This document shows positions 1 to 64,000 of a stretch of 64,000 nucleotides of DNA, piece by piece. The stretch is from Massilia violaceinigra (GTDB lineage Bacteria > Pseudomonadota > Gammaproteobacteria > Burkholderiales > Burkholderiaceae_D). The notes under the pieces were generated by a model. That model ran no database searches. It was given only the letters and a program-made list of their open reading frames with translations, and was not told the origin of the DNA. The position numbers were made by a program, and so were the translations under genes. The DNA is taken from positions 3,100,001 through 3,164,000 of the forward strand of contig NZ_CP024608.1 in the NCBI RefSeq assembly GCF_002752675.1, in the 5' to 3' direction. Positions within the stretch are counted from its first letter, which is position 1. Every line of letters starts with the position of its first letter.

Positions 1-420
1 GTGCAGCAAGTCGTCGATCTGCACGTCCGAGGTGGCTTCCTGCAGCGCGATCTGGACCTGCGGAAACGCCGCGCGGTAGCTGCGCAGGAAGGGCGGCAGC
101 ACGCTGTAATCGGCCGAGGACACAAACGCCAGCGACAGGCGGCCCGCCTCGCCGCCGGCCGCGCGCCGCACCAGGGTGGGGAGAAACGCGCTGGCGGCCA
201 GGATGCGGCGCGCTTCGGGCAGCAGGGCCTGGCCGGCCGGGGTCAGTTCGACCGCGCGCCGGCTGCGCGCGAACAGCGGCGCGCCCAGCAAGTCTTCGAG
301 GCCCTGGATGGTTTGCGACAGCGGCGGCTGAGTCATGTGCAGGCGCAGCGCGGCCTTGCCGAAGTGAAGTTCTTCAGCGACGGCGACAAAATAGCGCAAC
401 TGGCGCAGTTCCAGGTTCAT
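1..420 (-). CDS. LysR-family transcriptional regulator (partial, C-terminus off window)
   Basis: The minus strand encodes the N-terminal 140 residues of a LysR-type regulator, beginning MNLELRQLRYFVAVAEELHF and continuing into a winged helix-turn-helix (FGKAALRLHMTQPPLSQTIQ, about residues 20-40), then the start of the effector-binding domain. The reading frame runs off the left edge, so the effector domain is incomplete. The gene is divergent from ilvD with about 140 bp between the starts, the usual layout when a LysR protein controls its neighbour. Control of ilvD is an inference from position only. The effector cannot be named. Confidence 0.88.
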   Translation of the reverse strand, partial: MNLELRQLRYFVAVAEELHFGKAALRLHMTQPPLSQTIQGLEDLLGAPLFARSRRAVELTPAGQALLPEARRILAASAFLPTLVRRAAGGEAGRLSLAFVSSADYSVLPPFLRSYRAAFPQVQIALQEATSDVQIDDLLH

Positions 421-456
421 CGATATGCTTTTCCATGTGAAGAAGGTGTTGTGATA

Positions 457-480
457 TGCGTTGCGACTCACAGCAATGCA
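457..480. promoter_or_regulatory. Candidate LysR-type operator between the lysR gene and ilvD
   Basis: An imperfect inverted repeat, GCGTTGC (458-464) and GCAATGC (473-479) separated by 8 bp, lies about midway in the divergent intergenic region. LysR proteins commonly bind interrupted dyads of this size between divergent genes. It is recognised by symmetry and position only. Confidence 0.4.
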
Positions 481-562
481 AATGATATATTTGACGCGCG
501 CCCGGCTGCAAGGCATTCTTGGCAATATTAGATCAACACCAGATCATCACCGGAGTGAAGCC

Positions 563-2248
563 ATGTCAGACCAGCCACGCTATAACCGTCGTTCCCGCAA
601 CATCACCGAAGGCGTCTCGCGCAGCCCGAACCGCTCGATGTACTACGCCATGGGCTATGAAACCGAGGATTTCGACAAGCCGATGATCGGCATCGCCAAC
701 GGCCACTCGACCATCACGCCATGCAACTCGGGCCTGCAAAAGCTGGCCGACATTGCGATTGCCACCGTCAAGGCCGCCGGCGCCAATCCGCAGGTGTTCG
801 GCACCCCGACCATCTCGGACGGTATGTCGATGGGCACCGAAGGCATGAAATATTCGCTGATCTCGCGCGAAGTGATCGCCGATTGCATCGAAACGTGCGT
901 GAACGGCCAGTGGATGGATGGCGTGGTCGTGATCGGCGGCTGCGATAAGAACATGCCGGGCGGGATGATCGCCCTGGCGCGCACCAATGTGCCGGGCATT
1001 TACGTGTACGGCGGCACCATCAAGCCGGGCAACTGGAAGGGCAAGGATCTGACCATCGTCTCAGCGTTCGAGGCGGTGGGCGAATTCACGGCCGGGCGCA
1101 TGTCGAAGGAAGACTTCGACGGCATCGAGCGCAACGCCTGCCCGTCGGCCGGTTCCTGCGGCGGCATGTACACGGCCAACACCATGTCGTCCTCGTTCGA
1201 GGCGCTGGGGATGGGCTTGCTGTACTCGTCGACCATGGCCAATCCGGACGACGAAAAGGTCGGCTCGGCCGCCGAATCGGCGCGCGTGCTGGTCGAAGCG
1301 GTGAAAAAGGATTTGAAACCGCGCGACATCATCACCCGCAAATCGATCGAGAACGCGGTTTCGCTGATCATGGCGACGGGCGGATCGACCAACGCGGTGC
1401 TGCACTACCTGGCGATTGCCCATGCGGCCGAGGTCGAGTGGACCATCGACGACTTCGAGCGCGTGCGCCAGAAAGTGCCGGTCATCTGCAACCTCAAGCC
1501 GTCCGGACAGTACGTGGCGACCGACCTGCACAAGGCGGGCGGCGTGCCGCAAGTGCTCAAGCTGCTGCTCGACGCCGGCTTGCTGCATGGCGACTGCATC
1601 ACCATCACCGGCCGCACGATTGCCGAGGAACTGGCCGAGATCCCGTCGGTACCGGACCCGAAGCAGGATGTTATCCGCACCATCGACAAGGCGCTGTACC
1701 AGCAGGGGCACCTGGCCATCCTCAAGGGCAATCTGTCGCCGGAAGGCTGCGTTGCCAAGATTACCGGGCTGAAGAATCCGGTGATCACCGGTCCTGCGCG
1801 CGTGTTCAACGACGAGTATTCGGCCATGGATGCGATCCTGGCGGACGGCATCAAGGCCGGCGACGTGCTGGTGATGCGCTACCTGGGGCCGAAGGGTGGT
1901 CCGGGCATGCCGGAAATGCTGGCGCCGACCGCTGCGCTGATCGGCAAGGGGCTCGGTGAATCGGTGGGCTTGATTACCGACGGGCGTTTCTCGGGCGGCA
2001 CCTGGGGCATGGTGGTGGGCCACGTGGCGCCGGAAGCGTTCGATGGCGGCACGATTGCGTTGGTGGAAGAGGGCGATTCGGTGACGATCGATGCGCACCA
2101 GCAGCTGATTCAGCTGAACGTGAGCGATGAAGAGATTGCGCGCCGCCGTGCTAACTGGGTCAAGCCGGCGCCGCGGTATACCCGTGGTGTATTGGCCAAG
2201 TTTGCGGCGCTGGCGTCGTCGGCCAGCAAAGGTGCTGTCACGGGCTGA
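563..2248 (+). CDS. ilvD: Dihydroxy-acid dehydratase
   Basis: IlvD dehydrates 2,3-dihydroxy-isovalerate and 2,3-dihydroxy-3-methylvalerate to the 2-keto acids, the penultimate step of valine and isoleucine synthesis in the cytoplasm. The 561-residue product has family-typical length. The iron-sulfur cysteines are visible at C54 (ITPCNS), C127 (GGCDKNMPG) and C199 ([14 protein letters not shown]). The frame is open further upstream, but the ATG at 563 is chosen because GGAGTGA sits 5-11 bases before it and homologues start near [12 protein letters not shown] LysR gene is divergent upstream. No leader-peptide attenuator is evident. Confidence 0.97.
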
Positions 2249-2265
2249 TTAGCCTTACACCGTCT

Positions 2266-2282
2266 CCCTCGCGCCAAGGCGG
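2266..2282. repeat. Single arm of a GCGCCAAGGCGG intergenic repeat
   Basis: The segment CCCTCGCGCCAAGGCGG just downstream of ilvD shares its GCGCCAAGGCGG core with both arms of the inverted repeat at 44575-44673. The following GGCGGGGGC resembles the rest of that element. It looks like a degenerate copy of the same intergenic repeat family. Confidence 0.4.
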
Positions 2283-2380
2283 CCCTCGGCGGGGGCCCAA
2301 GTTTTCTGCTCAGTCGAGGACTACAGAGCCGTCAGGCGCGGGGCGACCGTGATGAAGTCCGCCCCCCCTCGCCACAGCTC

Positions 2381-2611
2381 CTACTTCTTATTCGCCTTCT
2401 CAAACGCTTCCTTCACACGCGCCTTGCGCCGTGCCTCATCGACGTTGTGCGCTTTTTTCTTGTCCAGTCCGAAAATCTTTTCGACGAACTCGAACCAGAT
2501 GAAGGCCACGAACATCAAACCAATCACCCACCACCACGACAACTCGGCAAAACGCCAGACTTCGAAATAGCGCAGGCCCACAAGCGCTGCAATTAATAGT
2601 ATCAGTGGCAT
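2381..2611 (-). CDS. Small Trp-rich membrane protein
   Basis: A 76-residue protein starting MPLILLIAALVGLRYFEVWR. Two short hydrophobic segments (about 1-15 and 24-44) with five tryptophans, including a WWW run at 26-28, are followed by a basic, lysine/arginine-rich tail. It matches the small Trp-rich protein family found mainly in Burkholderiales (TIGR04438, from memory), whose function is unknown. The ATG at 2611 is preceded by AAGGAG at good spacing, so longer in-frame starts are less likely. It is divergent from the cytochrome c gene at 2797. Confidence 0.85.
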   Translation of the reverse strand: MPLILLIAALVGLRYFEVWRFAELSWWWVIGLMFVAFIWFEFVEKIFGLDKKKAHNVDEARRKARVKEAFEKANKK

Positions 2612-2796
2612 GGCAAACTCCTTTTCATACGCATATCTTACAAACAATTGCCTCTGAGGGGCAGTAAAATCGTGTCGCTGGGCAAATAGTTGGGTCAACC
2701 GTCCACAGGCTTGACCCGTTATAGAGCGTGTGGCCGCACATTCGGATTTCCGAAACACGGTAAAATTGCATTCAGTTGTTCACTCTGGAGAAATAC

Positions 2797-3105
2797 ATGA
2801 AACGGTCCCTGATGTTGTTCACGGTGTTGTCGGCGCTGGCCTCGTCGAGCGCCATGGCAAACGCCGATTTGGCAAAAGCAAAAAATTGCATGGCTTGCCA
2901 CGCTGTCGCGAACAAGCTGGTCGGACCTGCCTACAAGGACGTTGCGGCAAAGTATGCCGGCCAGAAGGATGCTGAAAACAAGCTGACCGCCAAAGTCCTC
3001 AAGGGCGGCGCCGGCGCCTGGGGCGCGGTACCGATGCCAGCCAATCCGCAAGTGAGCGATGCTGAAGCCCGCACCCTGGTCAAATGGATCCTGGCACAGA
3101 AATAA
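2797..3105 (+). CDS. Periplasmic c-type cytochrome (class I, c551/c5-like)
   Basis: A 102-residue precursor with a signal peptide (residues 1-23, MKRSLMLFTVLSALASSSAM then ANA). A single haem-binding CMACH lies at 31-35 and the likely axial methionine at M80 (GAVPMPAN). This is the compact class I cytochrome c fold, which carries electrons in the periplasm to a terminal oxidase or peroxidase. GGAG precedes the ATG at 2797. The gene stands alone and is followed by a strong terminator. Confidence 0.93.
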   Translation: MKRSLMLFTVLSALASSSAMANADLAKAKNCMACHAVANKLVGPAYKDVAAKYAGQKDAENKLTAKVLKGGAGAWGAVPMPANPQVSDAEARTLVKWILAQK

Positions 3106-3134
3106 GCCGCTGCTTCCTCGATCATCCGCAATAG

Positions 3135-3167
3135 AAAAAACGCGCTGTCACTGCAGCGCGTTTTTTT
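3135..3167. terminator. Bidirectional rho-independent terminator
   Basis: CGCGCTG (3141-3147) pairs with CAGCGCG (3154-3160) across a 6-base loop. Six A's lie on the left and seven T's on the right. It sits between the convergent cytochrome c gene and the binding-protein gene at 3228 and can serve both. Confidence 0.9.
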
Positions 3168-3227
3168 ATGCCTGCGGCTCTGGCTGCGGCGCTGGCCGCG
3201 GCCAGGGCTGCAGCCAGCGCAAGGTCT

Positions 3228-4373
3228 TTACTTGACGACCGACATTTTGGTCTTCTTGCCACCTTTGAAGGTGAACATGGTCAGCGCGCCATCCTTGATG
3301 TCGCCCTTGTCGTCGAACTGAATCAGGCCGGTCACGCCCTGATGCTTGATCTTCTGCAGTTCAGGCAAGTACTTGACCGGGTCGGCCGACTTGGCGTTTT
3401 GCATTGCCGCCGCCATGACCATCACCGCGTCGTACACATATGGCGAGTACAGCTGGACGGACTCGTTGGGGAAGCGTTTTTTGTAGCGTGCCACAAAGTC
3501 CGCCAGCGATTTTTCCTGCTCGCCAGTCACGCCGCCTGCTTCGGCGCAGGTGACATTGCCTTCGCCCACGCCATCACCGGCCAGGCGCACCAGCGATTCG
3601 GTGCAAATCCCGTCGCCGCCCATGAATTTGGCGTTGATGCCGAGTGCCTTCATTTGCTTGAGCATCGGGCCGCCGACCGCATCCATGCCGCCGAAGAAGA
3701 TCAGGTCCGGCTTCTTGTTTTTGAGCGAGGTCAGGATGGCGGTGAAGTCGGTCGCGGTGGCGCTGGTAAATTCCTTGCCCACGACCTTGATCGCCGGATT
3801 TTTTGCCTTGGCGCCCTTGAGGAACTCGGTGGCCACGCCCTGGCCGTAGGCCGAGCGGTCATCGATGACGGCAATACTGCTCACTTTCAGGGTGTCGACC
3901 GCGTAGCGGCCCAGGGTGCCGCCAAGCTTGTTGTCGTTGGCCACCACGCGGAAGGCCGACTTGAAGCCTTGCTTGGTGTACTCGGGAATCGTGGAGGAAG
4001 GGGAAATCTGGGGAATGCCCGCGTTATGGTAAATCCGCGAGGCCGGCACGGTGGTGCCCGAATTGAGGTGGCCGATCACGCCCTGTACCTTGGCATCGAC
4101 CAGCTTCTGCGCCACGGCAGTGCCCTGCTTGGGATCGGCGCCGTCATCTTCCAGCACCAGTTCCAGCTTGACCTTCTTGCCGTTGATCATGAAGCCCTTG
4201 GCGTTCAATTCTTCCACGGCCATCTTGGCGCCGTTCTCGTTATCCTTGCCCAAGTGCGCGCTGGCGCCCGAGATCGGACCGACGTGGCCGATCCTGACGA
4301 CGTCCTGGGCGCTGGCGCTGGCGGCAAATGCCATGGCGATTGCGAGTGGAATGAGTTTGGTCGTGAACTGCAT
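3228..4373 (-). CDS. Branched-chain amino acid ABC transporter substrate-binding protein
   Basis: A 381-residue periplasmic binding protein of the LivJ/LivK (type 1 periplasmic binding fold) family. A signal peptide (MQFTTKLIPLAIAMAFAASA) is followed by the mature start QDVVRIGHVGPISG and the family block GKDNENGAKMAVEELNAKG. It would deliver leucine, isoleucine or valine, or a related ligand, to an inner-membrane permease. ATG 4373 is preferred over ATG 4379 because GGAG lies nine bases before it. No permease is adjacent. The livHMGF operon at 56.4-60.1 kb lacks its own binding protein and is a plausible partner. Confidence 0.93.
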   Translation of the reverse strand: MQFTTKLIPLAIAMAFAASASAQDVVRIGHVGPISGASAHLGKDNENGAKMAVEELNAKGFMINGKKVKLELVLEDDGADPKQGTAVAQKLVDAKVQGVIGHLNSGTTVPASRIYHNAGIPQISPSSTIPEYTKQGFKSAFRVVANDNKLGGTLGRYAVDTLKVSSIAVIDDRSAYGQGVATEFLKGAKAKNPAIKVVGKEFTSATATDFTAILTSLKNKKPDLIFFGGMDAVGGPMLKQMKALGINAKFMGGDGICTESLVRLAGDGVGEGNVTCAEAGGVTGEQEKSLADFVARYKKRFPNESVQLYSPYVYDAVMVMAAAMQNAKSADPVKYLPELQKIKHQGVTGLIQFDDKGDIKDGALTMFTFKGGKKTKMSVVK

Positions 4374-4615
4374 GTGCATTCTCCATTGGATTGAAAACAG
4401 ACAGCGCTCATGGCGCCGTTTCGAAAATTTTGTGTAGGGCAAAAGGTACAACAATTTAAATGCTTCGCAAAGCCGATTGTCAGAATTTAAGGAAGAAATT
4501 GTGGCTTCTCACCATAAACGCGCGTGCGGGCGTTGCGTGCACGCCGGGGTGCACCGGATTACCGCTGTTTTGTAAGCAAATGAAAGGCGCCGCCCGCGAG
4601 GGCAGGCCGGGCAGG

Positions 4616-4978
4616 CTATTTGTGGCTCTGCAGATGGCTCAGTTCCTGGGCCACCGCCCGCACCACGATGCTCTCGATGGCGTCCTGCAGGCCGGTGCGC
4701 AGCTCGGCCGTCAGCCCCGCCACGGCGTGCTGCAGCACTTGTTCCATGCTGTCGCGCAGGCGCTGTTCGAGCACGAAGTCGACTCTTCCCTGGATTTGCT
4801 GGAGAATGCGCTCGGACAGGCGACGTTCGAGCAGGGCCCATTCCGGCTCGCTCCAGTCCGCCAGCAGGGGTTCCTGCGCCGACGGCTGCGCGGCCGGATC
4901 GGCTTGCGCCTCGCCTTTGTCGGAAAACAATTCCGTCAGCACGGGGATATTCGGATCGAACGGACGAGCCTGGGTCAT
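4616..4978 (-). CDS. Conserved small acidic protein downstream of holC (DUF2486-like)
   Basis: A 120-residue protein with no signal peptide or membrane segment. The N-terminus MTQARPFDPNIPVLTELF resembles the 'IPVLTEV' opening of the Burkholderiales DUF2486 family that sits beside holC; that assignment is from memory and moderate. Residues 45-115 are helical and rich in Q, E, R and L, suggesting coiled coil. The start overlaps the holC stop by 4 bp, so the two are translationally coupled. The function is unknown. Confidence 0.75.
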   Translation of the reverse strand: MTQARPFDPNIPVLTELFSDKGEAQADPAAQPSAQEPLLADWSEPEWALLERRLSERILQQIQGRVDFVLEQRLRDSMEQVLQHAVAGLTAELRTGLQDAIESIVVRAVAQELSHLQSHK

Positions 4979-5400
4979 GACTGGCCTGCGACGAAGTGAG
5001 TCAGTGGATAGGATTGCTGCTTGTAGGCGACGTAGCGCTTGCGCCCGGCGGCGGCGTCGCTGTCATCGGTGGAAATGATCTCGAACACGCGCTGGAATCG
5101 CCCGAGCTGGGCCGGCGTGGCCCGCGTCAGGTTCACCAGCATGTCGTAATGGGGCAGCTCGGCATCGTCCCTGTCGGTGATGATGATGGGCGTGTGCGCG
5201 GCCAGCGGGTCGCCGGCCATCACGTGCGGCAGGAAATCGGTTTCCGACAAGGTCCACAGGGCCTCGTCCAGCGCTTGCGCCTGCGCCGCATCCTCGGCCA
5301 GCAGCACCACCTTCGCACGGCTGGCATAGGCTTTGCGCGCCAGCCGGCAGGCGTAGCTCAGCTTGTCCGGGATGTTGGTATGGAAATCGATGCGCGTCAT
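4975..5400 (-). CDS. holC: DNA polymerase III subunit chi
   Basis: The 141-residue product begins MTRIDFHTNIPDKLSYACRL and contains the family signature region (KVVLLAEDAAQAQALDEALW, then TDFLPHV). Chi belongs to the clamp-loader complex and bridges it to single-strand-binding protein through psi. It is the third gene of a compact minus-strand run (prlC, glutaredoxin-like, holC, DUF2486-like), with 8 bp to the upstream stop and a 4 bp overlap downstream. Confidence 0.92.
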   Translation of the reverse strand: MTRIDFHTNIPDKLSYACRLARKAYASRAKVVLLAEDAAQAQALDEALWTLSETDFLPHVMAGDPLAAHTPIIITDRDDAELPHYDMLVNLTRATPAQLGRFQRVFEIISTDDSDAAAGRKRYVAYKQQSYPLTHFVAGQS

Positions 5401-5408
5401 CGGCGTGC

Positions 5409-6029
5409 TCAGAACACGAAGCCGGGCGGGGATGTCTTTTCCTGCGGCGGCGCGCGTTCGGCATCCTGGGCAGCCTTGGCCTTTTCATCGACTTTCGGCA
5501 CCACCGGCTCCGGTGGCGCGGCGGAGGTCGGTTTCGGGTACTGGTACGTTGCCGGCAGGATTTTCTTTTCCGGGTAGGACGCTTCGGTCAGCATGGTATT
5601 CCATGCGCCCGCTTCAAAACCGGTCGATTTGGCGCGGCCGATCTTGATGAAAGGCAGGCGGCCATCGCTACCGGCTTCCTTGAGCTTGGCTTCATCGGAC
5701 TGGGTTTGCACCGTTTTCTCGGCAAACGGAATGCCGCGCTCCTTCAGGAAGGTACGGGCCTGGTCGCAAAAATCGCACTTGGAGCGCGTGTAGAGCACCA
5801 CCGGCTGCGAGCGCACGGCCTGCGCCAGCGCATACGGCAGGGGCACGCTGGCCGCGCCGCCGACGCCGGCCTTGATTTCCACCGGCTTGGTGTTGGCCGG
5901 CGGCGGCTGGTCGCTGAACGTGACCTTGCCCGAGGCATCGACCCATTTGTACATCTGCTGTGCACTGGCGCCGCCCGCGCACAGCAGCAGCGCCATCATC
6001 GTGCCAGTCATCTTTTTTGTTACTGTCAT
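5409..6029 (-). CDS. Periplasmic DUF4124-glutaredoxin fusion protein
   Basis: A 206-residue exported protein. The signal peptide ends near ASA-Q24. A DUF4124-type module follows (QMYKWVDASGKVTFSDQPPP, about 24-45). A glutaredoxin-like domain comes next, with an active-site CDFC in VVLYTRSKCDFCDQARTFL and the cis-Pro region GRLPFIKIG. A proline/lysine-rich tail closes it. It probably acts in thiol-disulfide exchange in the envelope; the substrate is unknown. AGGAG lies seven bases before the ATG. It is encoded between prlC and holC. Confidence 0.88.
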   Translation of the reverse strand: MTVTKKMTGTMMALLLCAGGASAQQMYKWVDASGKVTFSDQPPPANTKPVEIKAGVGGAASVPLPYALAQAVRSQPVVLYTRSKCDFCDQARTFLKERGIPFAEKTVQTQSDEAKLKEAGSDGRLPFIKIGRAKSTGFEAGAWNTMLTEASYPEKKILPATYQYPKPTSAAPPEPVVPKVDEKAKAAQDAERAPPQEKTSPPGFVF

Positions 6030-6055
6030 TACAATTCTCCTGCTGGCACGGTCTT

Positions 6056-8140
6056 TCAGGACTGCATGCCGCTGTGGCGCAACAGCGCATCGATACTGGG
6101 CTCGCGGCCGCGGAAGGCCTTGAACGATTCGAGCGCGGGGCGCGAACCGCCGACGGCCAGTATCTCTTGCTGGAAGCGTTTACCGGTTTCTTCGGACAGG
6201 GCTCCGCCGCCCGCCTCGACCGCTTCTTCAAAGGCGGCGTAAGCGTCGGCAGATAATACTTCAGCCCACTTGTAGCTATAGTAACCGGCGGCGTACCCTC
6301 CGGCAAAAATATGTCCGAAAGAGTGTTGGAAACGGTTAAATGCGGGCGGCATCATGACCGAGAACTTCTGGCGCACGTCGTTGATCAGTTCCTGCACGGT
6401 TTGCGCGCTGGCCGGATCGAAGTCGTAGTGCAGGTGCATGTCGACCAGCGAAAACTCCACCTGGCGCAGGGTTTGCAGGCCGGACTGGAAGTTCTTGGCG
6501 GCCAGCATCTTGTCGTACAGCGCGCGCGGCAGCGGCTCGCCAGTCTTCACGTGGGCGGTCATGTGCTGCAGCACATCCCATTCCCAGCAAAAGTTTTCCA
6601 TGAACTGCGATGGCAGCTCGACCGCATCCCACTCCACGCCGGAAATGCCGGAGACGGCGATTTCGTCCACTTGCGTGAGCATGTGATGCAAACCGTGCCC
6701 GAATTCGTGGAACAGGGTGGTTACTTCGTCGTGCGTGAACAGCGATGGCTGCAGCTGGCCGTCAACCGTGGCCGGCGGCGTGAAGTTGCAGGTCAGGTAG
6801 GCCACCGGCGTTTGCAGGGTACCGCCGGTTTGCAGGCGGCGCCCGCGGGCGTCGTCCATCCAGGCGCCGCCACCCTTGCCGCTGCGGGCGTACAGGTCGA
6901 GGTAGAACTGGCCGACCAGCTTGCCGTCGCGCTCGATGCGGAAAAAGCGTACGTCCGGATGCCAGGCGGCGGCCGTGTCGGGCTTGATCTCGACCGAGAA
7001 CAGGCTTTGCACGAGGCGGAACAGGCCGTCGACGACTTTCGGCTCGGGAAAATATTCCTTCACTTCCTGGGCCGAGAAGGCATAGCGGCGTTCGCGCAGT
7101 TTTTCCGAGGCGTAGGTCAGGTCCCAGGCTTCGAGCTTGTCGATGCCCAGCTCGTCCTTGGCGAAGGTGCGCAGTTCGGCCAGGTCTTGCTCGGCGAACG
7201 GACGCGCGCGGCGTGCCAAGTCTTCCAGGAATTCGATCACATGCTCGGGGCTCTGGGCCATCTTCGGCACCAGCGAGACTTCGGCGAAATTGCGATAGTC
7301 GAGCAATTTGGCTTCTTCGTCGCGCAATTTCAGCAAACTGGCGATGTTGCTGCTGTTGTCCCACTTCTCCAGCTCGCTGAACACGGTACCCATTTCCGAC
7401 GCCTTGGTGGCGCTGGCGCGGTAAATCGTTTCGCGCAGTTCGCGCTTGTCGGCAAATTGCAGGATCGGGAAGTACGACGGGAAATGCAGGGTGAACTGGT
7501 AGCCGGCCTTGCCATCGGCCTCGGCGGCGGCGCGCGCGGCCTGCTTGACGTCGTCCGGCAGGCCGGCCAGGTCGGCTTCGTTCTCGACCATCAGCTTGTA
7601 GTCGTTGGTGGCGTCGAGCACGTTTTCCGAGAAGCGGGTCGAGATGCTGGCGTGCTGTTCCTGGATTTCGGCGAAACGCTGCTTTTTCGATTCCGGCAGT
7701 TCGGCGCCGCCCAGGCGGAAGTCGCGCAGGGCGTTTTCGACGATGCGCTTGCGCGCCGGCGACAGCGCTGCATAGGCGCCGCTTGCGCGGATCGCCTTGT
7801 ATTTGGCAAACAGCGCTTCGTTCTGGGCCAACGCGGTCCAGAATTCGGTCACTTTTGGCTGGTTGTCGTTGTAGGTGGCGCGCAGTTCGGGCGTGTCGAC
7901 CACGTTGTTGAGGTGGCTGACCACGCCCCAGGCGCGGCCCAGCTGTTCGGTCGCTTCTTCGAGCGGAATGACGAAATTGTCCCAGGTCACGTCGTCGCTG
8001 GGCGCTTCGAGCTCGGCCACGACCGCGCTCGCATGCGCGATCAGCTGGTCGATGGCGGGCGTGACATGCTCCGGCTTGATATCGTTAAAACGTGGCAGGT
8101 CGCTGAAATCGAGCAGGGGATTGCTGGTATCGGTAGTCAT
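6056..8140 (-). CDS. prlC: Oligopeptidase A (M3 family zinc metallopeptidase)
   Basis: The 694-residue protein has the full length of PrlC/OpdA. The zinc-binding HEFGH is in TTLFHEFGHGLHHML, with the conserved downstream glutamate in SGVEWDAVELPSQFMENF. It is a cytoplasmic thimet-type oligopeptidase that degrades signal peptides and short peptides. The start MTTDTSNPLLDF follows GAGGAAAACACG at suitable spacing. It is co-directional with folD (58 bp upstream) and the glutaredoxin-like gene (26 bp downstream). Confidence 0.96.
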   Translation of the reverse strand: MTTDTSNPLLDFSDLPRFNDIKPEHVTPAIDQLIAHASAVVAELEAPSDDVTWDNFVIPLEEATEQLGRAWGVVSHLNNVVDTPELRATYNDNQPKVTEFWTALAQNEALFAKYKAIRASGAYAALSPARKRIVENALRDFRLGGAELPESKKQRFAEIQEQHASISTRFSENVLDATNDYKLMVENEADLAGLPDDVKQAARAAAEADGKAGYQFTLHFPSYFPILQFADKRELRETIYRASATKASEMGTVFSELEKWDNSSNIASLLKLRDEEAKLLDYRNFAEVSLVPKMAQSPEHVIEFLEDLARRARPFAEQDLAELRTFAKDELGIDKLEAWDLTYASEKLRERRYAFSAQEVKEYFPEPKVVDGLFRLVQSLFSVEIKPDTAAAWHPDVRFFRIERDGKLVGQFYLDLYARSGKGGGAWMDDARGRRLQTGGTLQTPVAYLTCNFTPPATVDGQLQPSLFTHDEVTTLFHEFGHGLHHMLTQVDEIAVSGISGVEWDAVELPSQFMENFCWEWDVLQHMTAHVKTGEPLPRALYDKMLAAKNFQSGLQTLRQVEFSLVDMHLHYDFDPASAQTVQELINDVRQKFSVMMPPAFNRFQHSFGHIFAGGYAAGYYSYKWAEVLSADAYAAFEEAVEAGGGALSEETGKRFQQEILAVGGSRPALESFKAFRGREPSIDALLRHSGMQS

Positions 8141-8198
8141 CGTGTTTTCCTCATGTCGGTTTCAAATAATTTGTCAATCGCGCTGGCAAGCCCGAGGT

Positions 8199-9044
8199 TT
8201 AGCCGCGCTCGGCCGCTTCGACCGTGTTCATCAGCAGCATGGTAATCGTCATCGGGCCCACGCCCCCTGGCACCGGCGTGATATGCGAGGCCACTTCGCG
8301 CACTGCGGCGGTATCGACATCGCCACACAGTTTGCCGTCATCGTCGCGGTTCATGCCCACATCGATCACGATCGCACCGGGCTTGACCATGTCGGCCGTC
8401 AGCGTGTTGCGGCGACCCACGGCGGCCACCACCACGTCGGCCTGGCGCGTGTGGTAAGCCAGGTCCGGCGTCGCACTATGGCATATGGTCACGGTGGCGT
8501 TCGCTTGCAAGAGCAGCAGCGCCATTGGTTTGCCGACCGTGTTGCTGCGGCCGATGACCACCGCGTGCTTGCCGCGCAGATCGACACCGGTGCTTTCGAT
8601 CAGTTTCATGCAGCCGTACGGGGTGCACGGGCGAAAACCCGGCAGGCCGGTCATCAGTTCACCGGCGCTGAGCACCGAGTAGCCGTCCACGTCCTTGGTA
8701 GTGGAGATCGCCTCGATCACCTTGTTCGGGTTGATGTGCTTGGGCAGCGGCATCTGCACCAGGATGCCGTGGATGGCTGGATCGCTGTTCAGGCTCGCGA
8801 TGCGGTCGAGCAGGGCCGCTTCGGTCAGGTCGGCATCGTACTTTTCCAGGATCGAATGAAAGCCCACGTCAGCGCATGCCTTGACCTTGTTGCGCACATA
8901 CACATGGCTGGCCGGATCTTCCCCCACCAGGATCACGGCCAGCCCCGGCTGCTTGCCTTTGGCGGTCAGGACCGTGGCGCGCTGCTTGATTTCTGCGCGT
9001 AATTGTTGGGAGAGGAGAACACCATCGATCAGTTGAGCGGACAT
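8199..9044 (-). CDS. folD: Bifunctional methylenetetrahydrofolate dehydrogenase / methenyltetrahydrofolate cyclohydrolase
   Basis: FolD interconverts 5,10-methylene-, 5,10-methenyl- and 10-formyl-tetrahydrofolate using NADP. The 281-residue protein shows the folate-site segment [16 protein letters not shown], the substrate motif QMPLPKH, the NADP-site [14 protein letters not shown] and the closing [10 protein letters not shown]. Length is typical. It is divergent from aceE across about 300 bp and heads the minus-strand run with prlC. Confidence 0.96.
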
Positions 9045-9208
9045 GATTTTTAGCCGGGAAAAGAGTGGGAAGAAATAGTGCGGAGAAAAGCGGGATTATA
9101 AAGCCACTGCTGCTATCGCGTGCCCCGAATCCCGGGAACTCCCCATAATCTTGCATTGGGAGAAAGATGGACTTTACGTTCACGTCAAGTGAAATTCCAC
9201 GATATGAA

Positions 9209-9220
9209 ACGATATATCGT
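9209..9220. promoter_or_regulatory. 12-bp palindrome abutting the aceE promoter
   Basis: ACGATATATCGT is a perfect palindrome ending four bases before the aceE -35 box. A related half site, ACGATATGA, begins at 9199. Placed here it could be an activator or repressor site for the pyruvate dehydrogenase operon or for divergent folD. The cognate regulator is not identifiable. Confidence 0.5.
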
Positions 9221-9223
9221 AAT

Positions 9224-9252
9224 TTGAAAAAGCAGAAAACTACTGTTAGAAT
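9224..9252 (+). promoter_or_regulatory. Sigma-70 promoter of aceEF-lpdA
   Basis: TTGAAA (9224-9229) is separated by 17 bp from TAGAAT (9247-9252), with an extended -10 TG at 9244-9245. Spacing and sequence are close to consensus. The predicted start near 9259 gives an untranslated leader of about 85 nt before aceE. Confidence 0.72.
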
Positions 9253-9343
9253 TGCTCCACTAAATTTGGGTATTGGTAAATAATCAGCAAAACGTCCGCC
9301 GTTGATTTCGATCGGGTAGGGCACTAACAAAGGAGACGCATCA

Positions 9344-12040
<2,697 letters not shown>

Positions 12041-12076
12041 CTTTGCCCGGCGTTTTTCCGCACCTCCGATAGCTTC

Positions 12077-12106
12077 GTCGTTCCCGCGCAGGCGGGAACC
12101 CAAGTT
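12077..12106. repeat. REP-like palindromic repeat, copy 1
   Basis: An element with dyad TTCCCGC/GCGGGAA, in the aceE-aceF spacer. Its 30 bases are exactly the reverse complement of 15484-15513, and it matches a variant (GTCATTCCCGC...) at 50898-50979. This is a dispersed intergenic palindromic repeat. Confidence 0.85.
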
Positions 12107-12156
12107 ACGGGGTGCGGCGAGCGCGCGACTAAACGAATAAGAACGGAGTAAACGCT

Positions 12157-13503
12157 ATGAGCATTGTGGAAGTCAAAGTCCCGGATATCGGCGACTTCAA
12201 GGAAGTCGAAGTCATCGAGCTGATGGTCAAGCCGGGCGACACCATCAAGGTCGACCAGTCGCTGATCACCGTCGAATCCGACAAGGCCAGCATGGAGATC
12301 CCGTCCAGCCACGCAGGCGTGGTCAAGGAACTCAAAATCAAAGTCGGTGACAAGGTCGCCGAAGGCGCGCTGCTGCTGATCCTCGAAAGCGACGACGCAG
12401 CAGCCGCACCGGCAGCCGCAGCACCGGCCGTCGCAGCCGCACCTGCCCCGGTGGAAGCCGCGCCAGCCGCCGCAGCCGTTCCGGCGCCAGCCGCCGCTGC
12501 TCCGGCACCAGCCGCAGCGCCAGCACCAGACGCACCAGCCGCCGCAGCCGCACCAGCCCAATCGAACGCCAAGGCGCACGCCTCGCCGTCGATCCGCAAG
12601 TTCGCGCGCGAACTCGGCGTCGACCTGCTGCGCGTGCCCGGCAGCGGACCGAAGGGCCGCATCACCCAGCAGGATGTGCAGAACTTCGTCAAGGGTGTGC
12701 TCGCGAGCGCGTCGCCTGGCAACGGCAGCAAAGCCTCTGGCGGCGGCTCCGGCGTGGGTCTCGACCTGCTGCCATGGCCATCGCTCGACTTCAGCAAATT
12801 CGGCCCGACCGAACTGCTGCCGCTGTCGCGCATCAAGAAAATCAGTGGCCCGAACCTGCACCGCAACTGGGTGATGATCCCGCACGTGACGCAGTTCGAC
12901 GAATCCGACGTGACCGACCTCGAACAGTTCCGTGTCGATTCGAACGCCGCGCTGGCCAAGTCCAAGTCGACCGTCAAGCTGACCATGCTCGCTTTCGTGA
13001 TCAAGGCCAGCGTCGCCGCGCTCAAGAAATACCCGGCGTTCAACGCATCGATCGACGCCACCGGCGCCAACCTGATTCTCAAGCAGTACTACAACATCGG
13101 CTTCGCGGCCGACACCCCGAACGGCCTGATGGTCCCGGTCATCAAGGACGCCGACAAGAAATCGATCTCGCAGATCGCCGTCGAAATGGGCGAGCTGTCG
13201 GCCCAGGCGCGCGACGGCAAGCTCAGTCCCACCAACATGCAGGGCGCGACGTTCACCATTTCGTCCCTGGGCGGCATTGGCGGCACGGCCTTCACGCCGA
13301 TCATCAACGCACCGGAAGTGGCGATCCTTGGCCTGTCCAAATCGTCCATGAAGCCGGTGTGGGACGGCGCGGCATTCCAGCCACGCCTGATGCTGCCGCT
13401 GTCGCTGTCCTACGACCACCGCGTGATCGACGGTGCCATGGCCGCGCGCTTCACCGCATATCTGGCCGAAGTCATGGCCGATCTGCGCAAGACCTTGTTA
13501 TAA
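12157..13503 (+). CDS. aceF: Pyruvate dehydrogenase E2 (dihydrolipoamide acetyltransferase)
   Basis: The 448-residue E2 core transfers the acetyl group to CoA. It has one lipoyl domain (1-80; lipoyl lysine K43 in ESDKASMEI) and a long Ala/Pro hinge (about 84-142). A peripheral-subunit-binding domain follows ([12 protein letters not shown]...[11 protein letters not shown], about 146-184). The catalytic acetyltransferase domain ends with the HxxxDG motif in [15 protein letters not shown]. Many bacterial E2s carry two or three lipoyl domains, whereas this one has one and the adjacent E3 has another. It lies 13 bp before lpdA. Confidence 0.97.
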
Positions 13504-13516
13504 GGACGACACAGCG

Positions 13517-15340
13517 ATGAGCACAATCGAGGTAAAAGTACCGAATATCGGCGACTTCAAGGAAGTTGAAGTCATTGAAGTGATGATCAAGGTGGGCGAC
13601 ACGATCAAGGTCGACCAGTCCCTGATCACCGTCGAATCCGACAAGGCCAGCATGGAAATCCCGGCCAGCCATGCCGGCGTGGTCAAGGAAATCAAGGTCA
13701 AGGTGGGCGACAAGATCGCCGAAGGCTCGATGCTGCTGGTGCTCGACGAAGCCGGCGGCGCCGCGGCGGCTCCTGCGGCGGCAGCACCTGCCGCAGCGGC
13801 TCCGGCGCCGGCGGCGGCCGACCGGGCCGAATCGCAGGCGCCTGCGCATCCGACGCCGCCAGCGGCCCCAAGCGCGGCAGCGCCAGCGCCGGCCATGGCC
13901 AAGTACGACGGCAAGGTCGACATCGAATGCGAGATGATGGTGCTGGGCGCGGGTCCCGGCGGCTATTCCGCGGCGTTCCGTTCGGCCGACCTGGGCATGA
14001 ACACCGTGCTGATCGAGCGTTACGCGTCGCTGGGCGGCGTGTGCCTGAACGTCGGCTGCATTCCATCGAAAGCGCTGCTGCACGTGGCCGCCGTGATCGA
14101 TGAAACGCAAGCCATGTCCAAGCACGGCATCAGCTTCGCCAAGCCGGACATCGACATCGACCAGCTGCGCGCCTACAAGGACAAGGTCATCACCAAGATG
14201 ACCACCGGTCTGGCGGGCATGGCCAAGATGCGCAAGGTGAATGTGGTGCAGGGCGTCGGCCAGTTCGTCAGCGCCAATCACATCGAAGTGACCGCCGCCG
14301 ACGGCAGCAAGAAGATCGTGCAGTTCCAGAAGGCGATCATCGCCGCCGGTTCGGCCGTGGTCAACCTGCCGTTCGTGCCGAAAGATCCGCGCATCGTCGA
14401 TTCGACCGGCGCGCTGGAACTGCGCCAGATCCCGAAACGCATGCTGGTTATCGGCGGCGGCATCATCGGCCTGGAAATGGCGACGGTGTACTCGACCCTC
14501 GGTGCGCGCATCGATGTCGTCGAGATGCTCGATGGCCTGATGCAGGGCGCCGACCGCGACATGGTCAAGGTCTGGCAAAAGTTCAACGAGAAGCGCTTCG
14601 ACAAGGTCATGACCAAGACCAAGACGGTTGCCGTGGAAGCGCTGGAAGAGGGCATCAAGGTCACGTTTGAAGCGGCGGAAGCCGGCGTCACCGCGCCCGA
14701 GCCGCAGATCTACGACATGGTGCTGGTGGCCGTTGGCCGCAGCCCGAACGGCGGCAAGATCGCGGCCGCCAAGGCCGGCGTGACGGTCACCGACCGTGGT
14801 TTCATTCCGGTCGACGCGCAGATGCGCACCAACGTGCCGCACATTTTCGCCATCGGCGATCTGGTGGGCCAGCCGATGCTGGCGCACAAGGCGGTGCATG
14901 AAGCGCACGTCGCCGCCGAAGCGGCGCATGGCGAGAAGGCCTTCTTCGACGTCAAGGTGATTCCATCGGTGGCCTACACCGATCCCGAAGTGGCATGGGT
15001 CGGCATTACCGAAGACGAGGCGAAAGCCAAGGGCATCAAGCTGGAGAAGGGCCACTTCCCGTGGGCCGCAAGCGGCCGCGCGGTTGCCAATGGCCGCGAC
15101 GAGGGCTTCACCAAGCTGCTGTTCGACGCCGAGACGCACCGGATTGTCGGTGGCGGCATCGTCGGCACGCATGCGGGCGACATGATCGGCGAAATCGCGC
15201 TGGCGATCGAGATGGGTGCCGATGGCATCGATATCGCCAAGACGATCCACCCGCATCCGACCCTGGGCGAGTCGATCGGCATGGCGGCGGAAGTGTATGA
15301 AGGCGTGTGCACGGACTTGCCGCCGGTGCGCAAGAAGTAA
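13517..15340 (+). CDS. lpdA: Dihydrolipoyl dehydrogenase (E3) with N-terminal lipoyl domain
   Basis: The 607-residue E3 reoxidises the lipoyl group with FAD and NAD. Residues 1-82 form a lipoyl domain nearly identical to that of aceF (K43 in ESDKASMEI). An Ala/Pro linker follows (about 84-130), then a full flavoprotein: FAD motif [18 protein letters not shown], redox disulfide [20 protein letters not shown] motif [12 protein letters not shown] and C-terminal [15 protein letters not shown]. The lipoyl-E3 arrangement is known from Ralstonia and Neisseria pyruvate dehydrogenases. The ATG at 13517 is chosen over upstream in-frame codons lying inside aceF because the lipoyl domain begins there. 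Confidence 0.97.
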
Positions 15341-15354
15341 GAGCCGTAAATAGA

Positions 15355-15391
15355 AAAAGCCCCGTTCACGCCATGCGTCAACGGGGCTTTT
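15355..15391. terminator. Rho-independent terminator after lpdA
   Basis: AAAAGCCCCGTT (15355-15366) pairs with AACGGGGCTTTT (15380-15391), ending in a T-run. It lies 14 bp past the lpdA stop and closes the pyruvate dehydrogenase operon. Confidence 0.9.
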
Positions 15392-15415
15392 CATCGTCCT
15401 CCCGGCCACTAAATC

Positions 15416-15513
15416 GTCGTTCCCGCGCAGGGCTGGGCGCCCCCACGGCAACCCAGTTTTCGTGTAGTCGTCGGTGCAGTACGAACTTGGGTTCCCGCCT
15501 GCGCGGGAACGAC
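15416..15513. repeat. REP-like palindromic repeat pair, copies 2 and 3
   Basis: A truncated arm, GTCGTTCCCGCGCAGG, at 15416-15431 faces a full inverted copy at 15484-15513. The full copy is the exact reverse complement of the 30-bp element at 12077-12106. The pair lies between the lpdA terminator and the small gene at 15522. Confidence 0.8.
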
Positions 15514-15521
15514 GGGGCGTT

Positions 15522-15707
15522 TTAGTGAAAACTCACCCACCGCGCAGGAATCTCGATATTCCCCGAGCGCGCGGCAGCCGCATACGCGTGCATTTCGGCG
15601 ACGACCGCTTCAAGTTGTTCCATGTTCGGGTTCTCTAAAAAACCCTTCATCCGTTCATTCAGCGACGCTTGCTGGTCATGCCATTCGTAGCGAGCAGACT
15701 TGCTCAT
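15522..15707 (-). CDS. Small conserved hypothetical protein
   Basis: A 61-residue soluble protein beginning MSKSARYEWHDQQASLNERM, with a predicted helical body (NMEQLEAVVAEMHAYAAAAR) and no cysteines or membrane segment. An excellent AGGAGG sits five bases before the ATG at 15707, supporting a real gene and this short start. It is not recognised. Convergent with lpdA, upstream of the TetR gene. Confidence 0.7.
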   Translation of the reverse strand: MSKSARYEWHDQQASLNERMKGFLENPNMEQLEAVVAEMHAYAAAARSGNIEIPARWVSFH

Positions 15708-15801
15708 ACATCCTCCTTGAAAGACTGAACTTTGCCAGAAATGATGCACCACTTCGGTGCGATGACGCACATTCTGCCTGGCACGCCGTCCCGCTACCGC
15801 C

Positions 15802-16464
15802 TCACGGCGCGCGCAGAACGCTGCGATAAAACAGATCCAGGCGCTGCTCCAATGCCGTCACCACCTCTTCCCGCGCTTGCGGAACCGGTTGAAACAGGAA
15901 CCGTCCGAAGTACTCACCCTGCACGCAGTTCAGCAAAAACGTCGGAACCAGTTCCAGCGCCAGATCCTCGCGCAACTGGGCCCGGATATCGGCACGCGCG
16001 AAATAGCGCATCAGCATATCGCGCGTCTGGCGTGGCCCCGCTTCGTAAAACGATGTGGACAATTCCGGATTCGACGCCGCTTCCGCAATCACCATGCGCT
16101 GCATGCTCAGGGCTTCCGGCGCGGTGATCATGTCGAAAAAATGCAGGCTGAATTCGGAAATGACCTGCTTGAGCGGGCGCATGTCCTGTTCCACTTCGTT
16201 GGCCGTGAAGAACCGGCTGCGGTTAGCCAGCAGCACCGCCTGGAACAAACCCGCCTTGCCGCCGAACTTGACGTAAATCGTGCGCACCGCCACGTGCGCT
16301 TCGCGGGCAATGGTTTCCAGGCTGACCTTGCCGTAGCCGTGCTTGAGCATCAGCTGGCCGGCCGTGTCGATCAGATTATTGTGGCGCGCCTCAAGCTCGC
16401 TAGCGCGCGGACGGCCCGCCGATTTGGCGGCCGGAACTGGTGGGGCAGGGTTGGCTGTCGTCAT
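15802..16464 (-). CDS. TetR-family transcriptional repressor
   Basis: About 220 residues. The N-terminal TetR helix-turn-helix is at about 20-65 (ETIAREAHVAVRTIYVKFGG), followed by a helical ligand-binding domain. It is divergent from a three-gene efflux operon with an inverted repeat between them, so it most likely represses that operon and itself. GTG 16473, ATG 16470 and ATG 16464 are all in frame. 16464 is preferred because GAG lies eight bases upstream of it. Confidence 0.9.
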   Translation of the reverse strand: MTTANPAPPVPAAKSAGRPRASELEARHNNLIDTAGQLMLKHGYGKVSLETIAREAHVAVRTIYVKFGGKAGLFQAVLLANRSRFFTANEVEQDMRPLKQVISEFSLHFFDMITAPEALSMQRMVIAEAASNPELSTSFYEAGPRQTRDMLMRYFARADIRAQLREDLALELVPTFLLNCVQGEYFGRFLFQPVPQAREEVVTALEQRLDLFYRSVLRAP

Positions 16465-16487
16465 GGCCATCACTCTAATTCAATCTT

Positions 16488-16511
16488 AAATGAAATGCAA
16501 TCGTTTCATTT
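16488..16511. promoter_or_regulatory. Candidate TetR operator between tetR and the efflux operon
   Basis: A perfect inverted repeat: AAATGAAA (16488-16495) and TTTCATTT (16504-16511) separated by 8 bp. It abuts the -35 box of the efflux promoter at 16513. A further ATTTCATT lies at 16553-16560 in the leader. Position and symmetry suit a TetR-family dimer. Confidence 0.65.
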
Positions 16512-16512
16512 C

Positions 16513-16541
16513 TTGACTTGATGCAATGCATAAGGAATAAT
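16513..16541 (+). promoter_or_regulatory. Sigma-70 promoter of the efflux operon
   Basis: TTGACT (16513-16518), a 17 bp spacer, then AATAAT (16536-16541), each five of six to consensus. It lies immediately downstream of the palindrome at 16488-16511, so a bound repressor would block polymerase. Confidence 0.68.
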
Positions 16542-16575
16542 GCACTTACCCCATTTCATTATTCGGAGCAGTACC

Positions 16576-17733
16576 ATGTCGCAAGCACAAGCCAAGGCCG
16601 AGCCACAAGCCCTCGCCGTTGTTCCACCCGTCGCGGCGCCCGCCGCGACCCCGCCCAACTGGCGCGTGCGCGGCATTCTGGCCCTGATCGCCCTGGTGGC
16701 AGTCGGCGCGGGCGGGCGCATGTGGTACCGCAGCTCCCATTTCGTCGAGACCGAGAACGCCTATGTGTCCGGTCACGTGCATCCGGTTTCGGCGCGCATT
16801 GCGGGCGTGGTGACCAAGGTGCTGGTGGAAGATAACCAGAGCGTCAAGGCGGGCGACGTGATCGCCGAACTCGATCCGGCCGACCAGCGCGTCAAGGTCG
16901 AACAGATCCAGGCGCAGATCGCCAGCGCCCAGCAGCAGGTACTGCAGGCCGACGCCCAGGTCGAACAGGTGCGCGCGCAGGCCGCCGCCGCCTCGGCCCA
17001 GGTACTGCAATCGGAAGCGCAGCTGGTGCGCGCCAGGCAGGACGCCGAGCGTTTCGGCCAGTTGTATAACGCGCAGATGAAGGCCGTGTCGAAAGCGGAA
17101 CTCGACGCCGCCAACGCCGGCCGCGCCGGCGCCGTCGCCGACGTGTCGGCACGCCGCGGCACCGTGGTCGCGGCCCAAGCCCAGATCACCGCCGCCGGCG
17201 CCGCGCGCGACGTCGTCAAGGCCCAGATCAAGGTCCTGCAAACCCAGTTGAAGGACGCCCAGCAGCAGCTGGCCTACAACCGCATCGTGGCGCCCGTCGA
17301 AGGCCGCCTTGGCCGCCGCAGCGTGGAAGTGGGCGCGCGCGTCCAGCCCGGCCAGCAGCTCGCCGCCATCGTCCAGGACGACGTCTGGATCACCGCCAAT
17401 TTCAAGGAAACCCAGTTGGCAGGCCTGCAGCCCGGCCAGTCGGTCCACGTGGTGATCGACGCCATGCCGAAGCACCCGCTGGTCGGGCGCATCGACAGCT
17501 TCTCGCCGGCGTCGGGCAACCAGTTCGCGCTGCTGCCGGCCGATAACGCCACCGGTAACTTCACCAAGATCGTCCAGCGCGTGCCGGTCAAGATCGTGCT
17601 GCGCGCGGAAGACGTCAAGGCCCTGCGCGGCCGCCTGGTGCCCGGCATGTCGGCACTGGCGGAAGTCGAACTTGGCCAGGCCGCTCCCGCCACCACGACC
17701 GCGACCGCACCGGCCGCTCCCGCAGCCCACTAA
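16576..17733 (+). CDS. emrA: EmrA-type membrane fusion protein (HlyD family)
   Basis: The 385-residue periplasmic adaptor links an inner-membrane MFS pump to an outer-membrane channel. It has an N-terminal membrane anchor (about 35-52) and a barrel-sandwich segment beginning ENAYVSGHVHPVSARIAGVV. A long Gln/Ala-rich helical hairpin follows (about 105-215), then the second lipoyl half (YNRIVAPVEGRLGRR). CGGAG lies seven bases before ATG 16576. The next gene starts nine bases after its stop. Substrates are unknown; family members export hydrophobic toxins and antibiotics. Confidence 0.92.
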   Translation: MSQAQAKAEPQALAVVPPVAAPAATPPNWRVRGILALIALVAVGAGGRMWYRSSHFVETENAYVSGHVHPVSARIAGVVTKVLVEDNQSVKAGDVIAELDPADQRVKVEQIQAQIASAQQQVLQADAQVEQVRAQAAAASAQVLQSEAQLVRARQDAERFGQLYNAQMKAVSKAELDAANAGRAGAVADVSARRGTVVAAQAQITAAGAARDVVKAQIKVLQTQLKDAQQQLAYNRIVAPVEGRLGRRSVEVGARVQPGQQLAAIVQDDVWITANFKETQLAGLQPGQSVHVVIDAMPKHPLVGRIDSFSPASGNQFALLPADNATGNFTKIVQRVPVKIVLRAEDVKALRGRLVPGMSALAEVELGQAAPATTTATAPAAPAAH

Positions 17734-17742
17734 GCACAGTTC

Positions 17743-19350
17743 ATGAGCAGCCCGACCAACACCATGACCGCCGGCGCAATGGCGGCAGCGCCGCCGATCT
17801 CCGACAAGGTCGACATGCGCACCTGGATCGCCGTCGCCGCCGGCATGCTGGGCGCCTTCATGGCGATCCTGGACATCCAGATCACCAACTCCTCGCTCAA
17901 GGACATCCTTGGCACCCTCTCGGCCACGCAGGAAGAGGGCTCGTGGATCTCGACCGCCTACCTGTGCGCCGAAATCGTCGTCATCCCTATGACCGCGCTG
18001 CTGGCGCGCGTGTTCGGCATGCGCATGTACATGATGGGCACGACGGCCCTGTTCCTCGTCTTCTCGACCCTGTGCGGCACCGCCTGGAACCTGGAAAGCA
18101 TGATCGTGTTCCGCATGCTGCAGGGCTTTACCGGCGGCGCGTTGATTCCGATGGCGATGACGCTGGTGATGGCCAAGCTGCCGCCGTCGCGCCGTTCGGT
18201 CGGCATGGCCATTTTCGGCCTGACCGCGACCCTGGCGCCGGCCATGGGCCCGACCCTGGGCGGCTATCTGTCCGAGCTGTACGGCTGGCCATCGATCTTT
18301 TACATCAACTGGGTGCCGGGCCTCTTGCTGATCGGCGGTATCTGGTGGGGCCTGGACCGCGACCGCGGCAATCTTGGCCTGCTGGCGAAAGCCGACTGGC
18401 TCGGCATCGTCATGATGGCCATGGGCCTGGGCTGCCTGACCATCTTCCTGGAAGAAGGCAATTCGAAGGACTGGTTCGATTCGAGCTTCATCATCACCTT
18501 TGCCGCGCTGTCGCTGGTGGGCCTGGTGGGGTGGGTGACAACGAGCCTCACGCGCGCCGATCCGTTCGTGAACCTGCGCCTGTACGGCCAGCGCAACTTC
18601 ATCGTCGCCACCATTTTGTCGGCGGTGATCGGCATGGGCCTGTATGGCTCCTCGTTCCTGCTGCCGCTGTACCTGGGCCAGATCGCCGGCTATACGCCGA
18701 TGCAGATCGGTGAAGTGATCATGTGGGCCGGCCTGCCGCAACTGTTCATCATGCCGTTCGCCGCCGCGTTGTCGTCCAAGGTCGACAACCGCATCCTGTG
18801 CTCCATCGGCCTGACCCTGTTCGGCATCTCGTGCCTGATGAATTCGCACATGGATGCGACCACCGGATACGACCAGCTTTTCTGGTCTCAGGTCGTGCGC
18901 GCCCTGGGCCAGCCTTTCATCATGCTGACCTTGTCGAGCTTCGCGATGCATAAAGTCGCACCGGCCGATATGTCGTCGGCATCGAGCCTGTTCAACATGA
19001 CGCGTAACCTGGGCGGCTCGATCGGCATCGCCATGCTGGCCACCACGCTCACCAACCGCGAGCACTTTCATTCCGCGATCATCGGCCAGTCGGTCACGGC
19101 GATGTCGGCCCCGGTGCAGCAACGGCTGGACCAGCTGACCCAGGCCTTCACGGCCAGCGGCATCGATCCCGCCACCGCCGCCAACCAGGCGCTGGCCGTG
19201 ATCGACCGCCTGGTGCGGCGCGAAGCCTATGTCATGGCCTATAACGATGGCTTTGTCATCATGGCCGTATTCCTGTTCGCTTGCGTCGGCGCGCTGCTGT
19301 TCGCCGACAACGTCAAAGCCCCGTCCGGTCCCGGCGCGGGCGCTCATTAA
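17743..19350 (+). CDS. emrB: EmrB-type MFS multidrug efflux pump (DHA2 family)
   Basis: A 535-residue drug:H+ antiporter of the 14-helix DHA2 group. Family motifs are visible: LDIQITNSSLKDI in helix 1 (the DHA2 D-x-T-I-V-N-like motif), the motif C-like segment GPTLGGYLSELYGWPSIFYI, and the conserved WSAYL-like stretch SWISTAYLCAEIV. It is the central gene of the operon emrA-emrB-outer membrane factor and is predicted to pump substrates from the cytoplasm through EmrA. Confidence 0.93.
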   Translation: MSSPTNTMTAGAMAAAPPISDKVDMRTWIAVAAGMLGAFMAILDIQITNSSLKDILGTLSATQEEGSWISTAYLCAEIVVIPMTALLARVFGMRMYMMGTTALFLVFSTLCGTAWNLESMIVFRMLQGFTGGALIPMAMTLVMAKLPPSRRSVGMAIFGLTATLAPAMGPTLGGYLSELYGWPSIFYINWVPGLLLIGGIWWGLDRDRGNLGLLAKADWLGIVMMAMGLGCLTIFLEEGNSKDWFDSSFIITFAALSLVGLVGWVTTSLTRADPFVNLRLYGQRNFIVATILSAVIGMGLYGSSFLLPLYLGQIAGYTPMQIGEVIMWAGLPQLFIMPFAAALSSKVDNRILCSIGLTLFGISCLMNSHMDATTGYDQLFWSQVVRALGQPFIMLTLSSFAMHKVAPADMSSASSLFNMTRNLGGSIGIAMLATTLTNREHFHSAIIGQSVTAMSAPVQQRLDQLTQAFTASGIDPATAANQALAVIDRLVRREAYVMAYNDGFVIMAVFLFACVGALLFADNVKAPSGPGAGAH

Positions 19351-19366
19351 AGTAGGGAGAATCACC

Positions 19367-20803
19367 TTGAAGCCACTGATCCTGTGCGCGCTGCTGGCGC
19401 TGTCCGGCTGCGCCACCATCGGCACCGATTTCGTCGAACCTGTCGCCGCGGCCAACCCGGCATGGCGCCACGCCGGCGCCGACAACCTGGCCAGCGCGCG
19501 TCTGCCGGCGAGCTGGTGGACCGTGTTCGGCGACACGATCCTGAACGACCTTGAGCAGCGCGCCGTGCGCGACAACCCGGGCGTGAAAGCCAGCGCGCAG
19601 CGCCTGCTGCAGGCGCAGGCGCAAATGGGCAACCTGCGCGCCGCGCAGTCGCCGAGCGTCAACCTCACCACCTCGGCCGCCAATTCGCGCACCTCCGCCG
19701 AAACCTCGCAAAGCCTGGCCCTGGGCGGGCGCTCGATCGAAGGGAGTAACTACTTCGTCGGCGCCTCGCTGTCGTATGAGCTGGACCTGTGGGGCCGCGT
19801 CAAGCGCGTGGTGGAAGCGGCCGATGCCCAGGCCCTGGCCGCGCAGGACGACCGCGATGGCGTGATCCTGCTGCTGTCGGCGCAGGTGGCCAGCACCTAC
19901 TGGCAGCTGCGCGGCATGGATGCCGAAATGGCCATCCTCAAGAATGCACTGGCAACCCGCGGCGAATCGCAGCAGCTCATTGAAGCGCGTTTCGACGCCG
20001 GCCTGTCGAACGAACTCGATGTCTCGCGTGCCCGCATCGAGCGCGCCAACGCCGAAGCGGACCTGCACGAAGTGCAGCGTCAGCGCAACCTGCTCGAACA
20101 CAGCCTGGCCACCCTGGTGGGCGTGTCGCCGTCGTCGCCGCTGATCGCCGCCGCCAAGGTGGACCTGCCGGCGCCGCCGGCCATTCCGGTCGGCCTGCCG
20201 GCCAGCCTGCTGGCGCAGCGGCCCGACCTGGCGTCGAGCGTGGCGACCCTGCGCGCGGCCAATGCACAGGTGGCGGTGTCGGAAGGCGCGTTTTATCCTT
20301 CCTTGACCCTGACCGGCAATTTCGGTTTCGCATCCGAGAGTCTGAGCACTCTGACCAATAGCGGCGCGCGCCAGTTTTCCATCGGCCCGCTGGCCTTGTC
20401 GCTGCCGCTCTTCGATGGTGGCCGCAACAAAGCCAATCTGGCGATGTCGCAGGCACGCTACGCCGAAGCGCGCGCCAACCATGAAACCAGGCTGCTGACG
20501 GCTTTGCGCGAAGTGGAAGATGCGCTGTCGGACGTGCAGCAGCGTCAGCGCCAGGGCGAAGTGCAGGCCCAGTCGCAGCAGGCCGCGGCGCGCGCCTATC
20601 TGGTGGCGCAGGCACGCTATGAGCGTGGCCTGTCGACCTATCTGGACGTGACCGACGCCCAGCGCAGTTCGCTCAATGCCGACCGCGCCGCGGCGCAAAT
20701 CCGCACCCAGCGCCTGCTGGCCAGCGTGGCGGTGGCGCGTTCGCTCGGTGGCGGCTGGACCCAGCAAACGGCCGAAGCGACCATCGCCCAGACGTCGCGT
20801 TAA
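19367..20803 (+). CDS. Outer-membrane efflux lipoprotein (NodT/OprM family)
   Basis: The 478-residue outer-membrane factor completes the tripartite pump. The start is probably TTG 19367, with AGGGAGA six bases upstream. Translated from there it gives MKPLILCALLALSGC, a lipoprotein signal with lipobox LSGC. Earlier in-frame ATGs lie inside emrB and give no signal peptide. The body has two repeated OEP domains, each with SYELDLWGRV- or RQFSIGPLALSLPLF-type strands followed by long helices. No terminator is obvious before the convergent LysR gene. Confidence 0.92.
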   Translation: MKPLILCALLALSGCATIGTDFVEPVAAANPAWRHAGADNLASARLPASWWTVFGDTILNDLEQRAVRDNPGVKASAQRLLQAQAQMGNLRAAQSPSVNLTTSAANSRTSAETSQSLALGGRSIEGSNYFVGASLSYELDLWGRVKRVVEAADAQALAAQDDRDGVILLLSAQVASTYWQLRGMDAEMAILKNALATRGESQQLIEARFDAGLSNELDVSRARIERANAEADLHEVQRQRNLLEHSLATLVGVSPSSPLIAAAKVDLPAPPAIPVGLPASLLAQRPDLASSVATLRAANAQVAVSEGAFYPSLTLTGNFGFASESLSTLTNSGARQFSIGPLALSLPLFDGGRNKANLAMSQARYAEARANHETRLLTALREVEDALSDVQQRQRQGEVQAQSQQAAARAYLVAQARYERGLSTYLDVTDAQRSSLNADRAAAQIRTQRLLASVAVARSLGGGWTQQTAEATIAQTSR

Positions 20804-20832
20804 GCCTTGCCCGCAGTGGTGCCTACGCCGTG

Positions 20833-21717
20833 CTACTGCGGGCCGAAGTGCTCCAGCAGAAAATCGACGAAGGTGGTCAGTTTCGGCGTGGCCTGACGGT
20901 CGCGCGGATACATGACGTGCATCGTGCGCGGCGCCGGAATATGCGCTTCCAGGAGCGATACCAGCCGTCCCGCGGCCACTTCCTGCGCCAGCATCACCTC
21001 CGCCTGCATCACAATCCCGAAGCCCGCCAGCGCCGCCTGTTTCAGCGCCTGGCCATTGTTCGACCGGAACCGGCTGGCCCGCGCCGGCGCACCGCCGTCA
21101 TCGTCGCCCAGGCGCCAGCGCACCAGTTTTTTCCAGTGCATGAAGTCCAGACACTCGTGGTCGGCCAGGTCGGCCGGCACGCGCGGCTCGCCGTGGCGCG
21201 CAAGGTAATCGGGCGAGGCGCAGATCAGCATGCGGTAAGGTCGCAGCCGGCGCGCGATCATGCCCGAATCATCCAGTTCGCCGATGCGGATGGCCGCATC
21301 GTAGCCATCGTCCACCACATCGACCAGGCGGTCGTTCAATTCCAGGTCGAGGCTTACTTCGGGATGCCGCGCCAGATAGCCTGGCAGCAGCGGCGAGAGC
21401 GATTCACTGCCGAAGGTGACGGGCGCGCTGATGCGCAGGCGTCCGCGTGGGGCGAGGCGCATCGCTTCGGCTCCCGATTCGGCCGCGCGCACCTGCGCCA
21501 GGATGCTGCGGCACTGCTCCACATACTGTTCGCCGATTTCGGTCAGGCTCTGGCGCCGCGTGGTGCGCGCGATCAGGCGCGCGCCCAGGCGCTCCTCCAG
21601 GAAGCGGATGTGCTTGCCGACCATCACGGCCGACATATCGAAACGCGCGGCGGCCGCGGTGAAGCTGCCGTCGTCCACCACCGCGGTAAAAATCTCCATG
21701 CTGCGCAGCTTGTCCAT
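20833..21717 (-). CDS. LysR-family transcriptional regulator
   Basis: A 294-residue regulator of the CrgA/DmlR-like branch. The helix-turn-helix is at about 18-40 (GSFTAAAARFDMSAVMVGKH), then RTTRRQSLTEIG and a substrate-binding-like domain with DAAIRIGELDDSGM. ATG 21717 (MDKLRSMEIF) matches the family start; an in-frame ATG at 21741 adds eight residues. It is divergent from the SDR gene at 21832 and probably controls it. Confidence 0.93.
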   Translation of the reverse strand: MDKLRSMEIFTAVVDDGSFTAAAARFDMSAVMVGKHIRFLEERLGARLIARTTRRQSLTEIGEQYVEQCRSILAQVRAAESGAEAMRLAPRGRLRISAPVTFGSESLSPLLPGYLARHPEVSLDLELNDRLVDVVDDGYDAAIRIGELDDSGMIARRLRPYRMLICASPDYLARHGEPRVPADLADHECLDFMHWKKLVRWRLGDDDGGAPARASRFRSNNGQALKQAALAGFGIVMQAEVMLAQEVAAGRLVSLLEAHIPAPRTMHVMYPRDRQATPKLTTFVDFLLEHFGPQ

Positions 21718-21831
21718 TGATTCCGAATCATGAGTGAGCAATATCCGTCATATTAGTCCATTTATCTTCATTGCTAAGGGATCGATACTGATTGCTTGCA
21801 TCGCCCATTTCTTAACTTCTATGGAGTAGCT

Positions 21832-22431
21832 ATGAAAATCATCGTGATCGGCGCCAGCGGCACCATCGGCAAGGCAGTTTCTTCCCATCTGGCCGCGCGC
21901 CACGAGATCGTGACCGTGGGGTCCAACAGCGGCGAGGTGCGCGCCGATATCCGCGAGATCGCCCAGGTGCGGCATCTGTTCGAGCAGGTCGGCAAGGTCG
22001 ACGCCGTGGTGGTGGCCGCCGGGGCGGTGCATTTCGGACCGCTGGCCGAATTGGGACCGGAGCAGTTCCAGGTTGGCATCGCCAGCAAGTTGATGGGGCA
22101 GGTGAATGTGGCGCAAGTGGCGCCGGCATTCCTGAACGATGGCGGGTCGATCACCTTGATCAGCGGGATCGTGGCGGAGCAACCGATCCGGTACGGCGCG
22201 TCGGCCAGCATAGTGAATAACGCCGTGGAGGGGTTTGTGCGCGGCGCCGCCATCGAACTGCCGCGCGGCTTGCGCATCAATGCCATCAGCCCGACGGTGC
22301 TGGAAGAATCGCTGGATGCGTATGGCCCGTATTTTTACGGATTCGAGGCGGCGCCGGCCAGCCGCGTGGCGCTGGCGTACAGCCGCAGCGTGGAAGGCGC
22401 GCAGACGGGGCAGGTGTACCGCGTGTGGTAG
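21832..22431 (+). CDS. Short-chain dehydrogenase-like protein lacking the YxxxK motif
   Basis: A 199-residue Rossmann-fold protein. The dinucleotide motif GASGTIG (7-13) and the NAG-like VVAAGAV (60-66) are present. The catalytic serine region ITLISG is kept. At the expected YxxxK the sequence is ASIVN (125-129) ahead of NAVEGFVRGAAIELP, so both Tyr and Lys are missing. It may be a reductase with altered chemistry or a binding protein. GGAG precedes the ATG. Divergent from a LysR gene. Confidence 0.85.
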   Translation: MKIIVIGASGTIGKAVSSHLAARHEIVTVGSNSGEVRADIREIAQVRHLFEQVGKVDAVVVAAGAVHFGPLAELGPEQFQVGIASKLMGQVNVAQVAPAFLNDGGSITLISGIVAEQPIRYGASASIVNNAVEGFVRGAAIELPRGLRINAISPTVLEESLDAYGPYFYGFEAAPASRVALAYSRSVEGAQTGQVYRVW

Positions 22432-22484
22432 AAAGATGCACTGATTGATGGCGGGATGGCACGGGAAGGTATTGGCCCGCGCCC

Positions 22485-22970
22485 CTATCGGGCACCCGCT
22501 TTGCGGATCAATTTGATCAACACGTTCTTTTGGGCGATGTCGAAACGTCCAGAAAGGTTGCGCTCACGTTCAGTCAGAAGTTCCAGCCATTCCGCGAGAA
22601 ACGCAATGTCATTTTGCAGCCCATTTTTTTCCGCCGCCCACCGTGTCACGTAAGGCTTGATCTGTTCTGCAATGGCATTCGACTGGTTCCAGCATGGCCT
22701 GCACAGTTTGCGTTCCTGGTCGATGTAAGCCTTTTTTACCTCGTACGTATATTTCTGGTCTTGCGCTGTAAAAATGCACGGTGCGCCGCAGGTCCGGCAG
22801 ACATATTCCTTGTCGGTGTAATGCGTGACCCATCCAAACTGGCACGGAACCGAGTTTTGGCTTTGGGCGGACCAGAGTCCTGTATCGGCGGGAACGGTTG
22901 ACGGGCGACCATCGGGAATGGTGTTGTTGAGCGAGGTCAAGTTGACACTCCATCCAATGCTGAAAAGCAT
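22485..22970 (-). CDS. Probable zinc-ribbon protein
   Basis: A 161-residue protein with four cysteines placed as a zinc ribbon: CRTCGAPC (about 58-65), FTAQDQ, and CRPCWNQ (about 91-97). This fits the 'probable zinc-ribbon' domain family (PF13451, from memory), usually of unknown role. The C-terminal half is helical (FLAEWLELLTERERNLSGRF). The start ATG lies four bases past the stop of a truncated RES-domain reading frame. The N-terminal 40 residues are unlike the rest, so the true start is uncertain. Confidence 0.65.
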   Translation of the reverse strand: MLFSIGWSVNLTSLNNTIPDGRPSTVPADTGLWSAQSQNSVPCQFGWVTHYTDKEYVCRTCGAPCIFTAQDQKYTYEVKKAYIDQERKLCRPCWNQSNAIAEQIKPYVTRWAAEKNGLQNDIAFLAEWLELLTERERNLSGRFDIAQKNVLIKLIRKAGAR

Positions 22971-22973
22971 ATT

Positions 22974-23162
22974 TTACGTGAATGGATAGCGCCGGCTACC
23001 GATGGGTTCGAGATTGTGGATTACCGATTCGGCAAAAGCGACTTGCAGGTCCATCCCGAGATAACAGGTTCCAAACCGTCCGGCCGCATCATCGAAGCGA
23101 CAGCCAGCGGTGCGCCCGAAGAATGGTTCGCCGGTGTTGTGGCCGGAAATCCGGTACAGCCT
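22974..23162 (-). pseudogene. Fragment of a RES-domain protein
   Basis: On the minus strand about 62 codons read [20 protein letters not shown], then [20 protein letters not shown] and VAFAESVIHN, ending at TAA 22974. This is the N-terminal part of a RES domain (its R, Y and E landmarks are recognisable). RES proteins are usually 150 residues or more, so the C-terminal two thirds are missing. Upstream the frame runs into antisense of the chemotaxis-receptor fragment, with no start codon of its own visible. I read it as a gene remnant joined to foreign sequence at about 23155-23162. Confidence 0.7.
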
Positions 23163-24108
23163 GGTCGAGATCGTGGCCCAGGTACGGGCCGGCACGGCGA
23201 CCATCACCACCGCCTCGTCCGAGATCGCAGCCGGCAACCTGGACTTGTCGGCACGCACCGAAAGCCAGGCCGGCACCCTGGAAGAGACGGCCTCGTCGAT
23301 GGAAGAGTTGACCAGCACCGTGCGCCAGAACGCCGACAATGCGCGCCAGGCGAACGGGCTGGCGCTGTCGGCCTCGGAGGTGGCGGTCAAGGGCGGCGCG
23401 GTGGTATCGCAGGTGGTCGATACGATGGCCCCGATCAACGAATCCTCAAAAAAGATCATCGATATCATTGGCGTGATCGACAGCATTGCTTTCCAGACCA
23501 ATATCCTGGCCCTGAATGCGGCGGTGGAAGCGGCGCGGGCAGGCGAGCAGGGACGCGGCTTTGCCGTGGTCGCTGCCGAAGTGCGCAACCTGGCCCAGCG
23601 CTCGGCTGCGGCGGCGCAAGAGATCAAGACCCTGATCGGCAATTCGGTCGAGCGGGTCGACGCCGGCGCGCGCCTGGTCGACCAGGCTGGCAGCACGATG
23701 CAGGAGATCGTCTCCAGCGTCAAACGGGTGACCGACATCATGGCCGACATCAGCCTGGCCAGCCAGGAACAGACGGCCGGTATCGAGCAGGTGAACCTGG
23801 CGATCGGGCAGATGGACCAGGCAACCCAGCAGAATGCGGCGCTGGTGGAGCAGGCTGCGGCCGCGGCCTCGTCCCTCAATGGCGAGGCGGCTTCGCTGAC
23901 GCAGGTGGTGGGCGTGTTCGTGCTGGCAGAAGGCGCCGCGCGCGTGCCGGCCCCGGCGGCGCGGGTCAAGGCTGCGGCGCCAGCCAGACCGGCGCAGAAG
24001 AGCAGGGCGCTGGCACGGGTCCCGGCGGCCCCGGCGCGCGGGCACGGCCAGAGTGCCGGCCCCGGCAAGCGTGCCGACGTTGTTGCAGACGCGTGGGAAA
24101 CCTTCTGA
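23158..24108 (+). pseudogene. Methyl-accepting chemotaxis protein, N-terminally truncated
   Basis: Coding for the cytoplasmic half of a receptor begins abruptly at [16 protein letters not shown]. It continues through the adaptation region ([20 protein letters not shown]), the hairpin tip with [20 protein letters not shown], and a Pro/Ala tail ending DAWETF, a CheR-docking type pentapeptide. No sensor domain, transmembrane helix or HAMP is present. The upstream sequence belongs to a RES fragment on the other strand. A GTG at 23110 could start a soluble product with a short unrelated N-terminus, but decay after recombination is more likely. Confidence 0.72.
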
Positions 24109-24190
24109 TTGTTTGCGTTGGCGCTAGCTTGACATGGCGCCATGTTGAGAATTTTCCACAAGGAAAGATATTTTTCCCAAAGCGTCCCAG

Positions 24191-24226
24191 AGGTCTATAT
24201 TATTGCTCTTAGGCATTTATAGACCT
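24191..24226. promoter_or_regulatory. Inverted repeat in the leader of the HExxH gene pair
   Basis: AGGTCTATA (24191-24199) and TATAGACCT (24218-24226) are exact inverted arms around an AT-rich 18 bp. They end 14 bases before the ATG at 24241 and directly before the GAGG ribosome-binding site. It could be an operator or an RNA hairpin controlling translation. Confidence 0.5.
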
Positions 24227-24240
24227 CCTGAGGAAACGCC

Positions 24241-24933
24241 ATGTTGAAGCACCTTTTGACTGCCCTGCTCGCCCTTATTCCTGTTGCCGCCACTGCTGGC
24301 GCCACCCTGACCGAGCTGGAAACGCGCTGGTTGAAGGCCGCCGCTCCCGTGTTGGCGTATTCGCAACGTATGAACTTGCCAATAGATATCACCGTGCAAC
24401 CAAAAGCCGGCCCCGGCGATGTGCCGCTGGCGATGGGCTTTGTCGACGGCCGCTGCAAGCTGGTGCTGTCGCTGCGCGGTAATCCCGATGCCGAAAAAAT
24501 CCTGCACAGCGTGCCGGAAGCCGAGCGCGCGCTGCTGATCGAAACCATGGCCGCCCACGAAATCGGCCATTGCTGGCGTTACGTGCAGGGCGTGTGGCAC
24601 GCCCTGCCGGCCGGCTTCGTCGAAACCGGCGACGAACATGCGCACGACGGGCAGATGCTGGCCGAATCGAAAGCCATGCGCGACATGCGCCGCGAAGAAG
24701 GTTTTGCCGATCTGGTGGCGCTGGCCTGGGTACAGCGCCAGCACCCCGCGCAATACGGTCGGGTATATGCCTGGCTGTCCACCCTGCGCGACGCCGTGCC
24801 GGTCGAACGCAGCGGCCACGATACCCGCGCCTGGGTGCGCCTGGCGAAGAATGCCGACGGTTTCGGCCGCGGCGCCAGCCCCTTCGACGACGCCGTGACG
24901 ATGTGGCAAGCCGGATTGCTCAACGATGAATAA
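24241..24933 (+). CDS. Secreted HExxH putative zinc metalloprotease, copy 1
   Basis: A 230-residue protein with a signal peptide (cleavage near VAATAGA, about 20). The motif HEIGH (106-110, in ETMAAHEIGHCWR) and a downstream REEGFADLVALAW (151-163) give the two His and candidate Glu ligands of a gluzincin-like zinc site. A shared block GRCKLVLS...NPDAEK (70-86) recurs in the next gene. It is not assigned to a named family. The fold and protease activity are inferred from the motif alone. GAGG precedes the ATG. It overlaps the next gene by 8 bp. Confidence 0.82.
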   Translation: MLKHLLTALLALIPVAATAGATLTELETRWLKAAAPVLAYSQRMNLPIDITVQPKAGPGDVPLAMGFVDGRCKLVLSLRGNPDAEKILHSVPEAERALLIETMAAHEIGHCWRYVQGVWHALPAGFVETGDEHAHDGQMLAESKAMRDMRREEGFADLVALAWVQRQHPAQYGRVYAWLSTLRDAVPVERSGHDTRAWVRLAKNADGFGRGASPFDDAVTMWQAGLLNDE

Positions 24934-25576
24934 GCTGTGCGCCGCCGTACTGCTGGCGCTGGCCGGCCCGGCGGCATCGGCCGCCGCTCCCGCCACCGAA
25001 GCCCAATGGATCGCCGCCGCCACCGAGGCGGTCGCGTATGGCCGCGCGCAAGGCATGCCGATCGACCTGGAAGTGGTGGACGGCAACGGCTTGCCCGGCC
25101 ATACGCCGGTCGGGCTGGCCAGCGAAAACGGCCGCTGCACTTTGGTCGTTTCGGCCAGCAATAATCCGACCGCCGACAAGCTCAGTTCCATGATTAAACC
25201 CGAGCTGCTCGACACCTTTCTGGCGGGCGCGGCGATGCATGAAGTGGGCCATTGCCACCGCCGCCTGAACGGCTATCCGCATAACGAAAAATTGCTGCCG
25301 GTGGTGGCCTGGATCGGCCCGCTGCGAGACTGGTTCACGCGCCGCGTGCGCACCGAGGAAGCCTACGCCGACATGACCTCGGTGGCCTGGATCGCGCGCT
25401 ACCATCCCGAGCGCTACACGGCCCTGGTCAACGAAATGCTGCGCGTGCGCACGCGTTTTCGCGAACCCAAGCACGACACCGTGGCCCTGCTCGAACGCGC
25501 CCTCGCCGAAGGGCCGCAAGATGCCAACGAGAATCTTTTTGCCCAGGCCGATGAGCGATTAAACAGATATCGATAG
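24926..25576 (+). CDS. Secreted HExxH putative zinc metalloprotease, copy 2
   Basis: A 216-residue paralogue of the preceding gene. It has a signal peptide (MNKLCAAVLLALAGPAASAA), the block GRCTLVVS...NPTADK (69-85), HEVGH (105-109) and RTEEAYADMTSVAW (142-155). Spacing from HExxH to the EE..AD motif is slightly shorter than in copy 1. The start overlaps the previous stop, indicating coupled translation. The pair probably works in the periplasm or outside the cell; substrates are unknown. Confidence 0.82.
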   Translation: MNKLCAAVLLALAGPAASAAAPATEAQWIAAATEAVAYGRAQGMPIDLEVVDGNGLPGHTPVGLASENGRCTLVVSASNNPTADKLSSMIKPELLDTFLAGAAMHEVGHCHRRLNGYPHNEKLLPVVAWIGPLRDWFTRRVRTEEAYADMTSVAWIARYHPERYTALVNEMLRVRTRFREPKHDTVALLERALAEGPQDANENLFAQADERLNRYR

Positions 25577-25673
25577 TCCTTTTGCGTCCGTATGTACGTT
25601 GTCGCACAGATGTTGCGTGTGGTTAGGATGTTAAATCCGTCTACCAACAACCATACATTTAAGGGACCTCACC

Positions 25674-26693
25674 ATGAAACCTATCGTCGCCACATTGCTT
25701 GCCACCGCCCTCAGTGTCGCTTTCCCCAGCGCCAATGCCGCCGAGACGCCCGCCAAGTCCGATACCGCGACCTACCGCACGATGACGCAAAAGGCCGCCG
25801 CCGATTACAAGGCAGCCTCGGCGCAGTGCAAGGACATGAGCGGCAACGCCCGCAGCCTGTGCATGGAAGAAGCGAAAGTCGTGCGCGCGCGCGCCGACCT
25901 GGCTGCGTTGACCGATTACAACAACACCCTCAAAGGCCGCACCAAGGCCCGCACCGAACTGGCTAACGCCGACTACTCGCTGGCCAAGATCAAGTGCGCC
26001 GACACCACCGGCGCCGAAAAAGACAGCTGCATGAGCAACGCCCGCGCGGTCCACACCGCGGCGCTGGCCGATGTCAAGGCCGACCGCAACCTGCAGGTCG
26101 CCAGCAGCGGCACCACCGATACCATGAGCCCGGTTACCCGCACCACCACCACCGATGCCACCAAGTCGGCGGCCGTGGACAAATGCGCCCAGGTAGCAGG
26201 CAGCCCGAACACCGGCTGCCTGGTCGATAACAACAACCGCGCCGCGGTCACCACGACCACCACCACCGGCGCCGTGGCCAACCGCACCGAAATGGCGGCC
26301 GACACCGCTGCCCAGCGCACCGCCAACGCGGTGGACAATGCCGCCGACAAGACCCGTGCCGCCGGCGCCGCCGTGGCTGCCAAGACCGAGCGCGCGATCG
26401 ACACCCTGGCCGACAAAACCGAGCGCGCCGCCGACAACATGGCCAACAAGACCGACCGCGCAGCCGACAAATCGGGCGCCGTGATGGCCGATTCGCTCAT
26501 CACCACCAAGGTCAAGGCCGACATCTTCAAGGAGCCTGAGCTGAAGTCCATGGCAATTCACGTGGAAACCGAAAAAGGCGTGGTCATGCTGAGCGGCTTC
26601 GTCGATTCCAAGGCTGATGCCGAGAAAGCCGTGCGCCTGGCCAAGAGCGTCGAAGGCGTCACTTCCGTCAAGAGCGCCATCAAGGTCAAGTAA
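25674..26693 (+). CDS. Periplasmic BON-domain protein
   Basis: A 339-residue exported protein with signal peptide (MKPIVATLLATALSVAFPSA). A central low-complexity region of Ala/Thr/Lys/Asp repeats (ADKTERAADNMANKTDRAAD, about 205-265) may be helical. The C-terminal BON domain (about 270-339) includes ITTKVKADIFKEPELKSMAI and GVVMLSGFVDSKADAEKAV. BON domains bind membranes or lipids and are found in OsmY-like envelope stress proteins. Six cysteines occur in the first half (QCKDMS..LCMEE, KCADTT..SCMSN, KCAQVA..GCLVD), an unusual pattern of three pairs. Confidence 0.88.
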   Translation: MKPIVATLLATALSVAFPSANAAETPAKSDTATYRTMTQKAAADYKAASAQCKDMSGNARSLCMEEAKVVRARADLAALTDYNNTLKGRTKARTELANADYSLAKIKCADTTGAEKDSCMSNARAVHTAALADVKADRNLQVASSGTTDTMSPVTRTTTTDATKSAAVDKCAQVAGSPNTGCLVDNNNRAAVTTTTTTGAVANRTEMAADTAAQRTANAVDNAADKTRAAGAAVAAKTERAIDTLADKTERAADNMANKTDRAADKSGAVMADSLITTKVKADIFKEPELKSMAIHVETEKGVVMLSGFVDSKADAEKAVRLAKSVEGVTSVKSAIKVK

Positions 26694-26847
26694 GCCAAGC
26701 TCTTGCACTACCCAGGCCGGCCCGGCAAACCCGGGGCGGCTGGCGCAAAACAGCGGCCCCGTGCGGTGCGACGATGCGATTGTGTTGCATTGCCGCACTG
26801 TTCGGGGCTTTGTCGCTGCAATCCATGGCGCCAGACCCTGCCCAAGG

Positions 26848-26853
26848 TATAAT
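26848..26853 (+). promoter_or_regulatory. -10 box placing transcription start at the HDOD gene's GTG
   Basis: A perfect TATAAT ends seven bases before the GTG start at 26860, so transcription would begin at or next to the start codon. No convincing -35 is seen at 17 bp upstream. Confidence 0.45.
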
Positions 26854-26859
26854 TTTCCT

Positions 26860-27699
26860 GTGAACAGACTAGAAGCCTTTGGATATATTGCCGCGCAAGC
26901 CGCACGCGGGGAAATCACCCTCCCCACCAGCGTGAATGCCGCCTTGCGCCTGCAACTCGCACTCGACAATCCCGATTGCCATATTGAAGACGCCATCAAG
27001 CTGGTGCTGGGGGAGCCGCAACTGGCCGCGCGCACCGTCGCGCTGGCCAACTCGGCCGCTTTCAACCGCAATGGCGACGCCCCGATCACGAACGTGCGCG
27101 CGGCCGTCATGCGGGTGGGCTACCGCAGCTTGCAGACCCTGGTCGCCAGCCTCGTGGTGCGCCAGTTCGGCATGCGCATCGTCGATCCGGTGCTGCGCGC
27201 CAAGGCCGAGCAACTGTGGGAGCATACCGCCCACGTGGCGGCGCTGGCCCAGGTGCTGGCGCGGCGCGTTACCTTCGTCAATCCCGATACCGCCATGTTC
27301 GCGGCCATCGTGCACGAGGTGGGCGGCTTTTACCTGCTCTCGCGCGCCGATGAATTCCCCGGCCTGCTCGACGACGATCCCGAAAAATGGGCGGAGTTGT
27401 GCGAGGAAGTGGTCAGCCGCGAAGTGCTGAAAAAACTCGCCATTCCCGAGACCGTCACCCAGGCCATCCTGGCCCTGCGCGATGGCTGGCTCACCATGCC
27501 GCCGGGGACCCTGCTCGACACCCTGCTGCTGGCCAATCAGTTCGCACCCGTGCGCTCGCCGCTGGGCGTGCCGGAAGAGCCGCTGCCGGAGCATGCCGAT
27601 TCGGTGCTCGACTTCGTCATCGACAACGATACGCTGCAATCGATCCTCGACGAGTCGGCCGACGAAGTCAAATCGATGAGCGCCGCGCTGCTGGTCTAA
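26860..27699 (+). CDS. HDOD-domain protein
   Basis: A 279-residue protein whose start is taken as GTG 26860 (VNRLEAFGYIAAQAARGEIT). The HDOD region runs from about 20 to 215 and includes LPTSVNAALRLQLALDNPDC, LVLGEPQLAARTVALANSAA and AAIVHEVGGFYLLSR. HDOD is an HD-phosphohydrolase relative without clear catalytic residues, often found in signalling proteins linked to cyclic-di-GMP or motility. Here HEVGG replaces the usual HDIG-like metal site. No Shine-Dalgarno sequence is seen. Confidence 0.85.
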   Translation: MNRLEAFGYIAAQAARGEITLPTSVNAALRLQLALDNPDCHIEDAIKLVLGEPQLAARTVALANSAAFNRNGDAPITNVRAAVMRVGYRSLQTLVASLVVRQFGMRIVDPVLRAKAEQLWEHTAHVAALAQVLARRVTFVNPDTAMFAAIVHEVGGFYLLSRADEFPGLLDDDPEKWAELCEEVVSREVLKKLAIPETVTQAILALRDGWLTMPPGTLLDTLLLANQFAPVRSPLGVPEEPLPEHADSVLDFVIDNDTLQSILDESADEVKSMSAALLV

Positions 27700-27787
27700 C
27701 CAAGGCAATCAAAACACGGAACCAAAGCGCTTGTCCGGTTTCTAACCCCAGGTAAGGCGGGACACGGGGTCCCATGCCGGGGGAGCG

Positions 27788-29317
27788 ATGAGGCGCATGA
27801 CGCATGTTTGGTTTGGCGCTGCGGATGCCGATGCGGGACCAGGGCTGCCGTCCCTGCCGCGCGTGCTGATCGCGTGCGCCACCTTTCTTTTGCTGCTCAT
27901 GTGGCCGCCGGCCGCCGCCGCGCCGGTCGCAGCCGCGCCGGCGGCTGTCACCGTGCTCACGGTGAACGGCGCCATTGGCCCCGCCACTGCCGACTACGTG
28001 GCACGCGGCCTCGAGCGCGCCGCGCAAGACCGTCACCAGCTGGTCATTTTCGCGCTCGACACGCCGGGCGGGCTCGACACATCCATGCGCGCGGTGGTCA
28101 AGGCCATTCTCGGTGCGCGCCTGCCGGTGGCCGTCTACGTGGCGCCCTCGGGAGCGCGCGCGGCCAGCGCCGGCACCTTCATCCTCATGGCCAGCCACAT
28201 CGCCGCCATGGCGCCCGGCACCAACCTGGGCGCCGCCACGCCCGTGCAACTGGGCGGCCCGGGCTCCGGGGGCGATGACGCGCTGCCGGGCCCGGGCAGC
28301 GGCGAGCGCGGCGGCAAGGCCAAGGACACCACCAAAGATGGTCCCGCCGGGCGCGCCGGCAAGGCCGACCCCCGTGCCTCCACGCCCATGGAACGCAAAC
28401 AGCTCAACGACGCGGCCGCCTACATCCGCGCGCTGGCCGACCTGCGCGGACGCAACGCGGACTGGGCCGAGCGCTCGGTGCGCGATGCGCTCAGCCTGCC
28501 GGCGGCCGACGCCCTGAACGCGCGCGTGATCGACTTTGTGGCCGCCGATGTGGCGGCGCTGCTGGCGCAGGTCGACGGCAGGCAGGTCGCGCTGCGCGCG
28601 GGCGCCGTGCCGGACGCCGTAACGCACGCCGTAACGGACGCCGTGACCCTGCACACGCGCGGCGCTACGCTCCACCACGCCGATCCCGACTGGCGCGCGC
28701 GGCTGCTGGCCGTGATCTCCGATCCGTCGGTCGCGCTGATCCTGATGAGCATCGGCATTTATGGCCTGCTGTTCGAATTCATGAGTCCCGGCGCGGTCGC
28801 GCCCGGCGTGGTGGGCGGGCTGTGCCTGCTGCTGGGCCTGTACGGACTGCACCTGCTCCCCCTTAACTACGCCGGACTCGGCCTGATCCTGCTCGGCCTC
28901 GCCTTCATGGTGGGGGAGGCGTTCCTGCCCAGCTTCGGCGTGCTCGGCCTGGGCGGCATGGCGGCCTTCGTGGCCGGTGCGCTGATCCTGATCGATACCG
29001 ACCTGCCCGGATACGGCGTGCCGGCCGGCGTGGTGGTGCCGCTGGCGATCGTCAGCGCGCTGCTGCTGGCGGGCATGGCGGGGGTGGCGCTCAAGACGCG
29101 CCGGCGCGCCGCGGCCGGCGGACCGAACGCGCTGGTCGGCAGCCTTGCCGAGGTCATCGGCACGAGCGGGACCGACACCTGGGCCAACGTCAACGGCGAA
29201 ACCTGGCGCGTGGCCGGCAGCGCCGCGCTGCGGCCCGGGCAGACGGTGCGGGTGCTGGCGCGCAAGGGGGCGCGGCTGGACGTCGTCCCGGTTAACGATG
29301 TCAAACAAGGAGAATAA
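27788..29317 (+). CDS. NfeD-family membrane serine protease (ClpP-class)
   Basis: A 509-residue membrane protein. An N-terminal hydrophobic segment (about 24-46) precedes a ClpP/SppA-type protease domain with DTPGGLDTSMR and the probable nucleophile S127 in SGARAASAGTF. A Gly/Lys/Asp-rich insert (about 155-205) separates the catalytic halves. Four to five transmembrane helices follow (about 325-435), then a C-terminal OB-fold NfeD domain (GPNALVGSLAEVIGTSGTD onward). It is coupled with the slipin gene two bases downstream; NfeD-slipin pairs are widespread. ATG 27788 or 27797 may be the start. Confidence 0.92.
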   Translation: MRRMTHVWFGAADADAGPGLPSLPRVLIACATFLLLLMWPPAAAAPVAAAPAAVTVLTVNGAIGPATADYVARGLERAAQDRHQLVIFALDTPGGLDTSMRAVVKAILGARLPVAVYVAPSGARAASAGTFILMASHIAAMAPGTNLGAATPVQLGGPGSGGDDALPGPGSGERGGKAKDTTKDGPAGRAGKADPRASTPMERKQLNDAAAYIRALADLRGRNADWAERSVRDALSLPAADALNARVIDFVAADVAALLAQVDGRQVALRAGAVPDAVTHAVTDAVTLHTRGATLHHADPDWRARLLAVISDPSVALILMSIGIYGLLFEFMSPGAVAPGVVGGLCLLLGLYGLHLLPLNYAGLGLILLGLAFMVGEAFLPSFGVLGLGGMAAFVAGALILIDTDLPGYGVPAGVVVPLAIVSALLLAGMAGVALKTRRRAAAGGPNALVGSLAEVIGTSGTDTWANVNGETWRVAGSAALRPGQTVRVLARKGARLDVVPVNDVKQGE

Positions 29318-29319
29318 CG

Positions 29320-30129
29320 ATGATCAATGGATTCGGGTTCGGTATCGGCACGCTGGTATTCCTTCTGCTCGTGCTGCTGGCGATGTCGGTGCGCATCCTG
29401 CGCGAGTACGAACGGGGCGTGGTGTTCCAGCTGGGACGCTTCTGGTCGGTCAAGGGGCCGGGGCTGATCCTGCTCATTCCCGTGCTGCAGCAAATGGTGC
29501 GGGTGGACCTGCGCACCATCGTGCTCGACGTGCCCAAGCAGGACGTGATTTCGCGCGACAACGTGTCGGTCAAGGTCAACGCCGTGCTGTACTTCCGCGT
29601 GATCGATCCCGAGCGCGCCATTATCCAGGTGGCCAACTTTCTCGAAGCGACCAGCCAGCTGACGCAGACGACCTTGCGCTCCGTGCTGGGCAAGCATGAA
29701 CTCGACGACATGCTGGCCGAGCGCGAACGGCTCAACATCGATATCCAGCAAGTGCTCGACGCCCAGACCGACGCCTGGGGCATCAAGGTGGCCAATGTCG
29801 AGATCAAGCATGTCGACCTGGACGAATCGATGGTGCGCGCCATTGCCCGCCAGGCGGAGGCGGAACGCGAGCGGCGCGCCAAGGTCATCCACGCGGAGGG
29901 GGAACTGCAGGCGTCGGAAAAATTGATGCAGGCGGCCAATGTGCTGTCCCGGCAGCAGGGCGCGATGCAGCTGCGCTATCTGCAAACCCTGGGCACCCTG
30001 GCCAGCGACAAGAGCAACACGATCGTCTTTCCGCTGCCGCTGGACATGCTGGGCGGGCTGCTCGAGCGTGCGCGGGACAGGCCGTCCGCCGCTGCGCACA
30101 GCAGTCCGGTCAGCAGCCCGTACAGTTAA
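29320..30129 (+). CDS. Slipin (stomatin/SPFH-domain membrane protein)
   Basis: A 269-residue protein with one N-terminal membrane helix (about 6-24). The SPFH domain follows, starting VRILREYERGVVFQLGRFWS and including RTIVLDVPKQDVISRDNVSV, VNAVLYFRV and the coiled-coil approach QAEAERERRAKVIHAEGELQ. Slipins form membrane microdomain scaffolds and are substrates or partners of NfeD proteases. AAGGAG precedes the ATG. The C-terminal tail overlaps the convergent YdcF-like gene by 20 bp. Confidence 0.94.
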   Translation: MINGFGFGIGTLVFLLLVLLAMSVRILREYERGVVFQLGRFWSVKGPGLILLIPVLQQMVRVDLRTIVLDVPKQDVISRDNVSVKVNAVLYFRVIDPERAIIQVANFLEATSQLTQTTLRSVLGKHELDDMLAERERLNIDIQQVLDAQTDAWGIKVANVEIKHVDLDESMVRAIARQAEAERERRAKVIHAEGELQASEKLMQAANVLSRQQGAMQLRYLQTLGTLASDKSNTIVFPLPLDMLGGLLERARDRPSAAAHSSPVSSPYS

Positions 30130-30868
30130 TGCGCTGCCACGCCAGCCCGATCCACTCGTGGGTGGCGTAATACGAGCGGAACATGCCGCTCCAGCCGGGC
30201 ACGAACATCAGCGGCGAGAGCGCGCTGCGCGCATAGAACATGGTCGGCGCCGGCACCACCTCCAGCCCGGCCGCCACAAAGGCGCGCTCGGCGCGCGGCA
30301 TGTGCATGGCGTGCGTGACCAGCAGCACGCGCCGCACGCCGGCCGCCTTGAGGATGGCGGCGCTGCAGGCGGCGTTCTGGGTGGTGTCGGCCGAGCGCTC
30401 CTCGGTCCAGGTGACGGCGGTGCGGAAATCCTCGCGCAGGGCGCGCGCCATGGTGCTGGCCTTGGGTGGAATGCCCTTTTCCGGTTCGCCGTTGCCGCCG
30501 CTCACCAGCAGCGGCAGTCCGGTGGCGTGCTGCAGGCGGGCCGCGTAGCGCAGGCGCACCAGGGCCACCTCGTCGGGGATGTCGGCGCCGTATTCGGGGG
30601 CGGCATGTACATTGCCGGCGGCCAGCACGACGATGGCCTGGGCGCCGCTGGCACGGGCGTCGGCCAGCGGCGCCGTGAGCCCTTCGAGCGGCCGCACCAG
30701 CAGCAGCGAACCGGCGTTGGTCGACAGCACCAGCAGCGTGGCCCATCCCACCCCGCTGACGGCGCGCCCGCAGCGCGGCCAGCGCCGCCGCAGCGCGTAG
30801 CCTGCCAGGATCAGCACGATCAGGCTCATCGGCGGCACGAGCAGCACGCGCACGAGGATATCGATCAT
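30110..30868 (-). CDS. YdcF/ElyC-family (DUF218) membrane protein
   Basis: A 252-residue protein with two N-terminal membrane helices (about 5-24 and 38-56) and a DUF218 domain: AIVVLAAGNVHAAPEYG, LLVSGGNGEPEKG, EERSADTTQNAACSAAILKA and VLLVTHAMHMPRA. Family members include ElyC, linked to peptidoglycan or envelope carbohydrate metabolism. Its 3' end overlaps the slipin gene (convergent). It is 27 bp downstream of the membrane protein gene at 30896 and probably co-transcribed with it. Confidence 0.88.
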   Translation of the reverse strand: MIDILVRVLLVPPMSLIVLILAGYALRRRWPRCGRAVSGVGWATLLVLSTNAGSLLLVRPLEGLTAPLADARASGAQAIVVLAAGNVHAAPEYGADIPDEVALVRLRYAARLQHATGLPLLVSGGNGEPEKGIPPKASTMARALREDFRTAVTWTEERSADTTQNAACSAAILKAAGVRRVLLVTHAMHMPRAERAFVAAGLEVVPAPTMFYARSALSPLMFVPGWSGMFRSYYATHEWIGLAWQRINCTGC

Positions 30869-30895
30869 GCCGGCAGCGCGTTCAAGGAGCAGGGT

Positions 30896-31327
30896 TCACA
30901 GCGAAGCCCAGGCCTGGCGCAGGCCGAGCACGTGGACAATGCCGATCGTCATGCAAATGGCCGAGCTCCAGCCCCAGAAAACCGTGCTGCGGCCGGGCAT
31001 CATGATCATCATCGGCACAACGGCCAGACCGCGCAGCACGTAGACGGCAGTAATGGCGCACAGGATAATGCGCAGCAACGGCAGGCGCGGCAGCACGCCG
31101 GCGCCGGACAGGGCATACGCCGCCCAGACCGTCAGCGCGACGCAAATGCCGAAGGTGACGATGGCCGGATACCACGAGCCTGATTCGGCCATTTGCGCCA
31201 TCTTTTCGCCCGCGCCCAAGGCGCGATACCAGGCGGGACCGCCGACAATGCAGGCAATATGCAGCGCGGCGGCGGCGGCGCTGAGGGCGGCGCCGATCGT
31301 GAGAAAGTGGATGGATGCTTCGGGCAT
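30896..31327 (-). CDS. Four-helix integral membrane protein, unknown function
   Basis: A 143-residue, strongly hydrophobic protein with four predicted membrane spans (about 8-28, 52-74, 81-103, 115-138). A short polar loop (RALGAGEKMAQMAESGSW) follows the first span. Both ends probably face the same side. No family is recognised with confidence. There is no clear ribosome-binding site before ATG 31327, but the hydrophobic pattern is strong coding evidence. Confidence 0.78.
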   Translation of the reverse strand: MPEASIHFLTIGAALSAAAAALHIACIVGGPAWYRALGAGEKMAQMAESGSWYPAIVTFGICVALTVWAAYALSGAGVLPRLPLLRIILCAITAVYVLRGLAVVPMMIMMPGRSTVFWGWSSAICMTIGIVHVLGLRQAWASL

Positions 31328-31447
31328 GGGTGGCAGGCAGGTCAGGTTGTCGCGACAATGCGGCGCGAAGGTTACTGTGTGCGCCAGGAAATTGGCTTTC
31401 AGCGTAAAGTCATTATAAGATTAACAAAATGCATTGTGGAGCAGAAC

Positions 31448-32335
31448 ATGAAATGGGAAGGTAATCGCGAAAGCGACAACGTGGAAGATGTGCGGGGTTC
31501 GGGCGGCGGCGGAGGTGGTGGCGGGTTCGGCTTCGGCGGACGCTCGGTCGGCATCGGCACGATCGTGATCGCGCTGGTGGGCGGCTGGATCTTCGGTATC
31601 AATCCGATGACCATTCTTAATATCATGAGTGGCGGCGGAGGCGCGGTGCCTGTGCAGCAGCAACAGGGCCAGGCGCCGGGCGTGCCGGCCAACGACCGCG
31701 GTTCGAAATTCGTGCGCGTGGTGCTGGCCGATACCGAAGATGTGTGGACGGCTTTGTTCCGCGAACAGGGCGGCACTTACCAGAAGCCGGCATTGCAATT
31801 GTTTTCCGGCCGCACCCAGACAGCTTGCGGCGCCGGACAAAGCGCGACCGGGCCTTTTTATTGTCCGGCCGACCGCAAGGTGTATCTGGACATGAGCTTT
31901 TTCCAGCTGATGGAAGAGCGCTTCAAGGTCGAGGGCGAGTTTGCCCAGGCTTACGTGATTGCCCACGAAATCGGGCACCACGTGCAGCATTCGATGGGCC
32001 TGACCGACAAGGTCGACGAGGCGCGCCAGCGCGGCACGGAAAAACAGGCGAACGCGATGTCGGTGCGCCTGGAATTGCAGGCTGACTGTTTTGCCGGGGT
32101 TTGGGCTTTCCATGCCAACCAGTCGCGTGCGATTCTGGAGCAGGGCGACGTCGATGCCGCGCTGAAAGCGGCAACGGCCATCGGCGACGACGCCTTGCAG
32201 CGCCAGTCGCAGGGCCATGTCGTGCCCGACTCGTTTACCCACGGCAGCTCGGAGCAGCGTGCGCGCTGGTTCAAGCGCGGCCTCGACGAGGGCAAGGTCG
32301 CCTCGTGCGATACCTTCGCCGCGCGCCAGCTGTAA
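31448..32335 (+). CDS. YpfJ-type neutral zinc metallopeptidase
   Basis: A 295-residue membrane-anchored protein of the putative neutral zinc metallopeptidase family (YpfJ, PF04228 from memory). The N-terminus is typical: MKWEGNRESDNVEDVRGSGG, a glycine run, then one membrane helix (about 35-52). The zinc site is HEIGH at 173-177 (IAHEIGHHVQH) with the distal ELQADCFAG (208-216). Two cysteines (C127, C139) may form a disulfide. GGAG lies before ATG 31448. Substrates are unknown. Confidence 0.94.
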   Translation: MKWEGNRESDNVEDVRGSGGGGGGGGFGFGGRSVGIGTIVIALVGGWIFGINPMTILNIMSGGGGAVPVQQQQGQAPGVPANDRGSKFVRVVLADTEDVWTALFREQGGTYQKPALQLFSGRTQTACGAGQSATGPFYCPADRKVYLDMSFFQLMEERFKVEGEFAQAYVIAHEIGHHVQHSMGLTDKVDEARQRGTEKQANAMSVRLELQADCFAGVWAFHANQSRAILEQGDVDAALKAATAIGDDALQRQSQGHVVPDSFTHGSSEQRARWFKRGLDEGKVASCDTFAARQL

Positions 32336-32343
32336 CAGTGTGA

Positions 32344-34683
32344 CTAGTGGCCGGCGAGCGCTTCGGCGCCGGCCATCAGGGACTCGACCGCGCGCTCGAA
32401 CACGGGCGCGTGTTCCATCGTGCGCAAGGTTTCGGACTGCATCGCCGCCAGCAGGGCATCGCGGGTGAAGGTGGACGGCGCCGCCTGGCCCTTGACCGAG
32501 AACAGATACAGGCTGCCGCGCGGGCTGACCGCATTCAGGCGCGCCGGCACGTAGCGCCCATCCACGGCAATCTCGAAGCCGGCGCCCGGCAGCGCCATGC
32601 CCAGCCATTCCTGTTCGTCGGCGGCGCGCGCGGCGCTCTTGCCGCCGTCGGTGTACAGCTCGGCGCGAATGCCGCGCTGCTCCAGCGCCGCTTCGAGCTG
32701 GGCGTGGCCGATGCTGACCGCATCCTGGCCCGCTTCGCACACACCGCCGAAAGCGGCGAAGTGCGCGCGCAGCTGGTCCAGATCCATGGCCTTTGCCGAG
32801 GCCGGCTGGCGGTTGCCCAGCACATCCATGTGGACCATCACCAACTGGTCGAGCGCGGCCTTGGAGACGGTCTCTCCCATGCCGATCGCGGCCAATCCTT
32901 CGCGTACCCGTTTGACCAGGCTGGGCAGCATGCGGACCATCTGGGCACGCTCCTCCATCGTATTTTTTTCCTGCGCGCTCCATACCAGCTCGGCCAGCAT
33001 CGCCTGGCTGGCGGGCGCGTCGCTGCCCGGATGGACCAGGACGCGGCTCCACATATCGGTGACGAAATTGCCGATGCGCGGATCGACATCGAGCGGATCG
33101 AGCAGGGCGCCCAGGGCCGTGGCGGTGTCGCTGTGGCGGGCGCTGCTTGCTTCGACCGCGCCGAGGGCGTCGATGCAGCGCGCCAGGCCCACGTCGCCGC
33201 GCGGCAACAGGGTCGAGACGAACTGGTCGAGCCTGCGCTGGCCGTCGGCAAAGGTCGTCATGTCCGTGTCAAAGCGCTCCAGCACGCCGTCCAGGACCGT
33301 GTCGATTTCGTCTTCCAGCGCCGGGTAGCACGCCATGTCGGGCGTGATGCCGGTGGCGACGGTGCCGATCCGGTCGAGCAGGCGGCGCGCCGGATGCTGG
33401 GCGTCGTGCAGCATCGATGGGTCGAGCATGGCGGCGCGCAAAAACGGCACATGCAGGCGGCCAAGCTGCTGGCGTACGCCTTCGGGCAATTGCTCGTCGT
33501 GCACGATGGATTCGAACAGCAGACTCACCAGGTCGATGGTAACCCGGTCCGGCTCGCTGCTGGCGGCATCGGCCAGCTGGGCGCGCAGGTCGAGCGGAGC
33601 TGGCGCGGGCGCACCCCTGGCAGTGGCGGCCGGCTTTGCCTGTTGCATTTGTTTTAAGCGCGCATCGAGGGCGGTGCCGGGCTGGCCGTCCGCAGCAGGG
33701 GCCGGGGCGTCGGCATGGCGCGGCGGGCGCGCTGCCTTCGGCTGGTTAAAGACATTCCAGACCATTTCCTGCAAATCGGGCGCGTGCGGCTGCGCCGGGG
33801 CGCCGGCCGCCACGTTGCGCTGTTGCTGCATCATGCGTTGTAATTCCGGCAGTATGCGCGACTGCTTGGGCGGTGCCGCCTGCCCCTGCTGCGCCGGCTG
33901 GCTGTCCGCGCGTCCACCCGCCGCCACGCGGCCGATGAGCTGCTCGGCGGCCTTTTGCCAGGCAAGCCGCTCACGCTGGGCGCGCGTGAGCGCGCTCGGC
34001 CGGGCGGTCAGCTTGCTGGAAATCCCGCGCGATTTGAATACTTCTTCTATTGCAACGTAGTATCCTTGCAGGCAATGCTCCATCGCGACCGACAGTGTAT
34101 CGAACAGCGCTTTGGATTGGGCCTCGTCCCTGACCGCTTCGCGCAGGGCTTCGTGCAGCGAACGGGCCAGCAAATACGGGCGGAATGGGTTTTCGCGTTC
34201 GCGCACCTCGCCGTCGCCGTGTAGCTGGGCGATCATCATGTTCAGGCGCCCGAGGCTGGGCTGGTCGGCATCGCGCAGGCGCATCACCAGCCGGTCGATC
34301 TCGATTTGCCGCGTCACGACGTCATCCTCGATGAGGGTCAGGTTGTCCGCACTGATCTCGTCCAGGCTGGCGCGCGTGTCCATGTACATGGTGTGCATGG
34401 CGCGTTCGAGGTAATTGGCAAAGTGGTGTTGCATGCGCGCTAACAGAAAGTTGCCTTGCTCGCGCAAGGCCTGGCGTGCATTCATCATCAGGCGCTCGTC
34501 GGGCCGGGCGGCGCCTTTCAGGGCCTTGTCCAGGATCGCCTCGGCTTCGGCCAGGGTTTTGGTGGCAAGGACGTGAAAACCCGACAGTGCGGGTTGTTTC
34601 GCAAGCTGGAACACTCTTTTTGGTATTTGCATGGCGTTTTTTGTGCTCAAATGGATGAGCTGCTCCGGGTTTCTGAAAGCCAT
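32344..34683 (-). CDS. DUF1631 family protein
   Basis: A 779-residue cytoplasmic protein matching the DUF1631 family of Beta/Gammaproteobacteria. N-terminal landmarks are ALREQGNFLLARMQHHFANY and RQIEIDRLVMRLRDADQPSL; the C-terminal region includes SARAADEQEWLGMALPGAGF and SLYLFSVKGQAAPSTFTRDA. A Pro/Ala/Gln-rich linker occupies about 270-370. No catalytic motif is visible and the role is not established. The gene is convergent with the metallopeptidase, eight bases apart. Confidence 0.9.
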   Translation of the reverse strand: MAFRNPEQLIHLSTKNAMQIPKRVFQLAKQPALSGFHVLATKTLAEAEAILDKALKGAARPDERLMMNARQALREQGNFLLARMQHHFANYLERAMHTMYMDTRASLDEISADNLTLIEDDVVTRQIEIDRLVMRLRDADQPSLGRLNMMIAQLHGDGEVRERENPFRPYLLARSLHEALREAVRDEAQSKALFDTLSVAMEHCLQGYYVAIEEVFKSRGISSKLTARPSALTRAQRERLAWQKAAEQLIGRVAAGGRADSQPAQQGQAAPPKQSRILPELQRMMQQQRNVAAGAPAQPHAPDLQEMVWNVFNQPKAARPPRHADAPAPAADGQPGTALDARLKQMQQAKPAATARGAPAPAPLDLRAQLADAASSEPDRVTIDLVSLLFESIVHDEQLPEGVRQQLGRLHVPFLRAAMLDPSMLHDAQHPARRLLDRIGTVATGITPDMACYPALEDEIDTVLDGVLERFDTDMTTFADGQRRLDQFVSTLLPRGDVGLARCIDALGAVEASSARHSDTATALGALLDPLDVDPRIGNFVTDMWSRVLVHPGSDAPASQAMLAELVWSAQEKNTMEERAQMVRMLPSLVKRVREGLAAIGMGETVSKAALDQLVMVHMDVLGNRQPASAKAMDLDQLRAHFAAFGGVCEAGQDAVSIGHAQLEAALEQRGIRAELYTDGGKSAARAADEQEWLGMALPGAGFEIAVDGRYVPARLNAVSPRGSLYLFSVKGQAAPSTFTRDALLAAMQSETLRTMEHAPVFERAVESLMAGAEALAGH

Positions 34684-34728
34684 GATAGCGCATTAGAGCA
34701 ACAAAGTTGGCCTGAATGCACTGTTCAG

Positions 34729-34756
34729 TTGCATTTATTTAAGGAAGATGTATAAG
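34729..34756 (+). promoter_or_regulatory. Candidate sigma-70 promoter upstream of the 34835 gene
   Basis: TTGCAT (34729-34734), a 16 bp spacer and TATAAG (34751-34756) lie in an AT-rich patch between divergent genes. TACAAT at 34758-34763 is an alternative -10 box. Confidence 0.45.
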
Positions 34757-34834
34757 ATACAATGCCCGTTCGCGACCTTTATCTATGCGTGTTGGCGAAC
34801 CGACCACATGTAAGATCAACCTTAGTATCCCAGA

Positions 34835-35161
34835 ATGAAAATATTCGCTGAACTCGATGATGCGGTACTGAACAGAACTGTTCACGCCAGTAACGACCCT
34901 GTCGCGGTGGCCACAGCCATGGCCGCCCCGCTGCGGCCCGAGTCACGTCCTCTGCGCGTGATCGGGCGCGGCGATACGCTCACGGCGCAAAAAGTTGAAG
35001 TCGGCATTATCTTGCAAGCCATGCTGGGCACGGGAGGCGCTGCGGAGTATCTGGCGGACAACGCCGTGCATATCAGCGTGTCCTTGCGGGTGCTCACCAA
35101 ACCGGCTTTGCGGCGCGGTCAACATGACGAGTTCGGCATTCCCACCGATCTGGAAGGTTAA
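34835..35161 (+). CDS. Hypothetical protein, 108 residues
   Basis: A soluble protein beginning MKIFAELDDAVLNRTVHASN, with no cysteines, signal peptide or membrane span and no recognised domain. The middle (LRVIGRGDTLTAQKVEVGII) and end (AVHISVSLRVLTKPALRRGQ) suggest alternating strands. There is no strong ribosome-binding site. A plausible promoter at 34729-34756 and lack of a competing frame support it, but it may be lineage-restricted. Confidence 0.55.
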   Translation: MKIFAELDDAVLNRTVHASNDPVAVATAMAAPLRPESRPLRVIGRGDTLTAQKVEVGIILQAMLGTGGAAEYLADNAVHISVSLRVLTKPALRRGQHDEFGIPTDLEG

Positions 35162-35216
35162 GAAAGCGTTGTTTTCTGGCGATTGAACCGTTGTGACACT
35201 GGCGAACGCCGCTTCG

Positions 35217-36104
35217 TCACCACGGCAACACGGCAAAGTGCTCCACCAGAAAATCAAGTAGCGCGCGTACCGCTGGCGACAATTGCCGGCGCGATGGATA
35301 AATCGCATAAATCGTCAGCGCTGGCACGCGCCACTGCGGCAGCACGCACGCCAGCTCCCCGCTGGCCACCACCGGGTTCACCAGATAGGTCGGCAACATG
35401 GCGATGCCGCCGCCGGCCAGGGCCGATGCCAGCAGGGCGGTTGCATCATTGGCGCTGAAATAGCTGACCACGCCGACCTGGACCGCTTCCCCATCGCGCG
35501 CGAACGACCAGATGCTGCGTCCCACGTTGGCGTGGCTGAGGCAGCGGTGTTGTTCCAGTTCCTGCGGCGTGGCCGGCGCGCCATGCGCGGCCAGGTAAGC
35601 GGGCGAGGCCACCAGCAGCGAATCGCACTGCGCCAGCGGGCGCGCAATAAGCAAGGGCGACGGTTCGCCGCTGATGCGGATCGCCAGGTCGATCCGTGCT
35701 TCGACCAGATTGAGGGCGCCTTCGTTCAGATTCAGATCGATTTTCAGGCGCGGATGGCGCGCCGTGAAGCGCACCAGCGCCTGCGCCAGTTGCGCATGCC
35801 CGAAGGACAGGCTGCAGGTGACGCGCAACAGGCCGCGCAGCTCACCGCTGCTGGCGGTTTCCTCTTCCATATTCTCACTCAGCGACAGCATTTGCTGGCT
35901 GCGCCGCAAGCATGTTTCGCCGGCATCGGTGAGCGTCACGCGGCGCGTGGTGCGCTGGAGCAGGCGCGTGCCCAGCCACTTTTCCATTTCGGACACATAG
36001 CGCGTCACCATCGCCCGCGACATGTCGAGCTTGTCCGCGCTGGCGCTGAAGCTGCCGCTGCCGGCCACCTCGACGAAGACGCGCATTGCTGTGATTCGAT
36101 CCAT
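35217..36104 (-). CDS. LysR-family transcriptional regulator
   Basis: A 295-residue regulator starting MDRITAMRVFVEVAGSGSFS. The helix-turn-helix is FSASADKLDMSRAMVTRYVS (about 19-38), then RTTRRVTLTDAGE, and an effector domain with LDLAIRISGEPSPLLIARPL. This is the CrgA/DmlR-like branch. It is divergent from the metallo-beta-lactamase-fold gene at 36208 with about 100 bp between starts, so that gene is its likely target. Confidence 0.93.
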   Translation of the reverse strand: MDRITAMRVFVEVAGSGSFSASADKLDMSRAMVTRYVSEMEKWLGTRLLQRTTRRVTLTDAGETCLRRSQQMLSLSENMEEETASSGELRGLLRVTCSLSFGHAQLAQALVRFTARHPRLKIDLNLNEGALNLVEARIDLAIRISGEPSPLLIARPLAQCDSLLVASPAYLAAHGAPATPQELEQHRCLSHANVGRSIWSFARDGEAVQVGVVSYFSANDATALLASALAGGGIAMLPTYLVNPVVASGELACVLPQWRVPALTIYAIYPSRRQLSPAVRALLDFLVEHFAVLPW

Positions 36105-36207
36105 TTGTCCAATCCATGAAACAGTGATGTACAGTTTAACCCGTTTATCCGGACGAAAGAGGTCACTACACTGCAGGCTTCCTTAAAACAACTTTATCGG
36201 AGTCTGT

Positions 36208-37071
36208 ATGTTTCGTACCACCACCATTGGCGCCGTCCTCACGCTGGTGTTTAGCAACGCCCTGGCCGCGCCCGCCCTGCAAACCAAGGTCTACAACGCC
36301 GATGGCGCCAGCTTCAACGTCAATTCGACATTGATTTATGGCGAGACCGAAGCCATGGTGATCGACGCCGGCTTTACGCGCGCCGACGCGCTGCGCATCG
36401 CCGCCAACGTGCTCGACAGCGGCAAGCAGCTCAAGACCATCCTGGTCAGCCAGGCCGATCCGGATTACTACTTCGGCGTCGACACGCTCAAGCAGATTTT
36501 CCCGAAGGCGCAAGTGGTCGCCACGCCGCAAGTGATCGAGAAGATCAAGGAAAAGATGGCGGCCAAGCTGGCCTTCTGGACGCCCAAGATGGGCGCCAAC
36601 GCACCGGCGGCGCCAAGCCTGCCCACGGCGCTGCAGAACATGACCCTGACGGTGGATGGCCAGGCGGTGGAAGTGCGCGGCACGCAAGGCGTGCTGGCGC
36701 ATCGCCCGTATGTGTGGATTGCGTCGACCAGGACGATCACGGGCGCGCTCGGCGTGTTCGGCAACCTGCATTTGTGGATGGCCGACGCACCAACGGCGGC
36801 CCAGCGCAGTGCGTGGAGCGCCCAGCTCGACGAGATGGCCGCGCTCAAGCCGGCCGTTGTCATTCCGGGGCATATGAAGGCGGGCACGCAACTGGACGAG
36901 AGCAGCATCGCCTACACCCGGAACTACCTCAAGAGCTACGAAAAAACGCTGGCAGCGAGCGGTAACAGCGCCGACGTGATTGCACGCATGAAGACGGCGT
37001 ATCCTGACGCGCCGCCGGGCATGGCCCTGGATATCGGCGCCAAGGTCAGCAAGGGCGAGATGACATGGTAA
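36208..37071 (+). CDS. Exported metallo-beta-lactamase-fold protein with degenerate zinc motif
   Basis: A 287-residue precursor with signal peptide (cleavage near ALA-A21). The fold is recognisable from NSTLIYGETEAMVIDAGFTR and TILVSQADPDYYFGVDTLK. At the position of the HxHxDH zinc motif it reads QADPDY (82-87): only the Asp survives. The later VVIPGHMKAG histidine (H222) is present, but the bridging Asp and other His ligands are not evident. It may use another metal or none. GGAG is not present; ATCGGAG lies further upstream of the ATG. Divergent from a LysR gene. Confidence 0.85.
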   Translation: MFRTTTIGAVLTLVFSNALAAPALQTKVYNADGASFNVNSTLIYGETEAMVIDAGFTRADALRIAANVLDSGKQLKTILVSQADPDYYFGVDTLKQIFPKAQVVATPQVIEKIKEKMAAKLAFWTPKMGANAPAAPSLPTALQNMTLTVDGQAVEVRGTQGVLAHRPYVWIASTRTITGALGVFGNLHLWMADAPTAAQRSAWSAQLDEMAALKPAVVIPGHMKAGTQLDESSIAYTRNYLKSYEKTLAASGNSADVIARMKTAYPDAPPGMALDIGAKVSKGEMTW

Positions 37072-37249
37072 GCGCGTAAAAGCCGGTGCGCGGCGCCTTC
37101 CGACATCGTTCGCAGCGATCGTGCGGGTGCTTCGGGTTAACAGCCGGGAAGCTCGATCGCGAGCGGCATACTTTGCCGCTGCCGATGCATGCGGTGGCGG
37201 TTCCGAACGGCAGCCAGTCCCGCCGATGGCAAGTATGCGCCTGCCCGGC

Positions 37250-39478
37250 TCACTCCGGCCCCAGCACCCGGAACACCTCATCGGGCGTCGTCAAGCCGTC
37301 GCGCACCTTGATGAACGCGTCGTCGCGCAAGGTCATGAATCCCTGGGTGATAGCGTACCGCGTGATTTCCGTGATGGCGACCTGGGACGCGATCAGGTGC
37401 CGCATGTGCGTGTCGGGAGCGAGCACTTCATACAGGCCGAGGCGGCCCTTGTAACCGCTGCCGTGGCAAACTTCGCATCCCGCGCCGTAAAAGGCTTGGA
37501 ACGGCTGGGCGGCGAAATTGCCGCCGAGGCGCTGCAGCAAGTCCGGCTCGGCCGGCGCAGCTGCGCGGCAGCGTTCGCACACCTTGCGCACCAGGCGCTG
37601 CGCAATGACCGCTTCAAGCGCCGTGGCGATCACGAACGGCTTCAAACCGAGGTCGAACAGGCGCGAAATGGTGGCGATCGCCGAATTGGTGTGCAGGGTC
37701 GAATACACCTGGTGGCCGGTCAGCGCCGCGTGAAATGCCACCTCGGCTGTTTCAAAATCGCGGATCTCGCCGATCAGCAAGACGTCCGGATCCTGGCGCA
37801 AGATGGCGCGCAGCACCAGGGGGAAGGTCAGGCCGATTTTTTCGCGCACCACCACTTGCCCCGCCGAGTCGAGGTAGTATTCGACCGGGTCCTCGATCGT
37901 GATGTAGTTTTTTTCCGACGTTGCGCTGCTCTGGAGCAGGCTGTAGAGCGTGGTTGTCTTGCCGCTGCCGGTCGGGCCCGTCGCCAGGACGATGCCCTGC
38001 GGCTTGTCGCTGGCGTTGCGCACCTTGGCCAGGTCCATCGGATTGAAACCGATGCCGTCGAGACGCAGCACCGCCGCGTTCCGGTCGAGAATGCGCATGA
38101 CGATTTTTTCGCCGTTGATCGTGGGCAGCGTCGAGATCCGCAGGTCGACCACCCGCTGCGGGGTCTTGACCGCCAGGCGTCCGTCCTGCGGCCGCCTGCG
38201 CTCGGAAATATCCATCTCGCCCATGATCTTGATGCGCGAGACGATCGACTGGTGCATATTGTGCGGAATCTGCATCTTGTCGATCAGCACGCCATCAACC
38301 CGCAAGCGCACCATCACGTTCTTGGTGCGCGGCTGGATGTGGATGTCGGACGCTCCCAGGTTGATCGCCTCGAGCAGGATCGCGTTGACCAGCCGGATCG
38401 CGGGCGGCTCGTCCGTGCCGCGCAACAGCTCTTCGAGCGACTGCCCCAAGCCGTCGTCCTCGATGACGATTTCCACCCCTTCGTACGGGTCGTTCGAGCC
38501 GAACGCCGCTTCGAGGTCGGTCAGGTCGGCGCGCCCGGTGCCGTAGACGGTGGCAATCTTGGCCAGGATGGACGACATCGGTGCGAGCACGGGCGCAATT
38601 TCCAGGCCGGTCACGAAACGCAAGTCGTGCAGCAAGCCTTCGTCCAGCGGGTCGGCCATCGCGACCGTCAGGCGCTTGTCGTCGATGCGCAGGGGAATGA
38701 TCAAGTGGCGCTGGCACAAGGCGGCCGGCACCAGCGCGGCCACCGCCACGTCGATCGCCATTTCGTCGACGCTCACCTGCTGGATCATCAGCTCGGCAGC
38801 CAGCAAGTCGTGCACGACCTTTTCCTGCACCCAGCCGCGCTCGACGATTTCCTTCAACACCGCCTGCTGCTTCTGGGCCTGCTGCTGGATGCGGATCAGC
38901 TCCTGCACTTGCCCCAGATTGAGTTTGCCGTGGCGATGCAGCACGGTGGCCAGCCGGCTGCGGTTGCCTGCCGAAAACTTGGCCATCTGCTCGATTTCCT
39001 GCGACTTGCGCGCGTTTTCCTGGAGCAGGACTTTGTTGCTGCGGTTGAGTTCCTGGCGTTCGAGCGCCAGCGCAACCGTCACGCGCAGGTCGTCATCGTT
39101 CCACGGCTTGAGGATGAACTTGTAGACCGCGCCGGTCTTCACCGCCCCGACCACCGCGTTGACGTCGGCATGGCCGGTGAGCATGATGCGGATCATGTCC
39201 GGTTCGATCTGGCGCGCCTGGCGCAGCAATTCACCGCCGTCCATGCCCGGCATCATGAAATCGCTGATGATCAGGTGGAAGGTGTCGGCCTTGAGCAGCG
39301 CCAGCGCCTCGCGCGGATTGCCGCTGGTAACGATCTCGTAATTTTCCTGGCGAAATACCCGGCGCAAGGCCGACAGCACGTTCGGCTCGTCGTCGACCAG
39401 CAAGATGCGGTAGGCGCGCACCGGCGCCGCACTGCTGTCGCCCTCGGCGGCGCCGGTGAACAAATGCCCGTAGCTCAT
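37250..39478 (-). CDS. Receiver domain fused to GspE/PilB-type assembly ATPase
   Basis: A 742-residue fusion. Residues 20-145 are a CheY-like receiver (acidic pair D29-D30, phospho-acceptor D73 in IISDFMMPGMDG, Lys in FILKPWNDDD). A helical MshEN/GspE-N-like region follows (about 170-330). The hexameric secretion ATPase comes next, with Walker A GPTGSGKTTTLYS, Walker B region LLIGEIRD, His box TLHTNSA and two CxxC pairs (CERC, CEVC) of the zinc subdomain. It would power pilus or secretion-pseudopilus assembly under phosphorylation control. The start overlaps the kinase stop by 4 bp (ATGA). Confidence 0.92.
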   Translation of the reverse strand: MSYGHLFTGAAEGDSSAAPVRAYRILLVDDEPNVLSALRRVFRQENYEIVTSGNPREALALLKADTFHLIISDFMMPGMDGGELLRQARQIEPDMIRIMLTGHADVNAVVGAVKTGAVYKFILKPWNDDDLRVTVALALERQELNRSNKVLLQENARKSQEIEQMAKFSAGNRSRLATVLHRHGKLNLGQVQELIRIQQQAQKQQAVLKEIVERGWVQEKVVHDLLAAELMIQQVSVDEMAIDVAVAALVPAALCQRHLIIPLRIDDKRLTVAMADPLDEGLLHDLRFVTGLEIAPVLAPMSSILAKIATVYGTGRADLTDLEAAFGSNDPYEGVEIVIEDDGLGQSLEELLRGTDEPPAIRLVNAILLEAINLGASDIHIQPRTKNVMVRLRVDGVLIDKMQIPHNMHQSIVSRIKIMGEMDISERRRPQDGRLAVKTPQRVVDLRISTLPTINGEKIVMRILDRNAAVLRLDGIGFNPMDLAKVRNASDKPQGIVLATGPTGSGKTTTLYSLLQSSATSEKNYITIEDPVEYYLDSAGQVVVREKIGLTFPLVLRAILRQDPDVLLIGEIRDFETAEVAFHAALTGHQVYSTLHTNSAIATISRLFDLGLKPFVIATALEAVIAQRLVRKVCERCRAAAPAEPDLLQRLGGNFAAQPFQAFYGAGCEVCHGSGYKGRLGLYEVLAPDTHMRHLIASQVAITEITRYAITQGFMTLRDDAFIKVRDGLTTPDEVFRVLGPE

Positions 39479-40692
39479 GCGCGTTGGTCCGCCTGCAGCG
39501 GTAGGTGCACATCGAAGGTGCTGCCGCCGCCCGGCGTCGAGCGCACCGCGATATGCCCGCTGTGGGCGCGCACCACGTCCGCGGCCACCGTTAAGCCGAG
39601 CCCTATCCCGCCGCCCACGCCATGGGTGGTGAAGAAGGGGTCGAAGATGCGGGGAAGCACCGCCTCCTCGATCCCGCAGCCCTGGTCGCACACCGAGACC
39701 AGCAGCTCGCCGTCGCGGGCGGCGCTGGCGAGCCGGATCACGCCCTGCCGCTCGCGCATGGCCGTGCGCGCGTTGAGCAGCAAGGCCAGCACCACCCGGG
39801 TCAGGCCGTCGCGGTCGCAACTGACTTGCGGCAGCAAGCCGAGCTGCGTGTCGAGACGCACCCCGGCCGGCAGTTCGCCCAGCATCCTGACGGCCGCGCG
39901 CAACGCATCGTTCGGATCGATGGCAGCAAACTGGGCCGGCTCGCAATGCGCGTACGCCTTCAAGTCCGCGATGATGCGCGACACCCGGTCGGCGCCGGCG
40001 ATCGATTCGTCCAGCAAGTTGGGAAAATCGGCGACGATATAGGCCAGCTGTTTCGCCTCGGCCGACGCCAGGGGCTGGGCCGCGATGGCCTGTCCAAGTT
40101 CGGCGACGTAGTCCTTGGCGGTGCTCAGATTGCTCCTGATGAAACCGATCGGGTTGTTGATCTCGTGCGCCATGCCGGCGGCCAGGCTACCGATCGAGGC
40201 CATCTTCTCGGCCTGGTACATGCGACGCTGGCTCTGCTCGATCAGGCCCACCTGTTCGTGCACGCGCGCCTCGAGCTGCGCGCTCAGGGCGCGGTAGCGC
40301 GCCTCGGATTCGCCCAGCGCGGCGTGCTTGTCCATGAGCTCGCGGTGATCCGCAATCACCGTCTCCAGATGCAGGTCGGCGGCCATCCGGTAACGGTTCG
40401 ATGCGCCCAGCAGCAGTTCGATCCATTTGCCCGCCGGCGCCAGCCAGGCTTGCCGGTCGGCCGGCGCCGACAAGGTGCCGACGACCTCGATGTCGACCAC
40501 CAGCGCGACGGAGCAGACGGGGCCGTCGATCGCCAGCGCGCCTGCGTGCACCAGCCCGTCGTCGGCGCCGTCGATGCGCCAGGCACGGCCGACGCTGTGC
40601 CCCATCGCCGTTTCCAGCGCGGTCGTCGGGACGTTGCGCATCATCTCGCGCAAGCTGACCTGGCGGTCGAAGGCGGGTAGGGTTTCGTTCAC
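39475..40692 (-). CDS. Soluble sensor histidine kinase
   Basis: A 405-residue kinase with no membrane helix. An N-terminal region (1-125) resembles no named sensor. A coiled coil (about 128-165) leads to the dimerisation/phosphoacceptor helix with H176 in AAGMAHEINNPIGFI. The HATPase_c domain follows: N box LALLLNARTAM, G1 VCDQGCGIEEA, F box FDPFFTT, G2 GGIGLGLT. The H-E-I-N-N-P phosphoacceptor motif is the NtrB-like class. It overlaps the GTPase gene and the receiver-ATPase gene by 4 bp each, so it most likely phosphorylates D73 of that fusion. Confidence 0.93.
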   Translation of the reverse strand: MNETLPAFDRQVSLREMMRNVPTTALETAMGHSVGRAWRIDGADDGLVHAGALAIDGPVCSVALVVDIEVVGTLSAPADRQAWLAPAGKWIELLLGASNRYRMAADLHLETVIADHRELMDKHAALGESEARYRALSAQLEARVHEQVGLIEQSQRRMYQAEKMASIGSLAAGMAHEINNPIGFIRSNLSTAKDYVAELGQAIAAQPLASAEAKQLAYIVADFPNLLDESIAGADRVSRIIADLKAYAHCEPAQFAAIDPNDALRAAVRMLGELPAGVRLDTQLGLLPQVSCDRDGLTRVVLALLLNARTAMRERQGVIRLASAARDGELLVSVCDQGCGIEEAVLPRIFDPFFTTHGVGGGIGLGLTVAADVVRAHSGHIAVRSTPGGGSTFDVHLPLQADQRA

Positions 40693-41342
40693 CGCGCCGC
40701 TCCTCCGGCCGCTTCGATGAACGCGTCTTGCGTCAAGCCATGCTCGACCAGCAGCGCGAACTGGACGTCGAGCCGCACATAGACCAGCTTGAGCAAGGCC
40801 GAAAACGTTTCCCTTACCCCATCGCCCTGCAGCGCGCTGGCCAGCAGCACCGGCCAGGGCGCCTTGCTCCAGCGTTGCGCGATCTCTTCCTCGGACAAAA
40901 TATCGGGCAAGTCGCGCTTGTTGTACTGCACCACCAGCGGAAAGCTGGCCACATCGATCCCGACGGTCGCGGTATTGGCGATCAGGTTGTCGAACGATGC
41001 GCCATTATTGACTGCCTGGTGACGCTGGGAGTCGGCCACGAACACGGCGCCGTCCGCACGCGAGAGCACCGCCTTGCGCGTGCCATTGTGCGCAACCTGT
41101 CCGGGAACGGTAAACAGCTTGAATTTGACGAGCAGGCCGGATGGCGCGGTGAAACCGAAAGGCAGCAAGTCGAAAAACAAGGTTCGGTCGCCTTCGGTTT
41201 CGAGCAGCATCATGTCGCCCACCAGGTCGGCCGTCAGCAAATCGTGCAGGCGCGTCAGATTGCTCGTCTTGCCGGACATCGCGGGGCCGTAGTAGACCAG
41301 TTTCACGGTCAGGCGTTGCGCTCGCTCGTCCAATTCCGCCAT
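40689..41342 (-). CDS. MglA-like small GTPase
   Basis: A 217-residue Ras-superfamily GTPase resembling MglA, the bacterial polarity switch. The P-loop is GPAMSGKTSNL, switch II region FTVPGQVAHNGTRKAVL, then DGAVFVADS, and the base motif NKRDLPDIL. In MglA-containing bacteria such GTPases position type IV pilus and gliding machinery. ATG 41342 (MAELDERAQRLTVKLVYYGP) is preferred; ATG 41360 adds six residues. The frame stays open upstream, but that sequence is unlike the family. First gene of the three-gene operon with the kinase and receiver-ATPase. Confidence 0.92.
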   Translation of the reverse strand: MAELDERAQRLTVKLVYYGPAMSGKTSNLTRLHDLLTADLVGDMMLLETEGDRTLFFDLLPFGFTAPSGLLVKFKLFTVPGQVAHNGTRKAVLSRADGAVFVADSQRHQAVNNGASFDNLIANTATVGIDVASFPLVVQYNKRDLPDILSEEEIAQRWSKAPWPVLLASALQGDGVRETFSALLKLVYVRLDVQFALLVEHGLTQDAFIEAAGGAAR

Positions 41343-41517
41343 ATCGTTCCCCGCCTCCATCGACACCTGTCCCCAAGAGTACCTTAACTTTGCCCGTTCG
41401 CATGTAATGCGGCCGTGCGCGTATGCCGGGCGCAACAACGTTAACGATCTGAGGAAGGTCGCTCCAAGGCCCATCATTTTTCTATTGGCAAATGCAGCGG
41501 GGGGCGGGGCGGACGGC

Positions 41518-41550
41518 AAAAAGCCCACAAGCGAACTTGTGGGCTTTTTT
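41518..41550 (-). terminator. Rho-independent terminator after tandem tRNA-Lys
   Basis: AAGCCCACAAG (41521-41531) and CTTGTGGGCTT (41536-41546) pair around CGAA, flanked by A and T runs. It lies nine bases past the 3' end of the minus-strand tRNA at 41560, and its T-run suits either direction. Confidence 0.9.
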
Positions 41551-41559
41551 GATGAAACT

Positions 41560-41635
41560 TGGTAGGCCGTGCGGGATTCGAACCTGCGACCAACGGATTA
41601 AAAGTCCGCTGCTCTACCAGCTGAGCTAACGACCC
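41560..41635 (-). tRNA. tRNA-Lys (TTT), copy 1
   Basis: A 76-nt tRNA with encoded CCA. The minus strand starts GGGTCGTTAGCTCAG. The anticodon loop CTTTTAA carries TTT. The T-arm is GGTTCGAATCC. The acceptor GGGTCGT pairs with ACGGCCT less one mismatch. Identical to the copy at 41704. Confidence 0.97.
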
Positions 41636-41703
41636 AAGGTAAAACGATCAAAAAAAGCAGTGGCGATCGCTCGCAACTGCTTCGTTTGCTTACTGCGAAT
41701 TCG

Positions 41704-41779
41704 TGGTAGGCCGTGCGGGATTCGAACCTGCGACCAACGGATTAAAAGTCCGCTGCTCTACCAGCTGAGCTAACGACCC
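41704..41779 (-). tRNA. tRNA-Lys (TTT), copy 2
   Basis: Identical in all 76 positions to the gene at 41560-41635, including the encoded CCA, and 68 bp upstream of it on the same strand. The two are probably processed from one transcript that ends at the terminator at 41518-41550. No integrase or attachment duplication is seen beside them. Confidence 0.97.
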
Positions 41780-41856
41780 CGAAAGAGGCAATATTATAGC
41801 TGGCGATTTCGATTTCCGCTAGGAAGTTTTGCAACAGCTGTTGCGGACCCCGTTGT

Positions 41857-43668
41857 TCAGGTCAGCTTGGCCGTCACTTTGAGCACTTCGTCGGCCGTGG
41901 TCGTGCCCTCGATAATCTTGTACGCGCCCGCGATGCGCAGCGGCTTCATGCCGTCGTTCACACTCTGCTGGCGCAGGGCGGCCAGGTCGGTCTGCTTCCC
42001 GATCATGTTGGTAAAGCCTTCGGTGACCGTCAGCAGTTCGTACAGGCCGGTCCGGCCGCGGAAACCCGTCTGGCGGCATTCCGGGCAACCGATCGGGCGG
42101 TACACGACCGCCGGCTTGGGAATGTTCCAGGAGCCGCCGATGCTGTCCCACACGTCGTCGTTGAGTTCCCCGCCCGGCGCCTTGCACAGCACGCACAGAG
42201 TACGCACCAGGCGCTGCGCCATGATGCCGATCAGCGTCGCTTCCAGCAGGTAATGCGGCACGCCCAGTTCCAGCAGCCGCATCACGGCCGAGGGCGCGTC
42301 GTTGGTGTGCAGGGTCGACAGCACCAGGTGGCCGGTCAGGGCCGCCTGGATCGCCATTTCGGCCGTGGCCAGGTCGCGGATCTCGCCCACCATGATGATG
42401 TCGGGATCTTGCCGCATCAGCGCCCGCACGCCATCGGAAAAGCCGAGCTCGATGCCGGACTGCACCTGCATCTGGTTGAACGAGGGTTCGACCATCTCGA
42501 TCGGGTCTTCCACCGTGCACACATTCACTTCGGTGGTGGCAAGCGCCTTGAGCGTGGTGTACAGGGTCGTGGTCTTGCCCGAGCCGGTCGGCCCGGTCAC
42601 GAGGATGATGCCGTGCGGCCGCGTGGTCAGTCCATCCCAGCGCGCCGCGTCGTCCGCCGGAAAGCCCAGTTCGGGCAGGGTCTTGACCACCACTTCCGGA
42701 TCGAAAATCCGCATCACCAGCTTTTCGCCGAAGGCGGTCGGCATGGTCGACAGGCGCAGCTCGACTTCCTGGCCGCCGCTGGTGCGGGTCTTGATGCGTC
42801 CGTCCTGCGGGCGGCGCTTTTCGATCACGTCCATGCGCCCGAGCAGCTTGATGCGCGCCGTCATGGCGATCATCACCACCGCCGGCACCTGGTACACCTG
42901 GTGCAGCACGCCATCGATCCGGAAACGCACCGAGGCAATCTCGCGCTTGGGTTCCAGGTGGATGTCGGAGGCGCGCTGCTCGAAGGCGTACTGCCACAGC
43001 CAGTCGACGATGTTGACCACGTGCTGGTCGTTGGCGTCGAGCTTGTTCGACTTGCCCAGTTCAACCAGTTGCTCGAAGTTGTTGCGCAGCGCCAGATCCT
43101 GGCCCTTGGACTTGTTGGCGTCCTTGATCGATTTGGCCAGGCTGAAGAACTGCGAAATGTACTGCGAGATTTCGAGGGGGTTGGCCATCACCAGCTCGAT
43201 CTTGCGGCGCGAGACTTTCATGATCTCGGCTTCCCACTCGACCGAGAATGGTTCGGCGGTGGCCACCACCAGCTTGGTGCCGCTCAGTTCGACCGGCAGG
43301 ATGTTAAAGCGCGCCGCGTAGCTCGCCGTCATCACGTCGGCCACCTTGGTGAAGTCGATTTTCAGCGGGTCGATGCGGATGAAGGGCAGCCGCACCTTGC
43401 CTGCCGCCCATTCGGTCAGCACGTCGAGCGTGAGCAGGTTGTGCGGGGGCAGGGCGGAGACCAGCTTGCACTGGGCCACGGCCGACAGCGGATGCATGGA
43501 GCCGACCGCCGTTTTCAGGATGCCCTGGGCCTGGGCATAATTGGCCTTGACGTTGGGCTTTTCCACGATGCCATCGGACAGCAGCCACGAAAAGATGGCT
43601 TGCAGGTCGAGCGACTTGGGGGTGCTGCGTTTGGGCGCCGCGCTGGTTTCCGTATGTTCTGCGTTCAA
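41857..43668 (-). CDS. GspE/PilB-type assembly ATPase
   Basis: A 603-residue hexameric secretion/pilus ATPase without a receiver domain. Landmarks are the N-terminal region KSLDLQAIFSWLLSDGIVEK, arginine-finger segment RASDIHLEPKREIASVRFRI, Walker A GPTGSGKTTTLYT, Walker B region IIMVGEIRD, TLHTNDA, and CxxC pairs CVLC and CPEC. The start is taken as TTG 43668, eight bases after GGGAG and 26 bp past the upstream stop; longer starts would overlap the upstream gene. The two tRNA-Lys genes separate it from the operon with the receiver-ATPase. Confidence 0.88.
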   Translation of the reverse strand: MNAEHTETSAAPKRSTPKSLDLQAIFSWLLSDGIVEKPNVKANYAQAQGILKTAVGSMHPLSAVAQCKLVSALPPHNLLTLDVLTEWAAGKVRLPFIRIDPLKIDFTKVADVMTASYAARFNILPVELSGTKLVVATAEPFSVEWEAEIMKVSRRKIELVMANPLEISQYISQFFSLAKSIKDANKSKGQDLALRNNFEQLVELGKSNKLDANDQHVVNIVDWLWQYAFEQRASDIHLEPKREIASVRFRIDGVLHQVYQVPAVVMIAMTARIKLLGRMDVIEKRRPQDGRIKTRTSGGQEVELRLSTMPTAFGEKLVMRIFDPEVVVKTLPELGFPADDAARWDGLTTRPHGIILVTGPTGSGKTTTLYTTLKALATTEVNVCTVEDPIEMVEPSFNQMQVQSGIELGFSDGVRALMRQDPDIIMVGEIRDLATAEMAIQAALTGHLVLSTLHTNDAPSAVMRLLELGVPHYLLEATLIGIMAQRLVRTLCVLCKAPGGELNDDVWDSIGGSWNIPKPAVVYRPIGCPECRQTGFRGRTGLYELLTVTEGFTNMIGKQTDLAALRQQSVNDGMKPLRIAGAYKIIEGTTTADEVLKVTAKLT

Positions 43669-43694
43669 TCCGTTTTCTCCCTTGGGCACTGCAT

Positions 43695-44477
43695 TTACTT
43701 GGCCGACAGCATGCCCTTGACCCAGGATTTGGCCGGCAATTTGGTCGCCGCCACGATCTGCACGGCACGCGCGGCGAGCGCTTCCGGATCGATGACGGGG
43801 CGTTGTTTGAAGCACAAGGCGACGACATTGCCGTCGTGGACTTCAGGCAGGCAGATCACGTGCCCAAAGGCGAATTTCATCGCCTTGATATTGCGCGCAA
43901 AGCTGGGATGGTCGCCGAACAGGTTGACCGTCATCATGCCGCCGTCGCGCAGGCAAGCGTTGCAGGCCTGGTAGAACTCGGGCGTGTCGAGCACCGGGCC
44001 GCGCGCGGTGGCGTCGTACAGGTCGCATTGCAGCACGTCGAAGGCGCCTTCGTTGGCGGGATCGTTGACGAAGTCGAGCGCATCCATTTCCAGCACGCGC
44101 AGGCGCTCGTCCTCGGGCGGCATCTTGAACATCGAGGCGCAGATCGCGATGACGGAGGGATTGAGTTCGACCGCCGTCACCACTGCCTCGGGGAAGGTGC
44201 GGTAGCAGTATTTGGTCAAGGTGGCGGTGCCCAGGCCGAGCTGGGCGATGGCGCGCGGGGCGTCGATGAACAGCATCCAGGCCATCATCTGCTGCGCATA
44301 TTCGAGCTCGGGCCAGTCGGGCTTGCGGATGCGCATGGCGCCCTGGACCCATTCGGTGCCGAAGTGCAGGTAACGCACGCCATCCTGCTCGGATAAGGTC
44401 ACGGGCGCAAATTTGGGCTTACGGGCTGGACGGCGCGATGACTCGGCCTGTTCGATGGATTTTCTTTTGATGAGCAT
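43695..44477 (-). CDS. Spermidine-synthase-like methyltransferase-fold protein
   Basis: A 260-residue protein of the spermine/spermidine synthase fold. The cofactor site is AIAQLGLGTATLTKYCYRTF, and acidic motifs include TAVELNPSVIAI, EMDALDFV and LQCDLYDATARGP. It has a basic N-terminal tail (MLIKRKSIEQAESSRRPARK). Such proteins in Burkholderiales are often annotated 'spermidine synthase' without proof that they transfer aminopropyl groups. ATG 44477 is chosen because the tail starts there. It is 26 bp upstream of the GspE/PilB gene. Confidence 0.85.
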   Translation of the reverse strand: MLIKRKSIEQAESSRRPARKPKFAPVTLSEQDGVRYLHFGTEWVQGAMRIRKPDWPELEYAQQMMAWMLFIDAPRAIAQLGLGTATLTKYCYRTFPEAVVTAVELNPSVIAICASMFKMPPEDERLRVLEMDALDFVNDPANEGAFDVLQCDLYDATARGPVLDTPEFYQACNACLRDGGMMTVNLFGDHPSFARNIKAMKFAFGHVICLPEVHDGNVVALCFKQRPVIDPEALAARAVQIVAATKLPAKSWVKGMLSAK

Positions 44478-44574
44478 AGGACGCCTGATTCGATCGCCCA
44501 TTATCGATGGAGGGCTTACCGGAGTGCAAGCGAAATGCGGGGATGGATGGAATGGCGCTGCCGCGAGAGGCGTT

Positions 44575-44673
44575 GCCCCCGCGCCAAGGCGGACCTGGGC
44601 GGGGAAAGGTTCCGGAGCGGGTCAGGCGGGCTGTCACCTGGACCCCCGCCGAGTGCCGCCTTGGCGCGGGGGC
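44575..44673. repeat. Inverted repeat with 18-bp perfect arms
   Basis: GCCCCCGCGCCAAGGCGG (44575-44592) and its exact complement (44656-44673) flank a 63-bp GC-rich centre, in a 289-bp gene-free stretch between two minus-strand genes. The GCGCCAAGGCGG core recurs singly at 2266-2282 after ilvD. This looks like a dispersed palindromic repeat, and could also terminate transcription from the gene at 44767. Confidence 0.75.
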
Positions 44674-44766
44674 GACGGTGACTCAGGCTACCCCCTGCGC
44701 GGAGGGGGCGGTCAGTCGGACCCGCCGGCGCCTGGCGCGGGACGCGTCGCAGACAGCTGTTGCGGA

Positions 44767-45309
44767 TTACTGCCCGCGTTCCGGCTCCACCGACACCCGC
44801 AGACGGATGCGCTGGCCCGGATCCCGATCCATCAGGCTGGTGTAGGTTTGTCCGCGGTAGTCGTACGTGACATCGTAGCCGGTGGTGCGCGATTCGTACC
44901 CGTCGACCATGCGGCACTGGCGCACCGCCTGTTCCTGCACGTGCTGCGGCTGCTGGTTCTGCACCACGCGGCCATTGTTGTCGACCCGGTCGCCAACGAC
45001 CGCACCGGCGATCGCGCCGGCCGCCGTGGCTACCGCGCGACCGCTGCCGCCGCCGACCTGGTTGCCCAGCAGCGCGCCGGCAATGCCGCCGATGATGGCG
45101 CCGCCGGCGCTGCGGTCCTGCTGCTGGTACTGCTGTTGCACCGGCACCTGCACGTACTCGGTGCGGCATTCTTCGCGCGGCTGGCGAATCTGCTCGACCC
45201 GCGGCTGGACACGGATGACGCGGCCGTAATCGGCGAATTCGCTTGCCTGGGCGAACGGCAGGGCGCAGATGCCCAGTGCCGTCACGATCAGTCTGGTGTG
45301 CATGTTCAT
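44767..45309 (-). CDS. Glycine-zipper 2TM outer-membrane-type protein
   Basis: A 180-residue exported protein with signal peptide (MNMHTRLIVTALGICALPFA). The Rickettsia 17-kDa-antigen-type glycine zipper follows: GGAIIGGIAGALLGNQVGGG then AVATAAGAIAGAVVG (about 70-110). A C-terminal domain has CRMVDGYESRTTGYDVTYDY. Such proteins sit in the outer membrane and are linked to envelope integrity. GAGG lies seven bases before ATG 45309; the longer frame upstream lacks a signal peptide. Confidence 0.9.
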   Translation of the reverse strand: MNMHTRLIVTALGICALPFAQASEFADYGRVIRVQPRVEQIRQPREECRTEYVQVPVQQQYQQQDRSAGGAIIGGIAGALLGNQVGGGSGRAVATAAGAIAGAVVGDRVDNNGRVVQNQQPQHVQEQAVRQCRMVDGYESRTTGYDVTYDYRGQTYTSLMDRDPGQRIRLRVSVEPERGQ

Positions 45310-45724
45310 GGGAATACCTCGTATGTAGGATAAGACACTTGGACGGGCTCTGAGTTCCAAAGACTGAAAACCACCATGACATGGTATTCCTGTCCGACCG
45401 GAAGTTGGAATCCGCATGGCAACAATTTGTAACAGCGGAGAACCCCGGCCGCCCCAGGTCGCAGAATGACCAGGCATTCTTCCCGCGGGTCTTATAAATT
45501 AGAGTCTTTCTACAGAATTCGATCTGATTTATTACAAATATTGTGGTTCAAATCACATTCGGGTTGATTCAGTAACCACAAAACGTTACCCTTATACGAT
45601 TAGGGGGTATATTGGCGGGTGGCAACGGTAGCAGGAGATCGGCGTTTTCCCCGGTAAACGCAACGCATCGGCAACAATAGAAACTGAAATGCACCCGACC
45701 ACACCAGGACGACTTGAGGGAAAA
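45310..45724. other. 415-bp gene-free, partly AT-rich divergent intergenic region
   Basis: This stretch separates the glycine-zipper gene from the barstar-like gene. Its middle (about 45490-45610) is AT-rich. It contains a nested inverted repeat: TTGTGGTT (45541-45548) pairs with AACCACAA (45574-45581), and inside it AATCA with TGATT. A TATATT at 45608-45613 could be a -10 box for the barstar-like gene. I see no convincing open frame or structured RNA beyond this. Confidence 0.55.
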
Positions 45725-46123
45725 ATGAGTTTGTTGATTACAGTGCCGCCCAATCTTGTGCAGTCCATCCGTGCCTTCCGTGTAGTGGAACTGCAAGAAG
45801 AAGCAGTCCGACTGGGACAGCATTTCCTGTACGCGCATTGCGCCGATACGCTCACCAAGCAGCAGGTGTGCGGCCGCATCGCCGAGAATTTTTACTTTCC
45901 CAAGCCTTGCGGCAAGAATTTCGACGCCCTGCGCGAGTGCCTGACCGATACCATCGGCAAGGCCGGCCCGCAGCCGGGCTTTATCGTCGTGCTCGAACAA
46001 TTGCCCAATACGCAAAAATTCGACAAGGAAGCGCGCGAAACCCTGCTCGACGTGTTCCGCGACGCGGCCGACTTCTGGGCCGAGAAAAAAGTCCCGTTCC
46101 GCGTGTTTTACTCCTTCGAGTAA
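45725..46123 (+). CDS. Barstar-family protein
   Basis: A 132-residue protein of the barstar (ribonuclease inhibitor) family. The conserved helix-strand core includes YFPKPCGKNFDALRECLTD and a strand GFIVVLEQLP. In Bacillus, barstar blocks barnase inside the producing cell. No barnase-like nuclease gene is nearby. The ATG at 45725 follows GAGGG closely. The N-terminal 30 residues (MSLLITVPPNLVQSIRAFRV) precede the core. Confidence 0.87.
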   Translation: MSLLITVPPNLVQSIRAFRVVELQEEAVRLGQHFLYAHCADTLTKQQVCGRIAENFYFPKPCGKNFDALRECLTDTIGKAGPQPGFIVVLEQLPNTQKFDKEARETLLDVFRDAADFWAEKKVPFRVFYSFE

Positions 46124-46145
46124 GCCGGCGCCGGCATGCGCCGGC
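46124..46145. terminator. GC-rich hairpin after the barstar-like gene
   Basis: GCCGGCGC (46124-46131) and GCGCCGGC (46138-46145) form an 8-bp stem directly after the stop codon. The downstream T-content is poor, so intrinsic termination may be weak. Confidence 0.5.
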
Positions 46146-46200
46146 ACCTGGCGTTTCTTGCCGTGTTCGTGCTGCGCTGCAACAATTGTACCCCGGTTTA

Positions 46201-46229
46201 TTGGTCCGGCCAGCCGCTCAGGGTACAAT
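46201..46229 (+). promoter_or_regulatory. Candidate promoter of purN, nearly leaderless
   Basis: TTGGTC (46201-46206), a 17 bp spacer, and TACAAT (46224-46229). The predicted start falls at about 46236, next to the ATG at 46237. Confidence 0.5.
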
Positions 46230-46236
46230 GCGCGCT

Positions 46237-46854
46237 ATGAAAAACATTGTGATCCTCATTTCCGGGCGCGGCAGCAACATGGAAGCCGTCGTCCATGCTG
46301 CTCGGGAAGAGCAGTGGCCGGCGCGCATCGCGGCCGTCATCAGCAACAAGGCTGACGCCAAAGGCCTCGAATTCGCCCAGTCGCACGGCATCCCGACCGC
46401 CGTGGTCGCCAACAAGGAATTCGCCACGCGCGAAGCGTTCGATGCTGCCCTGCAGGAAACCATCGACCGCTTTGCGCCGGACCTGGTGGTGCTGGCCGGC
46501 TTCATGCGCATCCTCACGCCAGGCTTTGTCGCCCATTACGACGGGCGCATGCTCAATATTCATCCGTCGCTGCTGCCGCTGTTTCCCGGCCTGCATACCC
46601 ACCAGCAGGCGCTCGATGCCGGCGTGGCCAGGCACGGCGCCACGGTGCATTTCGTCACCGCCGAACTCGATCACGGCCCGGCCGTGCTCAAGGCGGAAGT
46701 CGACGTGCTGCCGGGCGACACCCCGGACACACTGGCCGCGCGCGTGCTGGTGCAGGAACACACGCTGTACCCGCGCGCGATCCGCCTGTTCGTCGAGGAC
46801 CGGCTCAGCATCGCCAACGGCGACGTTCGCATCGCCGATAAAACAAATATTTAA
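46237..46854 (+). CDS. purN: Phosphoribosylglycinamide formyltransferase
   Basis: PurN transfers the formyl group of 10-formyl-tetrahydrofolate to GAR, the third step of purine synthesis. The 205-residue protein has ISGRGSNMEAVV (phosphate loop), the catalytic segment LNIHPSLLPLFPG, and the conserved Asp in ELDHGPAV. ATG 46237 (MKNIVILISG) fits the family N-terminus; ATG 46228 would add three residues but overlaps the -10 box. It is 12 bp upstream of the RNA methyltransferase gene. Confidence 0.96.
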   Translation: MKNIVILISGRGSNMEAVVHAAREEQWPARIAAVISNKADAKGLEFAQSHGIPTAVVANKEFATREAFDAALQETIDRFAPDLVVLAGFMRILTPGFVAHYDGRMLNIHPSLLPLFPGLHTHQQALDAGVARHGATVHFVTAELDHGPAVLKAEVDVLPGDTPDTLAARVLVQEHTLYPRAIRLFVEDRLSIANGDVRIADKTNI

Positions 46855-46866
46855 CCAAGGAATACC

Positions 46867-48183
46867 ATGAGATTGCCACCAGCGATTCTCGCCAATACGG
46901 AAGAAGTATTGCGCGAGATCTTGCGTTTTTCGGCGCCCGCCGACTCCACTTTGTCGCGCTACTTCAAAGACCACCCACGCCTGGGCTCGCGCGAGCGCGG
47001 CGCCGTGGCGGAAGGCATTTACGCCATCCTGCGCAATAAATCCTTCTTTACCGACTTCGCCGAAGCGGGCGCCAGCCCGACCATGCGCCGCCTGACCATC
47101 CTCGGCCTGGCCGAAGCGGTGGGTGTCGATTCGCTGGGCGGCCTGACCGAAGAAGAAACCGAATTCCTGAACCGCATCCAGGAAATCGACCGTAACCTGA
47201 TGCCGCCGCAAATGCGCTCGAATCTGCCGAAGTGGCTGTTCGACAAGTTCGTGGCCCAGTACGGCGAAGCCGAAACGCTGGCCCTGTCGCACGCGCTGAA
47301 CCAGCCGGCGCCGCTCGACCTGCGCGTCAATTCGATCAAGGCCACGCGCGATGAAGTCGTCGCCGGCCTGGCCGAAGCGCCGATCGAAGCGATGCCGATG
47401 CCGTACGCGCCGCTCGGCCTGCGCGTGCTGAAAAAGCCGACCCTGCAAAACCTGCCGCTGTTTAAGAGCGGCGCGATCGAGGTGCAGGACGAGGGCAGCC
47501 AGGTACTGAGCCAGATCGTCGGCGCCAAGCGCGGCGAAATGGTGGTCGATTTCTGCGCCGGTGCCGGCGGCAAGACCCTGGCACTGGGTGCGCTGATGCG
47601 CAACACCGGCCGTTTGTACGCCTTCGATATTTCCGAAAAGCGCCTCGCCAAGCTCAAGCCGCGCCTGGCGCGCAGCGGCCTGTCGAACGTGCATCCGGTG
47701 CAGATCGCGCACGAACGCGATGCCAAGATCAAGCGCCTGGCCGGCAAGATCGACCGCGTGCTGGTCGACGCCCCGTGCTCGGGCCTGGGTACCCTGCGCC
47801 GCAATCCGGACGTGAAATGGCGCCAGAAAGTGGAAGCCGTCGCTGAAATGCAGGAAAAGCAAGCCTCGATCCTGGACGGCGCGGCGCGCCTGCTCAAGGG
47901 TGGCGGGCGCCTGGTGTACGCCACCTGCAGCCTGCTGGACGAAGAGAACGACTTTATCGTCGAGCAATTCCTGGCCGCGCATCCGGAATTCGATCTGGTG
48001 CCGATGAGCAAAGTGCTGGCTGAGCAAAAGATCGACCTGGAGATGGGCGACTACCTCAAGCTGCTGCCGCACAAGCACCAGACCGACGGCTTCTTCGCCG
48101 CCGTGATGGAACGCAAGCCGATGGCGCCGAAGCCACCGAAAGACAAGCCGGCCGACGAGATCGACGCCGACGCCGACGAATAA
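46867..48183 (+). CDS. RsmB/NOP-family RNA cytosine-C5 methyltransferase
   Basis: A 438-residue SAM-dependent enzyme. The N-terminal helical domain (1-145) is NusB/RsmB-like. The SAM site is VVDFCAGAGGKTLALGA (227-243). The two catalytic cysteines lie in DAPCSGLGTL (C304) and YATCS (C354). It likely makes m5C in rRNA; whether it is the orthologue of E. coli RsmB is unclear. The C-terminal tail is acidic. It is co-directional with purN. Confidence 0.93.
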   Translation: MRLPPAILANTEEVLREILRFSAPADSTLSRYFKDHPRLGSRERGAVAEGIYAILRNKSFFTDFAEAGASPTMRRLTILGLAEAVGVDSLGGLTEEETEFLNRIQEIDRNLMPPQMRSNLPKWLFDKFVAQYGEAETLALSHALNQPAPLDLRVNSIKATRDEVVAGLAEAPIEAMPMPYAPLGLRVLKKPTLQNLPLFKSGAIEVQDEGSQVLSQIVGAKRGEMVVDFCAGAGGKTLALGALMRNTGRLYAFDISEKRLAKLKPRLARSGLSNVHPVQIAHERDAKIKRLAGKIDRVLVDAPCSGLGTLRRNPDVKWRQKVEAVAEMQEKQASILDGAARLLKGGGRLVYATCSLLDEENDFIVEQFLAAHPEFDLVPMSKVLAEQKIDLEMGDYLKLLPHKHQTDGFFAAVMERKPMAPKPPKDKPADEIDADADE

Positions 48184-48198
48184 AGCCCTACCCAGCCC

Positions 48199-49512
48199 AT
48201 GCCCTTATCGAACGTGCTGTCCGACCTGATTGAGGATTTCGACAAACCCAGCTTCCTGTACCAGGCTGGCGCAATCGTTGTTTGTATTGTATTGGGATGG
48301 AGCCTGGGTTACGCGATCCGGCGTGCCTGGCTGCGCGGCGGCTCCGGAAACGGGGTGGTGCAGATAGGAGTGGAAAGTTTCTCCTATGTGCTAAGCCCGC
48401 TGGCGGTGGTGGGCTTCCTGGCGCTGGCCAAACTGCTGTTCGTGGCGGAACGCTACAATGTGCACCTGCTGCGCCTGGCGCTGCCGCTGTTTGCCTCGCT
48501 GGCGGTGATCCGCCTGGCGTTCTACCTGATGCGGCGCGTGTTCGCGCGCCACGGACCGGTCGGCGCCGCCATTCTCACCTTCGAAAAAATCTTCGCCATG
48601 CTGGTCTGGCTGGCGGTGGCCCTGTACATCGCCGGGCTCTGGCCGGATGTGTTCGAGTTCCTCGACGATACCAAGCTGCCGCTCGGTAAAAACAAGGTAT
48701 CGATGGCCGCGATCCTGCAAGCCATCGTGTCGGTGGTGATCCTGCTGATGCTGGCGCTGTGGGCCGGGGCTTCCCTGGAAGAGCGCCTGATGGGCGTGCA
48801 GGGCATCCACACCTCGTCGCGCGCCGTGATCGGCCGCATGAGCCGCGCCGTGCTGATCATTATTGCCGTGCTCGGCAGCCTGACCCTGGTCGGCATCGAC
48901 CTGACCGTGCTGTCCGTGTTCGGCGGCGCGCTCGGCGTCGGCCTCGGCCTTGGTATGCAGAAGATTGCCAGTAACTATGTGTCGGGCTTCGTCATCTTGC
49001 TCGAACGCAGTCTTGCCATCGGCGACATGATTTCGGTCGATAAGTTCACCGGCAAGGTTACCCATATCAATACCCGCTACACCATCCTGCAGGGGCTCGA
49101 TGGGGTGGAAACCGTGTTGCCGAATGAAATGCTCATTTCCGGTCCGGTGCAGAACCAGTCGCTCTCGCATCGCTCGATCCGGGTGGCGACCACGCTCAGC
49201 GTGGCCTACGACAGCGATCTGAACGTCGTGATGCCGCTGCTCGAACAGCAGCCGCACGGGGTCGAGCGCGTGCTCGACGACCCGGCGCCGGGTGTGTCGC
49301 TGACCAAGTTCGGCGCCGATGGCTACGACCTGGAAGTGGGCTTCTGGATCAGCGACCCGGAAAACGGCCGCGGCGGGGTTCTTTCTGAAGTAAACAAGAA
49401 GATCTACGCGCTGATTCAGTCGGGCCAGATCAAGCTGGCGTATCCTTCGCGCGACACTCGTCTGCTCGATGCCCAGATGGTGTCGGTTCTGGCTGGAATT
49501 TCTCGTCCGTAA
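48199..49512 (+). CDS. MscS-family mechanosensitive ion channel
   Basis: A 437-residue inner-membrane protein with about six membrane spans before the pore helix. The pore/TM3 block is VLSVFGGALGVGLGLGMQKI, followed by the cytoplasmic beta domain (ERSLAIGDMISVDKFTGKVT, TRYTILQGLDGVETVLPNEM) and vestibule. It would release osmolytes on hypo-osmotic shock. It starts 15 bp after the methyltransferase stop. Confidence 0.93.
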   Translation: MPLSNVLSDLIEDFDKPSFLYQAGAIVVCIVLGWSLGYAIRRAWLRGGSGNGVVQIGVESFSYVLSPLAVVGFLALAKLLFVAERYNVHLLRLALPLFASLAVIRLAFYLMRRVFARHGPVGAAILTFEKIFAMLVWLAVALYIAGLWPDVFEFLDDTKLPLGKNKVSMAAILQAIVSVVILLMLALWAGASLEERLMGVQGIHTSSRAVIGRMSRAVLIIIAVLGSLTLVGIDLTVLSVFGGALGVGLGLGMQKIASNYVSGFVILLERSLAIGDMISVDKFTGKVTHINTRYTILQGLDGVETVLPNEMLISGPVQNQSLSHRSIRVATTLSVAYDSDLNVVMPLLEQQPHGVERVLDDPAPGVSLTKFGADGYDLEVGFWISDPENGRGGVLSEVNKKIYALIQSGQIKLAYPSRDTRLLDAQMVSVLAGISRP

Positions 49513-49532
49513 TTGAAATGATTGGTGACAAT

Positions 49533-49548
49533 CGTACCGTGCGGTACG
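49533..49548. promoter_or_regulatory. 16-bp palindrome upstream of the desaturase gene
   Basis: CGTACCG-TG-CGGTACG is a perfect 7+2+7 inverted repeat, 80 bp before the desaturase ATG and ten bases before a TAAAAT (49558-49563) that may be its -10 box. Its position overlaps where a -35 box would lie, suggesting a repressor site such as a fatty-acid sensor; the regulator is unknown. Confidence 0.55.
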
Positions 49549-49627
49549 GTATCGTCGTAAAATGGGGCACTCGATCATTTCCATGTGGCATGGTCGAGAA
49601 GGCAACGAACACCATTTTGGAGCGGTA

Positions 49628-50839
49628 ATGACCTTGTTAAGCACCACCTTGAACGCTGTGCTCGAATTTATGACGACTGGCCTGGTTGGCCTGTCCGGCT
49701 GGGAAGTCGTGATTTACACGCTGATCGTGACACATATCACGATTGCCAGCGTCACCATCTATCTACACCGCCACCAGGCGCACCGCGCGCTGGACCTGCA
49801 TCCGATTCCAAGCCATTTTTTCCGTTTCTGGCTGTGGCTGACCACCGGCCAGGTGACCAAGGAATGGGCCGCGATCCACCGCAAGCATCACGCCAAATGC
49901 GATACCGTCGAAGACCCGCACAGCCCTGTCACGCGCGGCATCCGCAAGGTCTTGTTTGAAGGTGCCGAGCTGTATCGCGCCGAATCGAAAAACCTGGAAA
50001 CGCTGGAAAAGTACGGCCACGGTACGCCGACCGACTGGATCGAGCGCAATCTGTACACCCGTTTCAGCTGGCAGGGCGTCGCTTCCCTGCTGGTGATTAA
50101 CTTCGCGCTGTTCGGCGTGATCGGCGTGACGATCTGGGCGATCCAGATGGCGTGGATTCCCATTACCGCGGCCGGCATCATCAACGGCATTGGCCACTAC
50201 TGGGGCTATCGCAATTACGATTGCTCCGATGCAGCCACCAACATCATCCCGTTCGGCATCCTGATCGGCGGCGAAGAGTTGCATAACAATCACCACACGT
50301 TTGCGACCTCGGCCAAGCTGTCGTCGAAATGGTATGAATTCGATATTGGCTGGTTCTATATCCGCGTGCTGGAAACCCTGGGCCTGGCCAAGGTGAAGAA
50401 AGTAGCGCCGAAGCCGGCGTTTGAACATGGCAAGATGGTCGCCGACCTCGATACCCTGCAATCGGTGATCGCCAACCGCTATGACGTGATGGCGAAATAC
50501 GCCGCGTCGGTCAAGCAGGCGTGGCGCGACGAGTTCGAGCATCTCAAGCACAAGGCCGAGCTGGAAGCGCGCTTCCTGAAGTCGTCGCGCAAGCTGTTGC
50601 AGCGCGAGCCGGGCAAGCTGGAAGATCCGCAGAAACAGCAGCTGGTGGAGTTGTTCCAGCACAGCAAGGCGCTGGAAACGATGCACCAGATGCGTGTGGA
50701 GCTGGGCGCGATCTGGGAACGTTCGCACTTCACGCGCGACCAGTTGCTGCAGCAGTTGCAGGACTGGTGCAACCGCGCCGAAGCGTCGGGCATTAAATCG
50801 CTGCAGGAATTTTCGATGCGTCTGCGCAGCTACGCATAA
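49628..50839 (+). CDS. Acyl-CoA/fatty-acid delta-9-type desaturase with long C-terminal extension
   Basis: A 403-residue membrane di-iron enzyme that inserts a double bond into acyl chains, adjusting membrane fluidity. Three histidine boxes are visible: HRHQAHR (47-53), HRKHH (84-88) and HNNHH (219-223). Hydrophobic spans lie around 25-45, 62-75 and 150-190. After about residue 285 there is a charged helical tail of about 115 residues, with little resemblance to short bacterial desaturases. GGAG precedes ATG 49628. Confidence 0.92.
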   Translation: MTLLSTTLNAVLEFMTTGLVGLSGWEVVIYTLIVTHITIASVTIYLHRHQAHRALDLHPIPSHFFRFWLWLTTGQVTKEWAAIHRKHHAKCDTVEDPHSPVTRGIRKVLFEGAELYRAESKNLETLEKYGHGTPTDWIERNLYTRFSWQGVASLLVINFALFGVIGVTIWAIQMAWIPITAAGIINGIGHYWGYRNYDCSDAATNIIPFGILIGGEELHNNHHTFATSAKLSSKWYEFDIGWFYIRVLETLGLAKVKKVAPKPAFEHGKMVADLDTLQSVIANRYDVMAKYAASVKQAWRDEFEHLKHKAELEARFLKSSRKLLQREPGKLEDPQKQQLVELFQHSKALETMHQMRVELGAIWERSHFTRDQLLQQLQDWCNRAEASGIKSLQEFSMRLRSYA

Positions 50840-50897
50840 GCGGGCGACGTACAGTCCGCTTGGCATCCGGCGTCTCATTTAGCCGTCTGCCTTAGAA

Positions 50898-50979
50898 CCG
50901 TCATTCCCGCGCAGGCGGGAATCCAAGGCCTCTCAGATACGCGGAGGAAATTGGATTCCCGCCTCCGCGGGAATGACGG
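50898..50979. repeat. Inverted pair of REP-like palindromic repeats, copies 4 and 5
   Basis: CCGTCATTCCCGC... (50898-50926) and a nearly exact inverted copy (50951-50979) flank a 24-bp spacer. Each arm is itself palindromic (TTCCCGC/GCGGGAA). They are variants of the 30-bp element at 12077 and 15484 (A for G and T for C at the dyad edges). As RNA the pair could fold into one long hairpin. Confidence 0.88.
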
Positions 50980-51054
50980 TTTTGAGGTTTACGGTTGTCG
51001 CCGGCATGCCCGGCATGCCGGCCTGTTTGCAATCATTCATCGCCGGAAAACTCC

Positions 51055-51543
51055 ATGACAAAAAAAATCGCCATCCTGTTCATTTGCATGGCCAACTACT
51101 GCCGTTCCCCGACCGCCGAAGGGGTATTCCGCAGCCGCGCCGCCGCTGCCGGCCTCGATCCCTTCCTGCTGATCGATTCGGCCGCCACCTCCAATTACCG
51201 CATCGGCCACGCGCCCGACCCGCGTTCGAGCGATCACGCCGCCCGCCGCGGCATCGACCTGACCGGCCAGCGTGCGCGCCAGGTGACGCAGGCCGATTTC
51301 GAGAACTTCGATCATATCTACGCCATGGACCGCCAGAATCTGGCCATGCTCAAAACCGCCTGCCCGCCGCGCTTCCACCACAAACTCGGCCTGCTGATGG
51401 AATTTGCCACCCGTTCCGACTCGGACGTGGTGCCCGATCCGTACGGCGGCGACGTCGATGGTTTCGAACTGGTCCTCGACTATATTGAAGACGCGTCGGA
51501 CGGCCTGGTTGCCAGCCTGCGCGAGCGCATCGGCAGGGGCTGA
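51055..51543 (+). CDS. Low-molecular-weight protein-tyrosine phosphatase
   Basis: A 162-residue cytoplasmic phosphatase. The P-loop C11-x5-R17 is in FICMANYCRSPTAEG, with nucleophile C11 and R17. The general acid is in VVPDPYGGD (D128). Most homologues read C-x-G-N-x-C-R-S at the loop; here Ala replaces the Gly. In bacteria these enzymes often reverse tyrosine-kinase control of exopolysaccharide export. No such genes are adjacent. Confidence 0.93.
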   Translation: MTKKIAILFICMANYCRSPTAEGVFRSRAAAAGLDPFLLIDSAATSNYRIGHAPDPRSSDHAARRGIDLTGQRARQVTQADFENFDHIYAMDRQNLAMLKTACPPRFHHKLGLLMEFATRSDSDVVPDPYGGDVDGFELVLDYIEDASDGLVASLRERIGRG

Positions 51544-51560
51544 CCGGGACCCGCAATACA

Positions 51561-51592
51561 AAAGAGCCGCGCACTTGCGTGGGCGGCTCTTT
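51561..51592. terminator. Bidirectional rho-independent terminator
   Basis: AAAGAGCCGC (51561-51570) and GCGGCTCTTT (51583-51592) pair around a 12-base loop between the convergent phosphatase gene and rpmG. Confidence 0.85.
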
Positions 51593-51616
51593 CGGTACTG
51601 AAATCGGGATCGCGGA

Positions 51617-51784
51617 TTACTTGATCTTGGTTTCTTTGTACATCACGTGCTTGCGTGCTTTAGGATCGAACTTCATGATCTCCATTTTAGCAGGCATCGT
51701 GCGCTTGTTTTTATCGGTGGTGTAGAAGTGACCCGTACCTGCGGTCGATTCCAGCTTGATTTTGTCGCGGCCAGTTTTTGCCAT
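51617..51784 (-). CDS. rpmG: 50S ribosomal protein L33
   Basis: A 55-residue basic protein starting [20 protein letters not shown] with the L33 middle [20 protein letters not shown]. It lacks the CxxC pairs of zinc-binding forms, consistent with the zinc-independent type. It is 13 bp downstream of rpmB, the conserved rpmB-rpmG order. Confidence 0.97.
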
Positions 51785-51797
51785 GATAGCTCCCTAA

Positions 51798-52034
51798 TTA
51801 AACTTTTTCGCCACGGGCACGCATGTCGACCAGCACGGCATCGATGCCGACTTTGTCGATTACGCGCAGACCGGCGTTGGACAGGCGCAGGGAGACCCAG
51901 CGGTTTTCCGATTCCACAAAAATACGACGGTTTTGCAGGTTAGGCAAAAAACGACGCTTCGTTTTGTTGTTAGCGTGGGAGACGTTGTTACCAACCATCG
52001 GGCCCTTGCCAGTTACTTGGCAAACACGTGCCAT
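51798..52034 (-). CDS. rpmB: 50S ribosomal protein L28
   Basis: A 78-residue protein starting [20 protein letters not shown] and continuing [20 protein letters not shown]. The ATG at 52034 has AAGGAG upstream; an open frame further upstream adds eight unsupported residues. First gene of the rpmB-rpmG operon, with a promoter at 52074-52103. Confidence 0.97.
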
Positions 52035-52073
52035 AGCGCACTCCTTGAATATATCCAAAATTGGAAAAACAAG

Positions 52074-52103
52074 AGTATAGCGTGAAAAGCGAAGCTAAAT
52101 CAA
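52074..52103 (-). promoter_or_regulatory. Sigma-70 promoter of rpmB-rpmG
   Basis: On the minus strand, TTGATT (52098-52103), an 18 bp spacer and TATACT (52074-52079) lie about 40 bases before the rpmB ATG. Confidence 0.6.
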
Positions 52104-52271
52104 TGACTTGTGAAAAACAATTGTGTCTTTTGATGGGTTATATTTAACATTTGGCGCATGGTCCGCGTGTGGGAGACTGCATTACCTTGAAACCGCCGCC
52201 TCCGCGCAGGCGGGTGTGACGGCATGGGGGAGGCTTACGGTGATGATGCGGCAGAGGGCTGCCGGGCAAGC

Positions 52272-52946
52272 TCATAGTTGCCCATGCTCCGCAAATGAAT
52301 GGACATGAGGACCGGCGACCACAAAATGATCGAGCACGCGCACATCGATCAGTGCCAGCGCCTGCACCAGCGCGCGGGTGAGCAGCAGGTCGGCTTCGCT
52401 CGGATCGGGCGTGCCCGATGGGTGGTTGTGCGCAAGCAAAATGCTGGCCGCGTTACGCGCCAGCGCCGCCTTCACCACCTCGCGCGGGTGCACGCTGGTA
52501 TGAGTCAGGGTGCCGCGGAACATTTCGTCGCAGGCAATCAGGCGATTTTTGACGTCCAGAAACAACACAAGGAAGGATTCGTGCGGCTGGCGTCCGAGCT
52601 GGATGCGCAGGTATTGCCGCACCGCTTCCGGGGAATTCAGCACCTCGCCGCTCTCCAGGCGCTCGCCGATGGCGCGCTGGGCCAGCTCCATTACCGCCTG
52701 CAATTGCGCGAACTTAGCCGGGCCCAGCCCGTGCACCGTCGACAACTGCACCAGGCTGGCCCCGAACAAGCCGTTGATCGAGCCGAAGCGCAGCAGCAGC
52801 TCGCGTCCCAGTTCAACCGCACTCTTGCCGCGCACGCCGACGCGCAGGAACACGGCCAGCAATTCCGGATCGGACAGCGCCGACGCCCCCTCGCTGATGA
52901 GCCGCTCGCGCGGACGCTGCTGTTCGGGCCAGTCCTTGATCCCCAT
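52272..52946 (-). CDS. radC: RadC family JAMM-fold protein
   Basis: A 224-residue protein with an N-terminal helix-hairpin-helix-like region (STVHGLGPAKFAQLQAV). The C-terminal JAMM metalloprotease-like domain has H173-x-H175 in LAHNHPSGTPDPSEAD with S183 and D186. RadC was named for DNA repair, but that role is disputed and its activity is unknown. The start MGIKDWPEQQRPRERL matches the family. It stands alone. Confidence 0.94.
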   Translation of the reverse strand: MGIKDWPEQQRPRERLISEGASALSDPELLAVFLRVGVRGKSAVELGRELLLRFGSINGLFGASLVQLSTVHGLGPAKFAQLQAVMELAQRAIGERLESGEVLNSPEAVRQYLRIQLGRQPHESFLVLFLDVKNRLIACDEMFRGTLTHTSVHPREVVKAALARNAASILLAHNHPSGTPDPSEADLLLTRALVQALALIDVRVLDHFVVAGPHVHSFAEHGQL

Positions 52947-53145
52947 CGCGCCTCCGGTTTAATGTAAATGAGCAACATGAGAAACGTGGCAGGAATTACA
53001 ATCGATGCTGTCAATACCTTGCCGGTGCATGACACGCCATTATCGGCGTGCTATTGCGGACGGTACTGATCCCGGCGTGAGAAGCGGCGGGAACCATATG
53101 GCGCGTGCGTGGCCGGAAAAATCATTGAACAAACAGGGAAGCGTG

Positions 53146-54630
53146 ATGCGAAGATTGGCAATCTGGGGAATCGTCCTGCTGACAGGCACTGTGCAAGCGG
53201 CCCCCGACGCGCCGTCCAAACGCTGGGTAAGCGCCGATGACGTGCGTCTGCGCGCCCATCCCGGTCCGGATGGCAAGGTTCGGGCAATCCTTCCGCGTGG
53301 CACCGAGATGCGTCTGGACGGCAGCGCCCAGACCGATGGTTTTTGCGCGGCATCGGGCGCGGGCACAGCGGGCTATGTCGCGTGCGAGTTCCTCAGCGCC
53401 AAGCCGGTGGCGCGTTCGCAGGCCGGCGCGCGCACGCCGGTGATCCTGGCCAATGTGCAGGGCCACCGGATTGCCGCGACCGACCCATTGCCAGCCGATT
53501 ACAACCCTGAACGCGCGTTCTGGCTGCAACCGAGCTGGAGCGCCCTGGAGCAGTACGCGGATTACCTCAAGAAACAGCATCCGAAGCTTCCCCAGCAGGG
53601 ACCTTTCCCGCGCAACGAGGCGCTGGAGCGGATGAAGGCGCACCTCGCTTTGGGCATGCATGGCCGCAAGAGCGCCCCCTATGCAAGCTGGTCGTCCCTG
53701 CAGCGCATTGCCCTGCAACACGCCGCCATGAGCAAGGAAACCAGCCGCTTGCAGGCGCAAGGCAAGATCGATGCGCCGGCGCTGAAAACGCGCGAGCAAC
53801 AAGCCCAGGAGATTGCCGTCAACCTCCGCCATTCGCTCGGGATTTTGGGCGAGCTGCACTATGCCGAGGAGAGCGACGGCGCGCGCCGCCTTGTCGCCCT
53901 GATCGGGGCGCTGGCGTTTGCCGAGGTGCAGCCTTCGCTGTTCCGTACCGACGAGCAAATCGCACCGCCCAACGCAACTGCCGAGCAAGCCAGCGGCCGT
54001 TTCGGCATCGTGTTCCGGCAACTGGTCAACCCGCGCCCCAAGCCGGCGCCGCTGGCCGGCGACGACAATGCGCCCGGCCTGTACGACATGCTCAGCCGCA
54101 CCGATGCCCTGGTGCGGTCGGTGCAGCGCGTCCAGCTGAACCGTGACGGCCAACTGCGCGCCTTGCCGAGCGTGCTGCGCAAGACCGAGACCTTGTGGCG
54201 CTATGCCGATGGACCCGAGTGCGAGGGCTGGACGCCCGGCTTCGCGTTCGGCGACGCCGACGCCGGTCCCTGGCGCTTCTTCGGCAATGCCGCCGCCGCC
54301 AACAGAAAAAGCAGCCGCAATCCGCCCGGCAGCCTGTTCGCCTTCTACACCACCGTCGACCTGCCGCCCGGCCCGGCCGCCCGCAGGGAAGCGGCCATGA
54401 CGCTCGACCGTGCCAAAACGGGCTTCGTCCGCGGCACGCATTTGTACTACGACATCGATGCCGACGGCATTGCCGACCTGACCGTGTGGGAGGGGGAGGG
54501 CATCGGCCCGGGCCATCTGGACGGCCCCACGAGCACCGACGACCGCTGGTACCGCCTGGTGCTGGTCAACATCAACGGCACCTGGAAGTTGCTGGGCAGC
54601 GACAACTTCGAGTACGGCTGCGGCTGCTGA
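53146..54630 (+). CDS. Exported SH3-domain protein of unknown function
   Basis: A 494-residue precursor with signal peptide (MRRLAIWGIVLLTGTVQAA). A bacterial SH3-like module follows (about 28-95: VSADDVRLRAHPGPDGKVRA, ILPRGTEMRL, GYVACEFL). The rest is unassigned. The C-terminal part (about 410-494) has FVRGTHLYYDIDADGIADLT and ends with NFEYGCGC. The DIDADGIADL stretch resembles an EF-hand-type calcium loop. AGGGAA precedes ATG 53146. A TTACAAT at 52996-53002 may be the -10 box. Confidence 0.8.
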   Translation: MRRLAIWGIVLLTGTVQAAPDAPSKRWVSADDVRLRAHPGPDGKVRAILPRGTEMRLDGSAQTDGFCAASGAGTAGYVACEFLSAKPVARSQAGARTPVILANVQGHRIAATDPLPADYNPERAFWLQPSWSALEQYADYLKKQHPKLPQQGPFPRNEALERMKAHLALGMHGRKSAPYASWSSLQRIALQHAAMSKETSRLQAQGKIDAPALKTREQQAQEIAVNLRHSLGILGELHYAEESDGARRLVALIGALAFAEVQPSLFRTDEQIAPPNATAEQASGRFGIVFRQLVNPRPKPAPLAGDDNAPGLYDMLSRTDALVRSVQRVQLNRDGQLRALPSVLRKTETLWRYADGPECEGWTPGFAFGDADAGPWRFFGNAAAANRKSSRNPPGSLFAFYTTVDLPPGPAARREAAMTLDRAKTGFVRGTHLYYDIDADGIADLTVWEGEGIGPGHLDGPTSTDDRWYRLVLVNINGTWKLLGSDNFEYGCGC

Positions 54631-54732
54631 AGCGCGCGCGCTTTCTCGCCCGCCTGCAATCAAATGCGGGCAGGCGAGGCCGTTTCGACCCCCGTGGCTT
54701 ACAATGGCGCTTTGCACGCTTCGATCAAGACC

Positions 54733-55188
54733 ATGTCCACTACTTCCCCCGCCGTCGTCACCGAATCGGCCTACCTGACCCTGCATTACCGCCTGGCCAC
54801 GCTCGACGGCACCGATCTCATCACCACCTTTGCCGGCAACCCGGCCACCCTGATGATGGGCAGCGGCCAGCTCGCGCCCTTCCTCGAAACCTGCCTGATG
54901 GGCATGCCGGAAGGCACGCACCAGACTTTCCAGCTGGCCCCGGCGCAAGCTTTCGGCGAGCGCAACCCGGAACTGGTGCGCGACGTCTCGCGCGCCACCC
55001 TGGACGAGAACTCAGCCCCCGGCGCCGACTACAAGGTCGGCGACCTGGTCGACTTCGCCGCGCCGGGCGGCGGCCGTTTTGCCGGCGTGCTGCGCCAGTT
55101 CGGCGACGGTGTGGTGACATTCGACTTCAACCACCCGCTGGCTGGCCAGTCGCTGCAATTCGAAGTTCGGTTGATTTCCGTTCTTTAA
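54733..55188 (+). CDS. fkpB: FKBP-type peptidyl-prolyl isomerase (SlpA/FkpB-like)
   Basis: A 151-residue cytoplasmic FKBP. It has LTLHYRLATLDGTDLITTF, the MGSGQLAPFLETCLMGMPEG strand-helix, an IF (insert-in-flap) segment and VTFDFNHPLAGQSLQFEV. It directly precedes ispH, as fkpB (slpA) does in E. coli and many proteobacteria. ATG 54733 is chosen because the domain begins soon after; the upstream frame is unlike the family. Confidence 0.92.
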   Translation: MSTTSPAVVTESAYLTLHYRLATLDGTDLITTFAGNPATLMMGSGQLAPFLETCLMGMPEGTHQTFQLAPAQAFGERNPELVRDVSRATLDENSAPGADYKVGDLVDFAAPGGGRFAGVLRQFGDGVVTFDFNHPLAGQSLQFEVRLISVL

Positions 55189-55192
55189 TCAA

Positions 55193-55216
55193 TGTTGTAT
55201 ATATAACTGTTGTATA
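55193..55216. repeat. 9-bp direct repeat in the fkpB-ispH spacer
   Basis: TGTTGTATA occurs at 55193-55201 and 55208-55216 in a short AT-rich spacer. It could hold an ispH promoter element or a tandem regulatory site. Confidence 0.45.
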
Positions 55217-55235
55217 AATAATACAGAGGCTCATC

Positions 55236-56183
55236 ATGGACAGCGAAATTCTCCTGGCCCAGCCGCGCGGTTTTTGCGCCGGCGTCGACCGCGCAATCGA
55301 AATCGTCGAGCGCGCCCTGCAACAATTCGGTGCGCCGATCTATGTGCGCCACGAAATCGTGCATAACGCCTACGTGGTCGAGGACTTGCGCAGCAAGGGC
55401 GCGATTTTCATCGAGGAACTCGATGATGTCCCGCCGGGCAATACGCTGGTGTTTTCCGCCCATGGCGTGTCGAAGGCGGTGCGGGCCGAAGCCGAAGCGC
55501 GCGGCCTGACCATTTTCGATGCGACCTGTCCGCTGGTCACCAAGGTGCACGTCGAGGTCGCCAAGATGCGGCGCCAGGGCTGTGAAATCGTCATGATCGG
55601 CCACGACGGCCACCCGGAAGTCGAAGGCACCATGGGCCAGACGGAAGAGGGCATGCACCTGGTCGAAACGGTGGCCGACGTGGCCAATCTGCAAGTCAAA
55701 ACCCCGGACCACCTCGCCTACGTGTCGCAGACCACCTTGTCGGTGGACGATACGGCGGACATCATCGCCGCGCTCAAGCAAAAGTTCCCGAACATCATTG
55801 AGCCGAAGAAGGGCGATATCTGCTACGCCACCACCAACCGCCAGGAAGCGGTCAAGTTCATGGCGCCCCAGGTGGATGTAGTGATCGTGGTCGGCAGTCC
55901 GAACAGCTCGAACTCGAACCGCCTGCGCGAAGTGGCGGAAAAGAAGGGCACGCCGGCCTACATGGTCGACAACGCTTCCCAGATCGATCCGCAATGGCTG
56001 GTCGGAAAGCTGCGGATCGGCGTCACGGCCGGCGCCTCGGCCCCGGAAGTGCTGGTCCAGGCCGTCATCGACCGCCTTAAGGAACTGGGCGCGCGCAGCG
56101 TGCGCGCACTCGATGGCGTGGAAGAGAACGTTACCTTCCCCCTGCCCAAGGGACTCGATGGCGTCAAGGCCGGGCTCGCATAA
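55236..56183 (+). CDS. ispH: 4-hydroxy-3-methylbut-2-enyl diphosphate reductase
   Basis: IspH makes IPP and DMAPP in the last step of the methylerythritol phosphate pathway. The 315-residue enzyme has its three 4Fe-4S cysteines at C14 ([10 protein letters not shown]), C98 (FDATCPLV) and C196 ([11 protein letters not shown]). The catalytic Glu/His are in [20 protein letters not shown] ribosome-binding site precedes the ATG. Follows fkpB. Confidence 0.97.
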
Positions 56184-56285
56184 CCCAGGACATGGTGCTT
56201 TGTCAAAATTAAATTCGGAACACGTGTGATTTTCCGATATTAGTTTTTTCTAAACCTCGTTATGATGACGACGCTCGGATTTTTT

Positions 56286-56316
56286 GTCATCAGGACGTCA
56301 TGTTCGTTCTGATGAC
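56286..56316. promoter_or_regulatory. Inverted repeat upstream of livH
   Basis: GTCATCAG (56286-56293) and CTGATGAC (56309-56316) flank a 15-base loop containing the GACGTC palindrome. It lies in the 280-bp region before livH. Half-sites GATGACG recur at 56265-56271. Suggests a regulator site or leader hairpin of the liv operon. Confidence 0.5.
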
Positions 56317-56463
56317 GCACGGTTGCAGCAAAGACATGAAAAACCGCCATTCCCGTGGCCAGGGGAGGCGGAGTTTGTGAATTGGCGGCGTGAGGCCAGG
56401 AGCGGCACTACGGGGGTTTCCCCGGGTGCCGTTTTTGTTAGAACGAAATAAAATGAGGTCATC

Positions 56464-57393
56464 ATGGATACCTTTATCCAACAAATTATCAACGGCCTTG
56501 TGCTCGGCAGCATGTACGCTCTGGTCGCGCTGGGCTACACCATGGTGTACGGGGTGCTCAACCTCATTAACTTTGCCCACGGCGACGTGCTGATGATCGG
56601 GGCCATGGTCGGCTTGTCCATCCTCAAGGGACTGGAAATCGTGGCGCCCGGCTTGCCCGGCTATGTGAACCTGGCCATTGCCATCGCCGGCGCCATTCCG
56701 GTGTGCATGATCGTCAATGTCCTCATCGAACGGGTCGCTTACCGGCGCCTGCGCAACGCCCCCCGCCTCGCCCCCCTGATTACCGCCATCGGCATTTCCA
56801 CCCTGCTCACCACGTTCTCGATGATGATCTGGGGCCGCAGCCCGCTATCGTTCCCGCAACTGCTCTCGAGCGAACCGCTGCATATCGGCGGCGCCGTGAT
56901 TTCCCAGACCCAGGTGCTGTTGCTGGCGCTGGCGGCCATGTCGATGGGCGCGCTGGTGCTGCTGGTCGAAAAAACCAGGCTGGGACGCGCCATGCGCGCC
57001 ACCGCCGAAAATCCTCGCGTGGCCGGTCTGATGGGCGTCGATTCGAACAAGGTCATCGTGGCCACCTTCGCCATCGGCGCGGCGCTGGCCGCCGTGGCTG
57101 GCGTGATGTGGGGCGCCAACTATTCCTCGATCCAGTTCGCGATGGGCTTCCTGCCCGGCCTGAAAGCCTTCTCGGCCGCGGTGCTGGGCGGCATCGGCAA
57201 TATTTACGGCGCCATGATCGGCGGCATCCTGCTCGGCCTGATCGAAGCGCTCGGCGCCGGCTACATCGGCGACCTGACCGGCGGCTTCCTGGGCAGCCAT
57301 TACCAGGATATCTTCGCCTTCGTCGTCCTGATTATCGTACTCACGATCCGGCCCTCCGGCATCATGGGCGAACGCGTGGCCGACCGCGCCTGA
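56464..57393 (+). CDS. livH: Branched-chain amino acid ABC transporter permease LivH
   Basis: A 309-residue inner-membrane permease with about eight membrane spans. The family start is DTFIQQIINGLVLGSMYALV then ALGYTMVYGVLNLINFAHGD, with the cytoplasmic coupling loop near MRATAENPRVAGLMGVDSNK. First gene of livHMGF, which imports leucine, isoleucine and valine or related substrates. A 280-bp region upstream contains an inverted repeat. Confidence 0.96.
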   Translation: MDTFIQQIINGLVLGSMYALVALGYTMVYGVLNLINFAHGDVLMIGAMVGLSILKGLEIVAPGLPGYVNLAIAIAGAIPVCMIVNVLIERVAYRRLRNAPRLAPLITAIGISTLLTTFSMMIWGRSPLSFPQLLSSEPLHIGGAVISQTQVLLLALAAMSMGALVLLVEKTRLGRAMRATAENPRVAGLMGVDSNKVIVATFAIGAALAAVAGVMWGANYSSIQFAMGFLPGLKAFSAAVLGGIGNIYGAMIGGILLGLIEALGAGYIGDLTGGFLGSHYQDIFAFVVLIIVLTIRPSGIMGERVADRA

Positions 57394-57414
57394 CCGGAAC
57401 AGAAAAGGAACATC

Positions 57415-58623
<1,209 letters not shown>

Positions 58624-58644
58624 TGGCAGCGTAAGGATATCCAG

Positions 58645-59414
58645 ATGAGCGAACAAGTCATTCTCAATATTTCCGGCGTCAACAAGCGCTTTGGCGGTTT
58701 GCAAGCGCTGACCAACGTCGGCATCAAGATCATGCGCGGCCAGATTTATGGCCTGATCGGGCCGAACGGCGCCGGCAAGACGACCTTTTTCAATGTCATT
58801 ACCGGGCTGTACCAGCCCGACACCGGCACCTTCGAGCTGGCCGGCAAGCCTTATTCGCCGTCGGCCCCGCATGCGGTGGCCAAGGCCGGGATTGCCCGTA
58901 CCTTCCAGAACATCCGCCTGTTCGGCGAGATGACGGCGCTGGAAAACGTGATGGTCGGCTGCCACGTGCGCACCCATCAAGGCGTGTTCGGCGCCGTGTT
59001 CCGGCACAAGGCGGCGCGCCTGGAAGAGGCGGCGATCCGCGCCCGGGCGCAGGAACTGCTCGATTTCGTGGGGATCGGCGCGTACGCCAAGCGCACCTCG
59101 AAATTCCTGTCCTACGGCGACCAGCGCCGCCTCGAAATCGCGCGCGCGCTGGCGACCGAGCCGCAACTGCTGGCGCTGGACGAACCGGCCGCCGGCATGA
59201 ACGCAACCGAAAAACTGGCGCTGCGCGAGCTGCTCATCAAGATCAAGCAGGAAGGCAAGACCGTGCTGCTCATCGAGCACGACGTCAAGCTGATGATGGG
59301 CTTGTGCGACCGCATCACCGTGCTCGAATACGGCAAACCGATCGCGGAAGGCTTACCGGCCGACATACAGAAAAATCCGGCAGTGATTGAAGCCTACCTG
59401 GGAGGTGCTCACGC

Positions 59415-59418
<4 letters not shown>
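58645..59418 (+). CDS. livG: Branched-chain amino acid ABC transporter ATPase LivG
   Basis: A 257-residue ATPase with Walker A GPNGAGKTTFFN, the LivG-type long insert (MVGCHVRTHQGVFGAVFRHK), signature LSYGDQRRLEIARALA and Walker B LLALDEPAAGMN. It overlaps livF by 4 bp. With LivF it drives the LivHM permease. Confidence 0.96.
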
Positions 59419-60140
<722 letters not shown>

Positions 60141-60199
60141 GGGCGCCGGACCCTGCGCAGCAGGTTCTCGCCCCGCAACCGGCCGGACCGGACATCCAC

Positions 60200-60814
60200 T
60201 TAACAGTTGGTGACCATTGCCAATGTCTGGAGCTCATCGATATGTTTCGGCACCCTGGGCTTGATGATCTCCTCATTGATTTGCAATACGATCGATTTCA
60301 TCAAGTCGGTTTTGTTGAGGTTGGTGCTTTTCATCACAGCTGCAATTTCATCCGCCATCGGTTGCGAAACCTTGATTGACAATCTTTTTCTCGACGGTTC
60401 CGCTACCACTTCAAATTCGGTCTTTTTTTTCAATGCGCCAACCAGCCGTTCTGACCCGCCTGCGCTGTTGGCCGACTTCCTGACGTAGTACATCAACAGC
60501 CGTTTTCTGAAATCGGAGTTCACGGACGAATCGATGCGATAGCATGCCAGATCCAGGGCATCGATATAAATCGCCGGCAGCTGTGCCTCGATGGGCACCA
60601 TCGCTTTGTCGCGACTGGCCTTGATTGCCGGAGTTGACTGCGCAGGAGTTGATACAACGCGATCGCAGATGTCGCACACACCCGCCAAGATATCTTTTGC
60701 GACGCCAACGCCATCGCTGAAGGGAACGTCTCTTCGTTTATAGGTGGTATGCACCAACTCGTTGCAGTCGTAGCAAATCGCTTTGCTTTTGTCGCCCACG
60801 TTTAACAGTTTCAT
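60200..60814 (-). CDS. Putative antitoxin: zinc-finger plus C-terminal DNA-binding-like region
   Basis: A 204-residue protein. N-terminal CxxC pairs CYDC (14-17) and CDIC (47-50) form a MqsA/YgiT-like zinc-finger pattern. The middle (about 60-140) is helical. The C-terminal part (KRLSIKVSQPMADEIAAVMK, then TNLNKTDLMKSIVLQINEEI) resembles a ribbon-helix-helix or similar small DNA-binding fold. Base composition is lower in GC than the flanks. It starts six bases after the stop of the small gene upstream. I infer a toxin-antitoxin operon from size, layout and operator; no homology to a named pair is proved. Confidence 0.6.
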   Translation of the reverse strand: MKLLNVGDKSKAICYDCNELVHTTYKRRDVPFSDGVGVAKDILAGVCDICDRVVSTPAQSTPAIKASRDKAMVPIEAQLPAIYIDALDLACYRIDSSVNSDFRKRLLMYYVRKSANSAGGSERLVGALKKKTEFEVVAEPSRKRLSIKVSQPMADEIAAVMKSTNLNKTDLMKSIVLQINEEIIKPRVPKHIDELQTLAMVTNC

Positions 60815-60820
60815 GATTTC

Positions 60821-61105
60821 TCACTGATGTACGCTGATGAAGACGGTGTCCGGATCAACAAAGTAGAACTTGATATACCATTTCTTGCATTTGATTACGT
60901 GTACCTCAACGCCTTTGATGGCATGATGCGCGCTGCTCGAATGATCAGTTCCCGAGCTGGATTTAATCAGTTTGATCACTTCCTCCGGCGTGATGGTACC
61001 CATATGCAACAGGTTCTTGACTTCGATAGCCTCACGGGCTTCGTGAGAAAAGGCGCGCGTTTCAAGTGCGTCTAGAACTTTCTTCTTTGCATCTTTGAAT
61101 CCCAT
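60821..61105 (-). CDS. Putative small toxin of a two-gene module
   Basis: A 94-residue basic protein starting MGFKDAKKKVLDALETRAFS and ending WYIKFYFVDPDTVFISVHQ, a compact mixed alpha-beta size suiting a RelE/MqsR-like nuclease toxin. No definite family is recognised. ATG 61105 is chosen because GGAGG sits five bases upstream; a longer frame from TTG 61144 would begin inside the operator palindrome. Upstream of the putative antitoxin, as toxin-first modules such as mqsRA are. The role is inferred. Confidence 0.6.
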   Translation of the reverse strand: MGFKDAKKKVLDALETRAFSHEAREAIEVKNLLHMGTITPEEVIKLIKSSSGTDHSSSAHHAIKGVEVHVIKCKKWYIKFYFVDPDTVFISVHQ

Positions 61106-61136
61106 CCACGCCTCCACTATACGACGATCTTCGTAC

Positions 61137-61156
61137 GTTCGCAAGATTTTGCGAAC
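61137..61156. promoter_or_regulatory. Perfect inverted repeat operator before the candidate toxin-antitoxin operon
   Basis: GTTCGCAA (61137-61144) and TTGCGAAC (61149-61156) separated by GATT form a perfect 20-bp dyad, 32 bases before the ATG of the small gene. Autoregulated toxin-antitoxin operons typically have such sites. Confidence 0.72.
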
Positions 61157-61184
61157 ATGCTTGCCCTCTGTTCAGTGTAAAAGC

Positions 61185-61217
61185 AAAAAACCCGCAGAAT
61201 CGCGATTCTGCGGGTTT
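61185..61217 (-). terminator. Rho-independent terminator of the phasin gene
   Basis: A 30-bp perfect palindrome (61188-61217) with arms AAACCCGCAGAATCG and CGATTCTGCGGGTTT. Six A's on the left give the U-tract for minus-strand transcription from the phasin gene. Confidence 0.9.
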
Positions 61218-61260
61218 GGGGCGGATGCGTGGTGACACCCGTGAGTACTACACTACCGAC

Positions 61261-61827
61261 TTACCTCTTGGTGGTGCGTGCGGCAGCGTTCTGTGCAGCC
61301 TGGGTGAACTGCGATACGGCTGCGTTCACATTGGTTTCCATGGCTTCTTTGGCTTGCTTGGCGGTCTTGGTCAGCTGCTCGTAGCCAGCGTTGGCATTGC
61401 CGATCGATGCCTTGATGGCGGCGACGACGTTCTCCGAACCGGCCGGTGCATTCTTGCTCACTTCGTCAACCAGCGAAATCACCTTGCGGTTGGTTTCGGC
61501 GATCTGGAATTCAGCAGCCTTGCTGAATTCAGCCTGGGTGCCGGTGGCGATAGCGGCCAGCTGGCGGCTGTACGACATGGCTTTTTCAGCCGTTGGCTGC
61601 GCCTGGGCGGCGGTCAGCGAGAAAAATTCTTGTGGATCCTTGGCCGACAGCAGCTGCTTGGTAGCGATCGACGACTCTTCCAGCGTTGCCTTGGCAGCGG
61701 TGATGTTCAGCTCGACCAGCTTTTCAATGCTTTCAAACGCTTTCGACGTCAGCGACGAATACAGCGCGAACTGCGATTCAAAGTTAGCTTTGGTGGCGTT
61801 CGAAAACTGCTCAGGGATTGCAAACAT
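61261..61827 (-). CDS. phaP: Phasin (polyhydroxyalkanoate granule protein)
   Basis: A 188-residue, Ala-rich, almost wholly helical protein starting [20 protein letters not shown] with no cysteine. Sequence and length match the PhaP phasin family (phasin_2/TIGR01841 from memory), which coats PHA storage granules. GGAG precedes ATG 61827; the open frame runs further but the family begins here. It is followed by a strong terminator. No PHA synthase or depolymerase lies in this window. Confidence 0.93.
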
Positions 61828-62193
61828 ATATATTCTCCAAATATTGATTAATAGTATTGTTGATAAATGCTGCGTTGAACCGGTGAGGCAGAAAAATCTG
61901 TCAAGCCAAGGCTGAACAATAGGATTGTGCAGCGCAACAAAGGCCATTTTAATGATTTTCTGAGCAGTGTCAAGCGAATCTTGTGCAGTGCACAAATCTC
62001 CGGCCGCGGGAAGAAATGGCTTGCCCGGAGGCTGAAAATGCGCCGCCGCGCATGCCCTCAAGCGGCCTCGTGTCATAGACAAAATGGGCCTTGATAACAT
62101 GGCAATGGCGCCCATGCTAGACTCGCTGCTCGCGCAGTTCAACCTCTTGATGCGGCGCCTTGACGTTTTGACGTCGATGGCGGCTATTGATAT
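61828..62193. other. 366-bp gene-free region between phasin and EamA genes
   Basis: A divergent intergenic region. It holds TTGTGCAGTGCACAA (61981-61995), a perfect 15-base palindrome, and a related imperfect site TTGTGCAGCGCAACAA (61925-61940). Nothing else protein-coding is supported. It also contains the presumed start of the EamA transcript close to 62190. Confidence 0.6.
61981..61995. promoter_or_regulatory. Palindrome upstream of phaP, possible PhaR-type site
   Basis: TTGTGCA-G-TGCACAA is perfect. A degenerate relative lies 41 bp nearer the phasin gene at 61925-61940. PHA-responsive repressors of the PhaR type control phasin genes through TGC/GCA-containing dyads in other bacteria. Binding here is inference. 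Confidence 0.45.
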
Positions 62194-63099
62194 ATGTCAA
62201 ACGAAGCTTTAAAAAATGCTGCGCCGCGCCACAGTGCGCCCTGGCTGTCGCCAATGCCGGTGTTTTTCGTCCTATTGTGGAGTACAGGCTTCATTGTCGC
62301 GAAGTTCGGCTTGCCCTATGCGCCGCCGCTGACCTTCCTGCTGCTGCGCTGTGTTGCCGTGCTGGTGGTCTTGCTGCCCATCGTCCTGATCTGGAAAGCG
62401 CCGTGGCCCAAGGGCAGCATCGGCCATATCGCCGTGGCCGGTCTGCTGCTGCAGGCCGGCTATCTCGGCGGCGTCTGGTGCGCGATCAAGCTCGGCATGC
62501 CGGCCGGGGTCACCGCCCTGATCGTCGGCATGCAACCGATCCTCACCGCCGCTTGCGCCCCCCTGATCGGCGAAACGGTGCGTCCGCGCCAGTGGCTGGG
62601 CCTGCTGTTCGGCCTGACTGGCGTGGCCCTGGTGGTGTATGCCAAGATCACCCTGGTCGGCCTGTCGGGGCTGGCGATCGGTTTCAGCGTCATGGCGCTG
62701 CTGTCGATCACGGCGGGAACGATGTACCAGAAGCATTTCTGCCCGCGTTTCGATTTGCGCACCGGCACCGTGATCCAGTTCGCGTCCACGGTGGCGGTGC
62801 TGCTGCCGGTCGCCATTCTGTTCGAGGGGCTCGATCCGGGCCTGAGCAGCATCGAATGGACGCCGCGTTTCGTGGGCGCGTGGATGTGGTCGGTGTTTGC
62901 GCTGTCGATCGGCGCCATCTTCCTGCTGTTTCAATTAATCCGCCGCAGCGATGCGACCCAGGTGACCAGCCTGCTGTACCTGACGCCGCCGACCACGGCC
63001 ATCATGGCCTGGCTGATGTTCGGCGAAGCCTTCAGCTGGCTGGGCGTGGCCGGCATGGTGGTGGCAGTCATCGGTGTGGTGTGTGTCGTTAAAAAATAG
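62194..63099 (+). CDS. EamA/DMT-family transporter
   Basis: A 301-residue membrane protein with ten predicted spans in two EamA halves: [20 protein letters not shown] and [20 protein letters not shown] in the first; [20 protein letters not shown] in the second. It is a drug/metabolite transporter of unknown substrate. The nitroreductase gene starts eight bases after its stop. Confidence 0.92.
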
Positions 63100-63107
63100 G
63101 AGAAGCA

Positions 63108-63803
63108 ATGTTGGTAAGTAAAGAACAAGAAATCGTGGACGCCGCCATCGCCTCGCGCCGTTCGATCCGTGCCTTCCTGCCGACCCCGGTCGCGCGCAAA
63201 GATATCGAGCGGATCCTGGAAGTGAGCGCTCGCGCACCGTCCGGCACCAATATCCAGCCATGGAAGGTCACCGTGCTGACCGGGCAGGCCAAGGACAAGC
63301 TGGCCGAAGCGGTCCTGGCCGTGCATAACGATCCCGCGCTGGCCAAACAGCATGTGGAAGAATATCCCTACTATCCGCGCGAATGGACCTCGCCCTACAT
63401 CGAGCGGCGCCGCAAGGTGGGCCTGGACCTGTATTCGCTGCTTGGCCTGGAGCGCGACAACAAGGCCGGCATGCACGCGCAGTTCGGCCGCAATTACCGC
63501 TTCTTCGATGCGCCGGTGGGGCTGATTTTCACCATCGACCGGGTGCTGGAGCAGGGCTCGTGGCTCGATTACGGCATGTTCCTGGAAAACATCATGGTCG
63601 CCGCGCGCGGCCGCGGCCTCGACACCTGTCCGCAGGCGGCGTTCACCCCGTATCACCGGGTCATTGCCGAACATCTTCAGCTGCCCCCCACTGAGATGCT
63701 GGTATGTGGCATGGCACTGGGCTACGCCGATCCGGACAAGATCGAGAACACCCTGGTGACGGCGCGCGAACCGGTGGCAAGCTTTGTTCGCTTTATGGAA
63801 TAA
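63108..63803 (+). CDS. Nitroreductase-family flavoprotein
   Basis: A 231-residue FMN enzyme. Family landmarks are SRRSIRAFLPTPV near the N-terminus (FMN-phosphate contact), ARAPSGTNIQPWKVTVL, and DTCPQAAFTPYHRVIAEHL with CGMALGYADPD. It reduces nitro compounds or quinones using NAD(P)H; the natural substrate is unknown. GGAG lies seven bases before the ATG. Probably co-transcribed with the EamA gene. Confidence 0.93.
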   Translation: MLVSKEQEIVDAAIASRRSIRAFLPTPVARKDIERILEVSARAPSGTNIQPWKVTVLTGQAKDKLAEAVLAVHNDPALAKQHVEEYPYYPREWTSPYIERRRKVGLDLYSLLGLERDNKAGMHAQFGRNYRFFDAPVGLIFTIDRVLEQGSWLDYGMFLENIMVAARGRGLDTCPQAAFTPYHRVIAEHLQLPPTEMLVCGMALGYADPDKIENTLVTAREPVASFVRFME

Positions 63804-63956
63804 ACGCGTACACTGTATCCATGCAAGAAGCGGCCTGGCTACGCAATGTTGTAGCTCAGCACAAGACTTCCCCCGAATGTTAAATTCGCTTGCGATTGCT
63901 GAGCACTTTGCTAGACTTCAGCGATATTAGGTCAGCTCGCTTCAAAGGATTTCCAG

Positions 63957-64000
63957 ATGTATAAGTTAGTGTTGAGCGCCATCGCTTCCCTGCTGTTAGT
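63957..64000 (+). CDS. Start of an exported protein (partial)
   Basis: An AAAGGA ribosome-binding site precedes ATG 63957, followed by MYKLVLSAIASLLL, the beginning of a signal peptide. The rest is outside the window. The 153 bp upstream contain an inverted pair GCTCAGCA (63854-63861) and TGCTGAGC (63897-63904). Confidence 0.6.
   Translation, partial: MYKLVLSAIASLLL

Follow-up and report, generated by a model that had tools for sequence, protein, structure and literature searches.

Results

A GTPase, a histidine kinase, and a receiver-ATPase are encoded in one operon

The window, the whole stretch of Massilia violaceinigra DNA that was analyzed (64,000 nucleotides), comes from a genome of 7.53 Mb. 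On its minus strand, reading from 41342 to 37250, lie the genes for an MglA-like GTPase, a soluble histidine kinase, and a PilB-type ATPase with an N-terminal receiver domain (the receiver-ATPase), in that order; we refer to the three as the trio (Table 1). All three stand where an earlier note on this DNA had placed them. Consecutive genes overlap by 4 bp, as that note had it, but the ATGA that it gave for both junctions is found only between kinase and ATPase; the GTPase-kinase junction reads GTGA. Scans for promoters and terminators gave a single promoter-like match and two that resemble terminators; all three lie on the opposite strand and do not rise clearly above chance. Measured against Massilia frigida, dN/dS is 0.21 for the GTPase, 0.30 for the kinase, and 0.10 for the ATPase, the lowest of the three. 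We conclude that the trio is not a chance assembly, because it is conserved family-wide and its dN/dS values lie at 0.10 to 0.30.

Table 1 Features of the trio locus, in window coordinates
Feature	Position	Strand	Evidence and details
MglA-like GTPase, 217 aa	40689..41342	minus	G1 GPAMSGKT, R53, TVPGQ with Q82, NKRD
Soluble histidine kinase, 405 aa, GTG start	39475..40692	minus	HisKA and HATPase_c, H176
Kinase N-terminal domain, residues 1-110	40363..40692	minus	predicted helix-helix-four strands, then long helix
Receiver-MshEN-PilB-type ATPase, 742 aa	37250..39478	minus	domain matches and alignment
Receiver domain of ATPase, residues 25-135, phospho-acceptor D73	39074..39406	minus	PF00072
MshEN region of ATPase, residues 174-317, both c-di-GMP motifs degenerate	38528..38959	minus	PF05157
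T2SSE motor domain, residues 356-737, Walker A from 501, Walker B from 570, two cysteine pairs	37268..38413	minus	
TfpB-type extension ATPase, start codon uncertain, neighbor outside the conserved module	41857..43815	minus	NF053534, 861 bits (cut-off, 850)
Two tRNA-Lys (ttt) genes	41560-41779		between TfpB-type ATPase and GTPase

The GTPase resembles Group 1 MglA proteins

The GTPase matches solved MglA structures, which we take to be those of Myxococcus proteins, with an E value of 4e-41, and its match to Arf is weak (28.9 bits). R53, Q82, and N141/K142/D144 are invariant in 35/35 sequences. The features described for Group 1 MglA proteins, an arginine beside the G2 threonine, TVPGQ in G3, and [NT]KxD in G4 (PMC4316618), are all present, as R53-T54, TVPGQ, and N141-K142-D144.

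MglA is usually coupled to its GAP, MglB, as are 390/449 members of the MglA family; SofG is an orphan without a known GAP (PMC4316618). A search for MglB gave no Robl_LC7 match in the genome of the window. Among 33 other GTPase-bearing genomes, many of them MAGs, a Robl_LC7 protein is absent from 23 and present in 10, the latter counting against a GTPase that acts without MglB. This survey and that of PilM, described below, left out L013 and L042, and the contigs of three of the 33 (L029, L036, and L039) end before the ATPase.

The kinase is soluble and carries a predicted N-terminal domain

The kinase matches HisKA (27.5 bits) and HATPase_c (80.9 bits). Its H176, in the motif AHEINNP, is invariant in all 30 aligned relatives, an alignment that omitted L016, L024, L029, and L039, where the gene is broken or cut. 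The kinase had been described as membrane-free, and this holds: its most hydrophobic 19-residue stretch (1.82, at residue 53) is a β-strand in the predicted model. Residues 1 to 110 form what is confidently predicted to be a compact domain, with block means of pLDDT of 87 to 95 over residues 11 to 110. Neither Pfam nor a sequence search of the PDB gave a convincing relative of this domain, and when the model was compared with known structures, the matches covered mainly residues 156 to 403.

The ATPase joins a receiver to a PilB-like motor with degenerate MshEN motifs

The receiver-ATPase gave Pfam matches to a receiver (PF00072, 86.8 bits), MshEN (PF05157, 76.3 bits), and T2SSE (PF00437, 418 bits), in a scan of the protein extended by 4 residues at its N terminus, the residue numbers being shifted by 4. 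D73 lies in ISDFMM; both it and H176 are as the earlier note had read them. D29, D30, D73, T101, and K124 of the receiver are invariant in 42/42 sequences, as are the Walker A motif, the Walker B motif, and the cysteine pairs of the motor; the receiver's phosphorylation residues, like the kinase histidine, are thus kept in every aligned relative.

The protein is PilB-like by sequence and fold, as had been proposed, and in both its nearest solved relatives are the T4aP PilB proteins. It scored 546.8 bits against the curated PilB model (TIGR02538; cut-off, 675.65) and 525.7 bits against the curated GspE model (TIGR02533; cut-off, 630.25), and it falls below the curated TfpB cut-off too; with PilB and GspE scores both below their cut-offs, the scores do not single out the machine served. 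The predicted model has a pTM of 0.45, and the arrangement of the domains is not taken from it.

MshEN domains that bind c-di-GMP carry two RLGxx... motifs (PMC5013675). RLG is found in motif 1 of only 2/41 receiver-ATPases and in motif 2 of 0/42; Geobacter PilB holds both motifs, and the window's ATPase has RLA and AVL in their place. Changes at such positions cost XpsE its c-di-GMP binding (PMC5013675). Perfect motifs may be unnecessary, however, and imperfect ones may still bind c-di-GMP (PMC5013675), which tells against a loss of this input. Against the NosR family, whose members are receiver/HD-GYP regulators, the receiver itself reached 172 bits (cut-off, 400), and by this resemblance it may therefore derive from a neighboring REC-HD-GYP regulator.

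The trio is conserved as a unit and rare

When genome contigs were scanned with the GTPase, 52 loci came up; 36 of them (L009-L043 and L060) have a GTPase of at least 58% identity over the best segment. The trio occurs in the same order in 30/30 other loci whose contig is long enough to show kinase and ATPase as well. In L019 and L024 the contig stops within the ATPase, and the kinase or ATPase frame is broken in L016, L024, and L038; the contigs of L029, L036, and L039 stop within the kinase or shortly beyond it and those of L013 and L042 at the GTPase, and the GTPase of L060 is broken. The remaining 16 loci (L044-L059; GTPase identity, 41 to 53%) gave no ATPase match, several of their contigs being short. 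At 30/31 GTPase-kinase junctions and 23/29 kinase-ATPase junctions, the gap is no longer than 20 bp, the lengths being approximate, with gene starts chosen by script; L024 and L038 (GTPase-kinase) and L016 (kinase-ATPase), with genes broken or cut, were omitted. Three MAG contigs with MglA-like GTPases of 42 to 45% identity, as in deltaproteobacterial MAGs, are labeled Klebsiella pneumoniae (L047, L050, and L051) and are probably mislabeled records.

The loci extend across beta- and gammaproteobacteria and Desulfobacterota, and among cultured genera the trio is found in Massilia, Noviherbaspirillum, Janthinobacterium, Methylobacillus, and Desulfatitalea. Receiver, MshEN, and T2SSE are all present in 119 of the best 120 of 2,749 ATPase matches; over the first 240 residues, the nearest named relatives among these 120, at 95% identity, come from Massilia antarctica and M. 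frigida. A seeming natural fusion of kinase and receiver (P0112) was rejected, as a frameshifted run precedes the start of the receiver protein. The Desulfobacterota ATPases of L037 and L041 end in an added C-terminal stretch with many CxxC pairs, which looks zinc-ribbon-like by eye.

Among 369 genomes of the class, a profile of the receiver and linker exceeded 340 bits in seven, including that of the window, with the next best match at 180; fusions with an unrelated kind of receiver fall outside this profile. All seven receiver-ATPases adjoin a GTPase match. The GTPase matched at more than 100 bits in nine of the 369, and ten more genomes gave 20 to 80 bits. In the two of the nine that lack the module (G184 and G484), the GTPase is partial or broken, followed in G484 by a short ATPase remnant. 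At most 8 and 7 (module genes) or 5 (PilM) first-look candidates were scored per genome in these scans, so that weaker copies could be missed. Within the window's own family, the GTPase is present in 4/116 genomes, all four with the trio. A broken or partial GTPase where the module is absent is what L060/L065 and L046/L064 show, with a short ATPase piece following in L065 (each pair, like L010/L068, was taken as one genome and counted once). With carriers numbering 7/369 and 4/116 and a broken GTPase where the module is absent, the trio is therefore rare and patchy in its distribution and apparently kept or lost as a unit. The co-occurrence check that the earlier note had proposed, which would have told against its reading had the three genes failed to accompany one another, left that reading standing.

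Distances among the three proteins correlate (r = 0.82 to 0.87 over 26 rows, L038 and L043 being omitted; 0/999 permutations as high in a Mantel test), with r = 0.85 between GTPase and ATPase. In a tree of 16 receiver-ATPases with 10 of the genome's other ATPases, the former, from Burkholderiales to Desulfobacterota, make up one clade (100/99), which suggests a single old fusion; the branches are long, and the neighbors of the clade are left unplaced. To judge by its sequences, the trio is a conserved old module.

Neighboring genes and other motors of the genome

The earlier note had seen nothing else of a pilus adjacent, but a TfpB-type extension ATPase stands upstream of the trio, 514 bp from the GTPase (Table 1). 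TfpB was considered as a member of the module and rejected, since its N-terminal part found a match of at least 30% identity only in M. frigida (L009; flanks of ∼7 kb), where TfpB and GTPase are ∼4 kb apart. Downstream of the operon, positions 32344-34683 of the window encode a protein that matches DUF1631 (316 bits), its function being unknown.

The genome encodes 11 full-length ATPases of T2SSE type, seven adjoining a platform gene and four, the receiver-ATPase and TfpB included, without one. None of its 20 T2SSF matches, which were searched for a platform gene (T2SSF, PilC), lies near 3.137-3.144 Mb, the site of the trio. Two more PilB-like ATPases without a nearby platform gene are found at 3.69-3.70 Mb (L070:1883-3709 and L070:9308-11677); they are sisters in the tree, and the longer has ∼200 extra N-terminal residues without a Pfam match, GAF-like by eye.

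A c-di-GMP/HDOD gene cluster often lies beside the trio in relatives

Counted on either strand and anywhere in the locus (flanks of ∼7 kb), an HD-GYP gene accompanies 21/30 module loci and an HDOD gene 19/30; in nine of the 30 no HD-GYP gene lies within these flanks, a point against the reading proposed below. The corresponding counts for kinases and short receivers (30/30) are uninformative, as they also match the module itself. In L026 and L010 the HD-GYP gene encodes a receiver-HD-GYP regulator. The order in Methylotenera (L026) is GGDEF-EAL-REC, HDOD, GAF-kinase, REC-HD-GYP, short REC, and then the trio, and the window's own genome has GGDEF-EAL-REC, HDOD, kinase, REC-HD-GYP, and short REC at 6.857-6.872 Mb (L061), the domains of four of the five genes being confirmed. 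The view that the motor goes without a separate response regulator thus stands within the operon, but not for its surroundings, given the HD-GYP genes near 21/30 loci and the genome's own cluster at 6.86 Mb.

Discussion

We read the trio, tentatively and at a little under an even chance, as a self-contained unit with its own kinase and GTPase, an alternative extension motor that acts on a shared type IVa pilus and is gated by a signal. The soluble kinase would autophosphorylate on H176, and the phosphate would go to D73 in the receiver part of the receiver-ATPase; the phosphorylated receiver, its helix, and the MshEN region would then move, which would start or stop the motor. Where or when the motor engages would be set by the MglA-like GTPase, in the manner of MglA and SofG for Myxococcus pili. 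Since no platform gene stands beside the trio, the motor would make use of the pilus machine that others share, much like TfpB beside PilB in Acinetobacter, and the receiver would replace c-di-GMP, the input of canonical MshEN ATPases. That phosphorylation and a GTPase switch the motor we infer, as the earlier note had, and its interpretation as a whole is partly supported; so too we infer the phosphotransfer pair, the sign of control, the partner of the GTPase, the machine driven, and the loss of the c-di-GMP input.

The T4aP marker PilM exceeds 200 bits in 33/34 GTPase-bearing genomes, the exception being a Geobacter MAG (L039) in which the contig ends before the ATPase. This co-presence agrees, weakly, with a motor acting on a shared T4aP; PilM is common in the class anyway (275/369 genomes at an E value of 1e-30 or better), and the ATPase is below the PilB and GspE cut-offs. 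The receiver-gated motor might instead serve type II secretion or an MSHA-like or other pseudopilus system. The nearly equal scores with the GspE and PilB models are in keeping with this, any of the seven platform-ATPase pairs in the genome could be the one served, and the paralogue tree does not place the receiver-ATPase clade; given the T4aP PilB proteins as nearest solved relatives and the strength of PilM, however, we consider a machine of another kind unlikely. Equally doubtful is a signaling hub, in which the ATPase hexamer would inform the c-di-GMP/HDOD cluster of a local signal or of the state of the pilus, with receiver and GTPase tuning the report. Myxococcus PilB is a signaling protein for exopolysaccharide (PMC5544727), and both the frequency of HD-GYP and HDOD genes and the lack of a nearby platform gene would fit such a role, but the motor's catalytic motifs and cysteine pairs never vary among the 42 sequences, and among the three proteins dN/dS is lowest for the ATPase.

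Only the kinase and receiver-ATPase might cooperate, the GTPase being a co-transcribed passenger with another target. Group 1 MglA neighborhoods do vary widely (PMC4316618). Nevertheless, the GTPase sits beside kinase and ATPase in 30/30 loci, its distances track those of the ATPase, and the two class genomes that hold it above 100 bits outside the module have it in partial or broken form; we regard a passenger as quite improbable, the least likely of these readings. As for how the parts of our proposed pilus motor might be joined, they could make an AND gate, firing only when the receiver is phosphorylated and GTP-bound GTPase holds the motor at the machine; MglB would be replaced by the kinase N-terminal domain, which would be the partner of the GTPase, as its GAP or effector. 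We think this unlikely; if it were true, one protein, the kinase, would both read the polarity switch and set the phosphorylation of the motor.

Parts of the proposed arrangement have counterparts elsewhere. TfpB of Acinetobacter is a second motor on one pilus (PMC8213720; PMC11656802). Like PilB and TfpB, the receiver-ATPase has an MshEN region and a T2SSE motor with all catalytic motifs (PMC8213720; PMC11656802), and like TfpB it has no platform gene beside it and is one of several such ATPases in its genome; unlike both, it carries a fused N-terminal receiver, shares an operon with a kinase and a GTPase, and scores below their cut-offs. In Xanthomonas, EmvR is a receiver domain that acts on PilB and is phosphorylated on an aspartate (PMC11973254). 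The trio resembles this pair in that a receiver is proposed, here from sequence, to control a PilB-type motor; EmvR differs in that it stands alone as a protein of one domain, its kinase is unlinked, and there is no GTPase (PMC11973254). FimX and PdeK-PdeR, two-component and c-di-GMP proteins that act on PilB or its position, are separate adaptors, with no GTPase and nothing fused to the motor (PMC11656802). MshEN is described together with receiver domains (PMC5013675). In Bd2402-type proteins, as in the receiver-ATPase, receiver and MshEN share one protein, but Bd2402 binds c-di-GMP and the receiver-ATPase lacks the motifs; the portions of PMC5013675 at hand name no receiver-MshEN fusion that also holds a PilB/GspE motor.

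SofG is a small GTPase that positions PilB and PilT in Myxococcus (PMC4316618). The trio GTPase shares the Group 1 features of MglA and SofG, whereas in Myxococcus these are not encoded with the motor and act through other partners; Group 1 neighborhoods are varied in general, and the portions of PMC4316618 at hand make no mention of a motor fusion with a Group 1 MglA. Actinobacterial conservons, like the trio, hold a histidine kinase and an MglA-family GTPase in one operon, but they carry an MglB-type CvnB, a CvnC, and a Group 2 GTPase, and no motor ATPase (PMC4316618); none of the three operon genes here is MglB-like, and the genome gave no Robl_LC7 match. In the portions of the literature consulted, with the supplementary tables of PMC5013675 outside their scope, we found no description of a receiver-PilB fusion or of the trio operon. 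The domains are known; their arrangement is conserved and apparently undescribed.

Work on how pili are switched in place and time has mostly dealt with series of separate adaptors. In the trio, three genes seem to combine a motor and a phospho-switch with a kinase and a polarity-type GTPase, and the phospho-switch may have replaced c-di-GMP as the input of the motor. Direct phospho-control of a pilus motor and the action of an MglA without MglB would be testable in one small system, and the trio could be a compact way of switching pili that recurs in distant bacteria.
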